A stretch of 64,000 nt of DNA from the NCBI GenBank assembly GCA_902583715.1, contig CACHXC010000003.1, forward strand, positions 1 to 64,000. The letters are read 5' to 3'. A program made the translations under genes and the position numbers. This document shows positions 1-64,000 of the stretch, piece by piece (the stretch's first letter is position 1; every line of letters starts with the position of its first letter). This stretch comes from an uncultured SAR116 cluster alpha proteobacterium (GTDB lineage Bacteria > Pseudomonadota > Alphaproteobacteria > Puniceispirillales > Puniceispirillaceae). Below the pieces are notes generated by a model. It did no database searches. It was not told the origin of the DNA and was given only the letters and a program-made list of their open reading frames with translations.

Positions 1-1
1 G

Positions 2-388
2 CATGGGTTGAAGGCAATTGCCCGCATTGTGGTCAGCGCAACGGCTGGTGTGGCACCGCGCGTCATGGGAATTGGTCCAGTGCCAGCCAGCCAAAAGGCA
101 TTGGCCAAAGCTGGCCTAACCATTGATGACATGGATGTGATTGAAATTAATGAAGCCTTCGCCGCGCAGGCATTGGCCTGCCTTCGCGCGCTTGGTATTG
201 CCGATGACGCGCCGCACGTAAACCCAAATGGTGGGGCGATTGCACTTGGTCATCCGCTTGGTATGTCTGGGGCGCGGTTAGTGCTGACAGCGGCTTATCA
301 ACTGAAACGCCGCGGTGGCCGCTATGCGCTCTGCACCATGTGTATAGGTGTAGGTCAGGGCATGGCATTGATTCTTGAGGCCTGCTGA
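2..388 (+). CDS. Thiolase (acetyl-CoA acyltransferase), C-terminal part; 5' end outside window
   Basis: The reading frame is open to the left edge, so only about the last 128 residues are visible. They form the C-terminal domain of a thiolase, which cleaves 3-oxoacyl-CoA with CoA or condenses acetyl-CoA units. Visible signatures are the NEAFAAQ stretch, the GHPLG box with its active-site His, and the closing C-x-G-x-G-x-G box (CIGVGQG) with the Cys that acts as general base. The order and spacing are typical of the PcaF/acetyl-CoA acetyltransferase group, but the nucleophilic Cys domain is off the window, so the exact substrate cannot be given. A beta-ketoadipate role is possible given the many CoA-dependent catabolic genes nearby; that is inference. 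Confidence 0.9.
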
Positions 389-666
389 TAATACTTTGGG
401 CTAACAATAAACCAATTTTTAGCTAAAAATTTATCCATGATAACTTACGCAAGCGAATTTGGGTCCTTTCACATTTGGTTTTTATTTGGCCTGATTGATT
501 GTGCGTTGATTTGCCATTCACTGTTTGTTCCTATGTACTACCAAATTGATTAATTCCCATTCTTCAACGTGCCTTGAGTCAAGTGAGACGGTGGAACGAA
601 GATGAAAGTAAGATTATAGTTTTATTGAGATGTTGTTTTTAAAATTATTTTTGTGAGGTTAATGTT
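389..666. other. AT-rich intergenic region, no gene seen
   Basis: This 278-base stretch separates the thiolase from the flavin oxidoreductase. I see no credible reading frame or RNA gene. It contains an 18-base AT-rich perfect palindrome (414-431) just after the thiolase stop, and a GAGG ribosome-binding site at 655-658 that serves the downstream GTG start. It presumably holds the promoter of the next gene, but no clear -35/-10 pair stands out. Confidence 0.5.
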
Positions 667-1899
667 GTGACGTCATCCAGCGCAAACAATCTGGACACCA
701 GGCCTTTGCTTTTCACTCCCATAAAGATATGCGGATTGGTGATTCGTAATCGGATAATTGCATCGCCAATGTGCCAGTATCTGTCAGTTGATGGAGCGCC
801 GAATGACTGGCAACTGATGCATCTCGGCAGGCTTGCGATTGGCGGTTGCGGAATCGTTTTTGGAGAGGAAACAGCTGTTGAGCCGGATGGGCGTAAAACG
901 CATAATTGTGCAGGACTTTACAAGCAAAGCCATGTCGCCTCTTATCGCAAGATTACTGATATGATAAGGTCTAATGGTGCCTTGCCTGCCATACAGCTCG
1001 GTCATTCTGGTCGCAAAGGTTCATGTCACGACGCGATGAGAGATTGGCGCGCGCTCAACAACTCCGATGCAGAAAATGACCTTCCGCCGTGGCAGGTGAT
1101 GACGCCGACAGCTGCTCTTAGTCCACCTCGGCCAATTCCGCATAAAGAAATGGACCAAGATGATATAAACCGTGTGGTTGACGATTTCAGAACAGCAACA
1201 AAGCGAAGCATCGACGCCGGGTATGACATTGTAGAGATCCATGGTGCGCATGGTTATTTAATCCATCAATTTCTATCGGCAACGTCGAATCAGAGAAAAG
1301 ATAATTATGGTGGCTCATTAGCTAATCGAATGCGATTTGCTGTCGAAGTAGCCGCTGCAGTGCGTGAGGAATGGCCAAAGCAAAGACCTGTGTTCTTTCG
1401 GCTATCAGCTGTTGATGGGAAAGGTGGTAGCTGGACATTAGCCGACTCTATCTCACTAGCTGCGGCTCTGCGCGAAGTTGGCATTGACATGATTGATGTA
1501 TCGTCTGGTGGCATCACTGGATCTAGCAATATGCCAATGGTGCCGCGTATACCTGCCTATCAAGCTCGTTTTGCTAGCCGGATTCGGCATCAAGCCAATA
1601 TTGGCACAATTGCAGTTGGCGGTATCACAACACCGCAACAAGCTGAGGATATTCTGAGATCGGGTAAAGCTGATATGATCGCTATGGCGCGCGAGCTTCT
1701 ATGGAATGCTGATTGGCCGGCGCACGCGGCTCAAAGTCTAGGACTTGACGACCCATTTTCATATTTGCCAACTGGATATGCCCATCGCTTGCGACAGCGT
1801 GAAAGTCAGAAACAAATGAACATTAATCAAGATGCCAAGCTGATTGAAAAAAATTTTAATTTTTTTCTGCACGCCAGCAAGTCAGATAGTGGTCCATAA
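667..1899 (+). CDS. NADH:flavin oxidoreductase, Old Yellow Enzyme (YqjM/NamA) class
   Basis: A 410-residue FMN-dependent TIM-barrel oxidoreductase of the Old Yellow Enzyme family, which reduces activated C=C bonds with NAD(P)H. Visible motifs are SPMCQY near residue 36 (the class III OYE cysteine that tunes FMN), QLGHSGRK near 115, the HGAHGYLIHQF substrate/FMN box near 193, and YGGS..NR just after. It starts with GTG at 667, preceded by GAGG at 8 bases spacing; no better start lies near. The C-terminal tail of about 40 residues beyond the barrel is poorly conserved-looking. It is monocistronic and convergent with the acyl-CoA synthetase. The natural substrate cannot be read from sequence. 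Confidence 0.9.
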   Translation: MTSSSANNLDTRPLLFTPIKICGLVIRNRIIASPMCQYLSVDGAPNDWQLMHLGRLAIGGCGIVFGEETAVEPDGRKTHNCAGLYKQSHVASYRKITDMIRSNGALPAIQLGHSGRKGSCHDAMRDWRALNNSDAENDLPPWQVMTPTAALSPPRPIPHKEMDQDDINRVVDDFRTATKRSIDAGYDIVEIHGAHGYLIHQFLSATSNQRKDNYGGSLANRMRFAVEVAAAVREEWPKQRPVFFRLSAVDGKGGSWTLADSISLAAALREVGIDMIDVSSGGITGSSNMPMVPRIPAYQARFASRIRHQANIGTIAVGGITTPQQAEDILRSGKADMIAMARELLWNADWPAHAAQSLGLDDPFSYLPTGYAHRLRQRESQKQMNINQDAKLIEKNFNFFLHASKSDSGP

Positions 1900-1950
1900 T
1901 GCTCTTATGATATCAGCGAAGTTCTTTTTGAACTGGCACTTGTATGCAGA

Positions 1951-4095
1951 TCATGCTGGCGCTGCAATTCTGATCAATGCGTCGACCATTACAACCTTAT
2001 TCTCACAAATAATTAGTGGGTTAATTTCTGCCTCTATAATTTGATCAAATTGACTGAATTGTGAAATTGCAGTTATGGCTTGTGCCAATTTTTCAAAATC
2101 CGTAGCGGGCCCCCCTCGATAGCCCTTCAGGCCAACAAATCCTTTAACCTCGGCAATCATTTCATGCGCGGTAGCAAGAGTTACGGGGGCTGGACGCAGA
2201 CTGATATCCTGGTAGATTTCTGTGAACACACCACCGGCGCCAACTGTGATTATTGGACCGACTAAATTATCACGGTGAAGTCCTATTATTGCCTCACCAA
2301 GACCAGAGACCATTTCTTGTAATAAAACGCCTTCAATATGAGCGCGTGGCGCACTGGTTTGAATTGTATTTAACATTTTTGAAATGCCGATTGAGAGTGC
2401 TGATTTATTTTCTATGTTGAGAATTATGGCGCCATGTTCGGATTTATGAGGTATATCTGACGACACTAACTTGACCGCGAGCGGGTAACCAAGGTTACTG
2501 TCCGCTGCCCTTTGCGGCGCAATTTCAGACAAGTCGTCCTGAGTTGGAATAAACACCTGATTTGGCCCGGCGATTCCAGCTGCAGAAAATAATGAACGAC
2601 TATCAACCTCATTCAAAATGCCACCAGTGCTAGTTCTTGTTTTATTGATAATGCCGTGAAACGCACGATCTATCGCTGCTGTATCAAGGTTGCCAATGTC
2701 AGATTGGCGTGGGTCAATTTTTGTTTGAGAAAGAAACATAGAAATACAATCTGCACAGCTCTCAACAGTTGAAAAACATGGTATGCCCTCTGCTTCAAGC
2801 ATGGTGATTGACTCTCTCGCAATTGGAAGAGGGAAGGCGACAACTGGAGCGCCAGTGGGCATTTCTTTCACAGCATCGATGATTGGTTTCACTGCCAATT
2901 CAGGGTTGAATTGTGCTGATGAGCCAATTGCTACAACAATCAATCCGGATTCAGGATCGCTTATCAGCTGGGAAATTGCCAGCTTCATCACATGATACTG
3001 CGCGCCAGCAAGTGTCACATCTACGAGTTTGCCAGTGCCGTGGGGAATATTGTGTTCACGAAAGAATTTTTTTGAGTTTGTGCTTAGTCCGACGACATCA
3101 ACACCTCTGAGGCAAAGCTGATCAACGACCATCGCGCCGCCACCACCTGTTGTTGTGATTACGATAGCGTGGTTTGGTCGCCCATGAAATTGAGAACATT
3201 TTTTGAGCAGTGCAGGCGCCTCGAATAGCGCGTCAAACTGGCTCACCTCAGAGACATTGTGGTGGGAGAAAAATGCACTCACAGCCGCGGCTTCACCAGT
3301 CATAGCGCCAGTGTGTGATACTGCCAGTGCCTGCCCTTCGTGAGATTTGCCGAGCATATATGCCACAATTGGCTTGCCAAGACATTTTGCTGCAGCGGCA
3401 AAAGCCGCAAATTTTTCAGCGTTTCGTAACGTTTCTAGAAACAGCACGAACCCATCAATTTCTGGATTTTCGACCATGGTCATACCAATCGATCCCACAC
3501 ATGATTGGGCTTCGTTGCCTAGCGATATCAACGCGGAAAATCCGATATCGCGCGCCTCGCCTCTGGAGAGCAACGTACCGATTAGGCTACCACTATGCGA
3601 TAAAACTGCTAATCGGCCACGCCGCAAACTGTCAGCTTTAAATGCTGCATTGGTGGTGCAAATAAATCCATTTTCCGTATTAGCTACACCCATTGAGTTG
3701 GGCCCAATCATCATCAAATCGGCAGAGTTTGCCTTAGCAACTAATCTTGCTTGACGCTCACGACCCGTTTCACCCGCTTCGGCAAAACCATCAGCGAGAA
3801 TGGTTACTACTGATACACCAGCAGCAATACAGTCATCTAATACTGCCTCGACTAATTCTGAGTTGAGTAAAATATAAGCGTGATCAACTTTCTCAGGAAT
3901 CGAAGAGACAGTTGGGAACGCAGTTTGACCCTGCACCTGCTTACGTAGTGGGTTTACAAGATAGATATTGCCAGAAAATTTGTGCTGTTTGCAAAATTGT
4001 AGAGGCCTTGCCGTCAATTTTTTTGGGTCATTGGATACGCCAATCAAAGCGACGTTATGAGGCGCGATAAGCGCTTGAGCATGATCAACCGTCAT
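1951..4095 (-). CDS. Acetate--CoA ligase family protein (NDP-forming acyl-CoA synthetase)
   Basis: A 714-residue single-chain acyl-CoA synthetase (NDP-forming), which makes an acyl-CoA from acid, CoA and ATP through a phospho-His intermediate, or runs the reverse. Domains in order are a CoA-binding Rossmann domain (residues about 1-130), succinyl-CoA-ligase-like flavodoxin domains with a HSGS and a SHTGA box (the latter carries the expected catalytic His near residue 260), and a C-terminal ATP-grasp domain (about 490-714). The ATG at 4095 was chosen because the family begins directly with the CoA-binding domain. Longer in-frame starts lie inside the upstream acyl-CoA dehydrogenase. The start overlaps that gene's end by 11 bases, so translation is probably coupled. 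The acid substrate is unknown. Confidence 0.88.
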   Translation of the reverse strand: MTVDHAQALIAPHNVALIGVSNDPKKLTARPLQFCKQHKFSGNIYLVNPLRKQVQGQTAFPTVSSIPEKVDHAYILLNSELVEAVLDDCIAAGVSVVTILADGFAEAGETGRERQARLVAKANSADLMMIGPNSMGVANTENGFICTTNAAFKADSLRRGRLAVLSHSGSLIGTLLSRGEARDIGFSALISLGNEAQSCVGSIGMTMVENPEIDGFVLFLETLRNAEKFAAFAAAAKCLGKPIVAYMLGKSHEGQALAVSHTGAMTGEAAAVSAFFSHHNVSEVSQFDALFEAPALLKKCSQFHGRPNHAIVITTTGGGGAMVVDQLCLRGVDVVGLSTNSKKFFREHNIPHGTGKLVDVTLAGAQYHVMKLAISQLISDPESGLIVVAIGSSAQFNPELAVKPIIDAVKEMPTGAPVVAFPLPIARESITMLEAEGIPCFSTVESCADCISMFLSQTKIDPRQSDIGNLDTAAIDRAFHGIINKTRTSTGGILNEVDSRSLFSAAGIAGPNQVFIPTQDDLSEIAPQRAADSNLGYPLAVKLVSSDIPHKSEHGAIILNIENKSALSIGISKMLNTIQTSAPRAHIEGVLLQEMVSGLGEAIIGLHRDNLVGPIITVGAGGVFTEIYQDISLRPAPVTLATAHEMIAEVKGFVGLKGYRGGPATDFEKLAQAITAISQFSQFDQIIEAEINPLIICENKVVMVDALIRIAAPA

Positions 4096-5263
4096 GGCGT
4101 TTTTGTGAGGACGGTTTTGACGGTCTCTGAGAGAATCGTCGCTCAAAAATTGCCTCAGCAATCCGATTTTTGAGAATTTCCGTTGACCCTCCTGCAATCA
4201 TCCAGCCGCGGGTACGCCTAAGGCAATATTGGACAATGCTATCATCACTGAACCCAAGTGCGCCCATTACTTGCAGTGACTCGTTAGCTGCAAAGAAACC
4301 AGCATCATTACAGGCTAGTTTAGCAAGTGCTGACTCGTGTGCGGATGGTAGGTCGTTTTCAGCGTTTGTAACAGCTCGCATCAGCAGTAACTGAGCTGCT
4401 TCAAGCCGCATTTGCATTTCGGCAAATTTCCATTGCAGGCCCTGAAATTCACACAAGTTACGACCAAACTGTTTCCGAGTTTTTGCGTGTTCACAAGCCT
4501 CCATAAAGGCCTTTTTCCCCACAGCAACAGCCCGCGCCGCATTACCCAGTCGCTCTACATTAAATCCAGAAATCTGCTTTTTGAACCCACCGGGTCCGAG
4601 TAGAATGTTGGTTTTTGGAATACGGCAATTGTTAAAATAGAGTGGAGACCAAGACTCTCCATTCATATACCGATATGATGGCCCAATATCAAATCCCCCG
4701 GTGCCTTTCTCAACTATGGCTGAGCCTATGTTATCAATGCCTGGGCCAAATCTTAGGTATATCAGAAATAAATTAGCTTCGACGCTGTTTGTCCCAAAAA
4801 CCTTGTTACCATTTATTAGAAAATCGTCACCATCTGGTGTCGCGGATGTTTGAAGATCTGTGACCGATGAACCTGCATCAGGCTCAGACATGCCAACAGA
4901 GATAATCCCTTTTCCAGCCAGTAATTCAGGTAAAAATTGCTTCAGTTGATCCTCGCTTGCATATTCGGCAAAGGTTCGTATTGCACCAAAATTTCCAGCT
5001 TGAATAACATCAGCACTTCGTGGACAAAACTCTGCAACGGCTTGAATGGCTAGAACGGCATCCATGAGGGTGCCACCAACCCCTCCTTTATTCTCGGGAA
5101 TTGTTATCCCAAGTAAGCCCATTTTGCTAAATTGTTGTGCCACATCCCATGGATAACTATCACTATTTGCTCTCGCCACAGAGCCTGCAGCAAGCTCATT
5201 TTCTGCAAATTTTCTCACTGACTCATAGAAAATATTCTGATCTTGGGTAAATTCAAAGTCCAT
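4085..5263 (-). CDS. Acyl-CoA dehydrogenase family protein
   Basis: A 392-residue FAD flavoprotein with the three acyl-CoA dehydrogenase domains: a helical N-domain beginning DFEFTQDQ, a middle beta domain with SEPDAGSS near residue 127, and a C-terminal helical domain with KTRKQFGR near 260 and a glycine-rich FAD/CoA segment before the end. It oxidises an acyl-CoA to the 2,3-enoyl-CoA and passes electrons to ETF. It is the first gene of a two-gene operon with the NDP-forming acyl-CoA synthetase, which suggests activation of an acid followed by dehydrogenation. The last residues after the ERRF segment form a short unstructured tail whose codons overlap the next gene. Confidence 0.92.
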   Translation of the reverse strand: MDFEFTQDQNIFYESVRKFAENELAAGSVARANSDSYPWDVAQQFSKMGLLGITIPENKGGVGGTLMDAVLAIQAVAEFCPRSADVIQAGNFGAIRTFAEYASEDQLKQFLPELLAGKGIISVGMSEPDAGSSVTDLQTSATPDGDDFLINGNKVFGTNSVEANLFLIYLRFGPGIDNIGSAIVEKGTGGFDIGPSYRYMNGESWSPLYFNNCRIPKTNILLGPGGFKKQISGFNVERLGNAARAVAVGKKAFMEACEHAKTRKQFGRNLCEFQGLQWKFAEMQMRLEAAQLLLMRAVTNAENDLPSAHESALAKLACNDAGFFAANESLQVMGALGFSDDSIVQYCLRRTRGWMIAGGSTEILKNRIAEAIFERRFSQRPSKPSSQKRHDG

Positions 5264-5502
5264 GTGAATGTCAAGCTGTTGTTTTCATAAGGTGGAGTAA
5301 CTGTCTTTGAGTGGCCTTGGCGTTTTTAATATTATTAGCGCAGATAGCTTGTTGCGCGCGACGAAATAAAAGATAGAGATTAAACTTAATTAATATCATT
5401 GTCACCGCTCTCCGTAAGTTTCATCATTGGGACGCACAAAATGGAATTGTTTCCCTAGTTGATGAGGATCACTAATCCCCAGCGAATACTGAAGGTGCGT
5501 AA

Positions 5503-6858
5503 ATGACTGTAACCGAACAAATAGCAGAATACATTTGTGATGAGTTTAGCCGCCCGTTGTCAGATACAACAATACACCATGCTAAGCGCGCAGTTATAGA
5601 TTGGTTTGCTGCTATGTATTCTGGCTCGATACAAGAGCCAAACCCAATGCTACGTGAGTCATTGATAAATACAGACGACGCTCAACAAGCACTTATTTTT
5701 CCAGAAGGCCAATTTTCGACTGCCAGAACCGCTGCTTTTTTAAATGGTGCTAGCGCGCATACCTCAGAATTTGACGATATTTTCCGAGATGGCGGATTTC
5801 ATCCGGGATGCGCAACGATCGCTGCAGCTTTGGCAGTGGCTCAGCACCATAAACAGGCAGGCTTAGTTTTTTTGCGAGCAGTTATCGCAGGGTATGAGGT
5901 CAGTAGCCGTATAAGCTCAGCAATGGGGCGTGATCACTATCGTTTTTGGCATACCACTGGTACCATCGCGACCTTTGGTGCCGCAGCCGCAGCCGCGTTG
6001 TTGCTTAAGCTTGACCGCCACCAAACGGCGCATGCGTTGTCAACATCGGCAACTCTGGCAGCAGGGTTGCAGCAGGCATTCCGATCAGATGGCATGAGTA
6101 AACCACTGCATTCTGCCCATGCAGCTGAAATTGGTGTAATGGCGGCGATGGTCGCAGCCAAAGGGGTGACGGGCGCCCTTGATGTTCTTGAGGGGCCAGT
6201 CGGTATGGGCATGGCTATGAGTGGCGCTGCTGATTGGACAAAAGCAACCGCTGGGCTCTCTGAGAACTATAATATAGAGGCAATAACTTTTAAAAATCAT
6301 GGTTGTTGCGGGCATACATTTGCCGCCATTGATGGAATCCTTGCACTTATGACATCTACGCAGATTAAGGCGCATGAGGTTGCTAGCATTGATATTGCGA
6401 CTTATGGGCCGGCAGTTTCTGTGACTGACAGATCAAATCCACAAACATCCCAAGAGTGTAAATTTTCTATGCAATATGTGGTTGCACATGCCGCCTATTT
6501 TGGTAGCGTACGGATTGACGCGTTTGAATTGGTGCGCATGCAAAATCCAGAAATTAGGGCGCTAATGCCAAAGATTAGTTTGACTGTTGACCAAGAGATT
6601 GACGATCAATTCCCAACTCGTCGGGCGGCCCGGGTTACTGTCATCTCAAAGGCTGGTGATGTTTTTACTCATGATCAGCATACGCGAAAGGGCGACCCTG
6701 ACCTGCCCTTAAGTGATGAAGAGCTTGATGAAAAATTTGTTGAGCTAACATTGCCGGTTCTGGGAACTCAATCGGCAGATAAATTGCTACAGCATTTGTG
6801 GCGTTTAGATCAAATTGATCTTTCGGCATGTCTTACGTATGCAATCCCATCAGAATGA
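5503..6858 (+). CDS. MmgE/PrpD family protein
   Basis: A 451-residue member of the MmgE/PrpD family, which includes 2-methylcitrate dehydratase and cis-aconitate decarboxylase. The N-terminal all-helical domain carries the family segments around AVIDWFAAMYSG (near residue 30), AFLNGASAHTSEFDD (near 85) and HPGC (near 98). A C-terminal alpha/beta domain follows, with KNHGCCGHTFAAID near residue 266. A GAAGGTG ribosome-binding site lies 6 bases before the ATG. The gene stands alone, divergent from the acyl-CoA dehydrogenase operon. With two PrpF-family genes in the window it hints at tricarballylate, methylcitrate or related acid chemistry, but substrate assignment in this family from sequence alone is unsafe. 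Confidence 0.88.
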   Translation: MTVTEQIAEYICDEFSRPLSDTTIHHAKRAVIDWFAAMYSGSIQEPNPMLRESLINTDDAQQALIFPEGQFSTARTAAFLNGASAHTSEFDDIFRDGGFHPGCATIAAALAVAQHHKQAGLVFLRAVIAGYEVSSRISSAMGRDHYRFWHTTGTIATFGAAAAAALLLKLDRHQTAHALSTSATLAAGLQQAFRSDGMSKPLHSAHAAEIGVMAAMVAAKGVTGALDVLEGPVGMGMAMSGAADWTKATAGLSENYNIEAITFKNHGCCGHTFAAIDGILALMTSTQIKAHEVASIDIATYGPAVSVTDRSNPQTSQECKFSMQYVVAHAAYFGSVRIDAFELVRMQNPEIRALMPKISLTVDQEIDDQFPTRRAARVTVISKAGDVFTHDQHTRKGDPDLPLSDEELDEKFVELTLPVLGTQSADKLLQHLWRLDQIDLSACLTYAIPSE

Positions 6859-7019
6859 GAATTCCCATTTTTAATTAACATATCGCAGCGATCGTCCAAG
6901 TCCGGATCGATTGGCGCAGTTTCTGCAAACCCAAGTTAGAATCAAGGCTAAACAAATAAATTTGCCCATTTGAGCTATGTTTCTTTTATTCGAATAACAA
7001 ATACTAATGGTAGGTTTAA

Positions 7020-7556
7020 TTACGATTTATCCTCAATGCTCGGAATATCAAAGGCTTTAATTGTCATTGAGATGAGGGCGTAATATCCAAGTAGCCCGAT
7101 GAGATCGACGGTTGCTTCGACACCCAAAATTTTGACTACCTGATTGTAGGTATTGTCGGAGAGTTGTCTGGTTATGTTTATCTCCCGTGTAACTCTATAA
7201 ACTATTTCTTCATCCTTGCTGACAAAACTGGGTGTTTGATCCGCATAGAGAGAGTCAACGATTGAGCGATCAACACCCCCAGCGAGAGCATGTGGGACAT
7301 GGGCTTGCCATTCAAATCCAGCATCCCAGATACGCGCGGTTGTTAAAATCGCCAATTCAGACAACCTAGGCTCTAAACTCGTGTCGTATCGACAATATTG
7401 GCCTAGGCTTTGTGCTCTATCTGCCAGTTCTGGTCGATAGAGCCAAATAGCCAGAGGGCCTCTGACCTGACCACGTGGGCCAGATACTATTTCGTCATGA
7501 ATTTGCTTTTGCCTCTCTGTCATATCATTATTTTCTATTGTTTGAAGCCGTGCCAT
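7020..7556 (-). CDS. Carboxymuconolactone decarboxylase (CMD) family protein
   Basis: A 178-residue all-helical protein of the CMD/AhpD fold. The region ELAILTTARIWDAGFEWQAHVPHA (near residues 66-90) is the family core with its conserved Glu and His. There is no CxxC pair, so it is not an AhpD-type peroxidase partner. The start is supported by a GGAG site 8 bases upstream. It is the last gene of a minus-strand operon (PrpF, 2-hydroxyacid dehydrogenase, quinone oxidoreductase, CMD). True 4-carboxymuconolactone decarboxylases are shorter (about 130 residues), so this is better left at family level. Confidence 0.85.
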   Translation of the reverse strand: MARLQTIENNDMTERQKQIHDEIVSGPRGQVRGPLAIWLYRPELADRAQSLGQYCRYDTSLEPRLSELAILTTARIWDAGFEWQAHVPHALAGGVDRSIVDSLYADQTPSFVSKDEEIVYRVTREINITRQLSDNTYNQVVKILGVEATVDLIGLLGYYALISMTIKAFDIPSIEDKS

Positions 7557-7588
7557 TACGAAATCTCCGTCAGTTTGGGATCATAATT

Positions 7589-8599
7589 TTAAATGCTTTC
7601 AGAATAGAGAATAATTTTGCCGATATGCTCGCTTGACTCCATCAGTCTGTGAGCATCCGCAGCTTTTGAAAAAGGGAACGTAGCAAATGTCTCGGTGGTA
7701 ATTTCAGAGTTTGCGAACATTGGCCAAACGGCTTTTTCCAATGCTCGGCATATATTTGCTTTTTCATGAATTGACCGCGGCCGCATTCGTGAGCCGGTGA
7801 TAGTCAAATGTTTACTGTGGACGAGGCCAAAATCCACCGTTGCTGTCTTGCCAGCTGGTAGATTAATGATCACCAATCGACCACCATGCGCCAATAGGCC
7901 AACTTCGCGGGGCAAATAGTCACCACCAACAATATCGACTACAACATCAACACCTCGACCATTTGTCTGATCATAACATACTTTGGCAAAGTCTTGCTCG
8001 CGATAATTAATGGCATAATCAGCTCCAAACCGGCTAATGGCCAAACACTTTTCTGCTGTCCTTGCCGTTGCAAATACAATCGCGCCAAATGCCTTTGCCA
8101 ATTTTATGCCGGCATATCCAATACCGCTTGTACCGCCCTGAATCAAAACAGTCTCACCAGCTCTTAGTGCACAACGATCAATCATATTGGCCCATACCGT
8201 GCAGAACACTTCTGGTATGCCGGCGGCATCAATAATATCAACATTTTTGGGCACGGGCATACACTGCTCCTCTGGCGCGACAGCATAATCTGCATAGCCA
8301 CCTCCAATCAAAAGCGCACATACCTTGTCCTCTGGTTTAAAACGCTTACAGCGGTATCCTGTATCAACAATCTCCCCAGATACCTCTAGGCCCATTATGT
8401 CCGGTGCACCGGGTGGCAACGGGTATTTGCCCTGACGCTCTTTTAAATCTGCGCCATTCACGCCGGCGGCATATACTTTTATTAAAACCTCATTTGGCTG
8501 CATTTTAGGAACTGATTTTGTTGCCAGAGTTAGAACATCGGGTCCGCCGGGTTTTGACGCGACAATTGCTCTCATGGTTTTAGCTATATTTTTAGACAT
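7589..8599 (-). CDS. Zn-independent medium-chain dehydrogenase, NADPH:quinone oxidoreductase (PIG3-like)
   Basis: A 336-residue medium-chain dehydrogenase/reductase of the quinone oxidoreductase branch. The N-terminal GroES-like domain runs to about residue 125, followed by a Rossmann domain with the cofactor loop GGTSGIGYAGIKLAK near 154. The structural and catalytic zinc cysteines of true alcohol dehydrogenases are not present in the expected places. It lies one base downstream of the hydroxyacid dehydrogenase stop, so the two are cotranscribed. Family members reduce quinones or alpha,beta-unsaturated carbonyls with NADPH; the substrate here is unknown. Translation could alternatively begin at an internal ATG eight codons later. 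Confidence 0.87.
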   Translation of the reverse strand: MSKNIAKTMRAIVASKPGGPDVLTLATKSVPKMQPNEVLIKVYAAGVNGADLKERQGKYPLPPGAPDIMGLEVSGEIVDTGYRCKRFKPEDKVCALLIGGGYADYAVAPEEQCMPVPKNVDIIDAAGIPEVFCTVWANMIDRCALRAGETVLIQGGTSGIGYAGIKLAKAFGAIVFATARTAEKCLAISRFGADYAINYREQDFAKVCYDQTNGRGVDVVVDIVGGDYLPREVGLLAHGGRLVIINLPAGKTATVDFGLVHSKHLTITGSRMRPRSIHEKANICRALEKAVWPMFANSEITTETFATFPFSKAADAHRLMESSEHIGKIILYSESI

Positions 8600-8600
8600 G

Positions 8601-9578
8601 TTATTTAACTTGCCAGATGTCGGGGTTCAGCATGTTGACTGGGCGCCCACAGGTCCATGATTTGACCTGCTCAAAAACTTCAGAGAATTGCATTTCAAAT
8701 TCGTCATCAGTGACAAAGCCGGTGTGGGGCGTTGCGATGATATTTGGATGACTTGCAAGCTCATCCTGTTGCCAGGTGATTGGTTCTTCATCAAATACAT
8801 CAACTGCTGCCTTGCCGGGTCGTCCAGAATTGAGTGCGTTCAGTAAAACACCTGAGCCTAAAAGTCCGCTCCGAGATGTGTTTACGAACAAACTGTTTGG
8901 CCTCATCTTGCCAAGGTCTGCCGCAGTGATTACGCCCTCGGTTGCAGAGTTGAGCCTGACATGCACTGACACGATATCATTCTCGGCAAAAAAAGCGGTG
9001 CGACTCTTAGCAACTGCATGGCCATCAGCCTTTGCCCTAGCTCGACCCTGATCAGAACCCCACCACTCCACTTGCATATTAAATGCTTTCGCATAATCTG
9101 CGACTTGTTTTGCGATACGTCCATAGCCATAAAGCCCAAGGCGTCGGCCGTACAATCCTCTGGCCATACCTTGCTGCCATTTACCATTTTGCAGGTTTTG
9201 CATCTGTTGTGGAATGTCTTTTACTGTGGCCATGATTAACGCCCATGTGTGTTCAGCTGCTGCAAAAGAGGGAGCGTGGGACCGTTTGCCAGCAGATACC
9301 AATACGCGATGATCTGAACAGGCCTGAATGTCTATATGCGGGCAGCTGCCAAACAAAGAGATGAACTTTAACTTCGGCAAACCCTCCAATAATGCGCGTG
9401 TGATTTGTGTACGCTCACGTATCAAAATAACAGCGTCGAATTGATCCAATTGTGCAATCCGATCTTCAGTCGTGCTGATGTAGTCTGAAAAAATTTTTAC
9501 ATCAAGATTGTTCAGCTTTGCAAAACAGGGCAATGTCCGCAATGACTCGGACCAGTCGTCAACTATCGCAATCTTCAA
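8601..9578 (-). CDS. D-2-hydroxyacid dehydrogenase family protein (TTG start)
   Basis: A 325-residue NAD-dependent D-2-hydroxyacid dehydrogenase. The Rossmann dinucleotide motif GLYGYGRIA lies near residue 148. The catalytic Arg is in NTSRSGLL (near 231), the Glu in FDEEPI (near 262) and the His in TPHTGF (near 283). I place the start at a TTG whose TTGA overlaps the TGA of the upstream PrpF gene. A GGAG site sits 7 bases before it and the protein then begins KIAIVDD, as family members do. Six extra residues would be added by a further upstream TTG with no site. It acts in the PrpF-quinone oxidoreductase-CMD operon, possibly oxidising or reducing a branched hydroxyacid. Confidence 0.87.
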   Translation of the reverse strand: MKIAIVDDWSESLRTLPCFAKLNNLDVKIFSDYISTTEDRIAQLDQFDAVILIRERTQITRALLEGLPKLKFISLFGSCPHIDIQACSDHRVLVSAGKRSHAPSFAAAEHTWALIMATVKDIPQQMQNLQNGKWQQGMARGLYGRRLGLYGYGRIAKQVADYAKAFNMQVEWWGSDQGRARAKADGHAVAKSRTAFFAENDIVSVHVRLNSATEGVITAADLGKMRPNSLFVNTSRSGLLGSGVLLNALNSGRPGKAAVDVFDEEPITWQQDELASHPNIIATPHTGFVTDDEFEMQFSEVFEQVKSWTCGRPVNMLNPDIWQVK

Positions 9579-10669
9579 GTGACGTCTCCATCCCAAACGC
9601 TATTTGGAACAAAAACTTTCCCCTCGGCCAGTTTTCTCGCTGTCCTAATAATACCAGCCGACTTATGAACAAACGTATTATCGTTCAGACTGTAATCAGT
9701 AATTACATCCATAGTGCCCATGGGATGATGCAAAACCAGATGTGCTGGTATGCTGTCTGATCTTGTCATTAAAGGATAAGCCACAGTATCAGGTGTCAGG
9801 GCACAGCTGGCTATGCATTGGCTGCCAGTGACAGCTAAGGTTGGGTGTGTCCTCCAAGGCATGAAATAACGCACTGTCAAATGATTGATTTGATCATTTG
9901 GCGCCACGATCCCAAATTTTGGCGTCACTGATGCTGTACAGTCACCCATGCCCATTTTTTTTGCCGCTGCAAGTCGGACTTTTTCCATGCGTTCAAAAAA
10001 AGTATTGTTATTGTCCAGTTCGTCCTGTGTCTCATTGCCTACTAAACCAAAATCTGAAGCGCGTGCAATCACCATCGGCATGGCTACATCCATACACGTG
10101 ACCTCGATACCATCAATATTGTCTATTGTCTGGCCGGTTGGCAGAAACGATCCGGTTGATGAGCCAGCGACATTCAAGAATTGCATTTCAACTGGTGCGG
10201 CGCTTCCAGGAACGCCGTCAATTCTTGCGTTTCCATCGTAAATTACTTGGCCGTTATGAGTCTGCACCTTGACCAAAATGTTAGCGCCGGTGTTTACTGC
10301 GCGCACCCTCAAAGTTGTCAAATTTCCGTTAGCAGGCATTAAGCCCATTTCGATGGCAGCAGGCCCAACAGCGGTGAGCATATTGCCACATGTGGGTTTA
10401 TAATCGACAAGGGAGTCAAGGACACTGACTTGTGCAAAGAGGTAGTCAATGTCAACTTCTGGATCGGGTGATTGTGACAATATAGCGACTTTTGTTGTCA
10501 CCGCATTGCCCCCACCAATACCGTCAATATTCAACGGATGGCCAGACCCTAGCGCGGCAATTAGCACTTCACTCAACTCATCTCGGCCCGCGGGCAGATT
10601 TTTACGCTGGAAAAATGGTCCGCGTGAAGAGCCGCCACGCATAAAGAGGAATGGAATTGATTTTTGCAT
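9575..10669 (-). CDS. PrpF-family isomerase (4-oxalomesaconate tautomerase-like)
   Basis: A 364-residue PrpF-family protein with the duplicated diaminopimelate-epimerase-like fold. The start MRGGSSRGPFF near residue 10 and the DG(I/V)GGGNAVTTKVAI segment near 50 are family signatures. The PTCGNML box near 97 carries a candidate catalytic cysteine. Known members are 2-methylaconitate cis-trans isomerase and 4-oxalomesaconate tautomerase (GalD). It is the first gene of the minus-strand operon and overlaps the next gene by 4 bases. A second, only moderately similar PrpF paralogue lies at 23655-24704. Which acid it isomerises is not determinable here. Confidence 0.87.
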   Translation of the reverse strand: MQKSIPFLFMRGGSSRGPFFQRKNLPAGRDELSEVLIAALGSGHPLNIDGIGGGNAVTTKVAILSQSPDPEVDIDYLFAQVSVLDSLVDYKPTCGNMLTAVGPAAIEMGLMPANGNLTTLRVRAVNTGANILVKVQTHNGQVIYDGNARIDGVPGSAAPVEMQFLNVAGSSTGSFLPTGQTIDNIDGIEVTCMDVAMPMVIARASDFGLVGNETQDELDNNNTFFERMEKVRLAAAKKMGMGDCTASVTPKFGIVAPNDQINHLTVRYFMPWRTHPTLAVTGSQCIASCALTPDTVAYPLMTRSDSIPAHLVLHHPMGTMDVITDYSLNDNTFVHKSAGIIRTARKLAEGKVFVPNSVWDGDVT

Positions 10670-10849
10670 ATGCCGCCCTGACTTGTTATGCGTTCATCGC
10701 ACAATAATTTGCGTTGGAACGCAATATCCATAATGCTGAATATTTTTGGAAGTTTTCGCTTAGGCCTTTTTTCGTCACGGATTATTGGTATGTTTATGTA
10801 AGAAGAGCTGAGAATTTAGCGGCAGATCAAAATATTCCAGGAGACATTA

Positions 10850-12079
10850 ATGAGCCCCCTTCGCGATGATGAGAAAAGTTTTAGTGATTTTGGTGAACGC
10901 ACACTTCTGCCGAGCACAGCGTTAAGCGATTATATGGTACTCGACCTTACAAGGGTGAGATCTGGGCCAACTTGTGTACGTCAACTTGCAGATTGGGGTG
11001 CTGATGTAATCAAAATTGAGGCTCCGAGTGACAAGTCAGAAATGGGTGGGCCACGCGCTGGACCGGATTTCCAAAATTTGCACCGAAACAAGCGGAGCAT
11101 GACGCTCAATTTAAAATCTGAGGAAGGAAAAAAAATATTTAAAAAATTGGCTGAAAAGGCTGATGTGATTGTCGAGAATTTTCGACCGGATGTGAAACAC
11201 CGGCTTGGCATCGACTACGACACCCTTTCTACTCACAATCCGGGCCTTGTCTACGCATCAATTTCTGGCTTTGGTCAGGATGGGCCGTTGGCTGATCGTC
11301 CAGGCTTTGACCAGATTGCACAAGGCATGGGCGGCCTCATGTCGATAACAGGTGAACCAGGTCGTGGCCCAATGCGGGTCGGCATTCCCATTGCAGATTT
11401 ATGTGCTGGTCTTTTTGCTGCTCAAGCTATTTTTATTGCTCTTCTGGAAAGATCGAAATCAGGAAAAGGTCAGTGGGTGCAAACCTCTCTTTTGCAAGCA
11501 CAGGCTTTTATGCTGGATTTTCAAGCAGCTCGATATTTAATGAATGGTGATGTTCCAAAACAAGCTGGAAACAATCACCCTACATCAATCCCAACTGGGG
11601 TTTTCAAAACCAGCGACGGTTTCATAAATTTAGCTGTGGCCGGTGAACAGATATGGAAACGCCTGGCTGAAACGCTACAAAAATCAGAATGGTGTGATGA
11701 TGAACGATTTGCAATCAATGAGTCCCGATCCCAAAACCGTGATCTTCTGAACGCTGAAATTGAAAAAATAACCAAAACTCAGACGTCAACTTATTGGGTC
11801 ACCAAATTAAACGAAGCCGGTATTCCAGCTGGCGACATTAACGATATTGGCCAAGTTTTTGAGAGTCCTCAAATTCAACATTTGGGCTTGGCGCAAAATA
11901 TGACTAGCCATGAGCGAGGCGACACACGTGCAGTGGGGCAACCGATTTTGATGAGTCGCACGCCGAGCCATATTGCCGCACCACCGCCATTAGCTGGAGC
12001 TCACAGTGATAATATTTTAGTAGCGCTTGGATACAGTCCAGCAGAAATAGAGCATTTAAGAGAAAATGCTGTGATTTAA
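10850..12079 (+). CDS. CaiB/BaiF family (class III) CoA-transferase
   Basis: A 409-residue family III CoA-transferase, which moves CoA from one acyl-CoA to another acid. Visible family features are VLDLTRVRSGPTC near residue 30, the VENFRPDV segment near 107, the GFGQDGPLADRPGFD segment near 145, and the catalytic Asp in GIPIADLCAG near 180. An AGGAGA ribosome-binding site sits before the ATG. It lies just upstream of, and in the same direction as, the TTT transporter. This suggests that the imported carboxylic acid is activated by CoA transfer, which is inference from position. Confidence 0.9.
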   Translation: MSPLRDDEKSFSDFGERTLLPSTALSDYMVLDLTRVRSGPTCVRQLADWGADVIKIEAPSDKSEMGGPRAGPDFQNLHRNKRSMTLNLKSEEGKKIFKKLAEKADVIVENFRPDVKHRLGIDYDTLSTHNPGLVYASISGFGQDGPLADRPGFDQIAQGMGGLMSITGEPGRGPMRVGIPIADLCAGLFAAQAIFIALLERSKSGKGQWVQTSLLQAQAFMLDFQAARYLMNGDVPKQAGNNHPTSIPTGVFKTSDGFINLAVAGEQIWKRLAETLQKSEWCDDERFAINESRSQNRDLLNAEIEKITKTQTSTYWVTKLNEAGIPAGDINDIGQVFESPQIQHLGLAQNMTSHERGDTRAVGQPILMSRTPSHIAAPPPLAGAHSDNILVALGYSPAEIEHLRENAVI

Positions 12080-12116
12080 GTTCAATTCAACTGCAAAGAT
12101 CTAATTTGATTCAATG

Positions 12117-12144
12117 TTGACACGTTGTGCTGGGCCGTTAAGCT
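12117..12144 (+). promoter_or_regulatory. Candidate sigma-70 promoter for the tctCBA operon
   Basis: A perfect TTGACA (12117-12122) is followed after 16 bases by TAAGCT (12139-12144), about 70 bases upstream of the tctC start, in the intergenic gap after the CoA-transferase. This fits a housekeeping-type promoter with a weak -10. It is a sequence match only. Confidence 0.4.
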
Positions 12145-12216
12145 GCTGTCTTTGGAACTATTCTAAGAACAACACACAAAGAAATTTCAAACTATAATAA
12201 CTACTGGGAGAAGATG

Positions 12217-13191
12217 ATGAAGTTTTCCAAGAGAGCGTTATTCGGAATTGCTGCGGCTGCAACTTTTACAGCAAGTGCAGCGGTCGCTGATTATCCAGAA
12301 AAACCGATTAAAATCATGGTTGGATTTTCTGCAGGTGGGGGCACTGACACAACAGCTCGTGGGTTTGCATCTTACATGCATGAAGCTGAGAGTATGAATG
12401 GTCAGCCAGCCTACATTGTGAACCTGCCTGGCGCTTCAGGACAAAAAGCTGCAAAAGCTGTTCTGGGCGAAAAGTCAGATGGATACACACTTTATATGAT
12501 TAACATTGGCACATTTTCAGTGGGGGAACTAGCCAAAGGAAAAGACAGACCTTACAGCGTGATGGATGACTTTACGAACCTTGGATGCGCATCGCAGCTT
12601 GTTACCTCACTACAGGTCCATACATCAAATTCGGCAAAATCGATGCAAGAATACATCGACCAGGTAAAGGCCTCTGGCAAAACAGTTACGTGGGGAACCT
12701 CTGGGGCAACAACCATGCACTCCGGTATCGGAAACTTCTTTTTTGATGCATACGGCATACCGCACAAAATGGTGCCTTTCAAAGGTGGTTCAAAAGCACG
12801 CGCGGCGCTTGTTTCGCAGTCTGTCGAGGCAGTTTTTGGCGGTGTGAACACAGTTGTTGGTTTTGAGGATGATATCCGGCCACTGGCATCCGCTGGCGCA
12901 GACAGAGATCCTACCGCGAAAGAGTTGCCTACATTTAAAGAGCAGGGTCTTGATGGGGTGGAGTTTACTGGTCTGATGTGTCTGTTTGCTAAGTCAGACG
13001 TTCCGGACGAGGTAAAAGCCGATGTAGGCAAGGCGATTGAGCAAATCTCAGGCATCAAGGGCTTCAAAAAGTACATGGGCAAGAATGATCTCGCCGCGTT
13101 TTATACAAGTTCTGCCGATGCAACCGCAGCTCAGGCAGCTATGTTCAAAACGATGGCTCCTGTTGTCGAGAAAATTTTAGCGAATAATTAA
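12217..13191 (+). CDS. Tripartite tricarboxylate transporter substrate-binding protein (TctC family)
   Basis: A 324-residue periplasmic binding protein. A Sec signal peptide is visible: KR near the start, a hydrophobic ALFGIAAAATF core, and an Ala-rich cleavage region ending AAVA near residue 24. The mature protein begins with the hallmark YPEKPIKIMVGFSAGGGTD of TctC proteins. Two adjacent ATG codons are possible; the second is 6 bases after GGGAG, which suits it better. It captures a carboxylate and hands it to TctB/TctA. A strong hairpin separates it from tctB, as expected if the binding protein is made in excess. Confidence 0.92.
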   Translation: MKFSKRALFGIAAAATFTASAAVADYPEKPIKIMVGFSAGGGTDTTARGFASYMHEAESMNGQPAYIVNLPGASGQKAAKAVLGEKSDGYTLYMINIGTFSVGELAKGKDRPYSVMDDFTNLGCASQLVTSLQVHTSNSAKSMQEYIDQVKASGKTVTWGTSGATTMHSGIGNFFFDAYGIPHKMVPFKGGSKARAALVSQSVEAVFGGVNTVVGFEDDIRPLASAGADRDPTAKELPTFKEQGLDGVEFTGLMCLFAKSDVPDEVKADVGKAIEQISGIKGFKKYMGKNDLAAFYTSSADATAAQAAMFKTMAPVVEKILANN

Positions 13192-13213
13192 TATTGGCAC
13201 CTATTTTTTCATA

Positions 13214-13236
13214 GGGCAGGCACAAAGTGCCTGCCC
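13214..13236 (+). terminator. Strong hairpin between tctC and tctB
   Basis: A perfect 10-bp inverted repeat (GGGCAGGCAC / GTGCCTGCCC) with an AAA loop, followed by TTTGATTTT. It lies 23 bases after the tctC stop and 21 before the tctB start. It can act as a partial terminator or mRNA-stabilising hairpin that gives more binding protein than membrane protein. Confidence 0.75.
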
Positions 13237-13256
13237 TTTGATTTTAGCAGTTTGGG

Positions 13257-13778
13257 ATGTTCTCTGTGGAATTCAGTAACGAAAATTATAAGCGTAAACT
13301 TGAACTCGGTGTGGGTGTGGTTGTGATGGCCATTGGAGCATTCTTTGTGACGCAAGCATTGACTATAGGTGCGTCAAAAGAGATCGTTGGTCCCAGAACA
13401 ATGCCGATGGCTTTGGCTGTTTCTATGATTTTAGGCGGTGCTTGGCTAACTCTTAGAGCGTTAAGAGGGCGAGCAGGTTTGATTAAACCTGGTTACGGGT
13501 TCTTAGAAAGTGATTTGAAACGCATATCGTTAGTCATTGCTTGCGGTGTAGGGTTCGTCGTTTCTTTTTGGGCGTTTGGATACTTTATAGCTATCATAAT
13601 CACTTACATTAGCATGCTGTATACCTTTGGTGTCAGAAATAAAGTCTGGATGGTTGGTGGAGCACTGGTATTCGCTGTAGTGCTTCAATGGCTATTCATG
13701 GGTGTAATGTTGTTGAATGATCCAAGCGGAGCACTCATTGACATTCGGCAATATACCGGTTTGATCTCAGGTGTTTAG
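13257..13778 (+). CDS. Tripartite tricarboxylate transporter small membrane subunit (TctB family)
   Basis: A 173-residue protein with about four hydrophobic segments: near residues 18-40, 50-68, 90-125 and 130-155. It begins with a short polar N-terminus. Its size and its position between the binding protein and the large permease are those of TctB, the poorly conserved small subunit of TTT secondary transporters. The stop is three bases before the tctA start. No sequence motif fixes the substrate. Confidence 0.85.
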   Translation: MFSVEFSNENYKRKLELGVGVVVMAIGAFFVTQALTIGASKEIVGPRTMPMALAVSMILGGAWLTLRALRGRAGLIKPGYGFLESDLKRISLVIACGVGFVVSFWAFGYFIAIIITYISMLYTFGVRNKVWMVGGALVFAVVLQWLFMGVMLLNDPSGALIDIRQYTGLISGV

Positions 13779-13781
13779 ATT

Positions 13782-15362
13782 ATGATTTTTGATGATATTT
13801 TTGGTGGTTTTGCAACGCTTTTTTCGGACTCGTATGCAATTTGGTTTGTAGTACTTGCTTCATTTGTAGGCATTGTTTTTGGCGCACTTCCTGGTTTGAC
13901 TGCTGCAGCTGCTATTGCGATGATGCTGCCAATACTTATCGCCTACAATGACGAAATCGGTGGTCTTGCGGGATTAGCGTTCCTTTACGTGATTGGGAAG
14001 TCGGGCAGGTATGGCGGCTCCATTGCGGCAATTCTCTTTAATACGCCTGGCACTGCTGCTTCAGCAGCGACCATGCAAGATGGATATCCAATGACACAGT
14101 CAGGGCGTCCTGGCAAAGCCCTGAAAACAGCCACTGTGGCTTCAGCATATGGCGATTACTTCGGAGAATTTGTTCTCATTTTTGGTGCTGTTGCGATTGC
14201 AGCATTTACCAGACAGTTTGGACCACCGGAGAATTTTGCAATCTATTTAATGGCTTTTGTTGTCATTGGCTCGGTCGTCAACGACAGCGTCGTCAAAGGA
14301 ATAATATCAACGCTTTTTGGAGCGTTTATTGCTCTCATCGGTGAAGATACGATAACCGGTCAATTTAAGATGACGATGGGCATAGACGAGCTCGAATCCG
14401 GCATGGCCCTTGTTCCGTTATTGATTGGTGTTTTTGTTATTTCTGAGGTGATTATTCAAGCAGAAAAGGCAGCAAAAACGTCCGCAGTGAAGTACGCAGC
14501 GGCTAGTTTAGACGATCCAACATCTCAGTATTTCACTTGGAGTGAATTCAAACGATGTGTGCCGCTGATGTTCCGTTCCTCAATCTATGGGTCTTTAATT
14601 GGAATGATGCCAGGCCTTGGCTCATCGGTAGCTTGTTTTGTTGCTTATGGTGAAGAAAAAAGAAAAGCTAAGAACAAAGAAAAATGGGGCACAGGTGTGG
14701 TTGAGGGAATAGCTGCGCCTGAGTCTGCGAACAATGCTGTTTCTGGCCCCTCTATGATACCACTGCTAACACTAGGTATTCCGGGCTCAACCATTGCGGC
14801 GGTTTTGATCGGCATGTTCTTGGTTAATGGGCTCCAGCCAGGTCCCAGTATTTTTGCAACCGAACCTCCTTTATTTATGGGGGGTCAATTAGTAAGTCCA
14901 CGTGAGTTTATTTTTGGAATATTTGCAGCTGGCTTGGTTGGGATTGCGTGTTACGCGCTGATTGGTTACTTCGCCGCACCGTGGATTGGGCGGACCATTG
15001 CACTCTTGCCCACGCAATATCTTTACCCTTTCATTTTCATTATTGCCTTGGCAGCAAGCTACTCATCGAGAGCATCTATCTGGGACGTTGGTTTTGCGTT
15101 GCTATTCGGATTGATAGGGTATGCAATGCGAAGAACCAATTTTTCTGCAGCAGCTTTCATTATCGCGTTTGTTCTCACCTCAAGCATGGAAGAAGCGTTC
15201 CGCCAGTCCATGATCATTTCCGATAGTGGCCTAATGATATTTTTTAGTTTTGAATATCAGAACAAGTTTTCCTACGCGCCAATTTTTCTGATTATAGGCC
15301 TTGCGGTGCTAGTTATGAGGGCCGTCTCTCCATACCTCGGAAAGGGAAAATCAAACGCCTAA
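13782..15362 (+). CDS. Tripartite tricarboxylate transporter large permease (TctA family)
   Basis: A 526-residue polytopic membrane protein of the TctA family. The conserved GxxxGxxPGLTAAxAIAMMLP segment lies near residue 30-50, the YGGSIAAILFNTPGTAASAAT segment near 78-98, and the second pseudo-repeat (PLLTLGIPGSTIAAVLIGMFLVNGLQPGP) near 325-355. About 10-12 transmembrane helices are visible. It forms the cation-coupled channel of the TTT system with TctB and TctC, importing di- or tricarboxylates. The next gene follows after 16 bases. Confidence 0.93.
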   Translation: MIFDDIFGGFATLFSDSYAIWFVVLASFVGIVFGALPGLTAAAAIAMMLPILIAYNDEIGGLAGLAFLYVIGKSGRYGGSIAAILFNTPGTAASAATMQDGYPMTQSGRPGKALKTATVASAYGDYFGEFVLIFGAVAIAAFTRQFGPPENFAIYLMAFVVIGSVVNDSVVKGIISTLFGAFIALIGEDTITGQFKMTMGIDELESGMALVPLLIGVFVISEVIIQAEKAAKTSAVKYAAASLDDPTSQYFTWSEFKRCVPLMFRSSIYGSLIGMMPGLGSSVACFVAYGEEKRKAKNKEKWGTGVVEGIAAPESANNAVSGPSMIPLLTLGIPGSTIAAVLIGMFLVNGLQPGPSIFATEPPLFMGGQLVSPREFIFGIFAAGLVGIACYALIGYFAAPWIGRTIALLPTQYLYPFIFIIALAASYSSRASIWDVGFALLFGLIGYAMRRTNFSAAAFIIAFVLTSSMEEAFRQSMIISDSGLMIFFSFEYQNKFSYAPIFLIIGLAVLVMRAVSPYLGKGKSNA

Positions 15363-15378
15363 AGGCGCGGAATTATAA

Positions 15379-16422
15379 ATGGACTCCAGAATATTTCTGA
15401 TTTTTGGGGCTGGGCTAGTCGGTGGGTGCGTAGCGCTGCTCGTTGGAGTGCCGATGCCTTTTATGCTCGGTGGGCTCCTAGGCGCAGCGTCTTTTGTGAT
15501 TTTTTATGAAAATCGTGGAACGCAGCTCCCGAAATTATCAAACACCTTTCGTCAAGTTTTCATGGCATTGATTGGCGCGATTATAGGCACGCGTTTTTCA
15601 CCAGAACTTTTCCAAGTGCTTCCAGATTTTTGGATATCTGCTGTAGCGTTAATTCCATTTATTTTGATCGTTCATTCGGGTAGCTATCTGATAATGCGCA
15701 AAATAAGTGGCCACAACAGGCGTGATGCTTTTTTTGCTACGATGCCAGCAGGTATTATTGACGCAGTTGCGCTTGCTGAGCAGATGGGCGCGGATATTAA
15801 GGTTGTTGCAACGCAGCATTTCATTCGGGTTGTCATAGTTGTTACTGCGGTTCCTTTGATATTTTTCGCGATTGATGGAAATGCCGTTGGCTCTGCAGCT
15901 GGCATGTCGATGGCCAACTCAAATTACAGTGTAACTGATGTTTTAATGCTGTGTTTAGTTGCATTTGTCGGCTTGGGAATTGGTAAAAGTCTTAACCTTC
16001 CCGCATCTCACATGATGGGGCCTCTATCTCTTGGATTTATTTTATCTATTTCTGGCTTAATTCAATTGAACGTGCCCAATTGGCTTCCTCATTTAGCGCA
16101 GTTTGTAATCGGCACTTCTTTAGGATCCCAGTTTTCTGGAATATCGAAAAGCATGCTTATTAAGGGCTTTGCTGTCGGGATCAGCGTTGGAACTTTCATG
16201 CTGTCGGTTGGGGCTACATTCGCGTTTACTTTACACGCTTTTGTTCCAGCAGGCTTGGGAGCGCTTTTTGTGAGCTTTGCTGCTGGAGGACTAGCCGAAA
16301 TGAGTTTGATAGCTTTGTCACTGAACTTCAATCCAATAATCGTAGCATTGCACCATTTGTTTCGAATAGTTCTCACTGTGAGCTTCTGTGGTATTTTTGC
16401 TAAACGCATATTGAAACTTTGA
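15379..16422 (+). CDS. AbrB-family membrane protein (duplicated AbrB domain)
   Basis: A 347-residue integral membrane protein made of two similar halves of about 150 residues, each with hydrophobic helices and a glycine/proline-rich stretch (GVPMPFMLGGLLG near residue 24 and LPASHMMGPLSLG near 198). This is the AbrB duplication family, loosely named after a putative ammonia monooxygenase regulator. The name reflects no DNA-binding role. It sits directly after tctA in the same direction, as AbrB-like proteins often do in TTT operons, and may help in carboxylate transport. It converges on the sulfatase gene with only 6 bases between stops. Confidence 0.82.
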   Translation: MDSRIFLIFGAGLVGGCVALLVGVPMPFMLGGLLGAASFVIFYENRGTQLPKLSNTFRQVFMALIGAIIGTRFSPELFQVLPDFWISAVALIPFILIVHSGSYLIMRKISGHNRRDAFFATMPAGIIDAVALAEQMGADIKVVATQHFIRVVIVVTAVPLIFFAIDGNAVGSAAGMSMANSNYSVTDVLMLCLVAFVGLGIGKSLNLPASHMMGPLSLGFILSISGLIQLNVPNWLPHLAQFVIGTSLGSQFSGISKSMLIKGFAVGISVGTFMLSVGATFAFTLHAFVPAGLGALFVSFAAGGLAEMSLIALSLNFNPIIVALHHLFRIVLTVSFCGIFAKRILKL

Positions 16423-16428
16423 TGTTTT

Positions 16429-17874
16429 TTAACTCTCTGTTGAGGCATATTTAGGGTTGACGCCCGGAGGAGGAGTTGCCCCAAAACCACCTTTTTTAAC
16501 AACTGCTTTGGCCCCTCCATTCAACTCAATTATCTCCATTTGGTCCAGTTTAGCGTTTTTATCTACAGTCTCTGGATTACAGATCAGACGCAATTCTGCC
16601 TCAAGGTTTTGAGTTACATCAGCGAATTCTTGTTTCTCACCTAGATCTGACATTTCCTCGGGGTCACTTCCAAGGTCAAAAAGCTGTGGCCTCATGCCGA
16701 CGTAATGGACATATTTCCAACGTCCCTTTCTTATCATGAAGCCACCACTTTTTGATCCCATGGCATGATACTCAGAAAAGATCACACGGTCATTATCGTC
16801 TTGCTCGTTTGCAATTTTAGTGAGCGATCTGCCGGGCTTGCGTGACTCCACGGATAAATTAGCAGTATCTAAAATAGTTGGATATATGTCGATTAGACTC
16901 ACAGGTGTTTGGCAGACCTTGCCAACTGGGATATCTGGGCCTGCCATAATAAGAGGAATTCCGACCGACTCCTCATAAAAATTCGATTTTCCCCACAAAT
17001 CACGTTCACCAATGTTGTCGCCGTGATCACTCGTGTAGATTATCTGTGTCGAGTCTTCTAGCTCGAGTGATTTTACAGCAGCCAAAATTTTGCCAATCAA
17101 GTCATCTATAAAACTCACAAGGCCATAATATGACGTCAGTGCAATTCGAGTTTTTTCGGGTGTAAAGTTATCCATCAATTGGCAATTTCGCATGGCCTCA
17201 AGCCAAGGGTGTTCGGGCTTTGGCTTTGGCTTTGATGGCATGAGCTTCATATTTTCATATACTTCATAGAATTCTGTTGGTGCAATTAATGGGAAATGAG
17301 GTGCAACGAGAGAAACAAAAAGAGTCCATGGTTTTGTGCTTGTGGCTTTGCCTTTTATCCATTTCACTGCCTCGCTTGCGACTTGGCGATCATAGATATT
17401 GTAATTTGTTTCACCGGGCCCGATGTCCTCAGCCATAGATAATGCTTTCCATCTTCGTGGCAAAGGTTCTCTAACACAACCAAGAACGTCGCCAACTCCA
17501 TTGACCACATGTATTGGCAGGGTCTGAAAATCAAAACCAACTGCATCTTCGGAATTGCGATAGTGCAGCTTGCCAATTGATCCAACCTGAATGCCTGATC
17601 TTTGCAGGGCGTGGCCCCAAGACTCTGGTTTGCCAGTGTAAGGGGTTGCATTATCCCAATGACCTGATGTGTGAGCATACTGACCAGTGGCAAACGAGGC
17701 TCTTGATGGCACGCAAATTGGCACGTTACAGTAGGCATTAGAGAAGACGGTACCTCTTTTTGCCAACTGGTCTAAATTTGGGGTTTTCACAATTGTATTG
17801 CCGTAACATCTGAGGACCTTTCGTGTGTGCTCATCGGTCATGATTATTAACTGATTAGTTAATTTTTTTTGCAT
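16429..17874 (-). CDS. Sulfatase (type I, formylglycine-dependent)
   Basis: A 481-residue member of the alkaline phosphatase-like sulfatase family. The signature C-V-P-S-R lies at residues 54-58; this Cys is the residue converted to formylglycine. Metal ligands are visible in IIMTDEH near residue 10-15 and in the TSDHGDNIGE segment near 280. I chose the ATG at 17874 because it is preceded by GAGGGGGG about 10 bases upstream; a longer frame adds 14 unsupported residues. There is no clear signal peptide, so it is probably cytoplasmic. No anaerobic or aerobic maturase gene is in the window. It could be an alkyl- or choline-type sulfatase or a phosphonate monoesterase relative; the substrate is unknown. 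Confidence 0.88.
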   Translation of the reverse strand: MQKKLTNQLIIMTDEHTRKVLRCYGNTIVKTPNLDQLAKRGTVFSNAYCNVPICVPSRASFATGQYAHTSGHWDNATPYTGKPESWGHALQRSGIQVGSIGKLHYRNSEDAVGFDFQTLPIHVVNGVGDVLGCVREPLPRRWKALSMAEDIGPGETNYNIYDRQVASEAVKWIKGKATSTKPWTLFVSLVAPHFPLIAPTEFYEVYENMKLMPSKPKPKPEHPWLEAMRNCQLMDNFTPEKTRIALTSYYGLVSFIDDLIGKILAAVKSLELEDSTQIIYTSDHGDNIGERDLWGKSNFYEESVGIPLIMAGPDIPVGKVCQTPVSLIDIYPTILDTANLSVESRKPGRSLTKIANEQDDNDRVIFSEYHAMGSKSGGFMIRKGRWKYVHYVGMRPQLFDLGSDPEEMSDLGEKQEFADVTQNLEAELRLICNPETVDKNAKLDQMEIIELNGGAKAVVKKGGFGATPPPGVNPKYASTES

Positions 17875-18017
17875 TACTGATGCCCCCCTCTCATAGCGTC
17901 TTGCTGAATTTTTCAATCATAAATTTACGTTGTTGGCTGTGATTTGTCATTGTAGATTATTGAGGCAATAATCCGTGCTTAAACTTTGTTAAATTTCCAT
18001 CAACGGAGTGTTTGATT

Positions 18018-20210
18018 ATGCCCTACAATAGCTACCGTGTTGATTTGATGGGTGCGGCAAAGCTGGAACCGTGTGGAACTGTTGAAGTTGACAGCTACCA
18101 GACATTTAAACTCACATACACCGCTGGGAAATTTGGCATTGATGATCAAGGTGGTCTCAAAATTGGTTTTCGTGGCCATTTTGATGGATCGCCCATTCAG
18201 TTTGAGGATCCGAAAGCACCGGGGTACACCACTGTTAAGGCGTCAAACGGGGCCAAGCTCGAAGTGTCATGGGAAACGCGCAGAAATATTCGGCCATGGA
18301 ACAAGTCGCTTTATGTCAGATGTTTAAGATTTTTATCTGAGGGTGATCAGATAGAAATTATTTTTGGTGATACTTCAAAAGGTGGGCCGGGGTGGTTGAT
18401 GCAAACATTTTGCGAGTCGGCTTTTACCTTTCAGATCACTGTTGATCCATTTGCAACACAAGATTTCATTGCTCTTAAAGACACTGATCACCCAACAATT
18501 AGTGTTGTGCCCACTCGGCCTGATCAATGGGTTGCTGTACTCCCCACATTGCGCCGGCCAGATGAACCATTTCGTTTATCTATCAAGTGCAATGATAAAT
18601 GGGGAAACCCATCAGATTTGGTTGACCAGACGGTCACATTAAAAGCTACGTCACCTGTCAAAAAATTACCTGAAACGGTAACTTTTAAAAATGGTGATTT
18701 TTGTAAAGTCATTGAAGGTCTCACTAGCAGTGAGTGTGATCATCTTGAAATTTATATTCTTAATGAAGACGGCGATGTTCTAACGAGTTCCAACACTCTG
18801 GTTATTCGTCCGTCTGAACGTCAGCATTTTTGGAGCGATATGCATGCGCAAAGTGGTGAGACAATTGGAGTTGGAACGGCAAGAGAGTATTTTGAATTTG
18901 CCCGCAACAAAGCGTTTGTTGATATAGCTGGTCACCAGGGGAATGATTTTCAGATAACGGATGCTTTTTGGGAACATCTGAATGAGCTTACAGCCGAATA
19001 TAACGAACCAAGCCGCTTTTTAACTATTCCAGGATATGAATGGTCGGGTAACACTGGTCTTGGCGGCGACCATAATGTTTGGTACCGCACTGAGGGTAGG
19101 CCCATTTATCGATCCAGCAGGGCACTGGTCGCAGACACAAGCATGCCAGAAAATGATGCCCACTCAGCAGTGGATATGATGACCAAACTCGAAAAAGAGG
19201 ATGCCATTGTAGTAGCTCATGTCGGTGGTCGATATGCGGATATAAAATACGCTCATGATGCTAAACTAGAACCCTCGGTTGAGGTGCATTCATCATGGGG
19301 AACTTTTGAGTGGATTTTAAATGATGCGTTTGACTGTGGTTATAAAATTGGCATTGTAGCATCAAGTGATGGTCACAAAGGGCGTCCTGGGTCAGAATTT
19401 CCGGGAAACAGCCAGTTTGGTTCATTTGGCGGTCTGACATGTCACCTTCTACCTGAACTAGACCGCGATCATTTCTTTTCTGCATTTAGAAGGAGGCAAC
19501 ATTACGCTACCACTGGTGCTCGTATTTTTATGGATGTAACTGCGCAGATCGACGAGACGGTGCATCAAATTGGTGAGATTACTCAAACCACATCTGACCA
19601 TGTCACATTGAATGTTGAAGTCATAGGCACGGCTCCATTGGAGCGTATCGATGTTTTTGATGGAAAAGATATAATTGAGACCATTCGTCCTTGGGACCTA
19701 TCCAATCAAATTGAACGATTGCGGATTACGTGTGCCGGCCAACATTATCGTGGGCGCGGTCGATTGGTCAAATGGGAAGTCGCGGCTCGGCTTGATGCTG
19801 GACAGATCAACAAATACAAGACCATAAATTTCTGGAATCCAAACAGACAGCCCAAACTCATCAGTGAGACCGAAATATCATGGGAAACTGTCACCACTGG
19901 TGGTGCGTCGGCAGTAGATTTGTGGCTGGATGGGTTTTCAGCTTCTGATAAGCTCTTCATTGAGACCAATCAGGGCAGCATGACAATAGATGCAAATAAA
20001 ATTGAAGTGGCTGGCGTCACCCAGGAATGTGGGGGGATGGACATACGACTGAACGTCCAGCAGTTGCCACAGAAGATGAGTGAGAAATATTTGTCTGTCA
20101 GCCGAGATCTGAAACTGACGCAAGGCACAGAAAGGCGCCTGTTTGTTCGAGTCACTCAGGAAGATGGGCATCAGGCGTGGACAAGCCCATTTTATATCTT
20201 ACGATCGTAA
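18018..20210 (+). CDS. Large PHP/DUF3604-like putative metal-dependent hydrolase
   Basis: A 730-residue protein. The N-terminal 270 residues look like beta-rich domains. A central part (about residues 275-520) resembles the DUF3604 branch of PHP metallo-hydrolases: FWSDMHAQSG replaces the usual GDLHNHSG, and AGHQGND, VVAHVGGRYAD and ASSDGHKGRPG supply further candidate metal-binding His/Asp residues. The C-terminal 200 residues are again beta-rich. The ATG at 18018 is used because GGAG lies 9 bases upstream; a TTG six bases earlier is too close to that site. It is divergent from the sulfatase and heads a run with the ThDP enzyme. The function is unknown; hydrolysis of an ester or phosphoester is only a guess. 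Confidence 0.7.
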   Translation: MPYNSYRVDLMGAAKLEPCGTVEVDSYQTFKLTYTAGKFGIDDQGGLKIGFRGHFDGSPIQFEDPKAPGYTTVKASNGAKLEVSWETRRNIRPWNKSLYVRCLRFLSEGDQIEIIFGDTSKGGPGWLMQTFCESAFTFQITVDPFATQDFIALKDTDHPTISVVPTRPDQWVAVLPTLRRPDEPFRLSIKCNDKWGNPSDLVDQTVTLKATSPVKKLPETVTFKNGDFCKVIEGLTSSECDHLEIYILNEDGDVLTSSNTLVIRPSERQHFWSDMHAQSGETIGVGTAREYFEFARNKAFVDIAGHQGNDFQITDAFWEHLNELTAEYNEPSRFLTIPGYEWSGNTGLGGDHNVWYRTEGRPIYRSSRALVADTSMPENDAHSAVDMMTKLEKEDAIVVAHVGGRYADIKYAHDAKLEPSVEVHSSWGTFEWILNDAFDCGYKIGIVASSDGHKGRPGSEFPGNSQFGSFGGLTCHLLPELDRDHFFSAFRRRQHYATTGARIFMDVTAQIDETVHQIGEITQTTSDHVTLNVEVIGTAPLERIDVFDGKDIIETIRPWDLSNQIERLRITCAGQHYRGRGRLVKWEVAARLDAGQINKYKTINFWNPNRQPKLISETEISWETVTTGGASAVDLWLDGFSASDKLFIETNQGSMTIDANKIEVAGVTQECGGMDIRLNVQQLPQKMSEKYLSVSRDLKLTQGTERRLFVRVTQEDGHQAWTSPFYILRS

Positions 20211-20296
20211 ACATGTCCTTTATCGTCAGCGTTAAAACCCTGCTAGAATATTAAAGATTGGCATCAAATATCAAATCATGCTCTTGAAAGTCTCCT

Positions 20297-21928
20297 ATGC
20301 AAAGATTTGAAATTATCGCGGATTTGTTTTGTCATCACGATGTTGAAGTGTGTTTTGCATTACTCGGTGATGCTAACATGCATTGGGCTGGCGCTATGCA
20401 TGAACGTGGCATCAAATTTATTTATACGCGGCATGAGCATGCTGCCGTTGCCGCTGCTGCAGCTTACACGCGGTCATCTGGAAAAATAGGCTGCGCTAGT
20501 GTGACTTGTGGTCCGGGACTGACGCAGATTATGACAATTCTGCCAATAGCGGTTCGTGCAAATATTCCGATAGTCATCTTCGCTGGCGAAGCACCATTGA
20601 GTAAGCCTTGGTACAATCAAATGATTGATCAAGTTCCATTTGTTGAGGCATGCGGTGCCAAATACTTCGCTTTACATGACCCAGATACCATTGTTGAGCA
20701 AATCAATAATGCCTTCAGACATGCGTCTGAAAGTTGGTCGCCGGTTGTGATTGGCGTACCATTTGATCTACAAAAGCAACTGCATCACGATCAGCAAAGA
20801 TTCATGCCGCCGAGGAGTTTGGTATTAGAAACTGGCTCCGACGTCATTTGCCCAAATGAGATTTCGATGGCCGCTGAAAAGATTGCTGTTGCTCAACGAC
20901 CTATCATCATTGCTGGACTTGGCGTAGTCAAATCTCGCGCTAAAGACGATTGCGTTGCTCTCGCGAAAAAAACTGGTGCATTGCTGTCTACCACTCTACC
21001 AGCAAAGGGACTGTTTCATGACCAACCCTTTTGCCTAGGTGTCGCTGGTGGGTATTCGACTGAGAAAGCCAAAACTATTTTTTCCAAGGCTGATTTAGTT
21101 CTTGGCATAGGTGCACGGCTTGCGTCGCATAGTTTCGACGGAGGGCAGCTTACTCCCGACGCTTTTGTAGTCCATCTAGACATTGCCCCGCAAACATACG
21201 TTCAAGGGCGGCACGCCGCAGATTTGCTGATTAAAGCCAATGCAAAACATGGTGCAAACGCTCTCATTAAAGCGCTTGAACGGAAAACGGGATGGCGTAC
21301 ACCAAAGATGCGACAGGCAACATCAGAGGCATTGGTTTTGCCTGATGATCGGAATACACCTGATGGTTTGCTTCACCCAATGGCGGTTATTAAGCAGCTT
21401 GCGGTTACGGTGCCTGCAACATGTCATATTGTTAATACATCAGGCCATTGCGCCTACTATGCTGCACAAATGAATAAACACCCTCAGAGCCATTACACTG
21501 TTATTAGAGAATTTGGTGCCATTGGGAACGGCACATCATTTGCCATTGGGGTCGCAACTGCTTTTCCTGATCGTCAGGTCATTCTGATTGATGGTGATGG
21601 TTCTTTACTGATGAATGTGCAGGAACTTGAGACCATAAAGCGGCACAATCTAAACATTTTAATAATTTGTCTGAACGATGGCGCCTATGGATCTGAGATA
21701 CACAAATTGCGTGCAGATAGCGCTCCCTTAGCCGGTTCACTATTCGGCCGGACTGACTTTGCGGCACTTGCCGAAGGTTTTGGTATTTCAGGTAAGCGGT
21801 TGACAAACCTCGCCGTTGTGCGTGATTTTTTTGAAGAATATCAGCTTTCGTCTGCGCCTACTGTCTGGGATGTGCCAATATCCGACCTGATAGCTTCACC
21901 CGTAATGAAAAAAGCGCACCACGTATAA
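20297..21928 (+). CDS. Thiamine diphosphate-binding protein (acetolactate synthase-like)
   Basis: A 543-residue ThDP-dependent enzyme with the standard three domains: the PYR domain with the activating Glu in TRHEHAAVAAAAAY near residue 50, a central domain (about 190-330) and the PP domain with the ThDP/Mg motif GDGSLLMN near 432 closing at NDGAYGSE. Relatives include acetolactate synthase, sulfoacetaldehyde acetyltransferase, benzoylformate and oxalyl-CoA decarboxylases. No residue set lets me choose among them. It follows the PHP-like gene by about 85 bases and precedes an enoyl-CoA hydratase, so it probably acts in the same catabolic route. Confidence 0.85.
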   Translation: MQRFEIIADLFCHHDVEVCFALLGDANMHWAGAMHERGIKFIYTRHEHAAVAAAAAYTRSSGKIGCASVTCGPGLTQIMTILPIAVRANIPIVIFAGEAPLSKPWYNQMIDQVPFVEACGAKYFALHDPDTIVEQINNAFRHASESWSPVVIGVPFDLQKQLHHDQQRFMPPRSLVLETGSDVICPNEISMAAEKIAVAQRPIIIAGLGVVKSRAKDDCVALAKKTGALLSTTLPAKGLFHDQPFCLGVAGGYSTEKAKTIFSKADLVLGIGARLASHSFDGGQLTPDAFVVHLDIAPQTYVQGRHAADLLIKANAKHGANALIKALERKTGWRTPKMRQATSEALVLPDDRNTPDGLLHPMAVIKQLAVTVPATCHIVNTSGHCAYYAAQMNKHPQSHYTVIREFGAIGNGTSFAIGVATAFPDRQVILIDGDGSLLMNVQELETIKRHNLNILIICLNDGAYGSEIHKLRADSAPLAGSLFGRTDFAALAEGFGISGKRLTNLAVVRDFFEEYQLSSAPTVWDVPISDLIASPVMKKAHHV

Positions 21929-21983
21929 CATTTTAAATCATAGGAACGCAGAAAAGCCCAAAACTTAGAAGAAAGGAAGAATT

Positions 21984-22799
21984 TTGCCCAAAGTTCAAAA
22001 ATTAAATTTATCAACCAACAAAATTTTGGCACAGATTTCAAATAACGTTGGGCATATTATTTTCAACAATCCGGAGCGACATAACGCGGTATCTTTGGAG
22101 ATGTGGGATGCTGTTGAGGAGGCATTAATTGCGTTTTCAAATGATGAAAATATACGCGTGATAATTCTCTCAGGGGCAGGTGGCAAATCTTTTGTTTCAG
22201 GCGCTGATATATCAAAATTTGACAGCGAGCGGGGGTCTAAAGAGGCGGTTGACCACTACAATGCTCGCATCAAGGTCGTGTATAACTTGATCGAAAATTT
22301 TGCTAAGCCAACAATCTCTATGATCAATGGTTATTGTATTGGCGGTGGGCTAAATTTGGCTTGCTGTACCGATTTACGTATTGTTTCGAAAAAATCCCAA
22401 TTTGCTATGCCAGCCGCCAAGTTGGCCTTAGGCTATCCTTTTGAGGCTGTAAACCGCTTGATCAATGCAGTTGGGTTGGCTGAAGCCAAATTATTGATGT
22501 TCACCGCTAAACGAATAGATGCTGAAACTGCGTTCAGGCTGGGCTTTGCACAGGAGGTGGTGGCCGAAGAGGCGCTTGAACACAGGGTCATGGAAGTTGC
22601 TGAAATGATTGCAGGCAATGCTCCTCTTACAGTGGCCGCTATGAAATTTATCTCCGTGCAAGCGATTAAGGCAGATCCAGAAAGCAGAGATTTGAAAACC
22701 TGTGATGAAATGGTGGAGGCGTGTTTCGCATCAAATGATTACAAAGAGGGTAGAAATGCATTCATGCAAAAGCGAAAGCCAAATTTTATAGGTAAATGA
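21984..22799 (+). CDS. Enoyl-CoA hydratase/isomerase family protein (TTG start)
   Basis: A 271-residue crotonase-fold protein. FNNPERHNAVSLEMW (near residue 30) and the oxyanion-hole segments SGADISKF (near 74) and GYCIGGGLNLACCTDLR (near 116) are typical. The start is a TTG preceded by AAAGGAAG. The first in-frame ATG would come only after the conserved N-terminal strand, so the TTG start is required. Hydratase, isomerase and decarboxylase members cannot be told apart here. The gene lies between the ThDP enzyme and the GalB-like gene. Confidence 0.86.
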   Translation: MPKVQKLNLSTNKILAQISNNVGHIIFNNPERHNAVSLEMWDAVEEALIAFSNDENIRVIILSGAGGKSFVSGADISKFDSERGSKEAVDHYNARIKVVYNLIENFAKPTISMINGYCIGGGLNLACCTDLRIVSKKSQFAMPAAKLALGYPFEAVNRLINAVGLAEAKLLMFTAKRIDAETAFRLGFAQEVVAEEALEHRVMEVAEMIAGNAPLTVAAMKFISVQAIKADPESRDLKTCDEMVEACFASNDYKEGRNAFMQKRKPNFIGK

Positions 22800-22884
22800 A
22801 CGAGACTCCTGTAATGCCGTATCTATCCTTGGGCACAAAACTCCGAGTTACCAGCAAACTTTTTCATTAATTGAGCGAGATAAA

Positions 22885-23613
22885 ATGGCAAAAAAATCTG
22901 CTTTGGTTATTTCGGCACATGCTGCTGATTTTGTCTGGCGTTGTGGAGGTGCAATCGCGCTTCATCAAAGTCTTGGTTATGAGGTCACAATAGTCTGCCT
23001 ATCATTCGGTGAGCGGGGTGAAAGTGGAAATTTATGGAAAACTGGAAAGTCTTTGGAGGAGATCAAGTCCATTCGTCGCCGTGAGGCCGAAAACGCTGCA
23101 TCTGCGTTGGAGGCGCATGATATACAATTCTATGATCTTGGTGATTACCCTCTGGTCGTAAATCAGGATGCAAAATTTCGTCTTGTCGATCTTATGCGCA
23201 ATGTTGACCCAGAATTTATAATGAGCCACTCACTCTATGACCCCTACAATGTGGATCACATGAATACTTCATCAATCGCTATTGAGTGCCGTATGATTGC
23301 CCAAGCTTGGGGCCACAATCCGGGTGAGCAGGTTTTGGGCTCTCCACAACTTTATTTGTTTGAACCGCACCAAACTGAGCAAATGGGATGGAAACCTGAT
23401 GTTTTTCTGAACATAACTGAGGTATGGGAAAAAAAACGGACCGCGTTAGAAATGATGGAAGGGCAGCATCATCTCTGGAAATACTATGAAAATGTTGCTG
23501 AAAACCGAGGAAATCACTTTCGCCGAAATTCAGGTGGTCAGTCAGGCGGCATTGACGCTCGCTACGCTGAAGCCTTTCAATCGGTATACCCAAGGACTGT
23601 TTTTTCATTGTAA
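22885..23613 (+). CDS. PIG-L/LmbE-fold protein, 4-oxalomesaconate hydratase (GalB)-like
   Basis: A 242-residue protein with the PIG-L (LmbE) fold. Deacetylases of this fold have A-H-P-D-D near the N-terminus; here the segment is S-A-H12-A-A-D15-F, so the catalytic Asp position is Ala while the metal-binding His and Asp remain. A second metal site segment SHSLYDPYNVDH is at residues 114-125. From memory of the family, this altered motif matches GalB, the zinc-dependent 4-oxalomesaconate hydratase of gallate and protocatechuate 4,5-cleavage pathways, rather than sugar deacetylases. The PrpF-family gene immediately downstream is what would be expected of GalD, the partner tautomerase. The aldolase of the pathway is not in the window. 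Confidence 0.65.
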   Translation: MAKKSALVISAHAADFVWRCGGAIALHQSLGYEVTIVCLSFGERGESGNLWKTGKSLEEIKSIRRREAENAASALEAHDIQFYDLGDYPLVVNQDAKFRLVDLMRNVDPEFIMSHSLYDPYNVDHMNTSSIAIECRMIAQAWGHNPGEQVLGSPQLYLFEPHQTEQMGWKPDVFLNITEVWEKKRTALEMMEGQHHLWKYYENVAENRGNHFRRNSGGQSGGIDARYAEAFQSVYPRTVFSL

Positions 23614-23654
23614 TATTCTTGGCCTGGGGCTTGATCTAACGAAAAGGATTGAAA

Positions 23655-24704
23655 ATGGGCAGTGGCATTCCCGCAATGTGGATGCGTGGTGGAACCTCTA
23701 AGGCGCTGTATTTCCGCCGCGAAGATTTACCCGATGATATTTGCAGTAGAGATCAGCTACTATTAAAGATCATGGGGTCACCTGATAAGCGTCAAATTGA
23801 CGGTGTTGGCGGATCTGACCCTCTAACTTCAAAGGTAGCCATTATTTCCTCCTCTGAAGATCCAGAGGCTGACATTGATTACCTATTTTTGCAGGTGGCT
23901 GTGGACAAAGCTGAAGTGAGCGGTAGTCAGGGGTGTGGAAATGTGTTAGCTGGCGTCGGGCCGTTCGCTATCGAACGCGGCCTTGTGAGGGCGGAGGCGC
24001 AAAAAACCACAGCAAGAATTCGTATGTGTAACACAGGTGAAGTTGCAGAAGTCATAATCTCAACGCCAGATGGCAAGGTATCTTATGATGGCAATGAGGC
24101 AATTGATGGCGTTCCTGGAACTTCTGCTAAAATCCAAATCTTCTTCTCGAATCTTGCTGGATCAAATTGCGGTTCATTGTTACCAACAGGTAACGTTACT
24201 GATATTCTTGACGGCCTAGAATGTACCTTGATTGACAATGGTATGCCTTGTGTGATGATCAAAGCCTCTGATTTTGGCGTCACTGGTCAGGAAAATCGTC
24301 ATGAATTGGAACTAAATACAGAAGTCAAATCAGCGATTGAGTCGATAAGACTGAAGGCTGGCAGCCTCATGGAGCTCGGCGATGTCACTAAAAAATCAGT
24401 GCCAAAAATGACCCTGGTTTCGGAGCCACTTAATGGAGGTTTACTAAATACAAGATCATTTATTCCCCACCGAGTGCATGCATCAATAGGAGTGTTCGCC
24501 GCTATTACTGTTGCTACTGCTTGTGTAATTCCAAATACAGTTGCTGCATCACTTGCGTCTCTGCCTGATGGAGGCATTTATAAAATTGAGCATCCAAGCG
24601 GGTGTACGAAGGTGCGATTGGATTTAGATGATAACGGCTTTATTGGACGAACAGGGATAATTCGAACCGCACGCAAATTGATGGATGGTACTGTTTATTC
24701 GTGA
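23655..24704 (+). CDS. PrpF-family isomerase (4-oxalomesaconate tautomerase GalD-like)
   Basis: A 349-residue PrpF-family protein. WMRGGTSKALYF near residue 8, the DGVGGSDPLTSKVAI segment near 46 and SQGCGNVLAGVG near 93 (candidate catalytic Cys) identify it. The ATG at 23655 follows AAAAGGA by 6 bases; a TTG two codons earlier is too close to that site. It lies 41 bases after the GalB-like gene, supporting an oxalomesaconate tautomerase role. Methylaconitate isomerase activity is the main alternative. It converges on the Mur-like regulator gene. Confidence 0.78.
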   Translation: MGSGIPAMWMRGGTSKALYFRREDLPDDICSRDQLLLKIMGSPDKRQIDGVGGSDPLTSKVAIISSSEDPEADIDYLFLQVAVDKAEVSGSQGCGNVLAGVGPFAIERGLVRAEAQKTTARIRMCNTGEVAEVIISTPDGKVSYDGNEAIDGVPGTSAKIQIFFSNLAGSNCGSLLPTGNVTDILDGLECTLIDNGMPCVMIKASDFGVTGQENRHELELNTEVKSAIESIRLKAGSLMELGDVTKKSVPKMTLVSEPLNGGLLNTRSFIPHRVHASIGVFAAITVATACVIPNTVAASLASLPDGGIYKIEHPSGCTKVRLDLDDNGFIGRTGIIRTARKLMDGTVYS

Positions 24705-24771
24705 AATTCACACAATTGTTTGTTTATTGAGTCTCTTTTAAGCTAGAAGGAACGATACGGACTGGCGGAAC

Positions 24772-25254
24772 CTAATAAACCTTGATTTCGTAACACCGGC
24801 AAGCCGTGCGGCCATGTTTGCGCCCATAAATTTCCAGTCGGTGTTCGGTGAGTTCAAACCCCATTTCGCTGGCTATTTCTTCTATCAGCTTTTGCAGTTG
24901 CTGGCTTTTAAATTCATGGATTTGGCCGGTTTCAACATCCATCAGATGGTCATGTTCTACACGACTGATTTCAAACCTTGCCTTGCCATCACCAACATCA
25001 AGTTTTTGGATGAGTTGATAATCTTCAAAAATACTCAGAGACCGGTATATTGACGCAATTGATATAGAGCTATCTTTTTCCTTGCACCGCAAATAGATCG
25101 TTTCGACATTGGGGTGATCGACCGCTTCTTCAAGCACAGTCGCCAGCAAATGACGCTGGCTGGTCATTCTGATCCCGGCATGCGTGCATTTTTGCGCGAA
25201 AGACATGTCACCTTTTATGCGTGCTTTTTTCCCGGCCATAGTTTCAAACACCAT
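24772..25254 (-). CDS. Fur-family transcriptional regulator (Mur-like)
   Basis: A 160-residue Fur-family protein. The winged-helix DNA-binding domain (residues about 20-95) contains RMTSQRHLLATVLEEA and a recognition segment ISIASIYRSLSIFED. The metal-sensing domain begins HDHLMDVETGQIHEF, in which the positions that hold Cys in gamma-proteobacterial Fur are Val/Glu/Thr. This Cys-less form is typical of alphaproteobacterial Mur, a manganese-responsive repressor, and of some iron sensors. The protein ends near YGRKHGRTACRCYEI. The gene is divergent from phyH, with a TGCAA-N7-TTGCA palindrome between them that may be its operator. Confidence 0.85.
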   Translation of the reverse strand: MVFETMAGKKARIKGDMSFAQKCTHAGIRMTSQRHLLATVLEEAVDHPNVETIYLRCKEKDSSISIASIYRSLSIFEDYQLIQKLDVGDGKARFEISRVEHDHLMDVETGQIHEFKSQQLQKLIEEIASEMGFELTEHRLEIYGRKHGRTACRCYEIKVY

Positions 25255-25293
25255 CTAGAGACGCTTTTTCATTGTTGCATCAAAACATAATTT

Positions 25294-25310
25294 TGCAAAA
25301 ATATATTGCA
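25294..25310. promoter_or_regulatory. Candidate Mur/Fur-type operator (TGCAA-N7-TTGCA)
   Basis: A perfect 5+5 inverted repeat TGCAA / TTGCA separated by seven AT bases, in the 120-base divergent gap between the Mur-like regulator and phyH. From memory, Mur-responsive sequences in rhizobia are TGCAA/TTGCA-type palindromes, so the site could serve autoregulation or control of phyH. A third TTGCA lies about 15 bases upstream (near 25275). Confidence 0.45.
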
Positions 25311-25374
25311 GCTTCATATGATCGGCCAAGGCTAATTGTAAGGTTGCCAAATTTATCACCTTGGAGGTGTCGCC

Positions 25375-26229
25375 ATGCTGTCAAAAGAACAGATCGAATT
25401 TTTCAATGCTAACGGTTATTTAGTGGTCGAAGATGCGGTCACGCCAGATCAATTAGATGCGTTAAGGCAAGATTTTGCCGGGTGGGTAGAGGAAAGCCGG
25501 GGCCATAATGAAGCGTGGGGAGAAATCATCAACGGCAAATCAAGATTTGATGTTGAGAAAGGGCATTGTGCTGCCACGCCTGCGTTGCGCCGGGTCAATG
25601 CACCGCATGAGGTGTCAGCTGCGTATTTTAACGTAATGGCCGATAGCAAGATGACCGATATGGTCGCTGATCTGATTGGCCCTGATGTCAAATTGCATCA
25701 CACAAAAATCAATTCAAAACTGCCCGGATCGGCAACAGCGGTGAAATGGCATCAGGACTTTCCCTTTACCCCGCATACCAATGATGATCTGATTACAGCG
25801 CTTTTAATGGTAGATGAGGTGAATACTGAAAATGGCCCCCTAGAAGTTTGGGCGGATACCCACAACGGAACCATCCACACATTATGGCATGATGGCCAGT
25901 TCACAGGTGCGGTGAGTAACGAAATTACCGAACAAGCGTTGCAAAAACGTACCATTTGCACGGGCAAGGCAGGCAGTGTTTGTTTGATGCATACGCGGCT
26001 TTTACATGGGTCAGCACCCAATCGGTCTGACGCATCACGGACACTTTTCATCTGCGTTTATAGTGCCGCTGATGCCATGCCTATTTCACCGTCACCCGTC
26101 CCTACCACGCATCAAGGGATGATCGTTCGAGGAGAAGATAAAGGCCTGGTGCGGTCAGTAGATTTTCATATACCCATGCCAAAATTGCCAGATGGTGCGT
26201 CTTTCTTTGATCAGCAGCAAAAAGGCTGA
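25375..26229 (+). CDS. Phytanoyl-CoA dioxygenase (PhyH) family protein
   Basis: A 284-residue non-haem Fe(II)/2-oxoglutarate-type oxygenase. The iron-binding triad is visible as H126-Q-D128 in KWHQDFPF and H211 in LLHGSAPNRS; R217 is placed to bind the 2-oxoglutarate carboxylate. The start has a good TTGGAGG site. It is followed after 8 bases by a Rieske oxygenase gene in the same direction, so the two formed an oxygenase operon. The substrate is unknown; ectoine-, carnitine- or betaine-like compounds are possibilities in marine bacteria. Confidence 0.85.
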   Translation: MLSKEQIEFFNANGYLVVEDAVTPDQLDALRQDFAGWVEESRGHNEAWGEIINGKSRFDVEKGHCAATPALRRVNAPHEVSAAYFNVMADSKMTDMVADLIGPDVKLHHTKINSKLPGSATAVKWHQDFPFTPHTNDDLITALLMVDEVNTENGPLEVWADTHNGTIHTLWHDGQFTGAVSNEITEQALQKRTICTGKAGSVCLMHTRLLHGSAPNRSDASRTLFICVYSAADAMPISPSPVPTTHQGMIVRGEDKGLVRSVDFHIPMPKLPDGASFFDQQQKG

Positions 26230-26237
26230 GGAAGGAT

Positions 26238-27356
26238 ATGAGATTAAATCAAGCGCAAGAAGATCTTTTTTGTGCAATCGCCAATGATGAAAATCGAACA
26301 CCGCATTCTTTGCCTGGTTAGTATTATTCAGATCAGCGGCTCTTTGAACTTGAAAAAAATAAAGTCTTTGCTGATGGGTGGATTTGCGTTGGCCATCAGA
26401 GTGAAATTTCCAAAATAGGTCAATATGTAACAGCCACCATCGGTGATGAGCCGTTCGTCATACTGCGTGATCGACAAAAGCAAATACGCGCCTTTTCCAA
26501 TATTTGCCGACATCGCGGCATGACACTTGTCGATGGTAGGGGAAAGGCCAGTCTCCTAACTTGTCCTTATCACGCTTGGAGTTATCAGCTTGATGGCCAG
26601 TTGTTCAAAGCACCATGCATGGATGCAGTTGAAGGATTTGACCCCACGGTTTGCGCCCTGCCGGAATTTAAACTGGAAGTGTGGTTGGGATTTATGTTTG
26701 TTAACATCAGCGGTGTGGTAGCGCCGCTGGCACCGAAATTGGCTGACGTTGAACCATTCTTGAAAAATTATAATGCCGAAGACCGCCACAGTACGCAGAC
26801 CTGGCATGAAGAATGGCAAACCAATTGGAAAGCGCTTGTCGAAAATTTTATGGAAGGTTATCACCTCTCGGTAACCCATGCGACAACGCTCGATTGGATA
26901 ACGCCCACAGAATTGTGCGAAAAATTAACCGCTGGAGACGTGTTTACGGCGTATCGATCAAACTATAGTCCATCATTACCGCAGCGCCTGCCATTTCCAG
27001 TTGATCTGACACCGAAAGAACAGCGGTCTTCAGTATTAGTGAATGTTTATCCAAATTTTGTCATTACAGTCGGGCCAAATTGTGCGGTTTTTTTGATTTT
27101 ATTGCCAGTTCGCGTTGAAAGTGTGGTAATCAGAATGAGCGTGCTTGTTCAAGATGGTGCAGATGATCTGGCGGAAACCAAAGGTTATATCGATCTTGCC
27201 CACGCTTTTAATGCAGAGGATAAAGCTACGCTTGAGGCCATACAGAGAAACGCTAAACCGAGTTTCCACCCCATAGCACATCTTGCACCTGAAGCGTTTG
27301 GAGGTTTGATTTGGGATTTTACACGCCAAATGACAAGATTATTGATAAATAATTAA
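26238..27356 (+). pseudogene. Rieske [2Fe-2S] oxygenase alpha subunit, interrupted by an in-frame TAG
   Basis: A 372-codon frame from the ATG at 26238 (GAAGGA site 4-5 bases upstream) to 27356 is open except for one amber codon at 26319-26321 (codon 28). After it the frame continues with YYSDQRLFEL, where homologues usually have a Gln, so a single C-to-T change of CAG would explain it. The rest is intact: Rieske motif C90-R-H92 ... C109-P-Y-H112 and the mononuclear iron pair H209 and H214 in NFMEGYHLSVTH. The next in-frame ATG (26520) lies just after the first Rieske Cys/His pair, so it cannot restore function. It is either a recent pseudogene or a base-call error. Relatives act on quaternary amines or aromatic compounds. 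Confidence 0.85.
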
Positions 27357-27437
27357 GTAATACACTCATGCGCGCAAATATTGGTTTTATTTGCGCCAAT
27401 TTAGCTAGCAAGCAAAATAATATGATTGTTTGACGCC

Positions 27438-28607
27438 ATGACAGATCACCCCACAACCTTGTCTTTCCTATGTGACCTTGTCGCTTTCCCGACGGTGAGC
27501 CGTGATCCCAACTGCGACCTGATTGATTATTGCGCCGGCTATCTACGATCAATCGGTGCTTCAGTTGATATCATAACGGCAGAAGAAGGACGCAAAGCCA
27601 ATTTGTATGCAACGATTGGTCCACAGGATTTGCCGGGCGTTATGCTGTCCGGCCATACAGATGTTGTGCCGGTTGATGGTCAGGCCTGGTCAAAACCACC
27701 ATTTGAAGCGGTGGTTGAAGATGGGCGGGTCTATGGGCGGGGAACGGCCGATATGAAAGGGTTTGTCGCGTCGGCTTTATGGTGTGCCACGCAAGCGGCA
27801 GGCCAACAGCTCAAAACACCTTTGCATCTTGCCTTGTCACATGATGAAGAAATCGGCTGTGTTGGTGTGCATTCATTGATTGATATGTTGGCAGACGCGC
27901 CAGTAAAGCCGGCCATGTGTATTGTTGGTGAACCGACATCAATGGCCATTGCAACCGGGCATAAAGGCAAAACTGCGATTGAAGCGACTTGCATTGGCAG
28001 TGCCGCCCATTCAGCGCTGGCGCCACAAGCGGTCAATGCAATTCATCTGGCCTGCGATCTCATTTCACATATCAGACAACTGCAAGATGATCTTGCCGAT
28101 AATGGCACCAAGGACCTGGCCTATGATATACCCTATACCACTTTACATGCCGGGCTGGTCACGGGGGGGCTTGCGCTGAATATTGTACCCGATCATGCCG
28201 TTGTTACATTCGAGATACGTAACCTGACAACAGATAACCCAGACAAGATTCTTGATAGGCTGCGCGGTGCCCTTGCCCCGGTGATCGCTGTTGCCCGCCA
28301 ACGTGCACCGCATGCAGATATTACGTTTAACATGATTAACACCTATCCGGGGCTGGACACACCGCTTGATGATGCGGTGGTAGAGATGCTGGCCGGGCTG
28401 ACTGGCACTGGCGAGCGCATTAAAGTTGCCTTTGGCACCGAAGGGGGGCTGTTTTCGCAAAAGCTTAGCATCCCCGCTGTTGTTTGTGGGCCGGGGTCAA
28501 TGGCACAGGGACACAAAGCTGATGAATTTGTGACCTTGGCACAGCTCGATGCCTGTGATGCGATGCTTGCAGCGCTGATTGATCGGCTGGCACAGGGTAT
28601 TGGCTGA
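27438..28607 (+). CDS. argE: Acetylornithine deacetylase-like M20 metallopeptidase
   Basis: A 389-residue M20-family di-zinc amidohydrolase. SGHTDVVPVDG near residue 68 (first metal His and the Asp two residues on), GRGTADMKG near 100 (bridging Asp) and LSHDEEIGCVG near 133 (catalytic Glu) are visible, then the dimerisation domain with AHSA near 190. Overall order and length match ArgE, which hydrolyses N-acetylornithine in arginine synthesis. Related deacylases are possible because the neighbours (DUF1028, RidA) suggest amino-acid or peptide catabolism. The ATG at 27438 is preferred over a TTG four codons earlier, though neither has a strong ribosome site. Confidence 0.82.
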   Translation: MTDHPTTLSFLCDLVAFPTVSRDPNCDLIDYCAGYLRSIGASVDIITAEEGRKANLYATIGPQDLPGVMLSGHTDVVPVDGQAWSKPPFEAVVEDGRVYGRGTADMKGFVASALWCATQAAGQQLKTPLHLALSHDEEIGCVGVHSLIDMLADAPVKPAMCIVGEPTSMAIATGHKGKTAIEATCIGSAAHSALAPQAVNAIHLACDLISHIRQLQDDLADNGTKDLAYDIPYTTLHAGLVTGGLALNIVPDHAVVTFEIRNLTTDNPDKILDRLRGALAPVIAVARQRAPHADITFNMINTYPGLDTPLDDAVVEMLAGLTGTGERIKVAFGTEGGLFSQKLSIPAVVCGPGSMAQGHKADEFVTLAQLDACDAMLAALIDRLAQGIG

Positions 28608-28613
28608 TCAGAT

Positions 28614-29288
28614 TTACAAATCCCCGGGGACACCATAGCTTGGCGCCGAGTCTGGATTAAGTGCGCGCGTGACATAGTCATTCATTTGCGGCTTATACAC
28701 ATCCCATGCGGCAGATATGGCGGTGATTGGGCAGTCTTCAGTCCAATCACAACGCAATTCGGCCAATGGCCAGTCCTGATTTTCGACAATCAATAATCCG
28801 GCTGAATGCACCTCTCCAGCTTCGCCACCAGCATCAAGCCCTGCCTGCATAGCGGCAATCAGTCTATTACCAAGATGGCCTTCGGTGTCATGAAATGCTG
28901 TGACCATTGATTTGGGAATGGTTGTATTTGCCAACAGATTGCCTGCTGCCGCGGCATCCTGACTTTGATATTCTGCATTGATGCCAAGCGTGTTTGTGCC
29001 TGAAAAAATAGCTGTCCGGCCAACGCGATCAATCGCCAGCAACTGGCGAAAGGCTGTATGGCTTGCGGCGGCAATGACGCTGGTGATCGCGGCATCAGCA
29101 TCCATACCATTTGTCATTGCATCAAGGACATGGGGGCCAAGGCGCGGGTCCGTAACATTCTGGCTGGCAACAGCCCCAACGCCAGCGCGGGCATGCGCGC
29201 ATCGTGCTGCAACGGCTGGTGAGGATGATGAAACAGCCATACCGAATTGTCCAGTTGCCGCGCATCTGCCAAGAATTGAAAATGTCAT
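28614..29288 (-). CDS. DUF1028 domain-containing protein
   Basis: A 224-residue protein matching the DUF1028 family: it begins MTFSILGRCAATGQFGMAV, followed by GVGAVASQNVTDPRLG near residue 40. The family has an Ntn-hydrolase-like look but its reaction is not established. It is the second gene of a two-gene minus-strand operon, two bases after the RidA-family gene. It converges on the argE-like gene. The RidA/DUF1028 pairing is common in proteobacteria, often with peptidases, which suggests a role in amide or imine turnover. Confidence 0.82.
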   Translation of the reverse strand: MTFSILGRCAATGQFGMAVSSSSPAVAARCAHARAGVGAVASQNVTDPRLGPHVLDAMTNGMDADAAITSVIAAASHTAFRQLLAIDRVGRTAIFSGTNTLGINAEYQSQDAAAAGNLLANTTIPKSMVTAFHDTEGHLGNRLIAAMQAGLDAGGEAGEVHSAGLLIVENQDWPLAELRCDWTEDCPITAISAAWDVYKPQMNDYVTRALNPDSAPSYGVPGDL

Positions 29289-29290
29289 TA

Positions 29291-29713
29291 TTATTCCTCG
29301 TCAGGGATCACCGCGGTGGCATCAATTTCGACAAGCCAGTCGGGACGCGCAAGTGCCTGGACAACCAAGCCGGTCGAAACCGGGTGAACATTTTTGATAT
29401 ATTCACCCATGGTTCGATAAACTACCTCGCGGTGGCGAACATCTGTTATATAGACCACGACTTTGACAAGATGGGTCATATTGCCGCCAGCTTCCTCTAT
29501 CAACTGGCGGATATTCTGCATCACTTTATGGGTTTGTTCTGTCGGGTCGTGGCTGTCAATATTTTTTGCGTCATCCAGATTCTGTGGGCATTGGCCCCGC
29601 ATCCAGACAGTTCGCCCGCCACGAGTCACAACGGCCTGACACAAATCATTATCAAGATTTTGTTCGGGGTATGTGTCTTTAGTGTTGAATTTACGGATGC
29701 GGTGATGCGTCAT
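29291..29713 (-). CDS. RidA/YjgF family protein
   Basis: A 140-residue protein of the RidA family, whose best-known member deaminates reactive enamines and imines. VRGQCPQNLD, MQNIRQLIEEAGGNMTHLVKVVVYI and RPDWLVEIDATAV are family segments. The Arg usually found near the C-terminus (in xxRPDWL) is present. The ATG at 29713 is preceded by GAGGAG with 9 bases spacing. A much longer frame extends upstream but lies antisense to the flagellin gene and is not coding. It is cotranscribed with DUF1028. Confidence 0.88.
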   Translation of the reverse strand: MTHHRIRKFNTKDTYPEQNLDNDLCQAVVTRGGRTVWMRGQCPQNLDDAKNIDSHDPTEQTHKVMQNIRQLIEEAGGNMTHLVKVVVYITDVRHREVVYRTMGEYIKNVHPVSTGLVVQALARPDWLVEIDATAVIPDEE

Positions 29714-29852
29714 GTCACAGAACTCCTCGAGGGCGATACCTCTAAATAAACGTAGTAATAAATTTCTCCAAGATGATTTAAAGCCAATTTTATTAAAATT
29801 TCGCGGATTTTTGACGTTACCGGATTTGGCTATCCACGACTTAAATAAAGCG

Positions 29853-30680
29853 ATGACAGTAATTAATACCAATGTTGAGGCATCAAAGGCGCGACTCGCG
29901 GGCAGTATTGCCGCGAAAAAGCTTGACACCGCGTCCAATCGTCTTGCGTCGGGAATGCGCTTAAATTCTGGTGCAGACGATGCAGCAGGATCAGCTGTGT
30001 CAATGAAAATGAACGCCCAATTAATGGGACAAAAAGCGGCAATAAAGGCTGCGTCTGACGCGCTATCACTTTTAAATTTGCAGGAAGTTGCTGTAGAACA
30101 ATTCGCAAACATAACACACCGTATTAAAGAGCTTGGCGTCCAAATGGCGAACGGCACCTATTCTGATGCTGATCGTGCGCTCGCACAACTTGAAGCAGAT
30201 CAGCTAGTTACTCAGTTTCAAATGGTTGCTGCCAATACAAGGTTTAATGGCCTTGAAATAGTCAATGGCACGTCTGGTGTGACTGCACCATATTCAATCC
30301 AGGTTGGTCCAAATGCATCAGAAAGCTTTGACTTGGCCGTAACTCCTGGCGCTACACTATCAACGATGTTGCCAGGTTTTGTCGATGTTACAACACAATC
30401 CAACGCCTCAAACACATTCGACACTACTTTGTCAATTTTGCAAACAATGAATGAGCAAAGAGCAATTATTGGTGCTGCAATCAATAGAATGAAGACATCA
30501 ATAAATAATTTAAGTTCGGCTGCCGTGAAAACAGAGGTTGCCGTTGGGAGGATTATTGATGCCGATTTTGCGTTGGAATCAGCCAAGCTTGCGAAACAGC
30601 AGATATTGTCCCTATCATCCAATCAAATGCTGTCGATTGCCAATAAGTCAAAAGATCTTTTGACTCAACTCCTCGAATAA
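29853..30680 (+). CDS. Flagellin
   Basis: A 275-residue short flagellin. The N-terminal D0/D1 region (VINTNVEASKA, ASNRLASGMRLNSGADDAAG, ALSLLNLQEVA) and the C-terminal D1/D0 region (INNLSSAAVKTEVAVGRIIDADFALESAKLAKQQIL) are well conserved, with a small variable centre. The ATG at 29853 was chosen because flagellins begin at this point; the frame is open further upstream. No FlhB, FliD or other flagellar genes are in the window, so it is an isolated flagellin locus. I did not find a convincing sigma-28 or sigma-54 promoter in the 139-base gap. Confidence 0.92.
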   Translation: MTVINTNVEASKARLAGSIAAKKLDTASNRLASGMRLNSGADDAAGSAVSMKMNAQLMGQKAAIKAASDALSLLNLQEVAVEQFANITHRIKELGVQMANGTYSDADRALAQLEADQLVTQFQMVAANTRFNGLEIVNGTSGVTAPYSIQVGPNASESFDLAVTPGATLSTMLPGFVDVTTQSNASNTFDTTLSILQTMNEQRAIIGAAINRMKTSINNLSSAAVKTEVAVGRIIDADFALESAKLAKQQILSLSSNQMLSIANKSKDLLTQLLE

Positions 30681-30690
30681 GCCGTGCCGA

Positions 30691-30718
30691 TATGTGCTGC
30701 TGTTCAAAAAAGCACATA
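30691..30718 (+). terminator. Hairpin downstream of flagellin
   Basis: An 8-bp inverted repeat (TATGTGCT / AGCACATA) with a 12-base A-rich loop lies 10 bases after the flagellin stop. There is no following U-tract, so it may stabilise the transcript rather than terminate it. Confidence 0.35.
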
Positions 30719-30903
30719 GTTCCTCTCGCCATTTATGGCGTGTGGGGCAAACCCAACTCTGATAAAATATATTATTGAGCGATTGCATTATTTTCTTGAT
30801 ATTGCATAGTCACGGCAAGTGAGACGAATAGTGGGTTATTGATTGCTCGCGCGTTTCACGAAGAAAGCGTGCTTAGTGGTTGGCAATGGGCGAGATGTAG
30901 CAG

Positions 30904-32421
30904 ATGCAAAATGAAAACTTCAGTCAAATTGATGACGTGCTGAACAAGGCTGCGTCTTCCGTCTTGGCCACCAGCCTGTCAAGCCTGATGCAAATGCCAA
31001 ATAGAGACCGTTTTATTTATCAATTTGAAGATTTGACCGTCGATTGCACCCGTCAGTTGCTTGATGACGACGCGTTAGCGGCGTTGTTGCGTCTTGCTGA
31101 AAACTGTCAGCTACAGACCCGCATTTACGAGATGTTTTCTGGGACGCCAGTGAATATTACCGAAAATAGGCCGGTACAGCATATGGCCGTGCGTACGCCG
31201 GATCATCTGGCATCTGTTGCCTATCAAAAATTATCCGCCTTTGCCGAGTCGGTGCGGGATAACCCAGACATTACATCAGTGATAAATCTGGGCATTGGGG
31301 GATCAGATTTAGGTCCAAAAATGGTCACGCAGGCGCTGGCTGGATATCATGATGGGCCGGTATGTCATTTTGTTGGCAATATTTGTCCAACGGATTTGCA
31401 TGACGTGCTGGTCACATGCAACCCTCATAAAACACTATTTGTCGTCACATCCAAAACCTTTACAACGTCAGAGACTCTTGCCAATGCGATGATAGCCAAA
31501 CACTGGCTCGACCAGCATGGGGCTGATGCAGGTGTCGCCATGGTGGCGGTCACTGCCGCCGGGGCACGGGCGCAAGCATGGGGCATTGACCCAGATCATA
31601 TTTTTGCTTTTGCCGACAGTATCGGCGGACGCTATTCATTATGGTCATCTGTTGGTTTGTCCGTCATGATCGCTATCGGCAGTGAAAATTTTTCTCGCAT
31701 GCTGGCTGGGGCCCATGCGATGGATCGCCATGTCCAGCATGCAGAGTTGGCGCAAAATATTGGCGTAATAATGGGGTTGTTGCGGGTCTGGTGCCGCCGT
31801 TATCTAAAATTGCCAGCTTATGGGCTGATCCCCTATGACCAGCGTCTGGCCGCCTTGCCAGCATGGGCGCAACAGCTGGAAATGGAAAGCAATGGCAAAT
31901 TTGTTGATCGGCAGGGCCATCCTTTGCCGTTGCCTGCTGGCCCGTTGATATGGGGCGCGGCGGGGACCAGTGCGCAGCATAGTTTTTTTCAATGGTTGCA
32001 TCAATCGGTTGACATCACCCCGATTGATATTTTGGTGGCGATACAGCCAGCCGCCGGGCTGGATGACCAAATGTGGCATGATCATCACAAATCGCTTGCT
32101 ATCAATGCAGTGGCACAGGCCGAGGCATTGGCGTCAGGTGCGCCGAATAAGGCCGAACCGCATCGTCATTTTCCGGGTAACCGGCCATCGGTGTTAATCA
32201 GCTGGGATCAAACGACACCATATACGCTTGGCCGCCTGTTGGCACTCTACGAACATATCACCGTGATTTCTGGATTTTTGTGGGATGTGAACAGTTTTGA
32301 TCAATGGGGTGTTGAACTTGGCAAACAGATGGCAAATCAAATTGAATCAGACGAAAGTCTCGAACATTTCAGCCCAGCTGCAAGAGCGTTTCTTGATCGG
32401 CTGAAAACCCCTCGGACATAA
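30904..32421 (+). CDS. pgi: Glucose-6-phosphate isomerase
   Basis: A 505-residue phosphoglucose isomerase, shorter than the about 550-residue E. coli enzyme but with all the main signatures: NLGIGGSDLGPKM near residue 128, VTSKTFTTSETLAN near 180, GGRYSLWSSVGL near 240 and the HHKSLAINAVAQAEAL segment near 395 with the ring-opening His. It interconverts glucose-6-P and fructose-6-P. It stands alone between the flagellin and nitroreductase genes. Base composition is higher in G and C than in the modules on either side, consistent with core chromosome. Confidence 0.95.
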   Translation: MQNENFSQIDDVLNKAASSVLATSLSSLMQMPNRDRFIYQFEDLTVDCTRQLLDDDALAALLRLAENCQLQTRIYEMFSGTPVNITENRPVQHMAVRTPDHLASVAYQKLSAFAESVRDNPDITSVINLGIGGSDLGPKMVTQALAGYHDGPVCHFVGNICPTDLHDVLVTCNPHKTLFVVTSKTFTTSETLANAMIAKHWLDQHGADAGVAMVAVTAAGARAQAWGIDPDHIFAFADSIGGRYSLWSSVGLSVMIAIGSENFSRMLAGAHAMDRHVQHAELAQNIGVIMGLLRVWCRRYLKLPAYGLIPYDQRLAALPAWAQQLEMESNGKFVDRQGHPLPLPAGPLIWGAAGTSAQHSFFQWLHQSVDITPIDILVAIQPAAGLDDQMWHDHHKSLAINAVAQAEALASGAPNKAEPHRHFPGNRPSVLISWDQTTPYTLGRLLALYEHITVISGFLWDVNSFDQWGVELGKQMANQIESDESLEHFSPAARAFLDRLKTPRT

Positions 32422-32541
32422 CTGGCACCGTAAAATAACTTTTGGGCCATGACATGGCACTGACCATCGAGGCCTACTTGGTCGTTGCCAGATGGATGAC
32501 ACAGAATCAGATTGTTACGCATAGAATAAATGGGAGTTGAT

Positions 32542-33213
32542 ATGCAACTTGAGCAAATCATAAATAAACGAAAATCATGCCGGGCGTTTTTAGACCGCCC
32601 GATCGACCCGCAATTGTTGCATTCAATCATTTCAAAGGCTGCTCGCGCTCCATCAAATGGCAATTTACAGCCATGGCAGATTTATATTGTAACAGGTGCC
32701 GCGTTGGCGTCTTTGAAACAAACAACCAAACAGTTAGTTGATGATCAGGTACCATTGCAAACCCCTGAATATCAGGTTTATCCAAAGCCATTGAAGGATA
32801 TGTATGACCAACGCCGACAGGAGATTGGTGAAGATTTATACCGGGTGCTGGGAATCCCGCGTGAGGATAAACAAAAACGGCGTGGTCAATTTGCTAAAAA
32901 TGCGCTGATGTTTAACGCCCCGGTGGGGGTATTTGCTTATATTGACCGGTCCTTGAGTTACGGACAATGGATGGATCTTGGGATGTATTTGCAAAGCGTT
33001 ATGCTGTTATGTGAGGGGCATGGGCTAGCGACATGTGCGCAAGGCTATTGGACATTTTTTCATGAGACTGTACGTCAGACGACTGGTGCGTCTGATGATT
33101 TGATGCTTGCTTGCGGCATTGCCATTGGGTTTGAAGATCAAGATGCCCCGATCAATAAGGTGCGGTCTTCACGTGTGGCGGTTGAAGATTTTGCCATATT
33201 TATCGACAAATAA
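32542..33213 (+). CDS. Nitroreductase family protein
   Basis: A 223-residue FMN-dependent nitroreductase. The N-terminal IINKRKSCRAFLDRP with its FMN-phosphate-binding Arg/Ser cluster, AARAPSNGNLQPWQIYIV near residue 35, and the C-terminal ATCAQGYW and LACGIAIGFED segments are typical. The ATG at 32542 has GGAG 5 bases upstream; an ATG four codons earlier has none. Such enzymes reduce nitro compounds, quinones or flavin. It is monocistronic. Confidence 0.88.
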   Translation: MQLEQIINKRKSCRAFLDRPIDPQLLHSIISKAARAPSNGNLQPWQIYIVTGAALASLKQTTKQLVDDQVPLQTPEYQVYPKPLKDMYDQRRQEIGEDLYRVLGIPREDKQKRRGQFAKNALMFNAPVGVFAYIDRSLSYGQWMDLGMYLQSVMLLCEGHGLATCAQGYWTFFHETVRQTTGASDDLMLACGIAIGFEDQDAPINKVRSSRVAVEDFAIFIDK

Positions 33214-33315
33214 GATCAGGCGGATGGGGTTCTATGACGCGCCCCCAATTAAGGGTGATCGGCAAATCCATTATTAATGGTAATTATGTTTTTCTCTCCA
33301 AAAGAGGTAAAAATA

Positions 33316-33993
33316 ATGCGTAACGCTTATAGCCGTGCGGTGATTGATCATCTTGTTTTTGGGTGTGATCATTTGCAAAACGGGACGTCCTTTCTTGAAC
33401 AAACGCTTGGTGTTGGTTTTTCTGGCGGCGGAAAACACACCCTTATGGCAACGCATAATCGGCTTTTGAAATTGCAAGACTCCATCTATTTCGAAGCCAT
33501 CGCCATTGATCATGAGGCCGTGCAAAAATATGGGGATATTGGTCGCAAGCGTTGGTTTTCACTTGATGCGGACCGCACAAAACAGAGGCTGGCTCAATCA
33601 CCGCGGCCACTGACATGGGTCGTGGCTGTTGATAATATTTATGATGCGGTGTCAAAATGTGGGTATGACGCTGGGCAGATCACCACAATGACACGAGGTG
33701 ATTTGGAATGGATGTTGACCATCGCTGAGGATGGCTCGCTGGTTGAAGACGGGCTATTGCCAGCGTTTATTCAATGGCCCGGTGGCCGCAATCCAGCAAA
33801 CAAATTGCCAGAAAGCGGCACCCGGCTGCAAAGGCTGATTCTACAGCATCCCCAGCCAGATGTGATCGGACAGATCATCGATCAGCTTGGCATTGACGGG
33901 CCGGTTGAAGTAAAGCTGGGCCCTGCAAATTTGATTTTTGAAATGCAAACCAATGCAGGTGAACTGGTTTCCCTGTCCAGTGCATCAGTTTGA
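33316..33993 (+). CDS. VOC-superfamily (glyoxalase-like) protein
   Basis: A 225-residue protein resembling the Glyoxalase_3-type VOC family. It begins YSRAVIDHLVFGCDHLQNG, with a candidate metal His, and continues with GGGKHTLMATHNRLLKL and YFEAIAI, where the Glu is the usual second ligand. The start is an ATG 8 bases after AGAGG; a longer frame adds 13 residues. The reaction is unknown. It is convergent with the phosphoribosyltransferase gene. Confidence 0.72.
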   Translation: MRNAYSRAVIDHLVFGCDHLQNGTSFLEQTLGVGFSGGGKHTLMATHNRLLKLQDSIYFEAIAIDHEAVQKYGDIGRKRWFSLDADRTKQRLAQSPRPLTWVVAVDNIYDAVSKCGYDAGQITTMTRGDLEWMLTIAEDGSLVEDGLLPAFIQWPGGRNPANKLPESGTRLQRLILQHPQPDVIGQIIDQLGIDGPVEVKLGPANLIFEMQTNAGELVSLSSASV

Positions 33994-34035
33994 TGCCGGG
34001 CTTGGCGTGATCAGGCACATACCGCTGTTTTAATT

Positions 34036-34677
34036 TTACCTGATTTTCGGAAAGACCATCGACGGGTCATAGCTTGCAAAGCTATCCAGGTTCTGGCGGT
34101 TGCATTGTTGCTGGAGATCTGTGTCTGGCAACACTGCAGTTATACATGGAAATTTCTTTCGATAGCTGGCGGTTTTTTCATTATCTTCCATGGCGATGGC
34201 TACCAGTCCGGCGATCTTGCCGCCTTGCTGTTGAACCAACCGTATCGCGCCATCCATGGTGCCGCCAGTTTCTATCCATTGATCAACAAGCAAGACTTTT
34301 GTGCCAGTGGCGAATGCGGGCTTGCGCATTTCCATATCCTGCGTGCGACCAGAGTAATTTGAAAAGGTGGCGCTGTCTGTATCGACGCATAGTTTGCCAG
34401 CTTTGCGGATGGGCAAAAATCCGACGCCAAGACGGGTGGCAAGTGCAGATCCTAGGACAAATCCCATTGCGTCTAAACCGCCAACCACATCGCATTTGAC
34501 ATGTTCAAGATCTACGACAAGATCATCAAGCAAATCATGAAACGCATCACCATTGATATAAATTGAAGTGGGATCGAGCCAAGCGAATTTTTCTCCCTTG
34601 GTGTTTGGTGACATGATGCTCAAATACCATCTGTTCCCGCTTGTCTTTCCGGTGACATCTGCTTTGTTTGTGGTCAT
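34036..34677 (-). CDS. Phosphoribosyltransferase family protein (adenine PRTase-like)
   Basis: A 213-residue type I phosphoribosyltransferase. The PRPP-binding loop VLLVDQWIETGGTM lies near residue 134; the canonical VDD start is VDQ here. The upstream VVGGLDAMGFVLGSALATRLGVGFLPIRKAGKL segment is like adenine PRTases. It overlaps the upstream BtpA-like gene by 4 bases (ATGA) and has GGGAG 7 bases before the ATG. It is probably a nucleobase salvage or catabolic PRTase, in line with the pyrimidine genes 6 kb downstream. The base it uses is unproven. Confidence 0.75.
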   Translation of the reverse strand: MTTNKADVTGKTSGNRWYLSIMSPNTKGEKFAWLDPTSIYINGDAFHDLLDDLVVDLEHVKCDVVGGLDAMGFVLGSALATRLGVGFLPIRKAGKLCVDTDSATFSNYSGRTQDMEMRKPAFATGTKVLLVDQWIETGGTMDGAIRLVQQQGGKIAGLVAIAMEDNEKTASYRKKFPCITAVLPDTDLQQQCNRQNLDSFASYDPSMVFPKIR

Positions 34678-35417
34678 TGTGGATCTCCCATCTTGCGGCA
34701 TTTTGATATTAGCAAACCAAGTTTTGCCGGATCAATGTTATAGAAATCATCAGTAATATTGATCCCGGTCGCCACCATAAAGCAATCCACCATCGCATAA
34801 TCGGCTGCATTGTCCGGCGTGATACCTGATGCCAGTGCTATGGGCGTGTCAGGAAGAGCGGATCGAAATGTGGTAATCTTACTGATTTCAGCAGCATTGC
34901 CAGTGGCAATGCCAGATGTGGTCACTACATCCATAAAGCCACCAGCAATCTGTGCGGATTTTGCATAATCTGCGGGGTTTACCTCGCGCTGTTTTTTAAA
35001 TGCTGTGCCACCGAAATAAAGACCGTTCCAAACTGTTTTTTGGCGAATGTTTTCAATTTCATTGGCCTCTATTTGATGGTCTTCGCGTTCATCAATTCGG
35101 GCATCATCAGCCCAATATGCATCAATCCGGCAACCTTGCTTGGCAAGCGTGGCAAGAACTGGAAACGCATCACGCCCGGTCACCGCCAAAAAATTCAGCC
35201 CTATCCAGAAATCTGGATAACGGGTGCGAATCGAGCGAATGATTGGTAAGAATCTATCCACATCAAAATCATGATTGATCAGGAAACACCCGCTGATTCC
35301 AGCGTCAATTAATATGTCGATATTGCTGGCTGTCTGATCATGGTCAATAACATGGATAACAGGTAAAATAATCGGCGCATTATCGCCAAAAAAATCATGA
35401 AATTCAGACCGGTTCAC
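34674..35417 (-). CDS. BtpA-like TIM-barrel protein
   Basis: A 247-residue protein resembling the BtpA/SgcQ family: an (alpha/beta)8 barrel with LPVIHVID at strand 1, DAGISGCFLINHDFD near residue 45, IGLNFLAVTGRD near 80 and a phosphate-binding-like VATGINIT near the end. I take the GTG at 35417, about 9 bases after AAGGTGAT, as start; another GTG at 35468 is possible. BtpA was named for photosystem I biogenesis in cyanobacteria, but most members lie near sugar or nucleoside genes. Here it is coupled to a PRTase, suggesting nucleotide metabolism. Confidence 0.65.
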   Translation of the reverse strand: MNRSEFHDFFGDNAPIILPVIHVIDHDQTASNIDILIDAGISGCFLINHDFDVDRFLPIIRSIRTRYPDFWIGLNFLAVTGRDAFPVLATLAKQGCRIDAYWADDARIDEREDHQIEANEIENIRQKTVWNGLYFGGTAFKKQREVNPADYAKSAQIAGGFMDVVTTSGIATGNAAEISKITTFRSALPDTPIALASGITPDNAADYAMVDCFMVATGINITDDFYNIDPAKLGLLISKCRKMGDPQ

Positions 35418-35606
35418 CTGTTCATCACCTTTGTCACTTTCGACCCAGTGACGACATCTTAAATGCACATGATTGATAGATTTATTTGATAAGTTTGGAC
35501 CTTGCCGAAATGTCTTATCGATAATTTTTAACTAATCTTTTGCAATCATACTGGATCTAGTCAAAACTAAAAAGCTGGAAGTTAGAACTTAAGGAGAGTT
35601 CGGGAT

Positions 35607-36743
35607 ATGAAATATAATACACCAATCTTAACGTCAAAATTGTCACGGCGCCGGGTGCTGGCCTATGGTGCGGCCACGGCATTGTCGACCCCTTTTATCT
35701 CGCGGGCTTGGGCAGCACCGGTTGAGATTAACATGTTGGCTTGGTACGGGCATGGTGAGCCAGATATCGTTGCTGAATTTGAAGCGGCCAATAATGTGAA
35801 ATTCAAGCCAAAATATTATGCTGGTGGTGATAATATGCTGGGTTTGATCGCGCAGTCACCGCCTGGCACATATGATGTGATTTTGTCTGATGGTGAATTT
35901 GTTCAACAGTTGAATGCAGCTGGGTATATCGAAGAACTCAACGCTGCTGATTATCCGTTTGATGACATGCTCTACAAGGATTTCCAACAATTTCCTGGAC
36001 ATTGGAAAGATGGCAAACTTTTTTCGATGATGGTGCGGTTTGGTCATCTTGGCGTCTCCTACAACAAGAATGCGATTTCAGCTGAAGAAGCCATGAGCTA
36101 TTCCTGTTTTTGGAAGCCGGAAGTCAAAGGCAAGGTTGGTCATTTTGACTGGCATTTACCAAGCCTAGGCATGATGAGTCTTTATGATGGCAATGGCGCA
36201 GGCTTGTGGGATCTTAACGACAGCCAGTGGGACAAGGTGCAAAAAACAACCTTATCACTGCGTCCGCAGGTTGGTGGATTCTTTGATTATGGTGGGACCT
36301 TTAACTCACTAAAAAATGGTGAAATGCAGGCTATGTGCGGCATTGGTGACTGGATCACTGGTGTGTTGGAAAAAGACGGCGCACCGGTTGGCTCTGTGGT
36401 GCCAAAAGAGGGTGGCATTCAGTGGACTGAGTCTTATTGTATTGGCAAAGGATCAGAAAAGGCCGATATTGTGAAGAAATTCATCCAATACATGTTGTCG
36501 CCAGAGGGCCAGGTCAAATCAGCCCAAATGGCTGCCTATCCGGGCTTTGCGATTACCAAATCAGGTCGCGCTAAGCTGATTGAGGTTGACCGCAAAGAAG
36601 CAGAACGCACAGGTCAGGTAGATGGCATGGCAAATGATCCGGTCACGCTGGTTAAGGAAGGCCGCATTCATTATCGCAATATTCCGGTTCAGCAAACACT
36701 TGAAGATTGGAACGATTTCTGGTCTGAATATAAAAACGCTTGA
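35607..36743 (+). CDS. Pot-type ABC transporter substrate-binding protein (Tat signal)
   Basis: A 378-residue extracellular binding protein of the spermidine/putrescine (PotD/F) class. The N-terminus has a twin-arginine signal (SRRRVLAYGAATAL, cleavage near ISRAWA at residue 36), so it is exported folded. The mature part begins VEINMLAWYGHGEPDIVAEFE. AGGAGA lies before the ATG. It heads the potB-potC-potA-like operon and is separated from the permease by a strong hairpin. Because the downstream genes handle nucleobases, a nucleobase, ureide or related N-compound may be the ligand rather than polyamine; that is inference. Confidence 0.87.
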   Translation: MKYNTPILTSKLSRRRVLAYGAATALSTPFISRAWAAPVEINMLAWYGHGEPDIVAEFEAANNVKFKPKYYAGGDNMLGLIAQSPPGTYDVILSDGEFVQQLNAAGYIEELNAADYPFDDMLYKDFQQFPGHWKDGKLFSMMVRFGHLGVSYNKNAISAEEAMSYSCFWKPEVKGKVGHFDWHLPSLGMMSLYDGNGAGLWDLNDSQWDKVQKTTLSLRPQVGGFFDYGGTFNSLKNGEMQAMCGIGDWITGVLEKDGAPVGSVVPKEGGIQWTESYCIGKGSEKADIVKKFIQYMLSPEGQVKSAQMAAYPGFAITKSGRAKLIEVDRKEAERTGQVDGMANDPVTLVKEGRIHYRNIPVQQTLEDWNDFWSEYKNA

Positions 36744-36764
36744 TCATCTTTGATCGCTAAAATT

Positions 36765-36788
36765 CAGGACAGGGCTATCCCTGTCCTG
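36765..36788 (+). terminator. Strong hairpin between binding-protein and permease genes
   Basis: A perfect 10-bp inverted repeat (CAGGACAGGG / CCCTGTCCTG) with a CTAT loop, 22 bases after the binding-protein stop and 43 before the permease start. There is no U-tract after it, so it is more likely a mRNA-stabilising or partial-termination hairpin that raises binding-protein yield. Confidence 0.7.
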
Positions 36789-36830
36789 CACAAATTAAAA
36801 AAGTCATCTGCCTCGGGATAACGGAAAATT

Positions 36831-37733
36831 ATGTCCGTCTCCAAACAACCAGCGAAAACGCCGTCATCAGACTCTAAATCGGCGCGGCAACGCCAAAAAT
36901 CAGATCTTTTTCAACAGGTGCTTCGTCTGCCAATTGTTATCTGGCAAAGTCTGTTTTTTATTGCCCCGTTGTTTTTCTTGGTGGCGATGTCGTTCTTTAT
37001 CGTTCGCAACTATCGTATGACCGAAGCGTTTGAGATGAAGAACTGGCTCAAGATGATGAGCCGTGATTATTTCTGGGACAGCTATGGATTGACCATCGGG
37101 CTGGCCACATTAGCCACGCTGGTGGTGATGATTGTGGCTTTCCCAGCCGCCTATACGCTTGCATTTCGGGTGTCGGAAAACACTCGCCGATGGGCTATTT
37201 TTCTGCTGATCATTCCGTTTTTTACAAGCTATCTTGTCCGCATATTTTCTTGGTATGTGATTTTGGCAGAAAGCGGCGTGATCAACGCGATGCTCGGTTA
37301 TATTGGGCTTGGCCCTTATATCATGTTGAACACCAAATTTGGCACCATCGTTGGCTATATGACGCTGACCCTGCCTCTGGTCATTATTTTGCAGACATTT
37401 TCGCTGGCGAATATAGACCGGCGGCTTGTCGAAGCGGCGTATAATCTTGGATGCCGGCCATGGCGCACGATTATCCGCGTGGTTCTACCCTTGGCTAAAA
37501 CTGGGTTTATTATTGCCGCGGTATTTTGTTTCATTTTGTCATTTGGTGATTTTGTTAGCCCCTATTACCTTGGCGGCTCAAAACCGCCAACCTTGCCGAT
37601 TCTGATTGTTGATACGGTCAAATCTGGTCAGCAATGGCCGCGCGCTGCAGTGGTTGCGGTGGTGATGATGGTCACCTTATTCATTGTTGCATTTGGCGGT
37701 ATCGCCGCGGCCTATCGGCGGAGGAACGCATGA
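36831..37733 (+). CDS. ABC transporter permease (PotB-like)
   Basis: A 300-residue inner-membrane permease with a polar 35-residue N-terminus and about six transmembrane helices. The EAA loop that contacts the ATPase reads EAAYNLGCRPWRTIIRVVLPL near residue 205. It overlaps the next permease gene by 4 bases (ATGA). It pairs with the PotC-like protein to form the channel of the Pot-type importer. Confidence 0.9.
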   Translation: MSVSKQPAKTPSSDSKSARQRQKSDLFQQVLRLPIVIWQSLFFIAPLFFLVAMSFFIVRNYRMTEAFEMKNWLKMMSRDYFWDSYGLTIGLATLATLVVMIVAFPAAYTLAFRVSENTRRWAIFLLIIPFFTSYLVRIFSWYVILAESGVINAMLGYIGLGPYIMLNTKFGTIVGYMTLTLPLVIILQTFSLANIDRRLVEAAYNLGCRPWRTIIRVVLPLAKTGFIIAAVFCFILSFGDFVSPYYLGGSKPPTLPILIVDTVKSGQQWPRAAVVAVVMMVTLFIVAFGGIAAAYRRRNA

Positions 37734-38536
37734 ACAGCGATCGTGTGCTGAAATGGTTTTTATATGGCTATTTAGCGCTTGTTTTGGTTTTTATTTTTGC
37801 GCCGATTATTTTCAGTGTCATTTTTTCCTTTAATTCCGATCGGTTTCCGACCATCCCGTTGGGCAGTTTTACGCTCAAATGGTACAAAACTATCTGGCAG
37901 GACCCGGATGTATGGGAAGCGGCAAGAACTAGCCTGATTGTCTCATTTTCAGTTGCATCAATCGCCACGCTCCTTGGGTTTGCGACCGCCTATACAGATT
38001 ACCGTTACCGGTTCAAACTAAAGCCGCTTTATCTGGCGTTGATCTTGTTGCCACCAACAATCCCGCTAATAATTTTGGCGCTGGCGATGCTGGCGTGGTT
38101 TGCCAAAATTGGCCTTGCTGGCAAGGTGATATCAATTATCGTTGCGCATAGTGTCCTGACAGCGCCTTTTGCCATGGCCATTATCCGGCTACGGCTAAGC
38201 CAGATGGATGCAAGCCTTGAGTCGGCGGCATGGAATCTAGGGGCAGATCAGTGGTGTGCGTTAAGACGGGTGATTGTTCCGTTTTGTCGGCCAGCGATTA
38301 TTTCATCATTTTGCCTGACAGCCGCAGTATCATTCGATGAATTTGCAATTGCCTGGTTCATATCTGGGTTGAATAAAACCATCCCAGTGATCATTCTTGA
38401 AATTGTAACAGGCAATATAGATCCACAGGTGAATGCAATTGGCAGTTTTGTATTTCTAACTTCGATAACACTGGTTGTGATTGCACAGGTCGTTTTGATG
38501 ACCAGAGATAAAAAAGAAAAGGTACATCATGGCTGA
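37730..38536 (+). CDS. ABC transporter permease (PotC-like)
   Basis: A 268-residue permease with about six transmembrane helices. The EAA loop is SAAWNLGADQWCALRRVIVP near residue 165. The ATG at 37730 lies just after GGAGGA and overlaps the PotB-like stop. A longer frame reaching 96 bases into potB is not the start. It overlaps the ATPase gene by 8 bases. Confidence 0.9.
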   Translation: MNSDRVLKWFLYGYLALVLVFIFAPIIFSVIFSFNSDRFPTIPLGSFTLKWYKTIWQDPDVWEAARTSLIVSFSVASIATLLGFATAYTDYRYRFKLKPLYLALILLPPTIPLIILALAMLAWFAKIGLAGKVISIIVAHSVLTAPFAMAIIRLRLSQMDASLESAAWNLGADQWCALRRVIVPFCRPAIISSFCLTAAVSFDEFAIAWFISGLNKTIPVIILEIVTGNIDPQVNAIGSFVFLTSITLVVIAQVVLMTRDKKEKVHHG

Positions 38537-39617
38537 TGCGTTGGTAGAATTTGACTCGGTGGTAAAGCGGTTCGGTGATTTCACCGCGGTGGAAACCATG
38601 AACTTTACCATTGATGAGGGTGAGTTCATTGCCATTATGGGGCCATCAGGTTGTGGCAAGACAACAACCTTGCGGATGCTTGCAGGGCTTGAAGCTCCAT
38701 CTGAAGGTGAAATCCGTATGCAAGGCCGCGTGATGAATAATGTGCCGCCACATGAGCGTGATACCCCTATGGTGTGGCAGTCATTGGCTCTGTTTCCCTT
38801 CTTAAACGCACGTGAAAATGTTGAGTTTGGACTTGAAATGCGGGGTGTTGATGTCGCAATCCGCAAAAAGAAAGCGCTTGAATGGCTTGACCGTTTGGAA
38901 ATTGGTGAATTTGCTGAGCGTGATATCAACAGCCTGTCAGGCGGACAAAAACAACGTGTTGCGCTTGCGCGCTCGCTGGTGACTGAACCGAAAATACTGC
39001 TTCTTGATGAACCGCTATCGGCACTTGATGCCAATCTTGTTATTCGTATGCAGTCAATGTTAACCCGGCTTCAGCGCGAGTTGGGAATCACATTTGTTTA
39101 TGTCACGCATTCTCAGTCTGAGGCCTTTGCTATGGCGGATCGGGTGGTGATCATGTCACGTGGTCATATTGCTCAGATTGGCATGCCAAAAGATATTTAT
39201 CGTGCGCCTGAGAATAGATTTGTGGCTGAATTTGTTGGCCGCAATAACATTATAAGTGGCACCGTCACATCAACTAGTAGCAAGGTGGTAACGATTGATG
39301 GAAACCTTGGTCAGTTCGAGGTGGCTCTTGCGGGTGATCACCAGCCGATTGTTGGTGATGTGGCCAGTTTTGTGATTGCCGCTGATCTCGTCCACTTGTC
39401 AACGACCAAGCCAAAAGCCACCAATAATATTGAGTGTTCGCTGATTTCTGAGGAGTTCATTGGCTCGGTGGTAACGTTGTTTCTCGAAACCCCGGACGGC
39501 AGTGAATTCAAAGTACAAATTCAAGAACGTGAGCTGTCTGATATGGATTTGAAACATATGGGCAGGGTGTTTGTGAGTTGGGAGTCAGATCGGGCGCATT
39601 TTCTTGGTGCAGGATAA
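38529..39617 (+). CDS. ABC transporter ATP-binding protein (PotA-like)
   Basis: A 362-residue ATPase. The Walker A GPSGCGKTT lies near residue 38, the signature LSGGQKQR near 137 and the Walker B ILLLDEP near 157 with the D-loop SALD. A switch His is in VTHSQ. The C-terminal 120 residues form the TOBE-type regulatory domain of the spermidine/putrescine and maltose subfamilies. It energises the Pot-type importer. The deacetylase gene follows, 16 bases after its stop. Confidence 0.93.
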   Translation: MADALVEFDSVVKRFGDFTAVETMNFTIDEGEFIAIMGPSGCGKTTTLRMLAGLEAPSEGEIRMQGRVMNNVPPHERDTPMVWQSLALFPFLNARENVEFGLEMRGVDVAIRKKKALEWLDRLEIGEFAERDINSLSGGQKQRVALARSLVTEPKILLLDEPLSALDANLVIRMQSMLTRLQRELGITFVYVTHSQSEAFAMADRVVIMSRGHIAQIGMPKDIYRAPENRFVAEFVGRNNIISGTVTSTSSKVVTIDGNLGQFEVALAGDHQPIVGDVASFVIAADLVHLSTTKPKATNNIECSLISEEFIGSVVTLFLETPDGSEFKVQIQERELSDMDLKHMGRVFVSWESDRAHFLGAG

Positions 39618-39633
39618 ACATAGAGGAAAAGAC

Positions 39634-40515
39634 ATGATCAGTAATCCCATTCCGTGGCCAAACGGTGCGCGCTGTGCTTGCGTAATTTCTTTTGACATGG
39701 ACGCAGACAGTCTCATTCATATTGCGCGTCCTGACGGCTCTCATGACAGATTGTATCCGATAAGCATGGGACGATATGGTCCTCAAGTTGCAGTGCCGCG
39801 TATTTTGGATACATATCGCCGACTTGGTATCAAGCAGTCGTTTTTCATCCCGGGCTGGTGTATTGAAACCTACCCGGATGCGATTGAGGCAATTTTGGCT
39901 GGCGGGCATGAAATTGGTCATCATGGCTATTTGCATGAAGACCCGATTGACTCGCCAGATCAACGTCGCTGGTTTGAGAAAGCGCTTGAGGCACACCGCA
40001 AATATTGTGGTGGGAACCCAGCCGGCTATCGCGCACCAGTGTATAATATCAATCAAGAAGTGGTAGACCTATTGATTGAACATGGGTTTCGTTATGACTC
40101 ATCAATGATGGCTGATGATATCCCGTATAGTTTGGAAACAGTGCATGGTAAATTATGGGAAATGCCGGTTCATTGGGGCACTGATGATTGGCCACCTTTC
40201 GCGCATTATGCCGAGATAGGCTACATGATGCCTGTGAAGGCACCATCAACAGGGCTGGCTTCATTCTGGGAAGAATTTGACGCGGCCTATGAGGCTGGTG
40301 GGTTTTTCATGCTGATCGTCCACCCTTTTCTAACTGGCCGGCTGGCCCGTTGGAGACAGGTTGAGGCGTGGCTAGAAGACACGTTGAATACAAAGGATGT
40401 TTGGTTTGCAAGACTTGATCAAATTGCTGATCATATGGACAATGTCGTGTCGTCGGGTGCTTATAAACCACGCTGTGAAAAATTGCCTTATTACACCGCA
40501 CCGGTGGGGCAATAA
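39634..40515 (+). CDS. Polysaccharide deacetylase-family protein (PuuE-like)
   Basis: A 293-residue carbohydrate esterase 4-type NodB-fold protein. The FDMDAD segment (near residue 21) and HEIGHHGYLHE (near 92) supply the usual Asp and His metal ligands; YRAPVYNIN is the following catalytic region. No signal peptide is seen. Cytoplasmic members of this branch include PuuE, a cofactor-independent allantoinase. Position between a Pot-type transporter and a cytosine deaminase/DUF1989 pair favours a ring-opening amidohydrolase role over chitin or peptidoglycan deacetylation. The ATG at 39634 follows AGAGGAAAA. Confidence 0.78.
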   Translation: MISNPIPWPNGARCACVISFDMDADSLIHIARPDGSHDRLYPISMGRYGPQVAVPRILDTYRRLGIKQSFFIPGWCIETYPDAIEAILAGGHEIGHHGYLHEDPIDSPDQRRWFEKALEAHRKYCGGNPAGYRAPVYNINQEVVDLLIEHGFRYDSSMMADDIPYSLETVHGKLWEMPVHWGTDDWPPFAHYAEIGYMMPVKAPSTGLASFWEEFDAAYEAGGFFMLIVHPFLTGRLARWRQVEAWLEDTLNTKDVWFARLDQIADHMDNVVSSGAYKPRCEKLPYYTAPVGQ

Positions 40516-40533
40516 AAATAAAGGGAAAGTGTC

Positions 40534-40983
40534 ATGCTGACGGAAGTTGATAAACAGCTAATGAAGATTGCCTTTGATGAGGCGAAGTCTGGATTTGACT
40601 CTGGTGGCTGTCCTATTGGGTCGGTTCTTGCCCGCGGTGGAAGGGAGCTTTCCCGCGGTCACAACCAACGGGTTCAGCAGGGCGATCCGATTGCGCATGG
40701 CGAGATGGATGCGTTGCGCAAGGCTGGGCGGCAAAAAACCTATCGTGACACAGTGCTCTACACAACCTTGAGCCCATGTATGATGTGCAGTGGCACTATC
40801 GTTCAGTTTGGCATCCCCCGCGTTGTAATTGGTGAGAATAAGACCTTTGGTGGCAATGAGGCGTTTTTGCGTGAACATGGCGTTGAGGTGGTTATCGCTG
40901 ATGATCCTGCTTGTATCGCGTTGATGGAGCGCTTCATCCGGGAGAAGCCAGACCTCTGGGCTGAAGACATCGCTGAGGAGTGA
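40534..40983 (+). CDS. Cytosine deaminase-like protein, yeast Fcy1 type
   Basis: A 149-residue zinc deaminase of the CDA fold with H55-G-E57 (zinc His and catalytic Glu) and P81-C-M-M-C85 (zinc Cys pair). The stretch after it (GIPRVVIGENKTFGG) and the C-terminus (MERFIREKPDLWAEDI) resemble, from memory, fungal cytosine deaminase Fcy1, which closes its active site with a C-terminal segment ending in a Trp-x-Glu-Asp-Ile. Bacterial CodA is an unrelated TIM-barrel enzyme. Making uracil from cytosine would feed the URC genes downstream. Guanine deaminase is the main alternative. Confidence 0.8.
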   Translation: MLTEVDKQLMKIAFDEAKSGFDSGGCPIGSVLARGGRELSRGHNQRVQQGDPIAHGEMDALRKAGRQKTYRDTVLYTTLSPCMMCSGTIVQFGIPRVVIGENKTFGGNEAFLREHGVEVVIADDPACIALMERFIREKPDLWAEDIAEE

Positions 40984-40986
40984 AAC

Positions 40987-41673
40987 ATGACGCCGTTTGT
41001 TTATGAGCCAGCTGTATATGACGGCACCAATGCTAGCCTGACAAGCGCTGTATCCTCTGATGGTTGGCCTGAAATAGGTAAGCGTTATCGCATTCCACCT
41101 CGCTGTGGTGTAGCTGTCAGGTTGCATGAGGGACAGTTTTTGTCTGTGGAAAACACCCATGGGACGCAGGTTTGTGATTTTTGGGCCTATTTGGCTGCAG
41201 ATATGGGGCAGTTTCTCTCAATGTCGCATTGCCGAACTCGGTTGCAGTCGGTTTCGCCAAAAATTGGTGATGTCCTTGTCACGAACCTGCGGCAGCCACT
41301 TTTGGAAATCATAAACGATACATCTCCCGGTGTGCATGATACCGTGATGTCTTGTTGTGACTGGCCGCGATATCAGCTCCTGGGTTGCACCGATTATCAT
41401 GATAATTGTGCGGATAATCTGCGTATGGCATTGGCGGCCATTGGCTTGTCGGCACCTTTAGTGCCTGACCCTTTCAACCTGTGGATGAATATTCCTATCA
41501 CACAGGATGGTGCTACTTCTTTCCAGTCAACCGTATCATCAGCCGGTGACAGATTTGATATGCGGGCACTGGCAGATTGTATTGCGGTCATGTCGGCTTG
41601 CCCGCAAGATAAAAACCCGATTAATGGTGAAGATGCAATGCCCTCTGAGCTTCACTTCAGTGTCGGGACGTAA
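40987..41673 (+). CDS. DUF1989 / urea carboxylase-associated family protein
   Basis: A 228-residue protein of the DUF1989 family. GVAVRLHEGQFLSVENTHGTQVCDFWA (near residue 40-65) and the later CDWPRYQLLGCTDYHDNCADNL segment contain the conserved Cys/His/Asp residues. Members are found next to urea carboxylase genes, and their precise reaction is not settled. The start follows GAGGAG. It lies between the cytosine deaminase and the RutR-like regulator. Because the URC route is known to release urea, its presence here is biologically sensible. Confidence 0.82.
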   Translation: MTPFVYEPAVYDGTNASLTSAVSSDGWPEIGKRYRIPPRCGVAVRLHEGQFLSVENTHGTQVCDFWAYLAADMGQFLSMSHCRTRLQSVSPKIGDVLVTNLRQPLLEIINDTSPGVHDTVMSCCDWPRYQLLGCTDYHDNCADNLRMALAAIGLSAPLVPDPFNLWMNIPITQDGATSFQSTVSSAGDRFDMRALADCIAVMSACPQDKNPINGEDAMPSELHFSVGT

Positions 41674-41680
41674 CTGAGAG

Positions 41681-42313
41681 TTGCAGGGTTCCCCAGAAAT
41701 AAGCCGCAGCAAGATCCAAATCAAAAAAAGGGCTTTGATACTCAATGCTGCCGAGCGTGTTTTTGCACGTCATGGCTTTGCTGGCTCTCGTTTGATAGAG
41801 ATTTCAAAGGAGGCTGGGCTTCCAAAATCTAACATTCTTTATTATTTCAAAAGTAAAGAGGATATATACAGTTCCTTGTGCCAAGACATTTTAGAGAATT
41901 GGCTGGGAGCGATTGGTGATATCTCTGAAAATAGTGAGCCAAGTGATGCGCTGAAGAAATACATTGTGGCAAAAATGGAGCTTTCAAAGAAGCGGCCTTT
42001 CGCCTCAAAAGTGTTTGCTATGGAAATAATTTCTGGTGCACCAGTTATCGGAGATTATTTGGCTACTGAGCTGAGGTCATGGGTTGACAATCAGGCCAAG
42101 ATCTTCAGAGCTTGGCAGGAACGTGGTCACATTATAGATGTCTCACCATATCATGTTTTCTTTGTGATTTGGGCAGTCACTCAAACATATGCTGACTTTG
42201 AAACCCAAATTAAACTTGTTCTTGGGGATGGGCATTTAGGCTCTCGCGAATATGATAGGGCGGTAAAAGCTGTAACTGAGATAATTTTAAATGGGCTTAC
42301 CCCGCGTAAATGA
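41681..42313 (+). CDS. TetR-family regulator, RutR-like (TTG start)
   Basis: A 210-residue TetR-family repressor. The N-terminal helix-turn-helix (residues about 16-62) includes AERVFARHGFAGSRLIEISKEAGLPKSNILYYFKSKED. The C-terminal domain resembles the YcdC/RutR ligand domain, with ELSKKRPFASKVFAMEII and WAVTQTYADFETQI. RutR binds uracil or thymine and controls pyrimidine use. No ATG precedes the HTH, so a TTG 8 bases after the DUF1989 stop is taken as start. A perfect RutR-type operator lies 5 bases after its stop codon. Confidence 0.82.
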   Translation: MQGSPEISRSKIQIKKRALILNAAERVFARHGFAGSRLIEISKEAGLPKSNILYYFKSKEDIYSSLCQDILENWLGAIGDISENSEPSDALKKYIVAKMELSKKRPFASKVFAMEIISGAPVIGDYLATELRSWVDNQAKIFRAWQERGHIIDVSPYHVFFVIWAVTQTYADFETQIKLVLGDGHLGSREYDRAVKAVTEIILNGLTPRK

Positions 42314-42317
42314 AAAG

Positions 42318-42333
42318 TTGACCAAATGGTCAA
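42318..42333. promoter_or_regulatory. RutR-type operator palindrome
   Basis: The sequence TTGACCAAATGGTCAA is a perfect match to the RutR operator consensus TTGACCA-NN-TGGTCAA known from E. coli. It sits between the RutR-like gene and the urc1-like gene and overlaps the -35 element of the candidate URC promoter, a layout suited to repression relieved by uracil. Confidence 0.85.
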
Positions 42334-42347
42334 TTTTGCGTTAGCAT
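42318..42347 (+). promoter_or_regulatory. Candidate promoter of the URC operon
   Basis: TTGACC (42318-42323) can serve as -35 and TAGCAT (42342-42347, 18-base spacing) or TTAGCA (17-base spacing) as -10, some 33 bases before the urc1 start. The -35 is embedded in the RutR-type palindrome. Confidence 0.5.
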
Positions 42348-42379
42348 TCTCAAATTCTCTTTACGTTCAAGGTTTATAA

Positions 42380-43627
42380 ATGTCTTCCTCGGGTCACATT
42401 GTACTTACATCTCATTCGAGACCAGGCTCTAATCATTTTTCACCCATTCATTGGGGAGCTGAAGACGCACGTGTCAGAGGTCCAATTATAGCGAGTGTAT
42501 CTACTCCGTCGCATCGTAATGTTATTGGCACACACTCAGGTAGTTACTCAGTTTATAGAGCTATTTCTGTTGCAGCAGGTCATCTCGACCCCTCTCATGT
42601 GCCGGATTTAACTAATACATCACCAGTGGCTGAAATTGGACCTCATAAGCAATGGTTTGATGCAAAAAAAATTGTCTCCTTCGATCCATGGGGTCACTTA
42701 GTGGTTGATGAATTTCAGGATCATCTCAAAGAAGGTTTTGACATCCGTCCAACCATTGCAATCACGCAAGCTAGGTTAAAGTTGATGGAAATGAAGGAGG
42801 CCATTGCGCAAGGTCGGCTAGAGCCAGACGGTGGTGTTTTGCTTGAAAACGGTGATGTGAATGTCACAAAAATTGCCATAGACCCGGTCTGGCATATCCC
42901 TGGATTAGCAGAGCGTTTTGGGGTAGATGAGCACGCGTTTCGTAGGGCTATTTTTGAACAAATGGGGGGTATGTACCCTGAACTTGTTACGCGCTCTGAT
43001 TTAGAGGTCTTTCTGCCACCAATAGGAGGCATAACCGCCTATGTTTTTGGTAATCCAGATAACTTAAGCAACCCAAAAGTGAAGCTAGCATGTAGGGTTC
43101 ATGACGAATGTAATGGTTCTGATGTGTTTGGTTCGGACATTTGCACATGCCGACCTTATTTAACTCACGGGATTGAGATCTGCATAGAAATGGCACAGCA
43201 AGGCGGCAATGGTCTTGTAGTTTACAACAGAAAAGAAGGGCGCGCGCTTGGCGAAGTGACTAAGTTCCTAGTTTATAACGCGCGCAAACGTCAAAAAGGT
43301 GGAGATTCAGCCGCTAAATATTTTGAGCGAACTGAGTGCGTTGCCGGAGTCCAGGATGCGAGGTTTCAAGAATTAATGCCGGACATTTTTCATTGGCTAG
43401 GCGTAACTCGGATAGACCGCTTCGCTTCTATGAGTGATATGAAACATGACTCTATAGTGAGCCAGGGTATTCAGATCAAAGAACGCATCGATATTCCAGA
43501 TGAGCTAATACCAGAAGACGCTCACGTGGAAATGGAAGCAAAAAAAGCTGCTGGGTATTTCACAAGCAAAACACCAAAATCTGAAGAAAATCTTGACTCA
43601 GTTGTTGGGCGGAAAATTAAAGAATGA
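42380..43627 (+). CDS. GTP cyclohydrolase II-like protein, Urc1 family (uracil catabolism)
   Basis: A 415-residue GTP cyclohydrolase II homologue of the Urc1 type. The zinc site is intact as C244-x10-C255-x-C257, followed by the YNRKEGRALGEVTK segment. The protein is twice the length of riboflavin-pathway RibA because of a long N-terminal extension that resembles the Urc1 protein of the yeast URC route, where it acts on a uracil-derived nucleotide. Downstream urc4 (4-base ATGA overlap) and uracil phosphoribosyltransferase complete the bacterial URC core, which supports this over RibA. The extension begins SSSGHIVLTSHSR. Confidence 0.86.
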   Translation: MSSSGHIVLTSHSRPGSNHFSPIHWGAEDARVRGPIIASVSTPSHRNVIGTHSGSYSVYRAISVAAGHLDPSHVPDLTNTSPVAEIGPHKQWFDAKKIVSFDPWGHLVVDEFQDHLKEGFDIRPTIAITQARLKLMEMKEAIAQGRLEPDGGVLLENGDVNVTKIAIDPVWHIPGLAERFGVDEHAFRRAIFEQMGGMYPELVTRSDLEVFLPPIGGITAYVFGNPDNLSNPKVKLACRVHDECNGSDVFGSDICTCRPYLTHGIEICIEMAQQGGNGLVVYNRKEGRALGEVTKFLVYNARKRQKGGDSAAKYFERTECVAGVQDARFQELMPDIFHWLGVTRIDRFASMSDMKHDSIVSQGIQIKERIDIPDELIPEDAHVEMEAKKAAGYFTSKTPKSEENLDSVVGRKIKE

Positions 43628-44865
43628 AGTCGAATGACGTCAACGTAATAGAAACACTGCTTACTCCAGAGGCTGTCCGACAACGTTGCTCTCAAGTTTT
43701 TGAGGCGGCTGAAGCAAACGGGTCAAAATATTTCCACATACACGATGAAAATTTTGACGCTGCTGTAGACCTCGTGGAACGTGAAATAATCGCAAATTAC
43801 CCCAATGGTAAAGTGCCATTTCACAGCAGGTGGCGGCATTTTGAATTTGATAATCAAAATTTTTGGAAGAAAGCTGCATTAAAGCTCACAAAAAAGTCAA
43901 AAAATGAAATTGCTCGCAGCCAGATAGATTTGGCCGTAATTTCTGTTCTTCTTGATGCAGGTGCCGGCACTAGCTGGCGTTACAAAGATCTACAAACTGG
44001 GCTTAAGTTTAGTCGATCTGAAGGTTTGGCTATTGCAAGCCTGCGTCTTTTTGAGAGTGGTGTGCTCAGTCAAAGTGGTTTAGATGACCCTCTAAGGGTG
44101 GATGCAGCCGCACTTCAAGCTTTGACTCCAGAAATATTAGCGATAGAGTTTCAAGTTAGCCCAAGTAATCAGCTACTCGGTCTGGAGGATCGAGCAATGT
44201 TGTTAAACCGCCTGGGGGAATCTCTCGTTAAGCAGAGACATATATTTGAGGCTGATGGTGCTTTTCGACCAGGTAATCTCTTTGATTATTTATCGCGAAG
44301 TCAGCCCACGGGTGTTTTGGAAGCGCGTGATATACTCATTGCAATCCTTGAGGGCATGGGTGAAATTTGGCCAGATGGTAGCTGGATTGAAAACATCCCG
44401 ATTGGAGACGCGGGCTATCACGAGGCTGTAAAAAGATCTGACATTACAGATGGAGTTGTGCCTTTCCATAAACTCTCCCAATGGATGTCATATTCATTAA
44501 TAGAACCCCTTCAAGAAGCTGGTCTCAAGCTCAAAAACCTTGATGCGTTGACTGGTCTCGCTGAATATCGTAACGGCGGATTATTCATAGATACTAAGAC
44601 AATTTCTTTGCGGGACAAAACCCAATTGGAAGTTGTTCATGATCCAAAAAGTCCATTGATAGTCGAGTGGCGAGCATTGACTGTTGTCTTTTTGGACAAG
44701 TTAGCTGAGAGAATTAGACGCCGTACAAACACTAATTCAGAGAGCATGCCTCTAGCGAGTATCCTGCAGGGTGGGACTTGGTCAGCTGGTCGACAGATTG
44801 CCCAGCAGCTTCGTGTTAATGGAAGTCCACCGCTGCTATTAAATAGTCGAGGCACGATTTTTTGA
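43624..44865 (+). CDS. URC4/DUF1688 family protein (uracil catabolism)
   Basis: A 413-residue protein of the URC4/urg3 (DUF1688) family. It starts with LLTPEAVRQRCSQVFEAAEANG and contains VPFHSRWRHFE near residue 61 and IGDAGYHEAVKRSDITDG near 262, then VPFHKLSQWMSYSLIEPLQEAG. Yeast Urc4 is genetically required for uracil use as nitrogen source, but its reaction is still unclear. It overlaps urc1 by 4 bases and is followed 33 bases later by the uracil phosphoribosyltransferase gene. Composition is AT-rich relative to the sox region. Confidence 0.87.
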   Translation: MKSNDVNVIETLLTPEAVRQRCSQVFEAAEANGSKYFHIHDENFDAAVDLVEREIIANYPNGKVPFHSRWRHFEFDNQNFWKKAALKLTKKSKNEIARSQIDLAVISVLLDAGAGTSWRYKDLQTGLKFSRSEGLAIASLRLFESGVLSQSGLDDPLRVDAAALQALTPEILAIEFQVSPSNQLLGLEDRAMLLNRLGESLVKQRHIFEADGAFRPGNLFDYLSRSQPTGVLEARDILIAILEGMGEIWPDGSWIENIPIGDAGYHEAVKRSDITDGVVPFHKLSQWMSYSLIEPLQEAGLKLKNLDALTGLAEYRNGGLFIDTKTISLRDKTQLEVVHDPKSPLIVEWRALTVVFLDKLAERIRRRTNTNSESMPLASILQGGTWSAGRQIAQQLRVNGSPPLLLNSRGTIF

Positions 44866-44898
44866 TAATCTTGCAACTTACAATTTGGGGAACAAAAT

Positions 44899-45534
44899 AT
44901 GGCTCATAAAAACACAACAGTTGTTGGCCATCCGCTGGTGCAACATAAACTGTCAATTATGCGTGATATATCCACACCAACTGCAAAGTTTAGGCAGCTA
45001 TTGCGTGAAATCAGCCTGCTTCTAGCCTATGAAGTATGCAGTGATTTGGAAACAGAGCAAGTTGATATTAAAACCCCACTAGAAACTGCAAAAATGCCAA
45101 AACTTGAGGGAAAAAAACTATGCTTTATATCTATCCTGCGGGCAGGGAATGGTCTTCTAGATGGGATGCTTGATCTTGTGCCATCAGCCCGAGTTGGACA
45201 CGTCGGTTTATATCGTGACCCAAAAACATTGATACCTATTGAATATTATTTGAAATTGCCTGACCAGCTTGAAGAACGTTTGAGCATAGTAGTCGATCCG
45301 ATGCTTGCTACAGGAAACTCTGCGGCAGCGGCTGTGCAACGCATAAAGGATGCTGGTGCTAAACGCATAAAATTTGTTTGTTTGCTTGCTGCGCCTGAGG
45401 GTCTGGAAGCCTTTTCTGAGCAACATCCTGATGTGCCTATAATTACTGCTGCTGTTGATCGGGAACTGAACGATCACGCCTATATTTTGCCAGGCCTTGG
45501 TGATGCAGGCGACCGCATGTACGGCACGAAATAA
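44899..45534 (+). CDS. upp: Uracil phosphoribosyltransferase
   Basis: A 211-residue uracil PRTase making UMP from uracil and PRPP. The PRPP-binding loop is [12 protein letters not shown] near residue 130, with the upstream [30 protein letters not shown] segment and the uracil-binding C-terminal region ending [12 protein letters not shown]. In the URC pathway this step (Urc6 in yeast) activates uracil, so here it probably serves catabolism as well as salvage. GGGGAA precedes the ATG. Confidence 0.93.
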
Positions 45535-45652
45535 TTAGATGCCGCCCTGAGGGCAAATATTAAAAACAAATGCCGCAGACAGTCGCTTCATTTCATGGAT
45601 TTTTTTGGGGCAACAAGCTACTGTTCCTTTCAAACTCTTTGGAGAGATAATC

Positions 45653-47002
45653 ATGGAATGTTGTGGTCCAGGTTACGCAAGCCCGCAAGATGCCATTTTG
45701 GCGCCTCGTGAAAAGCTACTCTACACGATCGCGATTTATACTGGCACCGGTATCCAAAAGCCTGATTATCTTGCCACGATTGATGCAGATCCAGAAAGCC
45801 CGACTTACTCAAAAGTTATTCACCGGCTAAATATGCCAGGAATTGGCGATGAGTTGCATCACATGGGCTGGAACGCCTGCTCATCATGCCACGATGATGC
45901 TAGCATGTCGCGCAAATATCTGATTTTGCCAGGGGTCCGATCAAATAATCTGCACATTGTCGATACCGCCACCGACCCGCGTGCTCCCAAGCTGCATAAG
46001 GTGATTGATGGGAATGATATCAAGGCCAAGGCAGACCTGTCAGGTCCGCACACGGTGCATTGTCTGGGTAACGAAATTATAATTTCGTTCCTAGGAAATG
46101 CGCGTGGTGAAGCGCCGGGTGGCTATCTTCATATGAATAAGGATTTTGAAATTATTGGCCGCTGGGAAAATTCAATGGGCCAGATCAAGTTTGGCTATGA
46201 TTTTTGGTATCAGCCGCGCCACAATGTGATGGTCTCATCAGAGTGGGCGGCTCCGAATACATTTATGCCAGGATTTGACCTTGAGGAGGTTGGTCATCTC
46301 AAATATGGGCGTGAATTGCACTTCTGGGATTTTGAAAAGCGGCAGCCAATTGAGTCTATTTATCTTGGTGAGGATGGGCTTATACCTCTGGAAGTGAAAT
46401 TCCATCACGATCCAAATAGCACGCATGGTTTTTGTGGCGCTGCACTCAGCACTAACGTGATCCACTGGTGGCGTAATGATGCTGGCAAGTGGCAATGGGA
46501 AAAGATTATCGATGTGGAAAATCAACCTCACCCAGACTGGCCGATCCCAGTCCCTGGGGTGATGTCGGCTATTTTGGTATCGATGGATGATAAATATCTC
46601 TACCTGAATAACTGGCTGCATGGCGATATGCGGCAATATGACATTTCTGACCCACATAATCCAAAAATGACTGGGCAGGTCTGGATGGGGGGTCTGCTTG
46701 GCAAAGCCCCAATGGTCAATGGTGTAGAAATGGCAGGCGGACCCCAAATGTTTCAGCTCAGTCTTGATGGTAAGCGGCTGTACGTTACTACGTCGCTTTT
46801 CAGCACCTGGGATAATCAATTTTACCCAGAGATTAGACAAAAAGGAGGGGTTATGGTGATGATTGACTGCGATCCAATTAATGGTGGCATGTCAATCAAC
46901 CCAGACTTTATGGTGAACTTTGGTAATGAACCAAACGGGCCGTCGCGCTGTCATGAGATGCGCTACCCAGGTGGTGATTGCACAAGCGATATCTGGCTGT
47001 GA
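45653..47002 (+). CDS. Selenium-binding protein SBP56 family (methanethiol oxidase family)
   Basis: A 449-residue SBP56-family beta-propeller. CCGPGYASPQDA at the N-terminus, WNACSSCHDDAS near residue 85, SGPHTVHCLG near 134, FHHDPNSTHGFCGAAL near 254 and YLNNWLHGDMRQYD near 322 are family segments carrying the conserved Cys and His residues. Bacterial members include the copper-dependent methanethiol oxidase MtoX, which yields formaldehyde, H2S and H2O2. Unlike MtoX of Hyphomicrobium there is no signal peptide from the chosen ATG (GGAGAG upstream), and the usual SCO1/MauG partners are absent. Instead a ferredoxin, CoA-binding protein and rhodanese follow. Confidence 0.87.
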   Translation: MECCGPGYASPQDAILAPREKLLYTIAIYTGTGIQKPDYLATIDADPESPTYSKVIHRLNMPGIGDELHHMGWNACSSCHDDASMSRKYLILPGVRSNNLHIVDTATDPRAPKLHKVIDGNDIKAKADLSGPHTVHCLGNEIIISFLGNARGEAPGGYLHMNKDFEIIGRWENSMGQIKFGYDFWYQPRHNVMVSSEWAAPNTFMPGFDLEEVGHLKYGRELHFWDFEKRQPIESIYLGEDGLIPLEVKFHHDPNSTHGFCGAALSTNVIHWWRNDAGKWQWEKIIDVENQPHPDWPIPVPGVMSAILVSMDDKYLYLNNWLHGDMRQYDISDPHNPKMTGQVWMGGLLGKAPMVNGVEMAGGPQMFQLSLDGKRLYVTTSLFSTWDNQFYPEIRQKGGVMVMIDCDPINGGMSINPDFMVNFGNEPNGPSRCHEMRYPGGDCTSDIWL

Positions 47003-47364
47003 CGCGCATTACTCTCGCTAACCGTGATCAGGCTGTGTATGAGGTCAAGGGCCGCAAACCCCTTTTGGATGAATTACGTGACCAGGGTGTTGATCTGCCC
47101 TATGGCTGCCGTTATGGCGGTTGCATTACTTGTGCTGCTAAATTGATTTCAGGTGAGGTAGATCAGCGTGCGCAGGTGGCGCTTAACAATCGGCAGATTA
47201 AGGATGGTTATATTGTGTTGTGTGTGGCGCGGGCAAAAACTGACTGTCTTCTTGAAATTGGTGTGGAAAGCCATGACAAGCTTTATCGCAACCCGTTTCT
47301 TGACCCACTGGCACCGCATGAGCTGAAAGCTGACATTGCGACAATCAAGGAAAGTGGCGAATGA
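46999..47364 (+). CDS. Plant-type [2Fe-2S] ferredoxin (GTG start)
   Basis: A 121-residue ferredoxin domain protein with the cluster ligands C37-x4-C42-x2-C45 and C75 (segments YGCRYGGCITC and IVLCVAR). The GTG start forms a GTGA overlap with the SBP56 stop and gives a protein starting TRITLANRD. A longer frame inside SBP56 is not the start. It likely carries electrons to or from the SBP56-family enzyme. The C-terminal 35 residues beyond the fold are unusual. Confidence 0.85.
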   Translation: MTRITLANRDQAVYEVKGRKPLLDELRDQGVDLPYGCRYGGCITCAAKLISGEVDQRAQVALNNRQIKDGYIVLCVARAKTDCLLEIGVESHDKLYRNPFLDPLAPHELKADIATIKESGE

Positions 47365-47819
47365 CTGGTATAAATCATGATGAACCCTATAGCGATGATT
47401 ATCTGCAGGATATCCTGGCTTCTGTTAAAACCATTGCTATGGTTGGGGCCAGCCCGGACAAGACCAAGTTCAGCTATGGTGTGTTAAGGGTGCTGCACGA
47501 AACAGGGTACGATATGATTCCTGTAAACCCAAGGCCGGGGCTTGCTGAGATCAGAGGTCTTAAAGTCTTTCCAACGCTGGCGGCTATCGACCGGCCGGTT
47601 GATATGGTCGAGGTTTTTCGTCGTTCTGAAGATTTATATGAAGTCGCCCAGGAGGCTATTGCGATTGGTGCGAAAGTGTTGTGGGGCCAAATTGGTGTTG
47701 TTGATCAACAGGCAGCCCGGCTGGCAGAACGCGCCGGGTTGCGTGTAGTAATGAACCGATGCCCAAAGATTGAGTTGTTTCGGCCGTTTTGGAAGCCACG
47801 CCTTGACTTAAAAATATAA
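47361..47819 (+). CDS. CoA-binding domain protein (YccU-like)
   Basis: A 152-residue single Rossmann domain of the CoA_binding_2 type. VKTIAMVGASPDKTKFSYGV near residue 18 is the nucleotide loop, and GAKVLWGQIGVVDQQAARLAERAGLRVVMNRCPKIE near 108 closes the domain. Its stop-start overlap with the ferredoxin is 4 bases. The function of this small family is unknown; a role in persulfide or acyl handling with the adjacent rhodanese is speculative. Confidence 0.85.
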   Translation: MTGINHDEPYSDDYLQDILASVKTIAMVGASPDKTKFSYGVLRVLHETGYDMIPVNPRPGLAEIRGLKVFPTLAAIDRPVDMVEVFRRSEDLYEVAQEAIAIGAKVLWGQIGVVDQQAARLAERAGLRVVMNRCPKIELFRPFWKPRLDLKI

Positions 47820-47859
47820 TTACATCCATTTATTTCTGCAGAGGAGCGCCTGTAAAGCC

Positions 47860-48246
47860 ATGCCACAAAAGATTACCAAAACCGCTTCATCACTTGTTAA
47901 AGATGCCCTAGCTGAGGTTCCTGCAGTTAGTGTCCACGAGGCATTATCGTTTGCAGAAAGTGACACACATGTCTTTGTTGATTTGCGTGATGGGGTCGAG
48001 CAGGCACGCGGCATGATCCCGGGGGCGGTGGCGTCGTCGCGCGGCTTGATGGAATTTCATATTGACCCAGACAGTCCAGCGCATAATCCTGCCTTTAATC
48101 AGGATAAGACATATGTATTCTATTGCGCGTCAGGCGGTCGGTCGGCCTTGGCCGCCAAGGTTGCTATGGATATGGGCCTTTCGCCGGTTGTTAATCTTAC
48201 TGGCGGCATTGCCGCTTGGACTGCGGCTGGTGGTGCGGTTGAATAG
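47860..48246 (+). CDS. Rhodanese-like sulfurtransferase
   Basis: A 128-residue single-domain rhodanese. The catalytic Cys89 lies in the active loop CASGGRSA, and VDLRDGVEQARGMIPGA near residue 40 is the other family landmark. It can carry a persulfide sulfur. Placed right behind SBP56 and ferredoxin genes, it may handle sulfide released from methanethiol. A GAGGAG site lies about 13 bases before the ATG, which is rather far. Confidence 0.88.
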   Translation: MPQKITKTASSLVKDALAEVPAVSVHEALSFAESDTHVFVDLRDGVEQARGMIPGAVASSRGLMEFHIDPDSPAHNPAFNQDKTYVFYCASGGRSALAAKVAMDMGLSPVVNLTGGIAAWTAAGGAVE

Positions 48247-48261
48247 ACGATTAGGCCTGAT

Positions 48262-49641
48262 ATGAAACCATCTTCAATTGCAACAGCTATTGATATTTTA
48301 AAGCAACGGTTTGGTGATCAGCTATCCACGGCAATGTCGGTTCGCCAGCATCACAGCCACACAACAACGCAAATCAAAAGCCAGCTTCCAGATGCTGTGT
48401 TATTCGTTAAGAGCACAGATGATGTGGCCGCGGCGGTGATGATTTGCCGCGACCATCAATGCCCTATCATTCCTTTTGGTGTGGGCTCATCACTTGAAGG
48501 CCATGTCAACGCGCCAAATGGTGGAATATCGATTGATATGAATGCGATGGACCGGGTGCTAGCAGTTCATGAGGCTGATCTTGATGCAGTTGTTCAGCCC
48601 GGGGTCACGCGTGAGTCACTGAACAATTATTTGCGCGATACTGGGTTATTTTTTCCGATTGATCCGGGGGCGAATGCCAGTCTTGGCGGGATGGCGGCAA
48701 CACGGGCTTCAGGTACTAATGCGGTTCGCTATGGCACAATGAAGGATAATATTCTTGCGCTAGAGGCGGTGATGGCTGACGGGAGAGTGATACGTACGGG
48801 TACCCGGGCCAAAAAATCGTCTGCTGGGTATGATTTAACGCGGCTGTTAATTGGGTCAGAAGGGACGTTAGGGCTGATCACTGAACTGACCTTGAAATTG
48901 CATGGAATCCCCGAGGCTATTGCTGGTGGTATTTGTTCCTTTCCCAGCATTGAAGCGGCGTGTAATACGGTGATTAACACCATCCAATATGGTGTTCCGG
49001 TAGCACGCATTGAACTGCTTGACGCGGCACAGGTACGCGCCTGCAATCTCTATTCAGGGCTAGATCTGCCTGAAGACACCTTGTTGCTTTTGGAATTTCA
49101 TGGCACCGAACGCGGCGTACGCGAACAGTCAGAAATGTTTGGCGAAATTGCAGCTGATTACACCTCTCATGCATTCAAATGGACCACTGATCAAGAGGAG
49201 CGAGCAAAATTGTGGAAAGCCAGGCATGACGCATATTGGGCGGCGTTGGCGCTGGTGCCTGGTGGAGTTGGTATGTCTACCGATGTATGTGTTCCTATCT
49301 CACGTCTGGCAGAATGTGTTGAAGAAACCCGCCGTGATATCGATGCGAGTGGCATCATTGCGCCAATTGTTGGTCATGTCGGCGATGGCAATTTTCACAC
49401 TTTGCCGCTGGCTCTACCAGATGATACTGCGGCATGGACACGCATCAAGGCGTTTGCCGGGCGGCTGTCTGAACGCGCGATTGCGATGGGCGGAACCTGT
49501 ACAGGCGAGCACGGCATTGGTCAGGGCAAGGCCGGATATCTCAGACAGGAATTAGGCCCGGCGGTGGATGTGATGATGGCTGTAAAGCAAGCCCTCGACC
49601 CGCATGATATTTTAAACCCTGGCAAATTATTCAGCAAATGA
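48262..49641 (+). CDS. FAD-binding D-lactate/glycolate-type dehydrogenase
   Basis: A 459-residue FAD-dependent alpha-hydroxyacid dehydrogenase of the cytochrome D-lactate dehydrogenase/GlcD type. The PCMH-type FAD domain shows PIIPFGVGSSLEGHVN near residue 70, PGANASLGGMAATRASGTNAVRYG near 135 and LIGSEGTLGLITELTLKL near 195. The C-terminal FAD-linked oxidase domain carries GHVGDGNFH near 373 and GEHGIGQGK near 415. It is 15 bases after the rhodanese gene and might share its operon. The electron acceptor is unknown. Confidence 0.87.
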   Translation: MKPSSIATAIDILKQRFGDQLSTAMSVRQHHSHTTTQIKSQLPDAVLFVKSTDDVAAAVMICRDHQCPIIPFGVGSSLEGHVNAPNGGISIDMNAMDRVLAVHEADLDAVVQPGVTRESLNNYLRDTGLFFPIDPGANASLGGMAATRASGTNAVRYGTMKDNILALEAVMADGRVIRTGTRAKKSSAGYDLTRLLIGSEGTLGLITELTLKLHGIPEAIAGGICSFPSIEAACNTVINTIQYGVPVARIELLDAAQVRACNLYSGLDLPEDTLLLLEFHGTERGVREQSEMFGEIAADYTSHAFKWTTDQEERAKLWKARHDAYWAALALVPGGVGMSTDVCVPISRLAECVEETRRDIDASGIIAPIVGHVGDGNFHTLPLALPDDTAAWTRIKAFAGRLSERAIAMGGTCTGEHGIGQGKAGYLRQELGPAVDVMMAVKQALDPHDILNPGKLFSK

Positions 49642-49681
49642 CCTGCCGATAAAGCGACAAAGGCCGCCTTAAATGGCGTCA

Positions 49682-50413
49682 TCAATCACTGTAACCAGGT
49701 AACGACAGCTTGTCAGCAACGCCATGTTTTGTAAGAGAGGCGGCGATAAACCCATCTTGTATCGCAGTGGTAATCAAATCATTTAAAAATTGCAGAACGG
49801 CCGGATCCGTTTTTTTGATGCCAACGGCCTGTTTGATGGCGGTAAAGCGAGGTTCTACCAATCGGTGTTGGCCGGTATCTAGTTCAATTTGTAATCTGGG
49901 TTTCAGGCTAGCTAGAACATCCACCTCACCGTGCAAAAACAAATCATGCGAATGTTGGATCGAATCCGCGGCAATCAAGCTGGCATGGCGCAGATTATTC
50001 TTTAACCACAAATCATATGCACTGCGATCAAAAGCGGCGATTCTGACGTCTTTTTGATCAATATCGGTATTGCTGGTAAAGGGTGAGTCAGCGCGCACCA
50101 GAAAATGCGCATCGATCAATACATAAGGCTGGCTGAAATCAATCAGCCGCGCCCGATCAGGTTCATGCGCGATATTGCCAATATCCCAAACATCATCTTC
50201 CGCCGCATCAGCCAGCTGGCCGGGCGTTTCAAAGGTAACAAATTCGCAAGGCACGTCAAGAACCCTGGCAATATGGCGTGCCAGATCAGGTGATACACCG
50301 GCTGGTGTGCCGTCGACGTTTTGGCCTGAAACCAGTAAAAAATTGCTGAGGTTTAGACCAGCGCGCAAGGTCCCAGTTGGGGCAAGTGCATCACGGAGGC
50401 GCTGACTAATCAA
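49682..50413 (-). CDS. Solute-binding-protein-fold protein without signal peptide
   Basis: A 243-residue protein of the amino-acid ABC binding protein fold. LAPTGTLRAGLNLSNFLLVSG near the N-terminus, GVSPDLARHIARVLDVPCEF near 45 and IGNIAHEPDRARLIDFSQPY near 85 are typical. No signal peptide is present, so it is probably cytoplasmic; a signal-less subfamily with the same LAPTGxLR start exists in rhizobia. Start candidates are two TTG codons (50413, 50419) after AAAAAGG. An inverted repeat (50415-50422 and 50428-50435) covers this start region. Just upstream lies a decayed permease remnant, so the locus may be a decaying transporter. Confidence 0.7.
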   Translation of the reverse strand: MISQRLRDALAPTGTLRAGLNLSNFLLVSGQNVDGTPAGVSPDLARHIARVLDVPCEFVTFETPGQLADAAEDDVWDIGNIAHEPDRARLIDFSQPYVLIDAHFLVRADSPFTSNTDIDQKDVRIAAFDRSAYDLWLKNNLRHASLIAADSIQHSHDLFLHGEVDVLASLKPRLQIELDTGQHRLVEPRFTAIKQAVGIKKTDPAVLQFLNDLITTAIQDGFIAASLTKHGVADKLSLPGYSD

Positions 50414-50672
50414 GGCCAAGAACCTTTTTCTTGGCTTTGGCCCAGCTTAACAATGTCATGTCAAATGTCAGTGCCATTAACGCCACACAAAGCCCAAGTA
50501 TAAAATTTTTGCCAAGATCGGAAGTATGGTGTCGGCATTGTATTTTGTTACCAAAGTTTTTGGTACCTTAAAATATGGCAGGAATGATTATAAACGAAGC
50601 AAACGTCATGTAGAACGAAATTGGTCTTGCTAGGCCCGTTAATTTTGCCCTTGCGAAATAGAAAGTTTTCAC
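50406..50672 (-). pseudogene. Remnant of an ABC transporter permease gene
   Basis: On the minus strand a single frame from a GTG at 50672 to a TAG at 50406-50408 is broken by one TAA (50568-50570). The 3' part encodes DLGKNFILGLCVALMALTFD followed by a basic tail ending KKKVLGLD, which looks like the last helix and tail of a ProW-like ABC permease. The 5' part has a hydrophobic ISFYMTFASFIIIPAIF. At 88 codons it is far too short for a permease, so it looks like a gene after internal deletion. Its end overlaps the start of the signal-less binding protein. Confidence 0.45.
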
Positions 50673-50807
50673 AATATTTACACCTTAAAGAAATGTTTTC
50701 CCACGGCAATAATTACAAGAGATATAGTTTGAGCCAGTCGGATCTGTGTTTTCATATTACAAACTTTGTCTTAAGCCGTCTGATCTTGCTAGTCTGAGGT
50801 GGTTGTT
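50673..50807. other. Leader region upstream of the sarcosine oxidase operon
   Basis: This region belongs to a gap of almost 500 bases before soxB. I see no tRNA or recognisable riboswitch. Two GTCTGA copies (near 50778 and 50793) and a TCAGAC further down (50837) could pair. It presumably holds the promoter of the sox operon, but no clear element can be named. Confidence 0.3.
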
Positions 50808-50882
50808 ATGTCGGTTTTTGGCACATTCACGTCCAATCAGACCTTTCCTTCTTTAGAGTTTGGCGTCACTGTTTACAGATAA
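50808..50882 (+). CDS. Possible 24-residue leader ORF upstream of soxB
   Basis: An ATG at 50808 with TGAGGTGG about 8 bases upstream opens a 24-codon frame that ends with TAA 12 bases before the soxB ATG. The peptide (MSVFGTFTSN... ending GVTVYR) resembles nothing I know. The ribosome site and position suggest a leader peptide or translational coupling device. It could equally be chance. Confidence 0.25.
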   Translation: MSVFGTFTSNQTFPSLEFGVTVYR

Positions 50883-50894
50883 AGGGTCGGATCT

Positions 50895-52145
50895 ATGCGG
50901 TTTTCAGGGTTTAAAATCATCAGGGAAGGGCTCAGCGGCCATAAAGGATGGGATGCCACTTGGCGTGACGCCACGCCAAAGTCGCATTATGACCACATTA
51001 TCATTGGGGGCGGCGGTCATGGGCTGGCGACAGCTTATTATCTGGCGCGGCGTTATGGCAAAGCGAACATCGCGGTCGTTGAAAAGGGCTGGCTTGGCGG
51101 CGGCAATGTTGGACGTAACACCACGATTATCCGGTCAAACTATTTGTTGGACGGCAATGAGCCATTTTACGAATTATCGTTAAAGCTCTGGGAAGGTCTG
51201 GAGCAGGATTTAAATTACAATGCAATGATCAGCCAGCGCGGTATCTTGAACCTGTTTCATACTGATGCCCAGCGTGATGCCTATATTCGCCGCGGCAATG
51301 CCATGCTTTTGAACGGCGCAGATGCCGATCTTCTCACAACAGATCAAATCAAAAACCGCTATCCGTTTTTGAACACCAAAGATGCTCGCTTTCCGATTAA
51401 GGGTGGCCTTGCCCAGCATCGCGGTGGCACGGTGCGCCATGATGCGGTGGCTTGGGGATATGCAAGGGCGGCGAGCCTTCTTGGCGTTGATATTATACAG
51501 AATTGTGAAGTCACCGGTCTTGATATCAAGAACAATAAATGTGTCGGCGTAATAACCACCCGAGGTCCAATTAAGGGCGGCAAAATAGCATGTTGTGTTG
51601 CCGGGTCGTCTAGCCGGGTGATGGCAATGGCAGGCATGCGCCTACCAATCGAAAGCCATGTGTTGCAGGCATTCGTTTCAGAAGGATTAAAGCCGTTGAT
51701 TCCTGGCGTCATCACTTTTGGCGCGGGGCATTTTTACTGTAGTCAGTCGGACAAAGGCGGTCTGGTATTTGGCGGCGATATTGATGGCTATAATTCCTAT
51801 GCACAACGCGGCAATTTGCCGATTGTCGAAGATGTCTGCGAAGGCGGCATGGCAATTTTGCCAAATCTTGGACGGTTGCGCTTGTTGCGCATGTGGGGTG
51901 GCATCATGGATATGTCGATGGACGGGTCGCCGATCATTGACAAAACACCAATTGAAAATCTCTATTTTAACGGGGGATGGTGTTATGGCGGCTTTAAGGC
52001 AACGCCCGCATCAGGCCTGTGTTACGCCCATCTTTTGGCCACCGACACACCCCATGAAACAGCCACGGCCTATCGATTTGACCGCTTTGAAAAAGGCTTG
52101 ATGATCGATGAAAAAGGTCAAGGTAACCAGCCAAATCTGCATTAA
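50895..52145 (+). CDS. soxB: Sarcosine oxidase subunit beta
   Basis: A 416-residue flavoprotein subunit. The FAD dinucleotide-binding motif IIIGGGGHGLATAYYLARRYG lies near residue 35, GGNVGRNTTIIRSNY near 75 and the C-terminal NGGWCYGGFKATPASG near 362. It is the DAO-fold subunit that oxidises sarcosine (or dimethylglycine) to glycine and formaldehyde equivalents, holding FAD and covalent FMN at the interface with SoxA. It is the first gene of soxBDAG. Confidence 0.93.
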   Translation: MRFSGFKIIREGLSGHKGWDATWRDATPKSHYDHIIIGGGGHGLATAYYLARRYGKANIAVVEKGWLGGGNVGRNTTIIRSNYLLDGNEPFYELSLKLWEGLEQDLNYNAMISQRGILNLFHTDAQRDAYIRRGNAMLLNGADADLLTTDQIKNRYPFLNTKDARFPIKGGLAQHRGGTVRHDAVAWGYARAASLLGVDIIQNCEVTGLDIKNNKCVGVITTRGPIKGGKIACCVAGSSSRVMAMAGMRLPIESHVLQAFVSEGLKPLIPGVITFGAGHFYCSQSDKGGLVFGGDIDGYNSYAQRGNLPIVEDVCEGGMAILPNLGRLRLLRMWGGIMDMSMDGSPIIDKTPIENLYFNGGWCYGGFKATPASGLCYAHLLATDTPHETATAYRFDRFEKGLMIDEKGQGNQPNLH

Positions 52146-52159
52146 AGAAGGGCGATGAC

Positions 52160-52447
52160 ATGATTATCAACCACCCCCTTTTAGGGCCAAGAGATGCCGC
52201 TGAATTTACTTATCTTGGTGATGCTGGCCTGATCGACCGGCCTGATGGCATGGCTGAAAATGCTCTGCCAGCCTTTATTGATTATGGCTATCTGCGGGAT
52301 AATGTCGCCGGAAACCATCGCGAATTATGGTTCCATGAACAGGGTGACAGATCATGGCTTGTAGTTACCAGACATACAGTAACACACGAGATTACTAACG
52401 TTGAGCTTGCGAGTGACGTGGCGCGCAAAAGAGGGCGTTCAAAATGA
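52160..52447 (+). CDS. soxD: Sarcosine oxidase subunit delta (Cys-poor variant)
   Basis: A 95-residue SoxD. INHPLLGPRDAAEFTYLGDA near the N-terminus, GYLRDNVAGNHRELWFHEQGDRSWLVVTRHTVTHEI near 50-85 align with the family. Classical SoxD binds zinc through Cys residues in a CPxCG motif and a later GC; here those positions are HPLLG and GD, so the zinc site is lost or different. The gene overlaps soxA by 4 bases (ATGA). Confidence 0.87.
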   Translation: MIINHPLLGPRDAAEFTYLGDAGLIDRPDGMAENALPAFIDYGYLRDNVAGNHRELWFHEQGDRSWLVVTRHTVTHEITNVELASDVARKRGRSK

Positions 52448-55395
52448 CCCAAACACGCAGATTAACCGGTGGGTTGATTGACCGGCAACGGCCGCTGAAT
52501 TTTGAATTTGATGGTAGGAAATACACTGGCTATCAAGGGGATACGCTGGCCTCGGCCCTGCTGGCAAATGGTGTCCAGCTTATGGGGCGGTCATTCAAAT
52601 ATCACCGTCCGCGCGGACCGTTTAGCTCTGGTTCGGAAGAACCAAACGCCATTGTCGAATTACGTGAAGGTGCGCGCAAAGAGCCAAACACCCGTGCCAC
52701 TACAATTGAGCTTTATGATGAACTGATTGCGACATCGCAAAACAGATGGCCATCACTTGGTTTTGACATGATGGCGGTTAATGACCTGTTTTCAAATTTT
52801 CTGACCGCCGGGTTTTACTACAAGACATTCATGTGGCCAGCGGCATTTTGGGAAAAATTATATGAACCGATTATTCGCCGTGCCGCGGGGCTGGGCAAAG
52901 CCAGCCTCGAGCCAGACCCGGACTGTTATGACAAGGGGTTTTTGCATTGTGATCTTTTGATCATTGGCGGCGGGCCAGCCGGTTTGGCGGCGGCACTGGT
53001 GGCAGGCCGGGCGGGTCTGGATGTCATTTTAGCGGATGAGGATTTTCTGATTGGCGGCCGGCTTAATCAGGAGAGCTATAGCCTTGATGACCAGGCCGGA
53101 TCTGTCTTTGCTGCCTTGCGCTATGAAGAATTGACCAGCCTGCCCAATGTAAGAATCATGACAAGAACCACTGTCATTGGGGCGTTTGATCATGGTATTT
53201 ATGGCATGGTTGAACGTGTGGCTGATCATATGAAAGTGCCGGCTGATGGCCAGCCGCGCCAACGGTTATGGCGGGTGTATAGCCAGTCTGCATTATTATG
53301 TGCGGGGGCGACGGAACGTTCGATTGCGTTTGAAAATAACGACCGGCCGGGAATTATGCTGGCTGGGGCTATGCGGGCCTTTGCCAATCGCTGGGCAACA
53401 GCTGTTGGTGACCGTATTGCAATTTTTGCCAATAATGATGACGCGCACCGCACAGCGCATGATCTTCACCAACTTGGTGTTGAAATTGCCGCGGTGATTG
53501 ACAGCCGGCCAGAGGCCCCGGCGAATGACAGTTTTGAGGTTTTGATGGCATCTGAAGTGGTGAACACGCATGGCCGGCTGGGTCTTAATTCGATTGACGT
53601 GAAAACCCCTCAAGGCTTGCGCCAAATTCAGGTAAGCGGGCTTGGGGTGTCAGGCGGCTGGAACCCAAATATTCATCTCACCTGCCATCAACGTGGGCGC
53701 CCAAAATGGGATGCCGGTCTGTCCGCATTTGTGCCGTCGGTTGACTTGCCAAAAGCACTTTTTGTTGCTGGTGCGGCCAATGGCCAGATGACAACCGCCG
53801 CCGCGATACAAGATGCCGTCACTACTGCGATGAAGATTGCTACAGACTGCGGGCGCAAACCAACATCGCTGGCCATACCAAAAACATCAGATGAATCAGC
53901 ATCCATTACACCATTTTGGTATGTGACCGGGACTGAACGCGGTTGGGTCGACCAACAAAATGATGTAACGGTCAAAGATATCAAGCTGGCGCATCAGGAA
54001 AATTTCCGTTCGGTTGAACATCTCAAACGCTATACCACTTTGGGCATGGCCACCGATCAGGGCAAAACATCGAATGTTTTGGGTCTGGCGATTATGGCGC
54101 ATACCGCCGGCCAGTCCATTCCTGATACTGGCACGACAATTTACCGGCCACCCTATAGCCCGACAGCTATCGGGGTATTTGCTGGGCGGTCGCGCGATAT
54201 GGATTTTCGGCCAATACGTAAGACGCCAAGTCACAAATGGGCCGAAGAACAAGGCGCGGTGTTTGTCGAGGTGGGCATGTGGTACCGGGCACAATGGTTT
54301 CCGCAGGATGGAGAAACGCATTGGCGGCAGTCGGTCGATCGTGAAGTTGCAACAACCCGTTCATCAGTTGGTGTATGTGATGTCACAACGCTCGGCAAAA
54401 TTGACGTGCAGGGTAGTGATGCCGCAGCCTTTTTGAATAAAATTTACTGCAATGGCTTTGCTAAGGTGGATGTTGGTAAAACCCGCTATGGCCTGATGTT
54501 GCGTGAAGATGGAATCGCCATGGATGATGGCACCGCGGCGCGGCTGGCCGAAGACCATTTCGTTGTCACAACAACAACGGCAAATGCGGTTGGCGTTTAT
54601 CGTCATATGGAATTTGCCCGGCAGGTTTTGTGGCCTGATCTGGATGTACAATTGATTTCGACGACCGAATCATGGGCGCAATATGCAGTGGCTGGGCCGC
54701 ATGCGCGTAATTTATTGCGTAAAATTGTCGATGCTGAATTTGATATATCAAATGAGGCATTCCCCTTTATGGCTTGTGGCGCCATCACTGTATGCGGCGG
54801 ACTGCGTGCGCGGTTATTCCGTATCTCTTTTTCGGGTGAGTTAGCTTATGAAATTGCCGTGCCGACCCGCTATGGTGACGCCATGATGCGAGCCCTAGTC
54901 GAGGCCGGTGAGGAATTTGGTGGCTGTGCATACGGCACTGAGGCACTTGGCGTGATGCGTATCGAAAAAGGGCATGCGACAAGCAATGAATTAAATGGTA
55001 CCACGACAGCCTTGAATTTGGGAATGGGCCGGATGGTGTCAACGCGTAAAGACTCCATCGGTGCGGTATTGTCACGTCGTGACGGTTTGGTGGCAGATGA
55101 TGCGCTTAAGCTTGTCGGGTTCAAGCCACGCCGTGATAGTGACTCGGTGCCGGCCGGATCGCATCTGATGACCAAGGGTAGCCCAGTCGATGCCGCGCAC
55201 GACCAAGGCTATGTGACATCAGCCTGCTATTCGCCAACGCTTGGCCACCATATCGCCATTGGATTTTTAAAATCTGGCGACCAGCGCCTTGGCGAGATCA
55301 TTCGTCTTGTCAGTCCGCTAACCAATATCGAACATGATGTCGAAGTGGTATCAGCCCATTTTGTCGATCCAGAGGGAGATAAACTTCGTGCCTAA
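52444..55395 (+). CDS. soxA: Sarcosine oxidase subunit alpha
   Basis: A 983-residue large subunit. Order: an N-terminal ferredoxin-like fold lacking cluster cysteines (residues about 20-100, with SFKYHRPRG), an NAD-binding Rossmann domain with LLIIGGGPAGLAAALVAGRAG near 175, a central pyridine-nucleotide-disulfide-like region, and a C-terminal glycine cleavage T-type folate domain (about 600-983) with GVCDVTTLGKIDVQG and GVMRIEKGHATSNELNG. The T-domain binds tetrahydrofolate and captures the one-carbon unit as methylene-THF. It overlaps soxG by 8 bases. Confidence 0.95.
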   Translation: MTQTRRLTGGLIDRQRPLNFEFDGRKYTGYQGDTLASALLANGVQLMGRSFKYHRPRGPFSSGSEEPNAIVELREGARKEPNTRATTIELYDELIATSQNRWPSLGFDMMAVNDLFSNFLTAGFYYKTFMWPAAFWEKLYEPIIRRAAGLGKASLEPDPDCYDKGFLHCDLLIIGGGPAGLAAALVAGRAGLDVILADEDFLIGGRLNQESYSLDDQAGSVFAALRYEELTSLPNVRIMTRTTVIGAFDHGIYGMVERVADHMKVPADGQPRQRLWRVYSQSALLCAGATERSIAFENNDRPGIMLAGAMRAFANRWATAVGDRIAIFANNDDAHRTAHDLHQLGVEIAAVIDSRPEAPANDSFEVLMASEVVNTHGRLGLNSIDVKTPQGLRQIQVSGLGVSGGWNPNIHLTCHQRGRPKWDAGLSAFVPSVDLPKALFVAGAANGQMTTAAAIQDAVTTAMKIATDCGRKPTSLAIPKTSDESASITPFWYVTGTERGWVDQQNDVTVKDIKLAHQENFRSVEHLKRYTTLGMATDQGKTSNVLGLAIMAHTAGQSIPDTGTTIYRPPYSPTAIGVFAGRSRDMDFRPIRKTPSHKWAEEQGAVFVEVGMWYRAQWFPQDGETHWRQSVDREVATTRSSVGVCDVTTLGKIDVQGSDAAAFLNKIYCNGFAKVDVGKTRYGLMLREDGIAMDDGTAARLAEDHFVVTTTTANAVGVYRHMEFARQVLWPDLDVQLISTTESWAQYAVAGPHARNLLRKIVDAEFDISNEAFPFMACGAITVCGGLRARLFRISFSGELAYEIAVPTRYGDAMMRALVEAGEEFGGCAYGTEALGVMRIEKGHATSNELNGTTTALNLGMGRMVSTRKDSIGAVLSRRDGLVADDALKLVGFKPRRDSDSVPAGSHLMTKGSPVDAAHDQGYVTSACYSPTLGHHIAIGFLKSGDQRLGEIIRLVSPLTNIEHDVEVVSAHFVDPEGDKLRA

Positions 55396-55951
55396 TTTAA
55401 CTGCTCTATCGCCTCTTGGATTTACCGCACCGCATAAAGTCGTTGTGAGTGCTTATACTATCAGCGAGGTTACCGATCGGGCGATGGCATCAATCACTGC
55501 CCGCAAAGGCTCTGCTTCCGCCGTAAAAACCATTTTGACCAAAATTTTAAACCAGTCGGCACCAGAGGTTGGCGGTTATTGTGCTGGCGAGGTTGAGGCT
55601 TTTTGGACCGGACAGGGGCAATGGATGTTGACCGCGCCCTTCGATGATCATGAAGACATCGTAGCTAGCTTTGTTGGCATTTTCAAAGGTAAGGCGTCGC
55701 TTACCGAACAAACTGATGGATGGTGCCGCTTTGCTATTGCCGGGCAAGATATTGACCGGCTATGCTCACTGTTATGTAATATAGATATGCGCACGCTGAT
55801 GGCCGGAAAGGCTAACCGCACATCGATTGAGCATATTGGCTGTTTTCTTGTACGTATTGCTGATGAGTGTTTACACATTATTGCACCGCGTTCGAGTGCA
55901 GGATCTCTCTATCATGCTATTTCTGCAGCCGCCAAATCAGTACGTTTTTAG
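55388..55951 (+). CDS. soxG: Sarcosine oxidase subunit gamma (GTG start)
   Basis: A 187-residue SoxG. It starts with GTG (VPNLTALSPLG) about 9 bases after GAGGGAG inside the end of soxA; a longer frame upstream has no site. Family segments are WTGQGQWML near residue 77, TEQTDGWCRFAIAG near 108 and SIEHIGCFLVRIADECLHIIAPRSSAGSLYHAI in the last third. It completes the four-subunit enzyme. Downstream, 240 bases to the next gene hold nothing I recognise. Confidence 0.88.
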   Translation: MPNLTALSPLGFTAPHKVVVSAYTISEVTDRAMASITARKGSASAVKTILTKILNQSAPEVGGYCAGEVEAFWTGQGQWMLTAPFDDHEDIVASFVGIFKGKASLTEQTDGWCRFAIAGQDIDRLCSLLCNIDMRTLMAGKANRTSIEHIGCFLVRIADECLHIIAPRSSAGSLYHAISAAAKSVRF

Positions 55952-56194
55952 GCTCTTGAACCCCTAAAATGAACAGAACTCACGCATTTTTTGACGAGGA
56001 TCTTTGGCAAAATTTATCAGTATTGATGCCTATGAGACTGGCTCGGTACCTCAATAATTGCTCAACAATGTCTAAAATCACCAGGTTGCCATAAATTTTC
56101 ATGATTTATGTCTCTGATTTACGACAAAGTCTGATAGTCTTTTCTGAGGCTTATGTATTAAATCTGGAACGCAAACACTTTGGTGGAACCTAAC

Positions 56195-56590
56195 ATGGAT
56201 CAGGGATTGAACAAAGCTAGGATAGTCATTGGCCATGGAAGCGACTTTGAGATTGTTTGGGTCGAGGATCTTGCTACTCTCTCAGAGATTGAGGGTTTGC
56301 TTAAGACCATGAATGCCGCCTCAGGTAGCTTGTCAAAAGAAGCAATTCTGGCAACGCTTGATCCAAAAGTTCATTACTGTTTGGACAGGTGTGACAATTC
56401 AATTCAGTCGGTCGCTGAACTTATCGAAAATTTCACTTTTTTGGATGCAACAATTTTCCACAATAGGGAAATGCATGCTTCATTGCACCAAAAAATTTCC
56501 ATTCAAACAGATCGATTTGCTGAATTTAGTTTGTATTTATCTTGTCTGCGCGATGCACTCTCAACATTGCATAATGCTGAGCGTTGTTAG
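56195..56590 (+). CDS. Hypothetical protein, 131 residues
   Basis: A small protein from an ATG 8 bases after GTGGAAC (an in-frame TTG and GTG lie a few codons upstream). I do not recognise it. It is acidic to neutral with two probable helices, has Cys at positions near 64, 68, 115 and the C-terminal residue, and no transmembrane segment. It lies upstream of the molybdopterin oxidoreductase in the same direction, separated by about 90 bases, so it may belong to that module. Confidence 0.55.
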   Translation: MDQGLNKARIVIGHGSDFEIVWVEDLATLSEIEGLLKTMNAASGSLSKEAILATLDPKVHYCLDRCDNSIQSVAELIENFTFLDATIFHNREMHASLHQKISIQTDRFAEFSLYLSCLRDALSTLHNAERC

Positions 56591-56682
56591 GCTAGCCCGA
56601 TTAAATGGTACAGTGTAGACTGACGCTCGGTGAGACGTCGAGGCTCATGCTTTTCTCACGCGAAAATTAGGAGTTATCATCA

Positions 56683-58791
56683 TTGGCGAACATAGAAAAT
56701 CTTGATGCCAAACGAGAAGATCAGACTTTCAAGACGGTTTGTCCACATGATTGCCCATCAGCTTGTGGGCTGGAAGTCACACTGGATAAATTTGGCAAGA
56801 TTACGAAGGTACGTGGTGGCCAAAATCACAGCTATACTGATGGGGTTGTTTGCGCGAAAGTTGCGCGATATGCGGAGCGTCTTTATCACCCAAAAAGGCT
56901 AACGGTTCCGCTTCGTCGAGCGGGCAAAAAAGGCAGTGGCAAATATAACGAAATTAGTTGGGATGAAGCTTTAGAGGAGATTGCTTGGCGGTTTGATGAA
57001 ATATCTACACGCCATGGTAGTGAGGCGGTGTGGTTATACTATTTTGCTGGAACTATGGGTTTATTAATGAGAGACGGAATAAACCGTCTCGCGAGAGCCA
57101 AACAATACTCTGGTATGTATGGCACCATTTGCGTCAATCCTGCATGGACTGGCTTCATGGGTGGTACCGGTTTAATAGCTGGTGTTGATCCGCGTGAGAT
57201 GGCGCTCTCGGATTGTGTAGTACTTTGGGGCACCAACCCAGTAAATACACAAGTAAACGTCATGCGGCATGCAACGAGAGCTCGCAAAACGCGAAATGCC
57301 AAAATTGTTCATATTGACATTTACTATAATGCAACTTCAAAGCAAGCAGACTTAGCTTTGATCATAAAGCCAGGCACAGATGCAGCACTCGCTTGTGCGG
57401 TTATGCATATCCTGTTTCGTGATAAACATGCAGACCTTGACTATCTATATGAATATTCTGACTGTCCAGACAAACTTCGAGACCACCTGGCAGCCAGGAC
57501 ACCTGAATGGGCGAGTAAGATAACGGGTTTATCAACTGGTGAAATTGAGACGTTTGCGCAACTTCTGGGTAACGCTCCTCGAAGCTATTTTCGTCTCGGT
57601 TATGGTTTTACCCGTCAACGCAACGGAGCTGTCAACATGCATGCCGCTTTATCTGTTGCTACAGTTCTGGGTGCGTGGAAATACGAGGGTGGTGGCGCTT
57701 TCCACAACAATACTAATATTTATCGATGGAATAAAACTTTAATTGAGGGCTTGGATATGGACTCGCCCGCTAGAATGTTGGATCAGTCGCGCATTGGTGA
57801 AATTCTTTGTGGAGACAAAGAAGCTCTGCGCGGCGGTGGTCCAGTTAGGGCAATGTTGATCCAGAATACTAATCCAGCAGTTGTTGCACCTGACACTAAC
57901 AAAGTCCTGGAAGGCCTAAAAAGAGACGATTTGTTTTTAGTGGTTCATGAACAATTTATGACTGAGACAGCCAGTTTAGCTGATGTGATATTACCTGCTA
58001 CCATGTTTCTGGAGCATGATGACCTTTATCAAGGAGGAGGGCACCAGCATATCATGCTGGGGCAAAAGCTTGTGGATGTTCCAGGCGATTGCCGATCCAA
58101 TCACCAAGTTATTTCAGAACTTGGACAACGATTAGGGGTTTTTCATGACGAATTTGATGTTGATGAAGCTGATTTTCTACGTCGAACACTACAGGATTCG
58201 GAGCGACCATCTCTGGACAAGTTTCTGGAGGATCCATGGCTCGATTGTCAGCCAGATTTTGAGCAATCGCATTATTTAAAGGGCTTTTCGTTTGAAGATG
58301 GAAAGTTTCGCTTCTCGGTTGATTGGAAAGCGTTATTGCCCAAAGGCTACGTCAGCAATGAATTATTGGATAATATGCCGCAGTTGCCTGATCATTGGAG
58401 TGTATTAGAGTCCACTGGGTCAAACACTGGATTTTGCCTCGTTACTGCGCCAGCTAGACATTTTTTAAACTCCAGTTTCACCGAAACTCGGACCTCACGC
58501 AGGTTGGAGGGGCGTCCGTGTGTGCTTATCCATTCTCTTGATGCAGCAAAATTAAATATAGAGGATGGAAGCGTTTGTGAGATTGGGAATAATCGCGGAC
58601 AAGTCATTATTCACGCCAAATTATTTGATGGGTTGAAAAGAGGTGTCTTAGTGGTTGAGAGCCTATGGCCAAACAAAAGTTATATTGGAGGTGTTGGGGT
58701 AAATAGCCTTACAGGCTCCGATCCTGTTGCTCCAGTGGGTGGGGTGGCGTTCCACGATAATGCGGTTTGGATTAAACCACATGAGAGATGA
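56683..58791 (+). CDS. Molybdopterin oxidoreductase with N-terminal [4Fe-4S] site (TTG start)
   Basis: A 702-residue DMSO-reductase-family protein. The N-terminal iron-sulfur site is C20-x3-C24-x3-C28-x28-C57. The catalytic Mo-bisMGD domains follow (about 65-560), with VCAKVARYAERLYHP near 56 and VVHEQFMTETASLADVILPATMFLEHDD near 420. The C-terminal cofactor-binding beta barrel (about 590-702) contains VESLWPNKSYIGGVGVNSLT. The start is a TTG preceded by AGGAG; no ATG precedes the cysteine cluster. Formate dehydrogenase-like or other hydride/oxo chemistry is possible. It has no Tat signal, so it is cytoplasmic. The hydratase-like genes begin at or just beyond its stop. Confidence 0.87.
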   Translation: MANIENLDAKREDQTFKTVCPHDCPSACGLEVTLDKFGKITKVRGGQNHSYTDGVVCAKVARYAERLYHPKRLTVPLRRAGKKGSGKYNEISWDEALEEIAWRFDEISTRHGSEAVWLYYFAGTMGLLMRDGINRLARAKQYSGMYGTICVNPAWTGFMGGTGLIAGVDPREMALSDCVVLWGTNPVNTQVNVMRHATRARKTRNAKIVHIDIYYNATSKQADLALIIKPGTDAALACAVMHILFRDKHADLDYLYEYSDCPDKLRDHLAARTPEWASKITGLSTGEIETFAQLLGNAPRSYFRLGYGFTRQRNGAVNMHAALSVATVLGAWKYEGGGAFHNNTNIYRWNKTLIEGLDMDSPARMLDQSRIGEILCGDKEALRGGGPVRAMLIQNTNPAVVAPDTNKVLEGLKRDDLFLVVHEQFMTETASLADVILPATMFLEHDDLYQGGGHQHIMLGQKLVDVPGDCRSNHQVISELGQRLGVFHDEFDVDEADFLRRTLQDSERPSLDKFLEDPWLDCQPDFEQSHYLKGFSFEDGKFRFSVDWKALLPKGYVSNELLDNMPQLPDHWSVLESTGSNTGFCLVTAPARHFLNSSFTETRTSRRLEGRPCVLIHSLDAAKLNIEDGSVCEIGNNRGQVIIHAKLFDGLKRGVLVVESLWPNKSYIGGVGVNSLTGSDPVAPVGGVAFHDNAVWIKPHER

Positions 58792-59176
58792 CCGCAAGTC
58801 CATGATTGAGCCCCAAAGTGGAGGTAGATTGGCACATGATCTAGGTGGCTTTCTTGAACATTTGTTGTGCCATGGCATTGACGTAAGTATTTCAAAAGAA
58901 GAAACGCTAAAGCAACCTTACGAGGAACGCACGGACGCCCTTTTGTTGCTTCTCAGCGCTGCGGGTAGAGGTCTTTTGAATGTCCATGCCATGCGACGAG
59001 CATCGGAGCAATTTAATCATGAGGATTACTTAAAGCTGTCTTATTATGACAGGTGGTTGAGGGCAATGGTTGCGCTCTGCATTGAGGAAGGCATTTTTTC
59101 AGAAGAGGAATGGCTTGTCAAACGTCAGCAGGTGAAGAGGCAGAGCGAAGCAATTCAACGCAGGAAAAGTGATTGA
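58781..59176 (+). CDS. Nitrile hydratase beta N-half / thiocyanate hydrolase beta-like subunit
   Basis: A 131-residue helical protein resembling the N-terminal half of nitrile hydratase beta subunit and the beta subunit (ScnB) of thiocyanate hydrolase. The core reads FNHEDYLKLSYYDRWLRAMVALCIEEGIFSEEEW near residues 72-105 of the frame, like the beta-subunit YYxxWL segment. The ATG at 58781 overlaps the oxidoreductase by 11 bases; another ATG at 58802 is as likely. The same fold is used by nitrile hydratase activator (P14K-type) proteins, so an activator role is the main alternative. The next gene begins 3 bases after its stop. Confidence 0.7.
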   Translation: MRDDRKSMIEPQSGGRLAHDLGGFLEHLLCHGIDVSISKEETLKQPYEERTDALLLLLSAAGRGLLNVHAMRRASEQFNHEDYLKLSYYDRWLRAMVALCIEEGIFSEEEWLVKRQQVKRQSEAIQRRKSD

Positions 59177-59179
59177 GAT

Positions 59180-59467
59180 ATGACTGAAGTGCAGGAATTC
59201 CAAATCGGACAAATGGTGAATGTAAAAAGTGTTTGCACAAACAAGCATCATCGAGTTCCCTTCTATTTGAAGGGAAAAATTGGAAAAGTTACAGAATATT
59301 TGGGCCTTGTGGAAAACCCGGAGTCAGCTGCTTACTCAAAATACAATCTTGACGTATACCCTTTGTATCGCGTTTGTTTCAAGCAGACAAGCCTTTGGGG
59401 CGGTGAGCAAAATGGTGAGATTTATGCTGATCTTGCCGGAAAATGGCTTTTTGAAGTAGAGGTGTGA
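59180..59467 (+). CDS. Nitrile hydratase beta C-half / thiocyanate hydrolase alpha-like subunit
   Basis: A 95-residue SH3-barrel protein matching the C-terminal half of nitrile hydratase beta. FQIGQMVNVKSVC, HRVPFYLKGKIGKVTEYLG and YPLYRVCFKQTSLWG are the usual beta-C segments. In thiocyanate hydrolase this half is a separate subunit (ScnA). It overlaps the alpha-type gene by 4 bases (GTGA). In fused enzymes both halves are one chain, so the split is genuine: the two frames are separate and each has its own start. Confidence 0.78.
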   Translation: MTEVQEFQIGQMVNVKSVCTNKHHRVPFYLKGKIGKVTEYLGLVENPESAAYSKYNLDVYPLYRVCFKQTSLWGGEQNGEIYADLAGKWLFEVEV

Positions 59468-60096
59468 TAGTGCCAACGGAACATAGTCATGGTCATCCGA
59501 CGGATCCTGATATTGATGCCCACGCTCTTTCAGAGGGGCAAATTCTTGAGATGGCTTTACGAGAGCTGCTTATAGAAAAAGGGGTTGTCACTCAACCTGA
59601 ACTGAATGAACAGATGAACAGAACTGCATCTCAGTCGGCTTCTTTTGGAGCTTCTGTCATTGCTAGGGCATGGAAAGATGAAGAATTTAAACGCATATTA
59701 TTAAATAACCCCAAAGCGGCAATCACTGATCTTGGTTATGACGTTTCACAAATGCCTGATCTGGTCATTGTTGAAAACAAGAGTCAAATACACAATGTCG
59801 TTGTCTGCACTTTGTGCTCATGTTATCCGCGATATATGCTTGGCCCACCTCCCGAGTGGTACCGAAGCGCTGCTTATCGAGCGCGTATTGTTCGTGACCC
59901 GCGTGAAGTTTTGCTCGAATTTGGACTTAAACTACCACCGGATATAAAAATCCGAGTTTATGATAGTACTGCTGATTTGAGATATATGGTTATGCCATTG
60001 TGTCCACAGGGAGCTGAGAGTATGCCTATTGATAAACTTGCGGCGCTTGTCACGAGGGACAGTATGATTGGGGTTGGAACTCCACGATTACTTTAA
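59464..60096 (+). CDS. Nitrile hydratase alpha / thiocyanate hydrolase gamma-like catalytic subunit
   Basis: A 210-residue catalytic subunit. The metal claw C115-T-L-C118-S-C120 is present; Thr (rather than Ser) after the first Cys indicates a cobalt-type centre. In mature enzymes C118 and C120 are oxidised to sulfinic and sulfenic acids. Downstream, GPPPEWYRSAAYRARIVRDPR and the VLPxxPxG-like MVMPLCPQGAE are family segments. The gene starts with GTG overlapping the beta-C gene. Gene order beta-N, beta-C, alpha matches scnB-scnA-scnC of thiocyanate hydrolase. The reaction could be nitrile to amide, cyanide to formamide, or thiocyanate to carbonyl sulfide plus ammonia. Confidence 0.85.
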   Translation: MIVPTEHSHGHPTDPDIDAHALSEGQILEMALRELLIEKGVVTQPELNEQMNRTASQSASFGASVIARAWKDEEFKRILLNNPKAAITDLGYDVSQMPDLVIVENKSQIHNVVVCTLCSCYPRYMLGPPPEWYRSAAYRARIVRDPREVLLEFGLKLPPDIKIRVYDSTADLRYMVMPLCPQGAESMPIDKLAALVTRDSMIGVGTPRLL

Positions 60097-60267
60097 AAAC
60101 TGATAACCAACTTGCACTAGTAATACTTCTTGTAAATTGGTTAGAAGAAAAACATGATTTATTAATTTTCGAATCAATCAAACACTTTTATTGACCGCAA
60201 GATATTTCAAGAAATTATGATTTTTGCCGCCATTTGTGCTAGATTTCTAGAATTGAAAGGTTGTTAG

Positions 60268-61284
60268 ATGCCAACGTCTGCTTCTGTTGTTAGTATTGGC
60301 GACACCGAGCTGCAAAGCGGTGTTGTTCTACCTGACTTAAAAATCTCACATAGTACTTTCGGGACTTTGAATGCCACGCGTAGCAATGCAATTCTGTTGC
60401 CGACGTTTTATGGTGGCAAACACTCCGACTATGAGCCAATGATTGGTGTTGACAAGGCGCTGGACCCATCTAAATATTTTATTATTGTGGTCGATATGAT
60501 GTGCAATGGTCTGTCATCATCACCTTCCAATAGCGCATCGCCATTTTCAGGAGCAAATTTTCCTAAAGTCACCCATTGGGACAACGTGCATGCGCAACAG
60601 AAAATGCTTGAACAGGGGTATGGTATTGAGTCGCTGTCACTAGTATCTGGTTTTTCGATGGGTGGGCAGCAGGCCAATCATTGGGCAGCAATTTTTCCAG
60701 ACCGGGTTGAGAGAATGATCTCATGGTGTGGAAGTGCGGTAACATCTCCTCATAATTGGGTCTTCCTCGAGGGTGTAAAAGCAGGGTTAGTTACTGATCC
60801 AACGTTTGCGGGTGGTGCTTATGTAAATCCACCTGAGGCGGGTATTCGTGCCTTTGCTCGGATCTGGGCTGGCTGGGGGCCTTCACAGGCTTTTTATAGG
60901 AATAAACTGCATGTAGATTTGGGTCAGGCGACGGCCGCGGATCATATGAGTGAATTTTGGGAGCCTAATTTTTTAGCATTCGATGCTAATGATCTATTGG
61001 GAATGATGCACACATGGCAAGTTGCAAACATTGCTGATAATGAGATTTATAACGGTGATTTTGAGGCAGCGTGCAAGGCGATCAAAGCTAAGACAATTTT
61101 AATGCCTTGCGAGACTGACCTTTACTTTCCAGTTGCTGACAATGAAATCCAGGCATCGTTAATGACAAATGCAGAGTTGCGTCCCATTCCCTCTGATTGG
61201 GGGCACATCGCAGGAGCACCGGGGCTCAATCCAGTTGATAGCGCTTTTATCGACAATGCGCACCGTGAATTGCTCGCATCCTAA
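60268..61284 (+). CDS. MetX-like alpha/beta hydrolase
   Basis: A 338-residue alpha/beta hydrolase of the homoserine O-acetyltransferase (MetX) type. The nucleophile Ser is in GFSMGG near residue 131, the Asp in CETDLYFP near 277 and the His in WGHIAG near 311. The segment LPTFYGGKHSDYEPMIG near 48 is like MetX. No methionine genes are nearby; it lies between the hydratase-like genes and a formamidase, so hydrolysis or acyl transfer on a catabolic intermediate is more likely. AAAGG precedes the ATG. The 170-base gap before it may hold a promoter. Confidence 0.8.
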   Translation: MPTSASVVSIGDTELQSGVVLPDLKISHSTFGTLNATRSNAILLPTFYGGKHSDYEPMIGVDKALDPSKYFIIVVDMMCNGLSSSPSNSASPFSGANFPKVTHWDNVHAQQKMLEQGYGIESLSLVSGFSMGGQQANHWAAIFPDRVERMISWCGSAVTSPHNWVFLEGVKAGLVTDPTFAGGAYVNPPEAGIRAFARIWAGWGPSQAFYRNKLHVDLGQATAADHMSEFWEPNFLAFDANDLLGMMHTWQVANIADNEIYNGDFEAACKAIKAKTILMPCETDLYFPVADNEIQASLMTNAELRPIPSDWGHIAGAPGLNPVDSAFIDNAHRELLAS

Positions 61285-61337
61285 ATTAGGCACATTCAAT
61301 TTTGTGCCACAATAATCATATTCAGGAAAATTTCGAC

Positions 61338-62276
61338 ATGACAAAAGGTAAAACTGAACAAGGTAGGGCACTCTTCCGCAGAGATGAGCTGAAATTTGCT
61401 TTCGTGGCAACCGATGACTTTGTTGGCACCGTCAATACTGGCCAAATTTTTGAGGTTGAAACTGAAATAAACATAAATGGTGGTGTATTGACAAGTTTGG
61501 ATAAACAACTCACCGAAGATGACGTCACTTTGCCGTTTGTGAACCCTGTTACAGGTCCTATCAAAGTAGAAGGTGCGAAAGCTGGTGACATGCTTCGAGT
61601 TTTTATCCACAAAGTTGATGTGGAGGGCATTGGCACCACAGCATTGTGGCCTGGGGTTGGCATTTTTCCAGATTGGTGTCGTCAGAAAGAATTTGGAATA
61701 AAGAATCACAATGTTCGGGTTAAAGATGGGATCGTCCATTGGTCAGATAAAGTTAAACTACCCGTCAAACCAATGATTGGGTGTATCGCAACAGCACCAG
61801 TAAATGGCGGGCTTATGACAGTCGATTGTGATAAGGTTGGCGGTAATTTGGACGTACAGGAAGTGACTGACGGAAACGTTGTGATGTTACCTGTCCACCA
61901 TGATGGCGCCTATCTTTATCTAGGCGATTGTCATGCTATTCAAGGTGATGGTGAGTGCAATGGCATGGGAGCTATTGAAATCGCTGCGCACCTGACAGTC
62001 GAGGTGGAAGTAAGTCCTCGTCCTCCAGAAATGACTTGGCCACGAATAGACACTCCAACTCACATCTGTACCATAGGTTGTGCTAGGCCTCTTGAAGATG
62101 CGATGAGGTTAGCGTTTCAAGAAATGGTGTTTTGGTTAAGTGCAGATTATGGGCTTAGTTATGAGGAGGCATATATGCTTTTGGGGCAGGTTGCAGAGGC
62201 AAGATGCACACAAATGGTTAATCCAAAATACACCTATATTTGTAAAGTATCAAAAGATGTGTTGGAGCAACTCTAG
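61338..62276 (+). CDS. Acetamidase/formamidase family protein
   Basis: A 312-residue protein of the FmdA/AmdA family, which hydrolyses formamide or acetamide to the acid and ammonia. GTVNTGQIFEVETEININGG near residue 27, VTGPIKVEGAKAGDMLRVFI near 65, and MLPVHHDGAYLYLGDCHAIQGDGE near 185 are family segments with the conserved His/Asp/Glu residues. The ATG at 61338 follows AGGAA by about 10 bases; a 12-codon longer frame has no site. Downstream of a hydratase-like enzyme it is the expected next step (amide to acid). Confidence 0.87.
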   Translation: MTKGKTEQGRALFRRDELKFAFVATDDFVGTVNTGQIFEVETEININGGVLTSLDKQLTEDDVTLPFVNPVTGPIKVEGAKAGDMLRVFIHKVDVEGIGTTALWPGVGIFPDWCRQKEFGIKNHNVRVKDGIVHWSDKVKLPVKPMIGCIATAPVNGGLMTVDCDKVGGNLDVQEVTDGNVVMLPVHHDGAYLYLGDCHAIQGDGECNGMGAIEIAAHLTVEVEVSPRPPEMTWPRIDTPTHICTIGCARPLEDAMRLAFQEMVFWLSADYGLSYEEAYMLLGQVAEARCTQMVNPKYTYICKVSKDVLEQL

Positions 62277-62338
62277 TATCAACAGTTGATATATTGACAG
62301 CCTTAATTAGTAGACCTCAACAAAGGGAGACCTGTTAC

Positions 62339-62752
62339 ATGGTGTATACAACCAATATAACCCGTATTAATTATTCGGCGGCAAGCAAAATGATTGCTGC
62401 CGCGGTTGCGAGAGCCGATGAGATGAATGTACCTCAATGTATCGCGATCATGGATCCATCAGGCGGCCTTGTTTGTTTCGCCAGAACGGATGGTGCTGCC
62501 GATCTGGCTTCTGGTCCGGCGTATGCGAAAGCGCGGGTCGCAGCGGAGCGCCAGCACCCGTCTGGTGCATTACCAAAAGAATTTGAAGTCGGTGTAGCTT
62601 TTGCGACTGGCGGTCAATACACCAATCTACCAGGTGGCTTGCCAATCGTTTTGGATGGCATCCATATAGGTGGCATTGGTGTCAGTGGGGGCTCTGGAGA
62701 TGATGATCTGGATGTGGCGAGGGCAGGGTTGGCTGCCATCGGAGCTACGTAG
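62339..62752 (+). CDS. GlcG/HbpS family protein
   Basis: A 137-residue protein of the HbpS/GlcG (DUF336) fold. MIAAAVARADEMNVPQCIAIMD near the N-terminus and PGGLPIVLDGIHIGGIGVSGGSGDDD near the end are the family landmarks. Members bind haem or cobalamin or have unknown roles, often beside catabolic operons. The ATG at 62339 follows GGGAG; a longer frame adds 15 residues. It is the last gene of the plus-strand module and converges on the unknown paralogues. Confidence 0.85.
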   Translation: MVYTTNITRINYSAASKMIAAAVARADEMNVPQCIAIMDPSGGLVCFARTDGAADLASGPAYAKARVAAERQHPSGALPKEFEVGVAFATGGQYTNLPGGLPIVLDGIHIGGIGVSGGSGDDDLDVARAGLAAIGAT

Positions 62753-62770
62753 AGAGCAATCAATTGATTA

Positions 62771-63394
62771 TCACTTGTCTGGGAAAATCCAAGTTTCCGA
62801 GAAATAGAGGAAAGCTGTTGAAAGTTCTAGACCCGCTTGCTCACGAGATACTGGATGTCCTTCAAGTTTCCGTCCGTTGACTTCAACAAAACAAGATTTG
62901 GAGTCAACAAGTAGGCTGTACATCACATGTTCGCCCGTTCCAGTGAGTTCTGGAGGTAATTCAAGAGCCGTTGGCTTGCCAAGCTCTTCCCAGACTAATT
63001 TGATGCTTAATCCGTCACCAATTACAGTTTCGCTGTAAAAATCTCCGCACGGGTCTCCCTCAGTTACCACTTTGTCAATTTTAAGCTGTGACGAAGCTGA
63101 ATAAGCGGGCACGTTGCCGAAGGTGCCAAGTTTTTCAATAAAACCCGTTTTGATGTAGTCACGTAACGCTTCATTATCGGCCATTATTACATTACAACAT
63201 TCAGGCATACCCGCATTTTTGTTAGGGTTTTCATACAACAATAAAATGTTACCCGGACCGACGGGTGACCAAACAATTCGGAAAAAAAGCATGAGAACCG
63301 ACCAGTCTCCCGCCGGATCAGTCTTTAACAGCATCCCGGGGTTTTCGCCAGTCCAATCAACATTACCGGTTCTTACATTTGGTTTTATTGGCAT
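62771..63394 (-). CDS. Unknown protein, paralogue A of a tandem pair
   Basis: A 207-residue protein I do not recognise. It contains DWTGENPGMLLKTDPAGDWSVLMLFFRIVWSP near the N-terminus and ALELPPELTGTGEHVMYSLLVDSKSCFVEVNGRKLEGHPVSR near the C-terminus, ending with an AFLYFSETWIFP motif. It looks beta-rich, with no signal peptide or transmembrane segment. The ATG at 63394 follows GGTGGA by 7 bases. It is clearly homologous to the upstream gene (shared GENPG, LFFRIV and SETW segments), so the two arose by tandem duplication. The family may be known under a DUF name that I cannot supply. Confidence 0.8.
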   Translation of the reverse strand: MPIKPNVRTGNVDWTGENPGMLLKTDPAGDWSVLMLFFRIVWSPVGPGNILLLYENPNKNAGMPECCNVIMADNEALRDYIKTGFIEKLGTFGNVPAYSASSQLKIDKVVTEGDPCGDFYSETVIGDGLSIKLVWEELGKPTALELPPELTGTGEHVMYSLLVDSKSCFVEVNGRKLEGHPVSREQAGLELSTAFLYFSETWIFPDK

Positions 63395-63411
63395 GGTTTT
63401 TTCCACCAATT

Positions 63412-63999
63412 TTATTTAGGGCTGACCCAAGTTTCAGATAGTGCGAGGAACGCGGTGCTCATTGTCCGACCAAAAAACTGCCGGTTTACAACTTGACCTT
63501 GCAATGGAGTTCCATTTATCGATATTTGGGCATCACTTGCTTCCAAAAATACCGCGTACATATCGTGCTCTTTTGTAGCTGACGCGTCCGGACCAACTTC
63601 AATTGCCATGGGCGCCTGGAGGTCCAGCCAAGTCATTTGCACCGTTAAGTCTCTAGCAGATAGTTCCTCTGTGTAACTATTGGGCATGTCGCTATTTTTT
63701 TGAATATTGCTGGTAACATCAAACCAGCTCATTGCAGTAACTGCTGCTTTACCAGCCATGGTTGGAAATTTCGAGGCAAAATTATTAATCAGATAATTCA
63801 TCATGGGACGATTATTTGTAAGGCAAAGATTGGGGACATCAGGGTAACCAGATGGCTTGTCAGGATCACCAAGAATAATGGCGCCAACGCCCCGCCCGTG
63901 TGGTGATAAGACGATCCTGAAGAATAGTGCTACTACCGAGTAATCACCATCAGGATTTTCCTTTAAATAAATGCCTGGATTTTCACCGGACCATTCCAC
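63412..63999 (-). CDS. Unknown protein, paralogue B of a tandem pair; 5' end outside window
   Basis: At least 195 residues, open to the right edge, so the start is outside. The visible part aligns end to end with paralogue A: WSGENPGIYLKENPDGDYSVVALFFRIVLSP near its beginning, the KEHDMYAVFLEASDAQISINGTPLQGQVVNR stretch, and SETWVSPK at the end. The stop is 17 bases before paralogue A's ATG, so they are cotranscribed. Function unknown. Confidence 0.78.
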   Translation of the reverse strand: MEWSGENPGIYLKENPDGDYSVVALFFRIVLSPHGRGVGAIILGDPDKPSGYPDVPNLCLTNNRPMMNYLINNFASKFPTMAGKAAVTAMSWFDVTSNIQKNSDMPNSYTEELSARDLTVQMTWLDLQAPMAIEVGPDASATKEHDMYAVFLEASDAQISINGTPLQGQVVNRQFFGRTMSTAFLALSETWVSPK

Positions 64000-64000
64000 T

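Follow-up and report, generated by a model that had tools for sequence, protein, structure and literature searches.

A palindrome of the RutR type, TTGACCAAATGGTCAA, is read exactly at positions 42318-42333 of the window, the whole stretch of 64,000 nucleotides of SAR116 DNA analysed here. Sequence comparison makes it very probable that the neighbouring TetR repressor, of the RutR/PydR type, has this box as its operator and thereby controls urc1-urc4-upp, an operon for uracil catabolism by the URC route.

A putative RutR-type operator in front of a URC operon

An earlier, sequence-only reading of the window had described a perfect palindrome lying five bases after a RutR-like TetR gene and overlapping the −35 element of a promoter for urc1-urc4-upp. 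The palindrome is exact in the sequence, where "perfect" refers to the consensus given in that reading, TTGACCA-NN-TGGTCAA, from which the sites of E. coli itself deviate (carAB by one mismatch, rut by three). The stop codon of tetR ends at 42313, so that four bases, rather than five, separate the gene from the box. Pfam and NCBIfam profiles confirm the identities of the three downstream genes, present together at 42380-45534, and the regulator does carry the YcdC/RutR C-terminal domain, though it scores below both NCBIfam RutR cut-offs (see below). The overlap with the promoter is also borne out, in that the first six bases of the box supply the −35 element of a sigma70-like pair, the only promoter-like pair detected between tetR and urc1 (Table 1).

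Table 1 Features of the locus (window coordinates)
Feature	Position	Strand	Basis
ABC importer (binding protein, two permeases, ATPase), polyamine/2-aminoethylphosphonate-like	35607..39617	+	profiles; order kept in relatives as far as contigs reach
PuuE-like polysaccharide-deacetylase-fold hydrolase	39604..40515	+	PF01522; TIGR03212 60 bits, below cut-off
Cytosine deaminase, yeast Fcy1 type	40534..40983	+	yeast cytosine deaminase 8.8e-41 vs tRNA adenosine deaminases 6.6e-17 (solved structures)
DUF1989 (urea-amidolyase-associated type) protein	40987..41673	+	PF09347 152 bits; TIGR03424 95 bits, below cut-off
tetR, RutR-like TetR repressor gene	41681..42313	+	TetR_C_3 163.7 bits; best solved relative E. 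coli RutR 3.5e-43
RutR/PydR-type operator TTGACCAAATGGTCAA (predicted)	42318..42333	.	exact match, matrix score, most conserved tetR-urc1 block
Promoter-like pair (predicted): −35 TTGACC, 18-base spacer, −10 TAGCAT	42318..42347	+	9/12 consensus matches
urc1, GTP cyclohydrolase II-like uracil-catabolism protein	42380..43627	+	PF12471 (GTP_CH_N) + PF00925 (GTP_cyclohydro2); NF005536 739.7 bits, cut-off 403
urc4, DUF1688	43624..44865	+	PF07958 455 bits; overlaps urc1 end by 4 bases
upp, uracil phosphoribosyltransferase (URC6 role)	44899..45534	+	TIGR01091 270.6 bits, cut-off 208

With up to three mismatches allowed, the window holds 12 matches to the box against 4.19 (sd 1.79) expected; the one at 42318-42333 is the sole match without mismatch and also the sole perfect copy in the assembly G000, whose 51 contigs total 1.49 Mb at 59.8% completeness. 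When the 200 bases before urc1 were shuffled, none of 3000 versions reached the score of the box under a matrix trained on other loci. Two further candidates were set aside: the second-best match in the window (18622-18637, two mismatches, 17.8 bits) lies within an ORF (18012-20210) and is probably due to chance, and a terminator-like match at 42318-42333 is simply the palindrome read as a stem.

The arrangement could also be read as that of an operator that mainly tunes tetR and the run of genes upstream of it, or blocks read-through as a roadblock, with no separate urc promoter. The co-direction of tetR and urc1 across a short gap would suit this, as would the mere 7 bases between the end of the DUF1989 gene and tetR, but the box lies after tetR and overlaps the promoter-like pair, and in the Azoarcus-type loci described below it tracks urc1 while the regulator gene sits far downstream, after upp. 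We regard such a role as very unlikely and retain the assignment of the box to a urc promoter. Since tetR is the last gene of the upstream run, read-through could nevertheless bypass this promoter. The weight matrix found no box before that run (best score −2.1 bits, before 35607), and the transport and deaminase genes may thus not share control by the box.

The upstream gene order is preserved in SAR116 relatives. The deaminase probably turns cytosine into uracil, judging from its homology, and would thereby feed URC; the substrates of the importer are perhaps pyrimidines. Fcy1-type deaminase genes are also found near URC in more distant genomes (L101:3242-3688 and L067:1495-1935, 64-71% identity), and DUF1989 genes near URC in three loci of a distant alphaproteobacterial family (L041, L050 and L066 of f114, 43-44% identity). 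On the other side of the operon, an SBP56 gene (selenium-binding / methanethiol-oxidase-like, 45605-47002, 683 bits) lies directly 3′ of upp. Among 80 named loci, the best matches of the window urc1 are L068 and L069, both from SAR116 single-cell genomes, in line with a position of the window within the SAR116 cluster.

The regulator retains the uracil pocket of RutR

The start of tetR is uncertain: a TTG codon is listed, and residue 9 is the first that is homologous to E. coli RutR. The protein is 36% identical to E. coli RutR and matches TetR_N (44.4 bits) and TetR_C_3 above the Pfam cut-offs. It remains under the NCBIfam RutR cut-offs of TIGR03613 (186.3 against 368 bits) and NF011584 (169.1 against 230 bits), as do the Pyd-linked regulator of L180 and the URC-linked regulators of L068 and L079, and we therefore class it as RutR-like and not as RutR.

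In E. coli RutR, uracil is contacted by W77, W167, Q171, Y97 through a water molecule, and Q179 of the partner subunit, and K52 lies in the DNA-reading helix (PMC10891134). The window regulator has W74, W164, Q168, Y94 and Q176 at the five contact positions and K49 for K52, and all six residues are identical in each of the 13 URC regulators. Uracil (or thymine) is taken as the signal because the same pocket occurs in Rut, Pyd and URC regulators. A different ligand, such as a URC intermediate (for example ribosylurea), UMP, urea or cytosine, could in principle be sensed by a protein that still binds the box, and the URC regulators of SAR116 stand on a long stem branch, of 0.70 changes per column, which leaves room for such a drift. 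The five contact residues are nevertheless unchanged and the same as in Rut- and Pyd-linked regulators, whose only common signal is uracil/thymine, which makes another ligand quite unlikely. We predict that the window regulator binds a palindrome of the TTGACCANNTGGTCAA type and leaves it when uracil or thymine is present.

The palindrome follows the regulator gene and not the enzymes

URC loci were drawn from the 38 of 385 alphaproteobacterial genomes that have urc4, from the 80 named loci and from 8 of 81 genomes of the Azoarcus sp. L1K30 family (above cut-off). To score them, we used a weight matrix made from 33 boxes beside Pyd-cluster RutR-like genes, with zero URC sequence. Each training box was the best site that had no more than three mismatches and lay at most 400 bases from a RutR-like gene accompanied by Pyd genes in its locus; as loci lacking such a site contributed none, the matrix is biased towards the consensus. 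In the 200 bases before urc1, the 13 loci with a regulator score between 18.2 and 25.9 bits, and the 99 without one reach at most 12.6 bits, with a median of −9.0. A rank test gives p 2.6e-9, a value that overstates the evidence since related loci are not independent and the Azoarcus-group boxes were already known when the matrix was constructed; the complete separation of the two sets of scores holds independently of it. The 112 loci include near-copies (many from Reyranella; L033 and L130 stem from the same genome), and, as flank lengths vary and some contigs end early, "no regulator" denotes none in the available DNA around the locus. An HMM search detected no further RutR-like genes in the URC loci.

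Conservation of the palindrome before urc1, the check proposed in the sequence-only reading, thus takes a conditional form: the box is kept at 13 of 13 loci that have a RutR-like gene and lost in the 99 that do not, so that it tracks the regulator and not the enzymes. An exact palindrome kept across all URC operons was rejected, as 99 of the 112 loci have no good box and, among the 38 alphaproteobacterial urc4 genomes, only G000 has a perfect copy at any position in the genome. TetR_C_3 is found in four of these 38 (G000, G303, G087 and G122), and beside URC only in G000 and G303. Most of the URC operons scored, 99/112, manage without a RutR-like regulator. In six such loci (the neighbours of L071, L082, L123 and L041, and parts of those of L047 and L074), the genes scanned include no TetR, and no transcription factor lies immediately beside urc; L082 has a response regulator about 5 kb upstream of urc.

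These data also bear on a chance palindrome, or a site of an unrelated factor. Copies with a single mismatch are common (46 of 61 SAR116-family genomes), and a perfect one occurs inside an ORF of a SAR116 genome that lacks RutR (G385); the perfect palindromes of G402 lie at contig ends. The position of the window box, its conservation in five genomes, its matrix score and its dependence on the regulator gene stand against chance, to which we give next to no weight, and we keep to the reading of the box as an operator.

Azoarcus-type loci share the sensor and box but not the predicted promoter

A RutR-like gene directly follows upp in 8 of the 10 Azoarcus-type loci examined, and all eight carry a YTGACCA-NN-YRGTCAG palindrome 26-44 bases before urc1. 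Of the remaining two, L234 has neither regulator nor box, and no regulator gene was found elsewhere in its genome; L080, from the MAG G442, has a weak box before urc1 and no TetR_C_3 gene found in its genome. The only perfect TGACCANNTGGTCA core of G442 is on another contig (L191:8618-8633).

All ten loci (L079, L080, L089, L091 and L233-L238) have a sigma54-like element TGGCAYG-N4-TNGC, a putative sigma54 promoter, 51-94 bases before urc1. The window lacks it, as do the 4 other SAR116 loci and all 97 further loci scanned. The element suggests that URC of the Azoarcus type is under nitrogen control, and the position of the box just downstream of it suggests repression of a nitrogen-controlled promoter. 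The predicted promoter type differs between the SAR116 and Azoarcus-type loci, while sensor and box are the same.

SAR116 relatives and descent of the regulator

Among 61 SAR116-family genomes, urc4 is found in 4 and a TetR_C_3 gene in 18. Five of the latter belong to the genus of the window (G000, G303, G399, G400 and G408), and in all five the order is tetR, box (0-1 mismatch) and urc1; G400 has no urc4 because its contig (L170) ends inside urc1. An alignment of the tetR-urc1 intergenic region from these genomes shows the box as the most conserved block, with 13 of its 14 fixed positions invariant. Outside this genus, a regulator gene occurs in 13 genomes from two sister genera, 4 of them in g278 and 9 in g282. 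Their regulator lies within a reductive Pyd cluster, as PreA and dihydropyrimidinase models confirm in L180, and a variant box with two mismatches is present upstream in 13/13; in G438, a short stretch, only an aminotransferase gene is visible beside the regulator. The preA gene is found in 10 of the 61 genomes, and by profile search in none of the 16 genomes of the window's genus; RutA scores above cut-off in none of the 61. For both absences, G000 counts as a genome that is only 60% complete.

A tree of 85 regulators unites the five URC proteins from SAR116 (100/100) and, in a second clade, the eight from the Azoarcus group (99/95). Both clades fall in a half of the tree whose other members are Pyd-linked or unassigned alphaproteobacterial regulators; the opposite half contains E. 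coli RutR as well as the Pyd regulators of SAR116. The split has support of 97/94, rising to 100/100 in a tree of 77 rows from which 8, most of them long-branched, were dropped. Descent of the URC regulator of SAR116 from the Pyd regulator found in other SAR116 genera was rejected (AU p 8.3e-5). Forcing both URC groups into a single clade costs 18-20 log units and is disfavoured, but not rejected, with AU p 0.0668 (85 rows) and 0.0517 (77 rows). In the Urc1 tree, 4 SAR116 rows lie inside a 99% clade together with 6 regulator-less rows, and the 10 Azoarcus-group rows lie in a separate 100% clade. On these trees two captures by URC are favoured, and one is possible.

Given this placement of the URC regulators among Pyd-linked ones, their proximate source was probably a Pyd regulator. 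This qualifies the proposal of the sequence-only reading that the regulator moved between uracil pathways: a move fits the trees, but the likelier source is Pyd, to which most of the regulator-bearing relatives are wired, and not the enterobacterial Rut system. Its companion proposal, that the same sensor and box are wired to URC, agrees with the box at 13/13 regulator-bearing loci and the retained contact residues, and extends to the Azoarcus-type loci, which share this wiring.

Tandem pairs of RutR-like genes occur in L256, L260, L274, L282 and L286, with the copies falling in different halves of the tree; four pairs adjoin Pyd genes, and L274 is a short contig showing only an aminotransferase gene. 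In two other alphaproteobacterial loci, L289 and L266, upp is close to Pyd-linked RutR genes and may be under RutR control there as well.

Proposed mechanism

Based on the above data, we propose the following cycle for the window operon. The ligand-free dimer would sit on the palindrome that contains the −35 element and so exclude RNA polymerase. As uracil rises, by uptake or from cytosine through the Fcy1-type deaminase, it would be held between W74 and W164, with Q168, Y94 and Q176 of the partner subunit completing the pocket. The uracil-bound dimer would then leave the DNA, allowing transcription of the presumed operon. Upp would convert uracil to UMP, which Urc1 and Urc4 could open and strip to urea. 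Lastly, the fall in uracil would restore repression.

Discussion

Control of the Rut operon and of carAB by RutR is classical. The window regulator has in common with E. coli RutR the TetR_C_3 ligand domain, the W77/Y97/W167/Q171/Q179 pocket and a 16-bp palindrome (carAB site TTGACCATTTGGTCCA). It differs in its target, which is URC and not Rut, in its gene, which is upstream and co-directional where that of E. coli is divergent, and in sequence, being only 36% identical and separated from it by the basal split of the tree into halves (100/100).

Another known case is PydR of P. putida, a RutR-like protein that represses dihydropyrimidine dehydrogenase according to the title of a 2012 paper cited in PMC7332683. 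Both would be RutR-like repressors acting on a uracil pathway other than Rut, the reductive Pyd pathway in the case of PydR; the likeness is one of description and not of PydR sequence. The RutR proteins of alphaproteobacterial Pyd clusters (g278, g282 and other orders) share family, box type and pocket residues with the window regulator, but their neighbours are preT, preA, ureidopropionase and dihydropyrimidinase, and those of the window urc1, urc4 and upp.

The fungal URC regulator, URC2, is a zinc-cluster factor and is unrelated to the window TetR. The enzymes themselves are the same trio as in Lachancea kluyveri, which has URC1, URC4 and a URC6-type phosphoribosyltransferase, with urea as product (PMC7530994); in the window they form a bacterial operon with a TetR repressor, accompanied by an Fcy1-type cytosine deaminase. 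For bacteria, Leyn et al. 2016 (PMC5343134) treat RutR as a regulator of pyrimidine catabolism across 13 taxa (68 genomes); its distribution is mosaic, and its motif changes from taxon to taxon. Uracil and urc are not mentioned in the main text of that study, and the target lists of the supplement or of RegPrecise might include URC genes. We found no paper in open-licence PMC that brings RutR, uracil and URC together, a search to which the same target lists could hold an exception. RutR on Rut and RutR-like PydR on Pyd are thus already known, and RutR-like control of URC, as predicted here, appears new.

We lean towards a view in which one uracil-sensing module, made of the pocket and the TTGACCA-NN-TGGTCAA box, has been captured by all three of the non-homologous bacterial pathways, Rut, Pyd and URC, with no fewer than two captures on the part of URC. 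In a SAR116 genus the box would then have come to lie on a sigma70-like −35 element, and in Azoarcus-type bacteria immediately downstream of a sigma54-like promoter. The input would have stayed fixed while the chemistry was swapped. This would provide a testable case of a metabolite sensor that is kept while unrelated enzymes replace the whole pathway beneath it. The poorly studied bacterial URC operon is hereby tied to a predicted uracil signal and offers what is predicted to be a built-in uracil-responsive promoter, and the locus suggests that the upstream importer and the Fcy1-type deaminase supply that signal. Within the SAR116 family, one regulator family and box type would serve Pyd in some genera and URC in another.

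Follow-up and report, generated by a model that had tools for sequence, protein, structure and literature searches.

What does a compact run of plus-strand genes, in which a predicted molybdenum oxidoreductase stands beside a three-part hydratase and an amide hydrolase, do in a member of SAR116, an abundant surface-ocean group? For the window (the whole 64,000-nucleotide stretch analyzed), a sequence-only reading had proposed a single linked module in which a hydratase turns HCN or a simple nitrile into formamide or another amide, FmdA yields formate, and the Mo enzyme oxidizes formate to CO2, thereby supplying nitrogen.

The block and the island that contains it

Pfam and NCBIfam domain matches recovered all seven plus-strand genes in the order proposed, and matches to PF21006, PF02211 and PF02979 bear out the claim that three small genes form one enzyme of the nitrile hydratase (NHase) fold (Table 1). 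The proposed gene list was nonetheless incomplete, as it overlooked orf136 (56180-56590) and a conserved convergent operon starting at 62771. The Mo, betaN, betaC and alpha genes are a tightly coupled four-gene run, with an 11-bp overlap at the Mo/betaN junction, a 3-bp gap between betaN and betaC, and a 4-bp overlap (GTGA) between betaC and alpha. Three open reading frames had been listed from positions other than their probable starts: betaN from 58727, where conservation and sequence make the ATG at 58781 likelier, FmdA-1 from 61302 (probable ATG, 61338), and HbpS from 62294 (probable ATG, 62339).

Table 1. Genes of the island that touch the window
Feature	Position	Strand	Evidence and remarks
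orf136	56180..56590	+	Likely ATG 56195; Cys (YCLDRC) and His residues conserved
[4Fe-4S] Mo-bisMGD oxidoreductase, FDH/DMSO-reductase superfamily (predicted)	56683..58791	+	PF00384, PF04879, PF01568
NHase betaN (scnB-like, N-terminal half of NHase beta)	58781..59176	+	PF21006, E 7e-15
NHase betaC (scnA-like, C-terminal half of NHase beta)	59180..59467	+	PF02211, E 3e-15
NHase alpha / thiocyanate hydrolase gamma-like, Co-type CTLCSCYPR loop	59464..60096	+	PF02979, E 5e-74
MetX-like alpha/beta hydrolase, PRK07581 subfamily, Ser in GFSMGG	60268..61284	+	NF005757
FmdA-1, short acetamidase/formamidase-family hydrolase, GD-HA-GDGE core	61338..62276	+	PF03069
HbpS/GlcG-like protein	62339..62752	+	PF03928, E 6e-29
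f2a, ~205 aa, in tandem with f2b, final gene of the convergent ABC/Rieske operon	62771..63409	-	Kept in 7/7 genomes
f2b, second paralogue	63412..64000	-	Starts beyond the window, at contig position 64029

This block makes up half of an island of about 24 kb and 24 genes (contig C3:56180-79996), the first ten of which touch the window. On the opposite strand, 3' of HbpS in the same genomes, lie f2a, f2b, a polyamine-type ABC import system (PotA-like ATPase, a periplasmic binding protein at C3:65159-66226, and two permeases) and Rieske oxygenase 1; beyond it follow genes for an SDR, an EamA transporter, a VanB-like reductase, an alpha/beta hydrolase, an ALDH, Rieske oxygenase 2, an AllG-like protein, an amidase and FmdA-2. 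Gene order over this entire region is the same in genomes G020, G022, G030, G044 and G035, the last missing only the part that precedes its contig start, and G040 is interrupted by a contig end. The genes flanking the region differ, or are not adjacent, among carriers. The sarcosine-oxidase-like genes soxBDAG (50895-55951) lie directly 5' of the block in the window; they were rejected as members of the unit, as sarcosine oxidase genes stand beside the block in none of the other six genomes. Beyond the opposite end of the island are genes for glutamate synthase-like and type III glutamine synthetase proteins (C3:84592-88939).

Judged from their predicted products, most protein families of the island are known, orf136 and the f2 family being those for which no model is available. 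The orf136 product matched nothing in Pfam or NCBIfam and yielded a weak structure model (pLDDT 60); it carries a further Cys/His-containing motif, HNR-MHASLH, and could serve the operon as an accessory protein for metal handling. Members of the f2 family carry the motif WSGENPG. For f2a, which has no Pfam match, a low-confidence model (pLDDT 63) gave no Foldseek match at E <=0.001; the best match on a second structural comparison was the acetoacetate decarboxylase fold (Z 7.1, rmsd 4.4, 135 aligned), a likeness that may reflect a common arrangement. The f2 family occurs in ~10% of sampled alphaproteobacterial genomes, sometimes adjoining Rieske oxygenases, and its contexts proved too varied to serve as a functional clue.

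Conservation and co-inheritance in SAR116

Searches with each gene (tblastn) revealed the same order, orf136-Mo-betaN-betaC-alpha-MetX-like-FmdA-HbpS, in G020 (a complete genome of 2.75 Mb), G022, G030, G040 and G044; G035, whose contig begins inside the Mo gene, carries the block without orf136 and the start of that gene. Five SAR116 genomes besides this one have orf136 5' of the Mo gene, at 39-68% identity; it is present there in every carrier whose contig extends that far. The HbpS proteins of the six other carriers show 80-92% identity. Because block order is maintained in seven SAR116 genomes at protein identities of 39-92%, and the seven genes tested give dN/dS values of 0.05-0.37 between close pairs, the arrangement is not a product of chance, and the block is under purifying selection.

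Across 61 SAR116-family genomes, NHase alpha (counted as present at >=65% identity), Mo, MetX-like, FmdA and Rieske 1 genes occurred in exactly the same seven, which span three genera. The five genes clearly follow an all-or-none pattern, which together with the conserved order upholds the proposal of one linked module; the seven carriers do not amount to seven independent events, given the relatedness of the genomes and the incompleteness of many of them. One genome without the full set (G046) retains a broken MetX-like remnant, and another (G002) has a Rieske relative at ~50%. An island that is wholly present or wholly absent may mark a specific dissolved organic nitrogen substrate. We found no description of this gene set and its strict co-inheritance in the open-access literature searched, in agreement with the earlier statement that no system with this set had been described, and the same literature held nothing relevant on SAR116 or Puniceispirillum in connection with nitrile hydratase or nitriles.

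The hydratase, the Mo enzyme and the hydrolases

The alpha motif VCTLCSCYPR is invariant in all seven genomes, with its CTLCSC metal-binding loop intact, and all metal-binding and oxidized-Cys-stabilizing residues of NHases are kept. MRRASEQF in betaN and HHRVP in betaC contain arginines of the R52 and R157 type, respectively, whose role in NHase beta has been described (PMC7193024), and both align with the beta subunit of the ordinary NHase of the same genome. The island enzyme is predicted to use cobalt; neither an NHase activator gene nor a cobalt transporter gene was recognized in the island.

The ordinary NHase, encoded on contig C36 (L048:1410-3047), is a two-part Co-type enzyme with a single beta and an activator. 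Its alpha subunit scores 282.4 bits, above the NHase alpha cutoff of 249.85 (TIGR01323), whereas the island alpha remains below it at 229.5. The residue following CTLCSCYP is Trp in this and other ordinary two-part enzymes, and Arg in the SAR116 type, in sampled three-part enzymes, in the fused forms of G021 and in an annotated scnC. Phylogenetic analysis placed the SAR116 type in one clade and the Trp type in another (both 100/100), in a tree that lacks resolution of the branching order among Arg-type groups. The fused forms of G021, which belongs to another SAR116 genus, are two Arg-type NHase fusion genes with an amidase-like gene between them (L050:7542-11291). Three-part NHases were already known, and databases usually label the Arg-type three-part hydratases plain nitrile hydratase.

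The Mo protein reaches none of the NCBIfam cutoffs of the families listed, its best model being Fdh-alpha (TIGR01591; 244.4 bits versus a cutoff of 666.25). The TIC Cys at its Mo-ligand position is kept across 81 aligned sequences and aligns with the ligand Cys of FdhF (7qv7), but the next residue is Val (ICVNP) instead of His (LCHAP), and is V or T in the relatives shown. The formate dehydrogenase reading was rejected on the family score and the replaced catalytic His, and no formate dehydrogenase partner or electron-transfer subunit adjoins the gene. Relatives at 56-62% identity form a widespread solo family, common in Rhizobiales and other proteobacteria; their neighbors at 77 loci (L056-L132) are mostly unrelated genes, with no NHase, FmdA or MetX-like genes near them in the non-SAR116 loci examined, and these neighborhoods offered no clue to function. 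The proposed oxidation of formate to CO2 consequently finds no footing in this protein.

FmdA-1 belongs to PF03069 (98 bits, cutoff 27), with 5ubu as its closest solved chain. The earlier formamide step also fared poorly: formamide is not an established substrate, because FmdA-1 scores 67.9 bits against the formamidase model NF045496, whose cutoff is 500. The protein is rare, its only close matches among 385 alphaproteobacterial genomes being in SAR116; a 64% relative is encoded on a Paraburkholderia plasmid with genes for heme-binding, MetX-like, amidase and cytosine permease proteins. The MetX-like hydrolase passes the cutoff of its own subfamily, PRK07581 (NF005757; 444.5 bits, cutoff 332), and not that of the MetX homoserine O-acyltransferases (TIGR01392; 132.3 bits, cutoff 500); its closest solved chain is 5d6o. 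In Paraburkholderia and Roseibium, genes for amidases, formamidases and transporters of cytosine or urea are found close to its relatives.

Proposed function, alternatives and known systems

Our preferred account, to which we assign roughly even chances, is that the island serves the catabolism of an imported organic-nitrogen compound, in the course of which hydration of a nitrile-type intermediate would give an amide for FmdA or the amidase to cleave. Gene content, linkage and active-site conservation are observed directly; family knowledge guides the reading of import, step order and nitrile-type substrate. The ABC importer would take up a small organic-nitrogen compound, which the two Rieske oxygenases (with the VanB-like reductase) and the Mo-bisMGD enzyme would oxidize or reduce; the putative cobalt three-part enzyme of the NHase/thiocyanate hydrolase family would then convert a C-N triple-bond intermediate to a primary amide. 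The FmdA-type hydrolases and the amidase would release ammonia, and the MetX-like and other alpha/beta hydrolases, together with the ALDH, would finish the carbon skeleton. The nitrile-to-amide-to-acid-plus-NH3 sequence suggested earlier fits the adjoining NHase-type and FmdA-type enzymes. In favor of this account stand the exact co-occurrence and shared gene order, the intact CTLCSC center with both beta arginines, the low dN/dS, the company of amidases and nitrogen-compound transporters around relatives of the MetX-like hydrolase, and two loci outside SAR116: the G256 cluster described below, and Ruegeria conchae, which carries the order Rieske2 (71%)-f2-f2-AllG-amidase without the Mo-NHase part, its f2a relative (47%) adjoining a Rieske gene.

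Several points count against this account: no nitrile-forming enzyme (aldoxime dehydratase or similar) was recognized, nor was an NHase activator or cobalt transporter gene in the island, and the predicted Rieske, solute-binding and Mo proteins have no known substrate. Furthermore, a distant alphaproteobacterium (G256:C17, L182) clusters MetX-like, amidase, f2, ABC, Rieske, ALDH and reductase genes without the Mo/NHase/FmdA part. Here genes from both halves of the island stand together in a lineage separate from SAR116 and, since this related core lacks the hydratase, nitrile hydration may be part of a side branch.

A more specific version, which we put forward tentatively and consider doubtful in its details, is a marine pathway in which the Rieske and Mo enzymes open an imported organic-nitrogen solute to a nitrile or isonitrile, and the Arg-type cobalt hydratase turns this into an amide for FmdA, hydration being a step within natural-product catabolism instead of nitrile detoxification. 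Such a pathway, if true, would give Arg-type three-part hydratases a natural role. Homarine as the catabolized compound, suggested by the Rieske genes and by N-methylglutamate-type genes nearby, is left as a guess because no paper on homarine catabolism with this gene set was found in the open-access literature searched.

Among the alternatives, the hydratase-fold enzyme might act on a non-nitrile bond, such as that of a cyclic imine or heterocycle, in the degradation of an N-heterocycle or ureide. The presence in the island of an AllG homologue, an amidase, two FmdA proteins and two Rieske oxygenases is consistent with this, as is the location of an AllG relative beside the oxalurate gene hpxZ in Azospirillum and the fact that no nitrile-making gene was recognized. 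However, retention of every NHase metal-binding and oxidized-Cys-stabilizing residue makes a non-nitrile role unlikely, and the activities of this family, to our knowledge, are nitrile, isonitrile and thiocyanate hydration. That the enzyme is instead a thiocyanate hydrolase (SCN- + 2 H2O -> COS + NH3), the rest of the island being unrelated, appears improbable. The Arg after CTLCSCYP matches an annotated scnC, and the three-part architecture and betaN-betaC-alpha order match scnB-scnA-scnC of Thiobacillus thioparus; yet this Arg is common to every sampled three-part NHase, the alpha subunit fits the NHase alpha model better than the thiocyanate hydrolase gamma model (TIGR03887; 190.7 bits, 291.45 needed), the genes are strictly linked to amide hydrolases, and no gene for handling COS or sulfur was seen in the island.

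The original cyanide-to-formate scheme is the one we hold to be very improbable. The NHase and FmdA genes do adjoin and are co-inherited, and Fdh-alpha is the top NCBIfam score of the Mo protein; against this stand the low scores of the Mo protein (244 versus 666 bits) and FmdA-1 (68 versus 500), the Val in place of His, the missing partner subunits, and the lack of linkage between the Mo family and the other block genes outside SAR116. HCN as the substrate is further disfavored by the size of the unit, which also holds two Rieske oxygenases and an importer that the scheme does not need.

Comparison with known systems places these observations in context. The Mo protein shares with formate dehydrogenase alpha (TIGR01591) the [4Fe-4S] and Mo-bisMGD domains and the Cys metal ligand, but is far below the family cutoff and lacks the catalytic His and the electron-transfer subunits. 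AmiC/ANTAR-regulated amidase-formamidase clusters of Paraburkholderia and Roseibium combine a MetX-like relative (50-54%) with amidases, a formamidase and transporters of nitrogen compounds; the stretches shown contain neither an NHase nor a Mo enzyme nor any Rieske oxygenase. Auxin degradation employs the Rieske enzyme IadDE, along with IadI, annotated as a kynurenine formamidase (PMC12633357); it was rejected as a model, its gene set differing from that of the island.

The hydratase itself resembles thiocyanate hydrolase (scnBAC) in having beta in two proteins, an alpha-like subunit and the CTLCSCYPR loop, but the SAR116 alpha lies 100 bits under the TIGR03887 cutoff and its genes are associated with those for amide hydrolases and for Mo and Rieske enzymes. 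A family search of 249 genomes returned no true thiocyanate hydrolase above cutoff. The scnC used for comparison is one annotated gene from a Roseomonas plasmid record, at whose locus CbtAB cobalt genes adjoin and the SH3-like part of beta is a single protein of 283 aa, whereas the SAR116 block has no CbtAB and divides this part into two pieces. With Co-type NHase (nthAB plus activator) the SAR116 type shares the alpha family, CTLCSC and both beta arginines, and differs in its split beta, the lack of a visible activator, Arg for Trp and a sub-cutoff TIGR01323 score. The three-part NHases of Planktothrix, Rhizobium and several alphaproteobacteria also combine two SH3-like/beta pieces with alpha and the Arg motif. 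The linkage of homologues of the alpha protein (59464-60096) to FmdA and Mo genes, for which the sequence-only reading had suggested a survey, was found in the seven SAR116 genomes and in none of the other three-part NHases examined, and the SAR116 type stands as a clade of its own.
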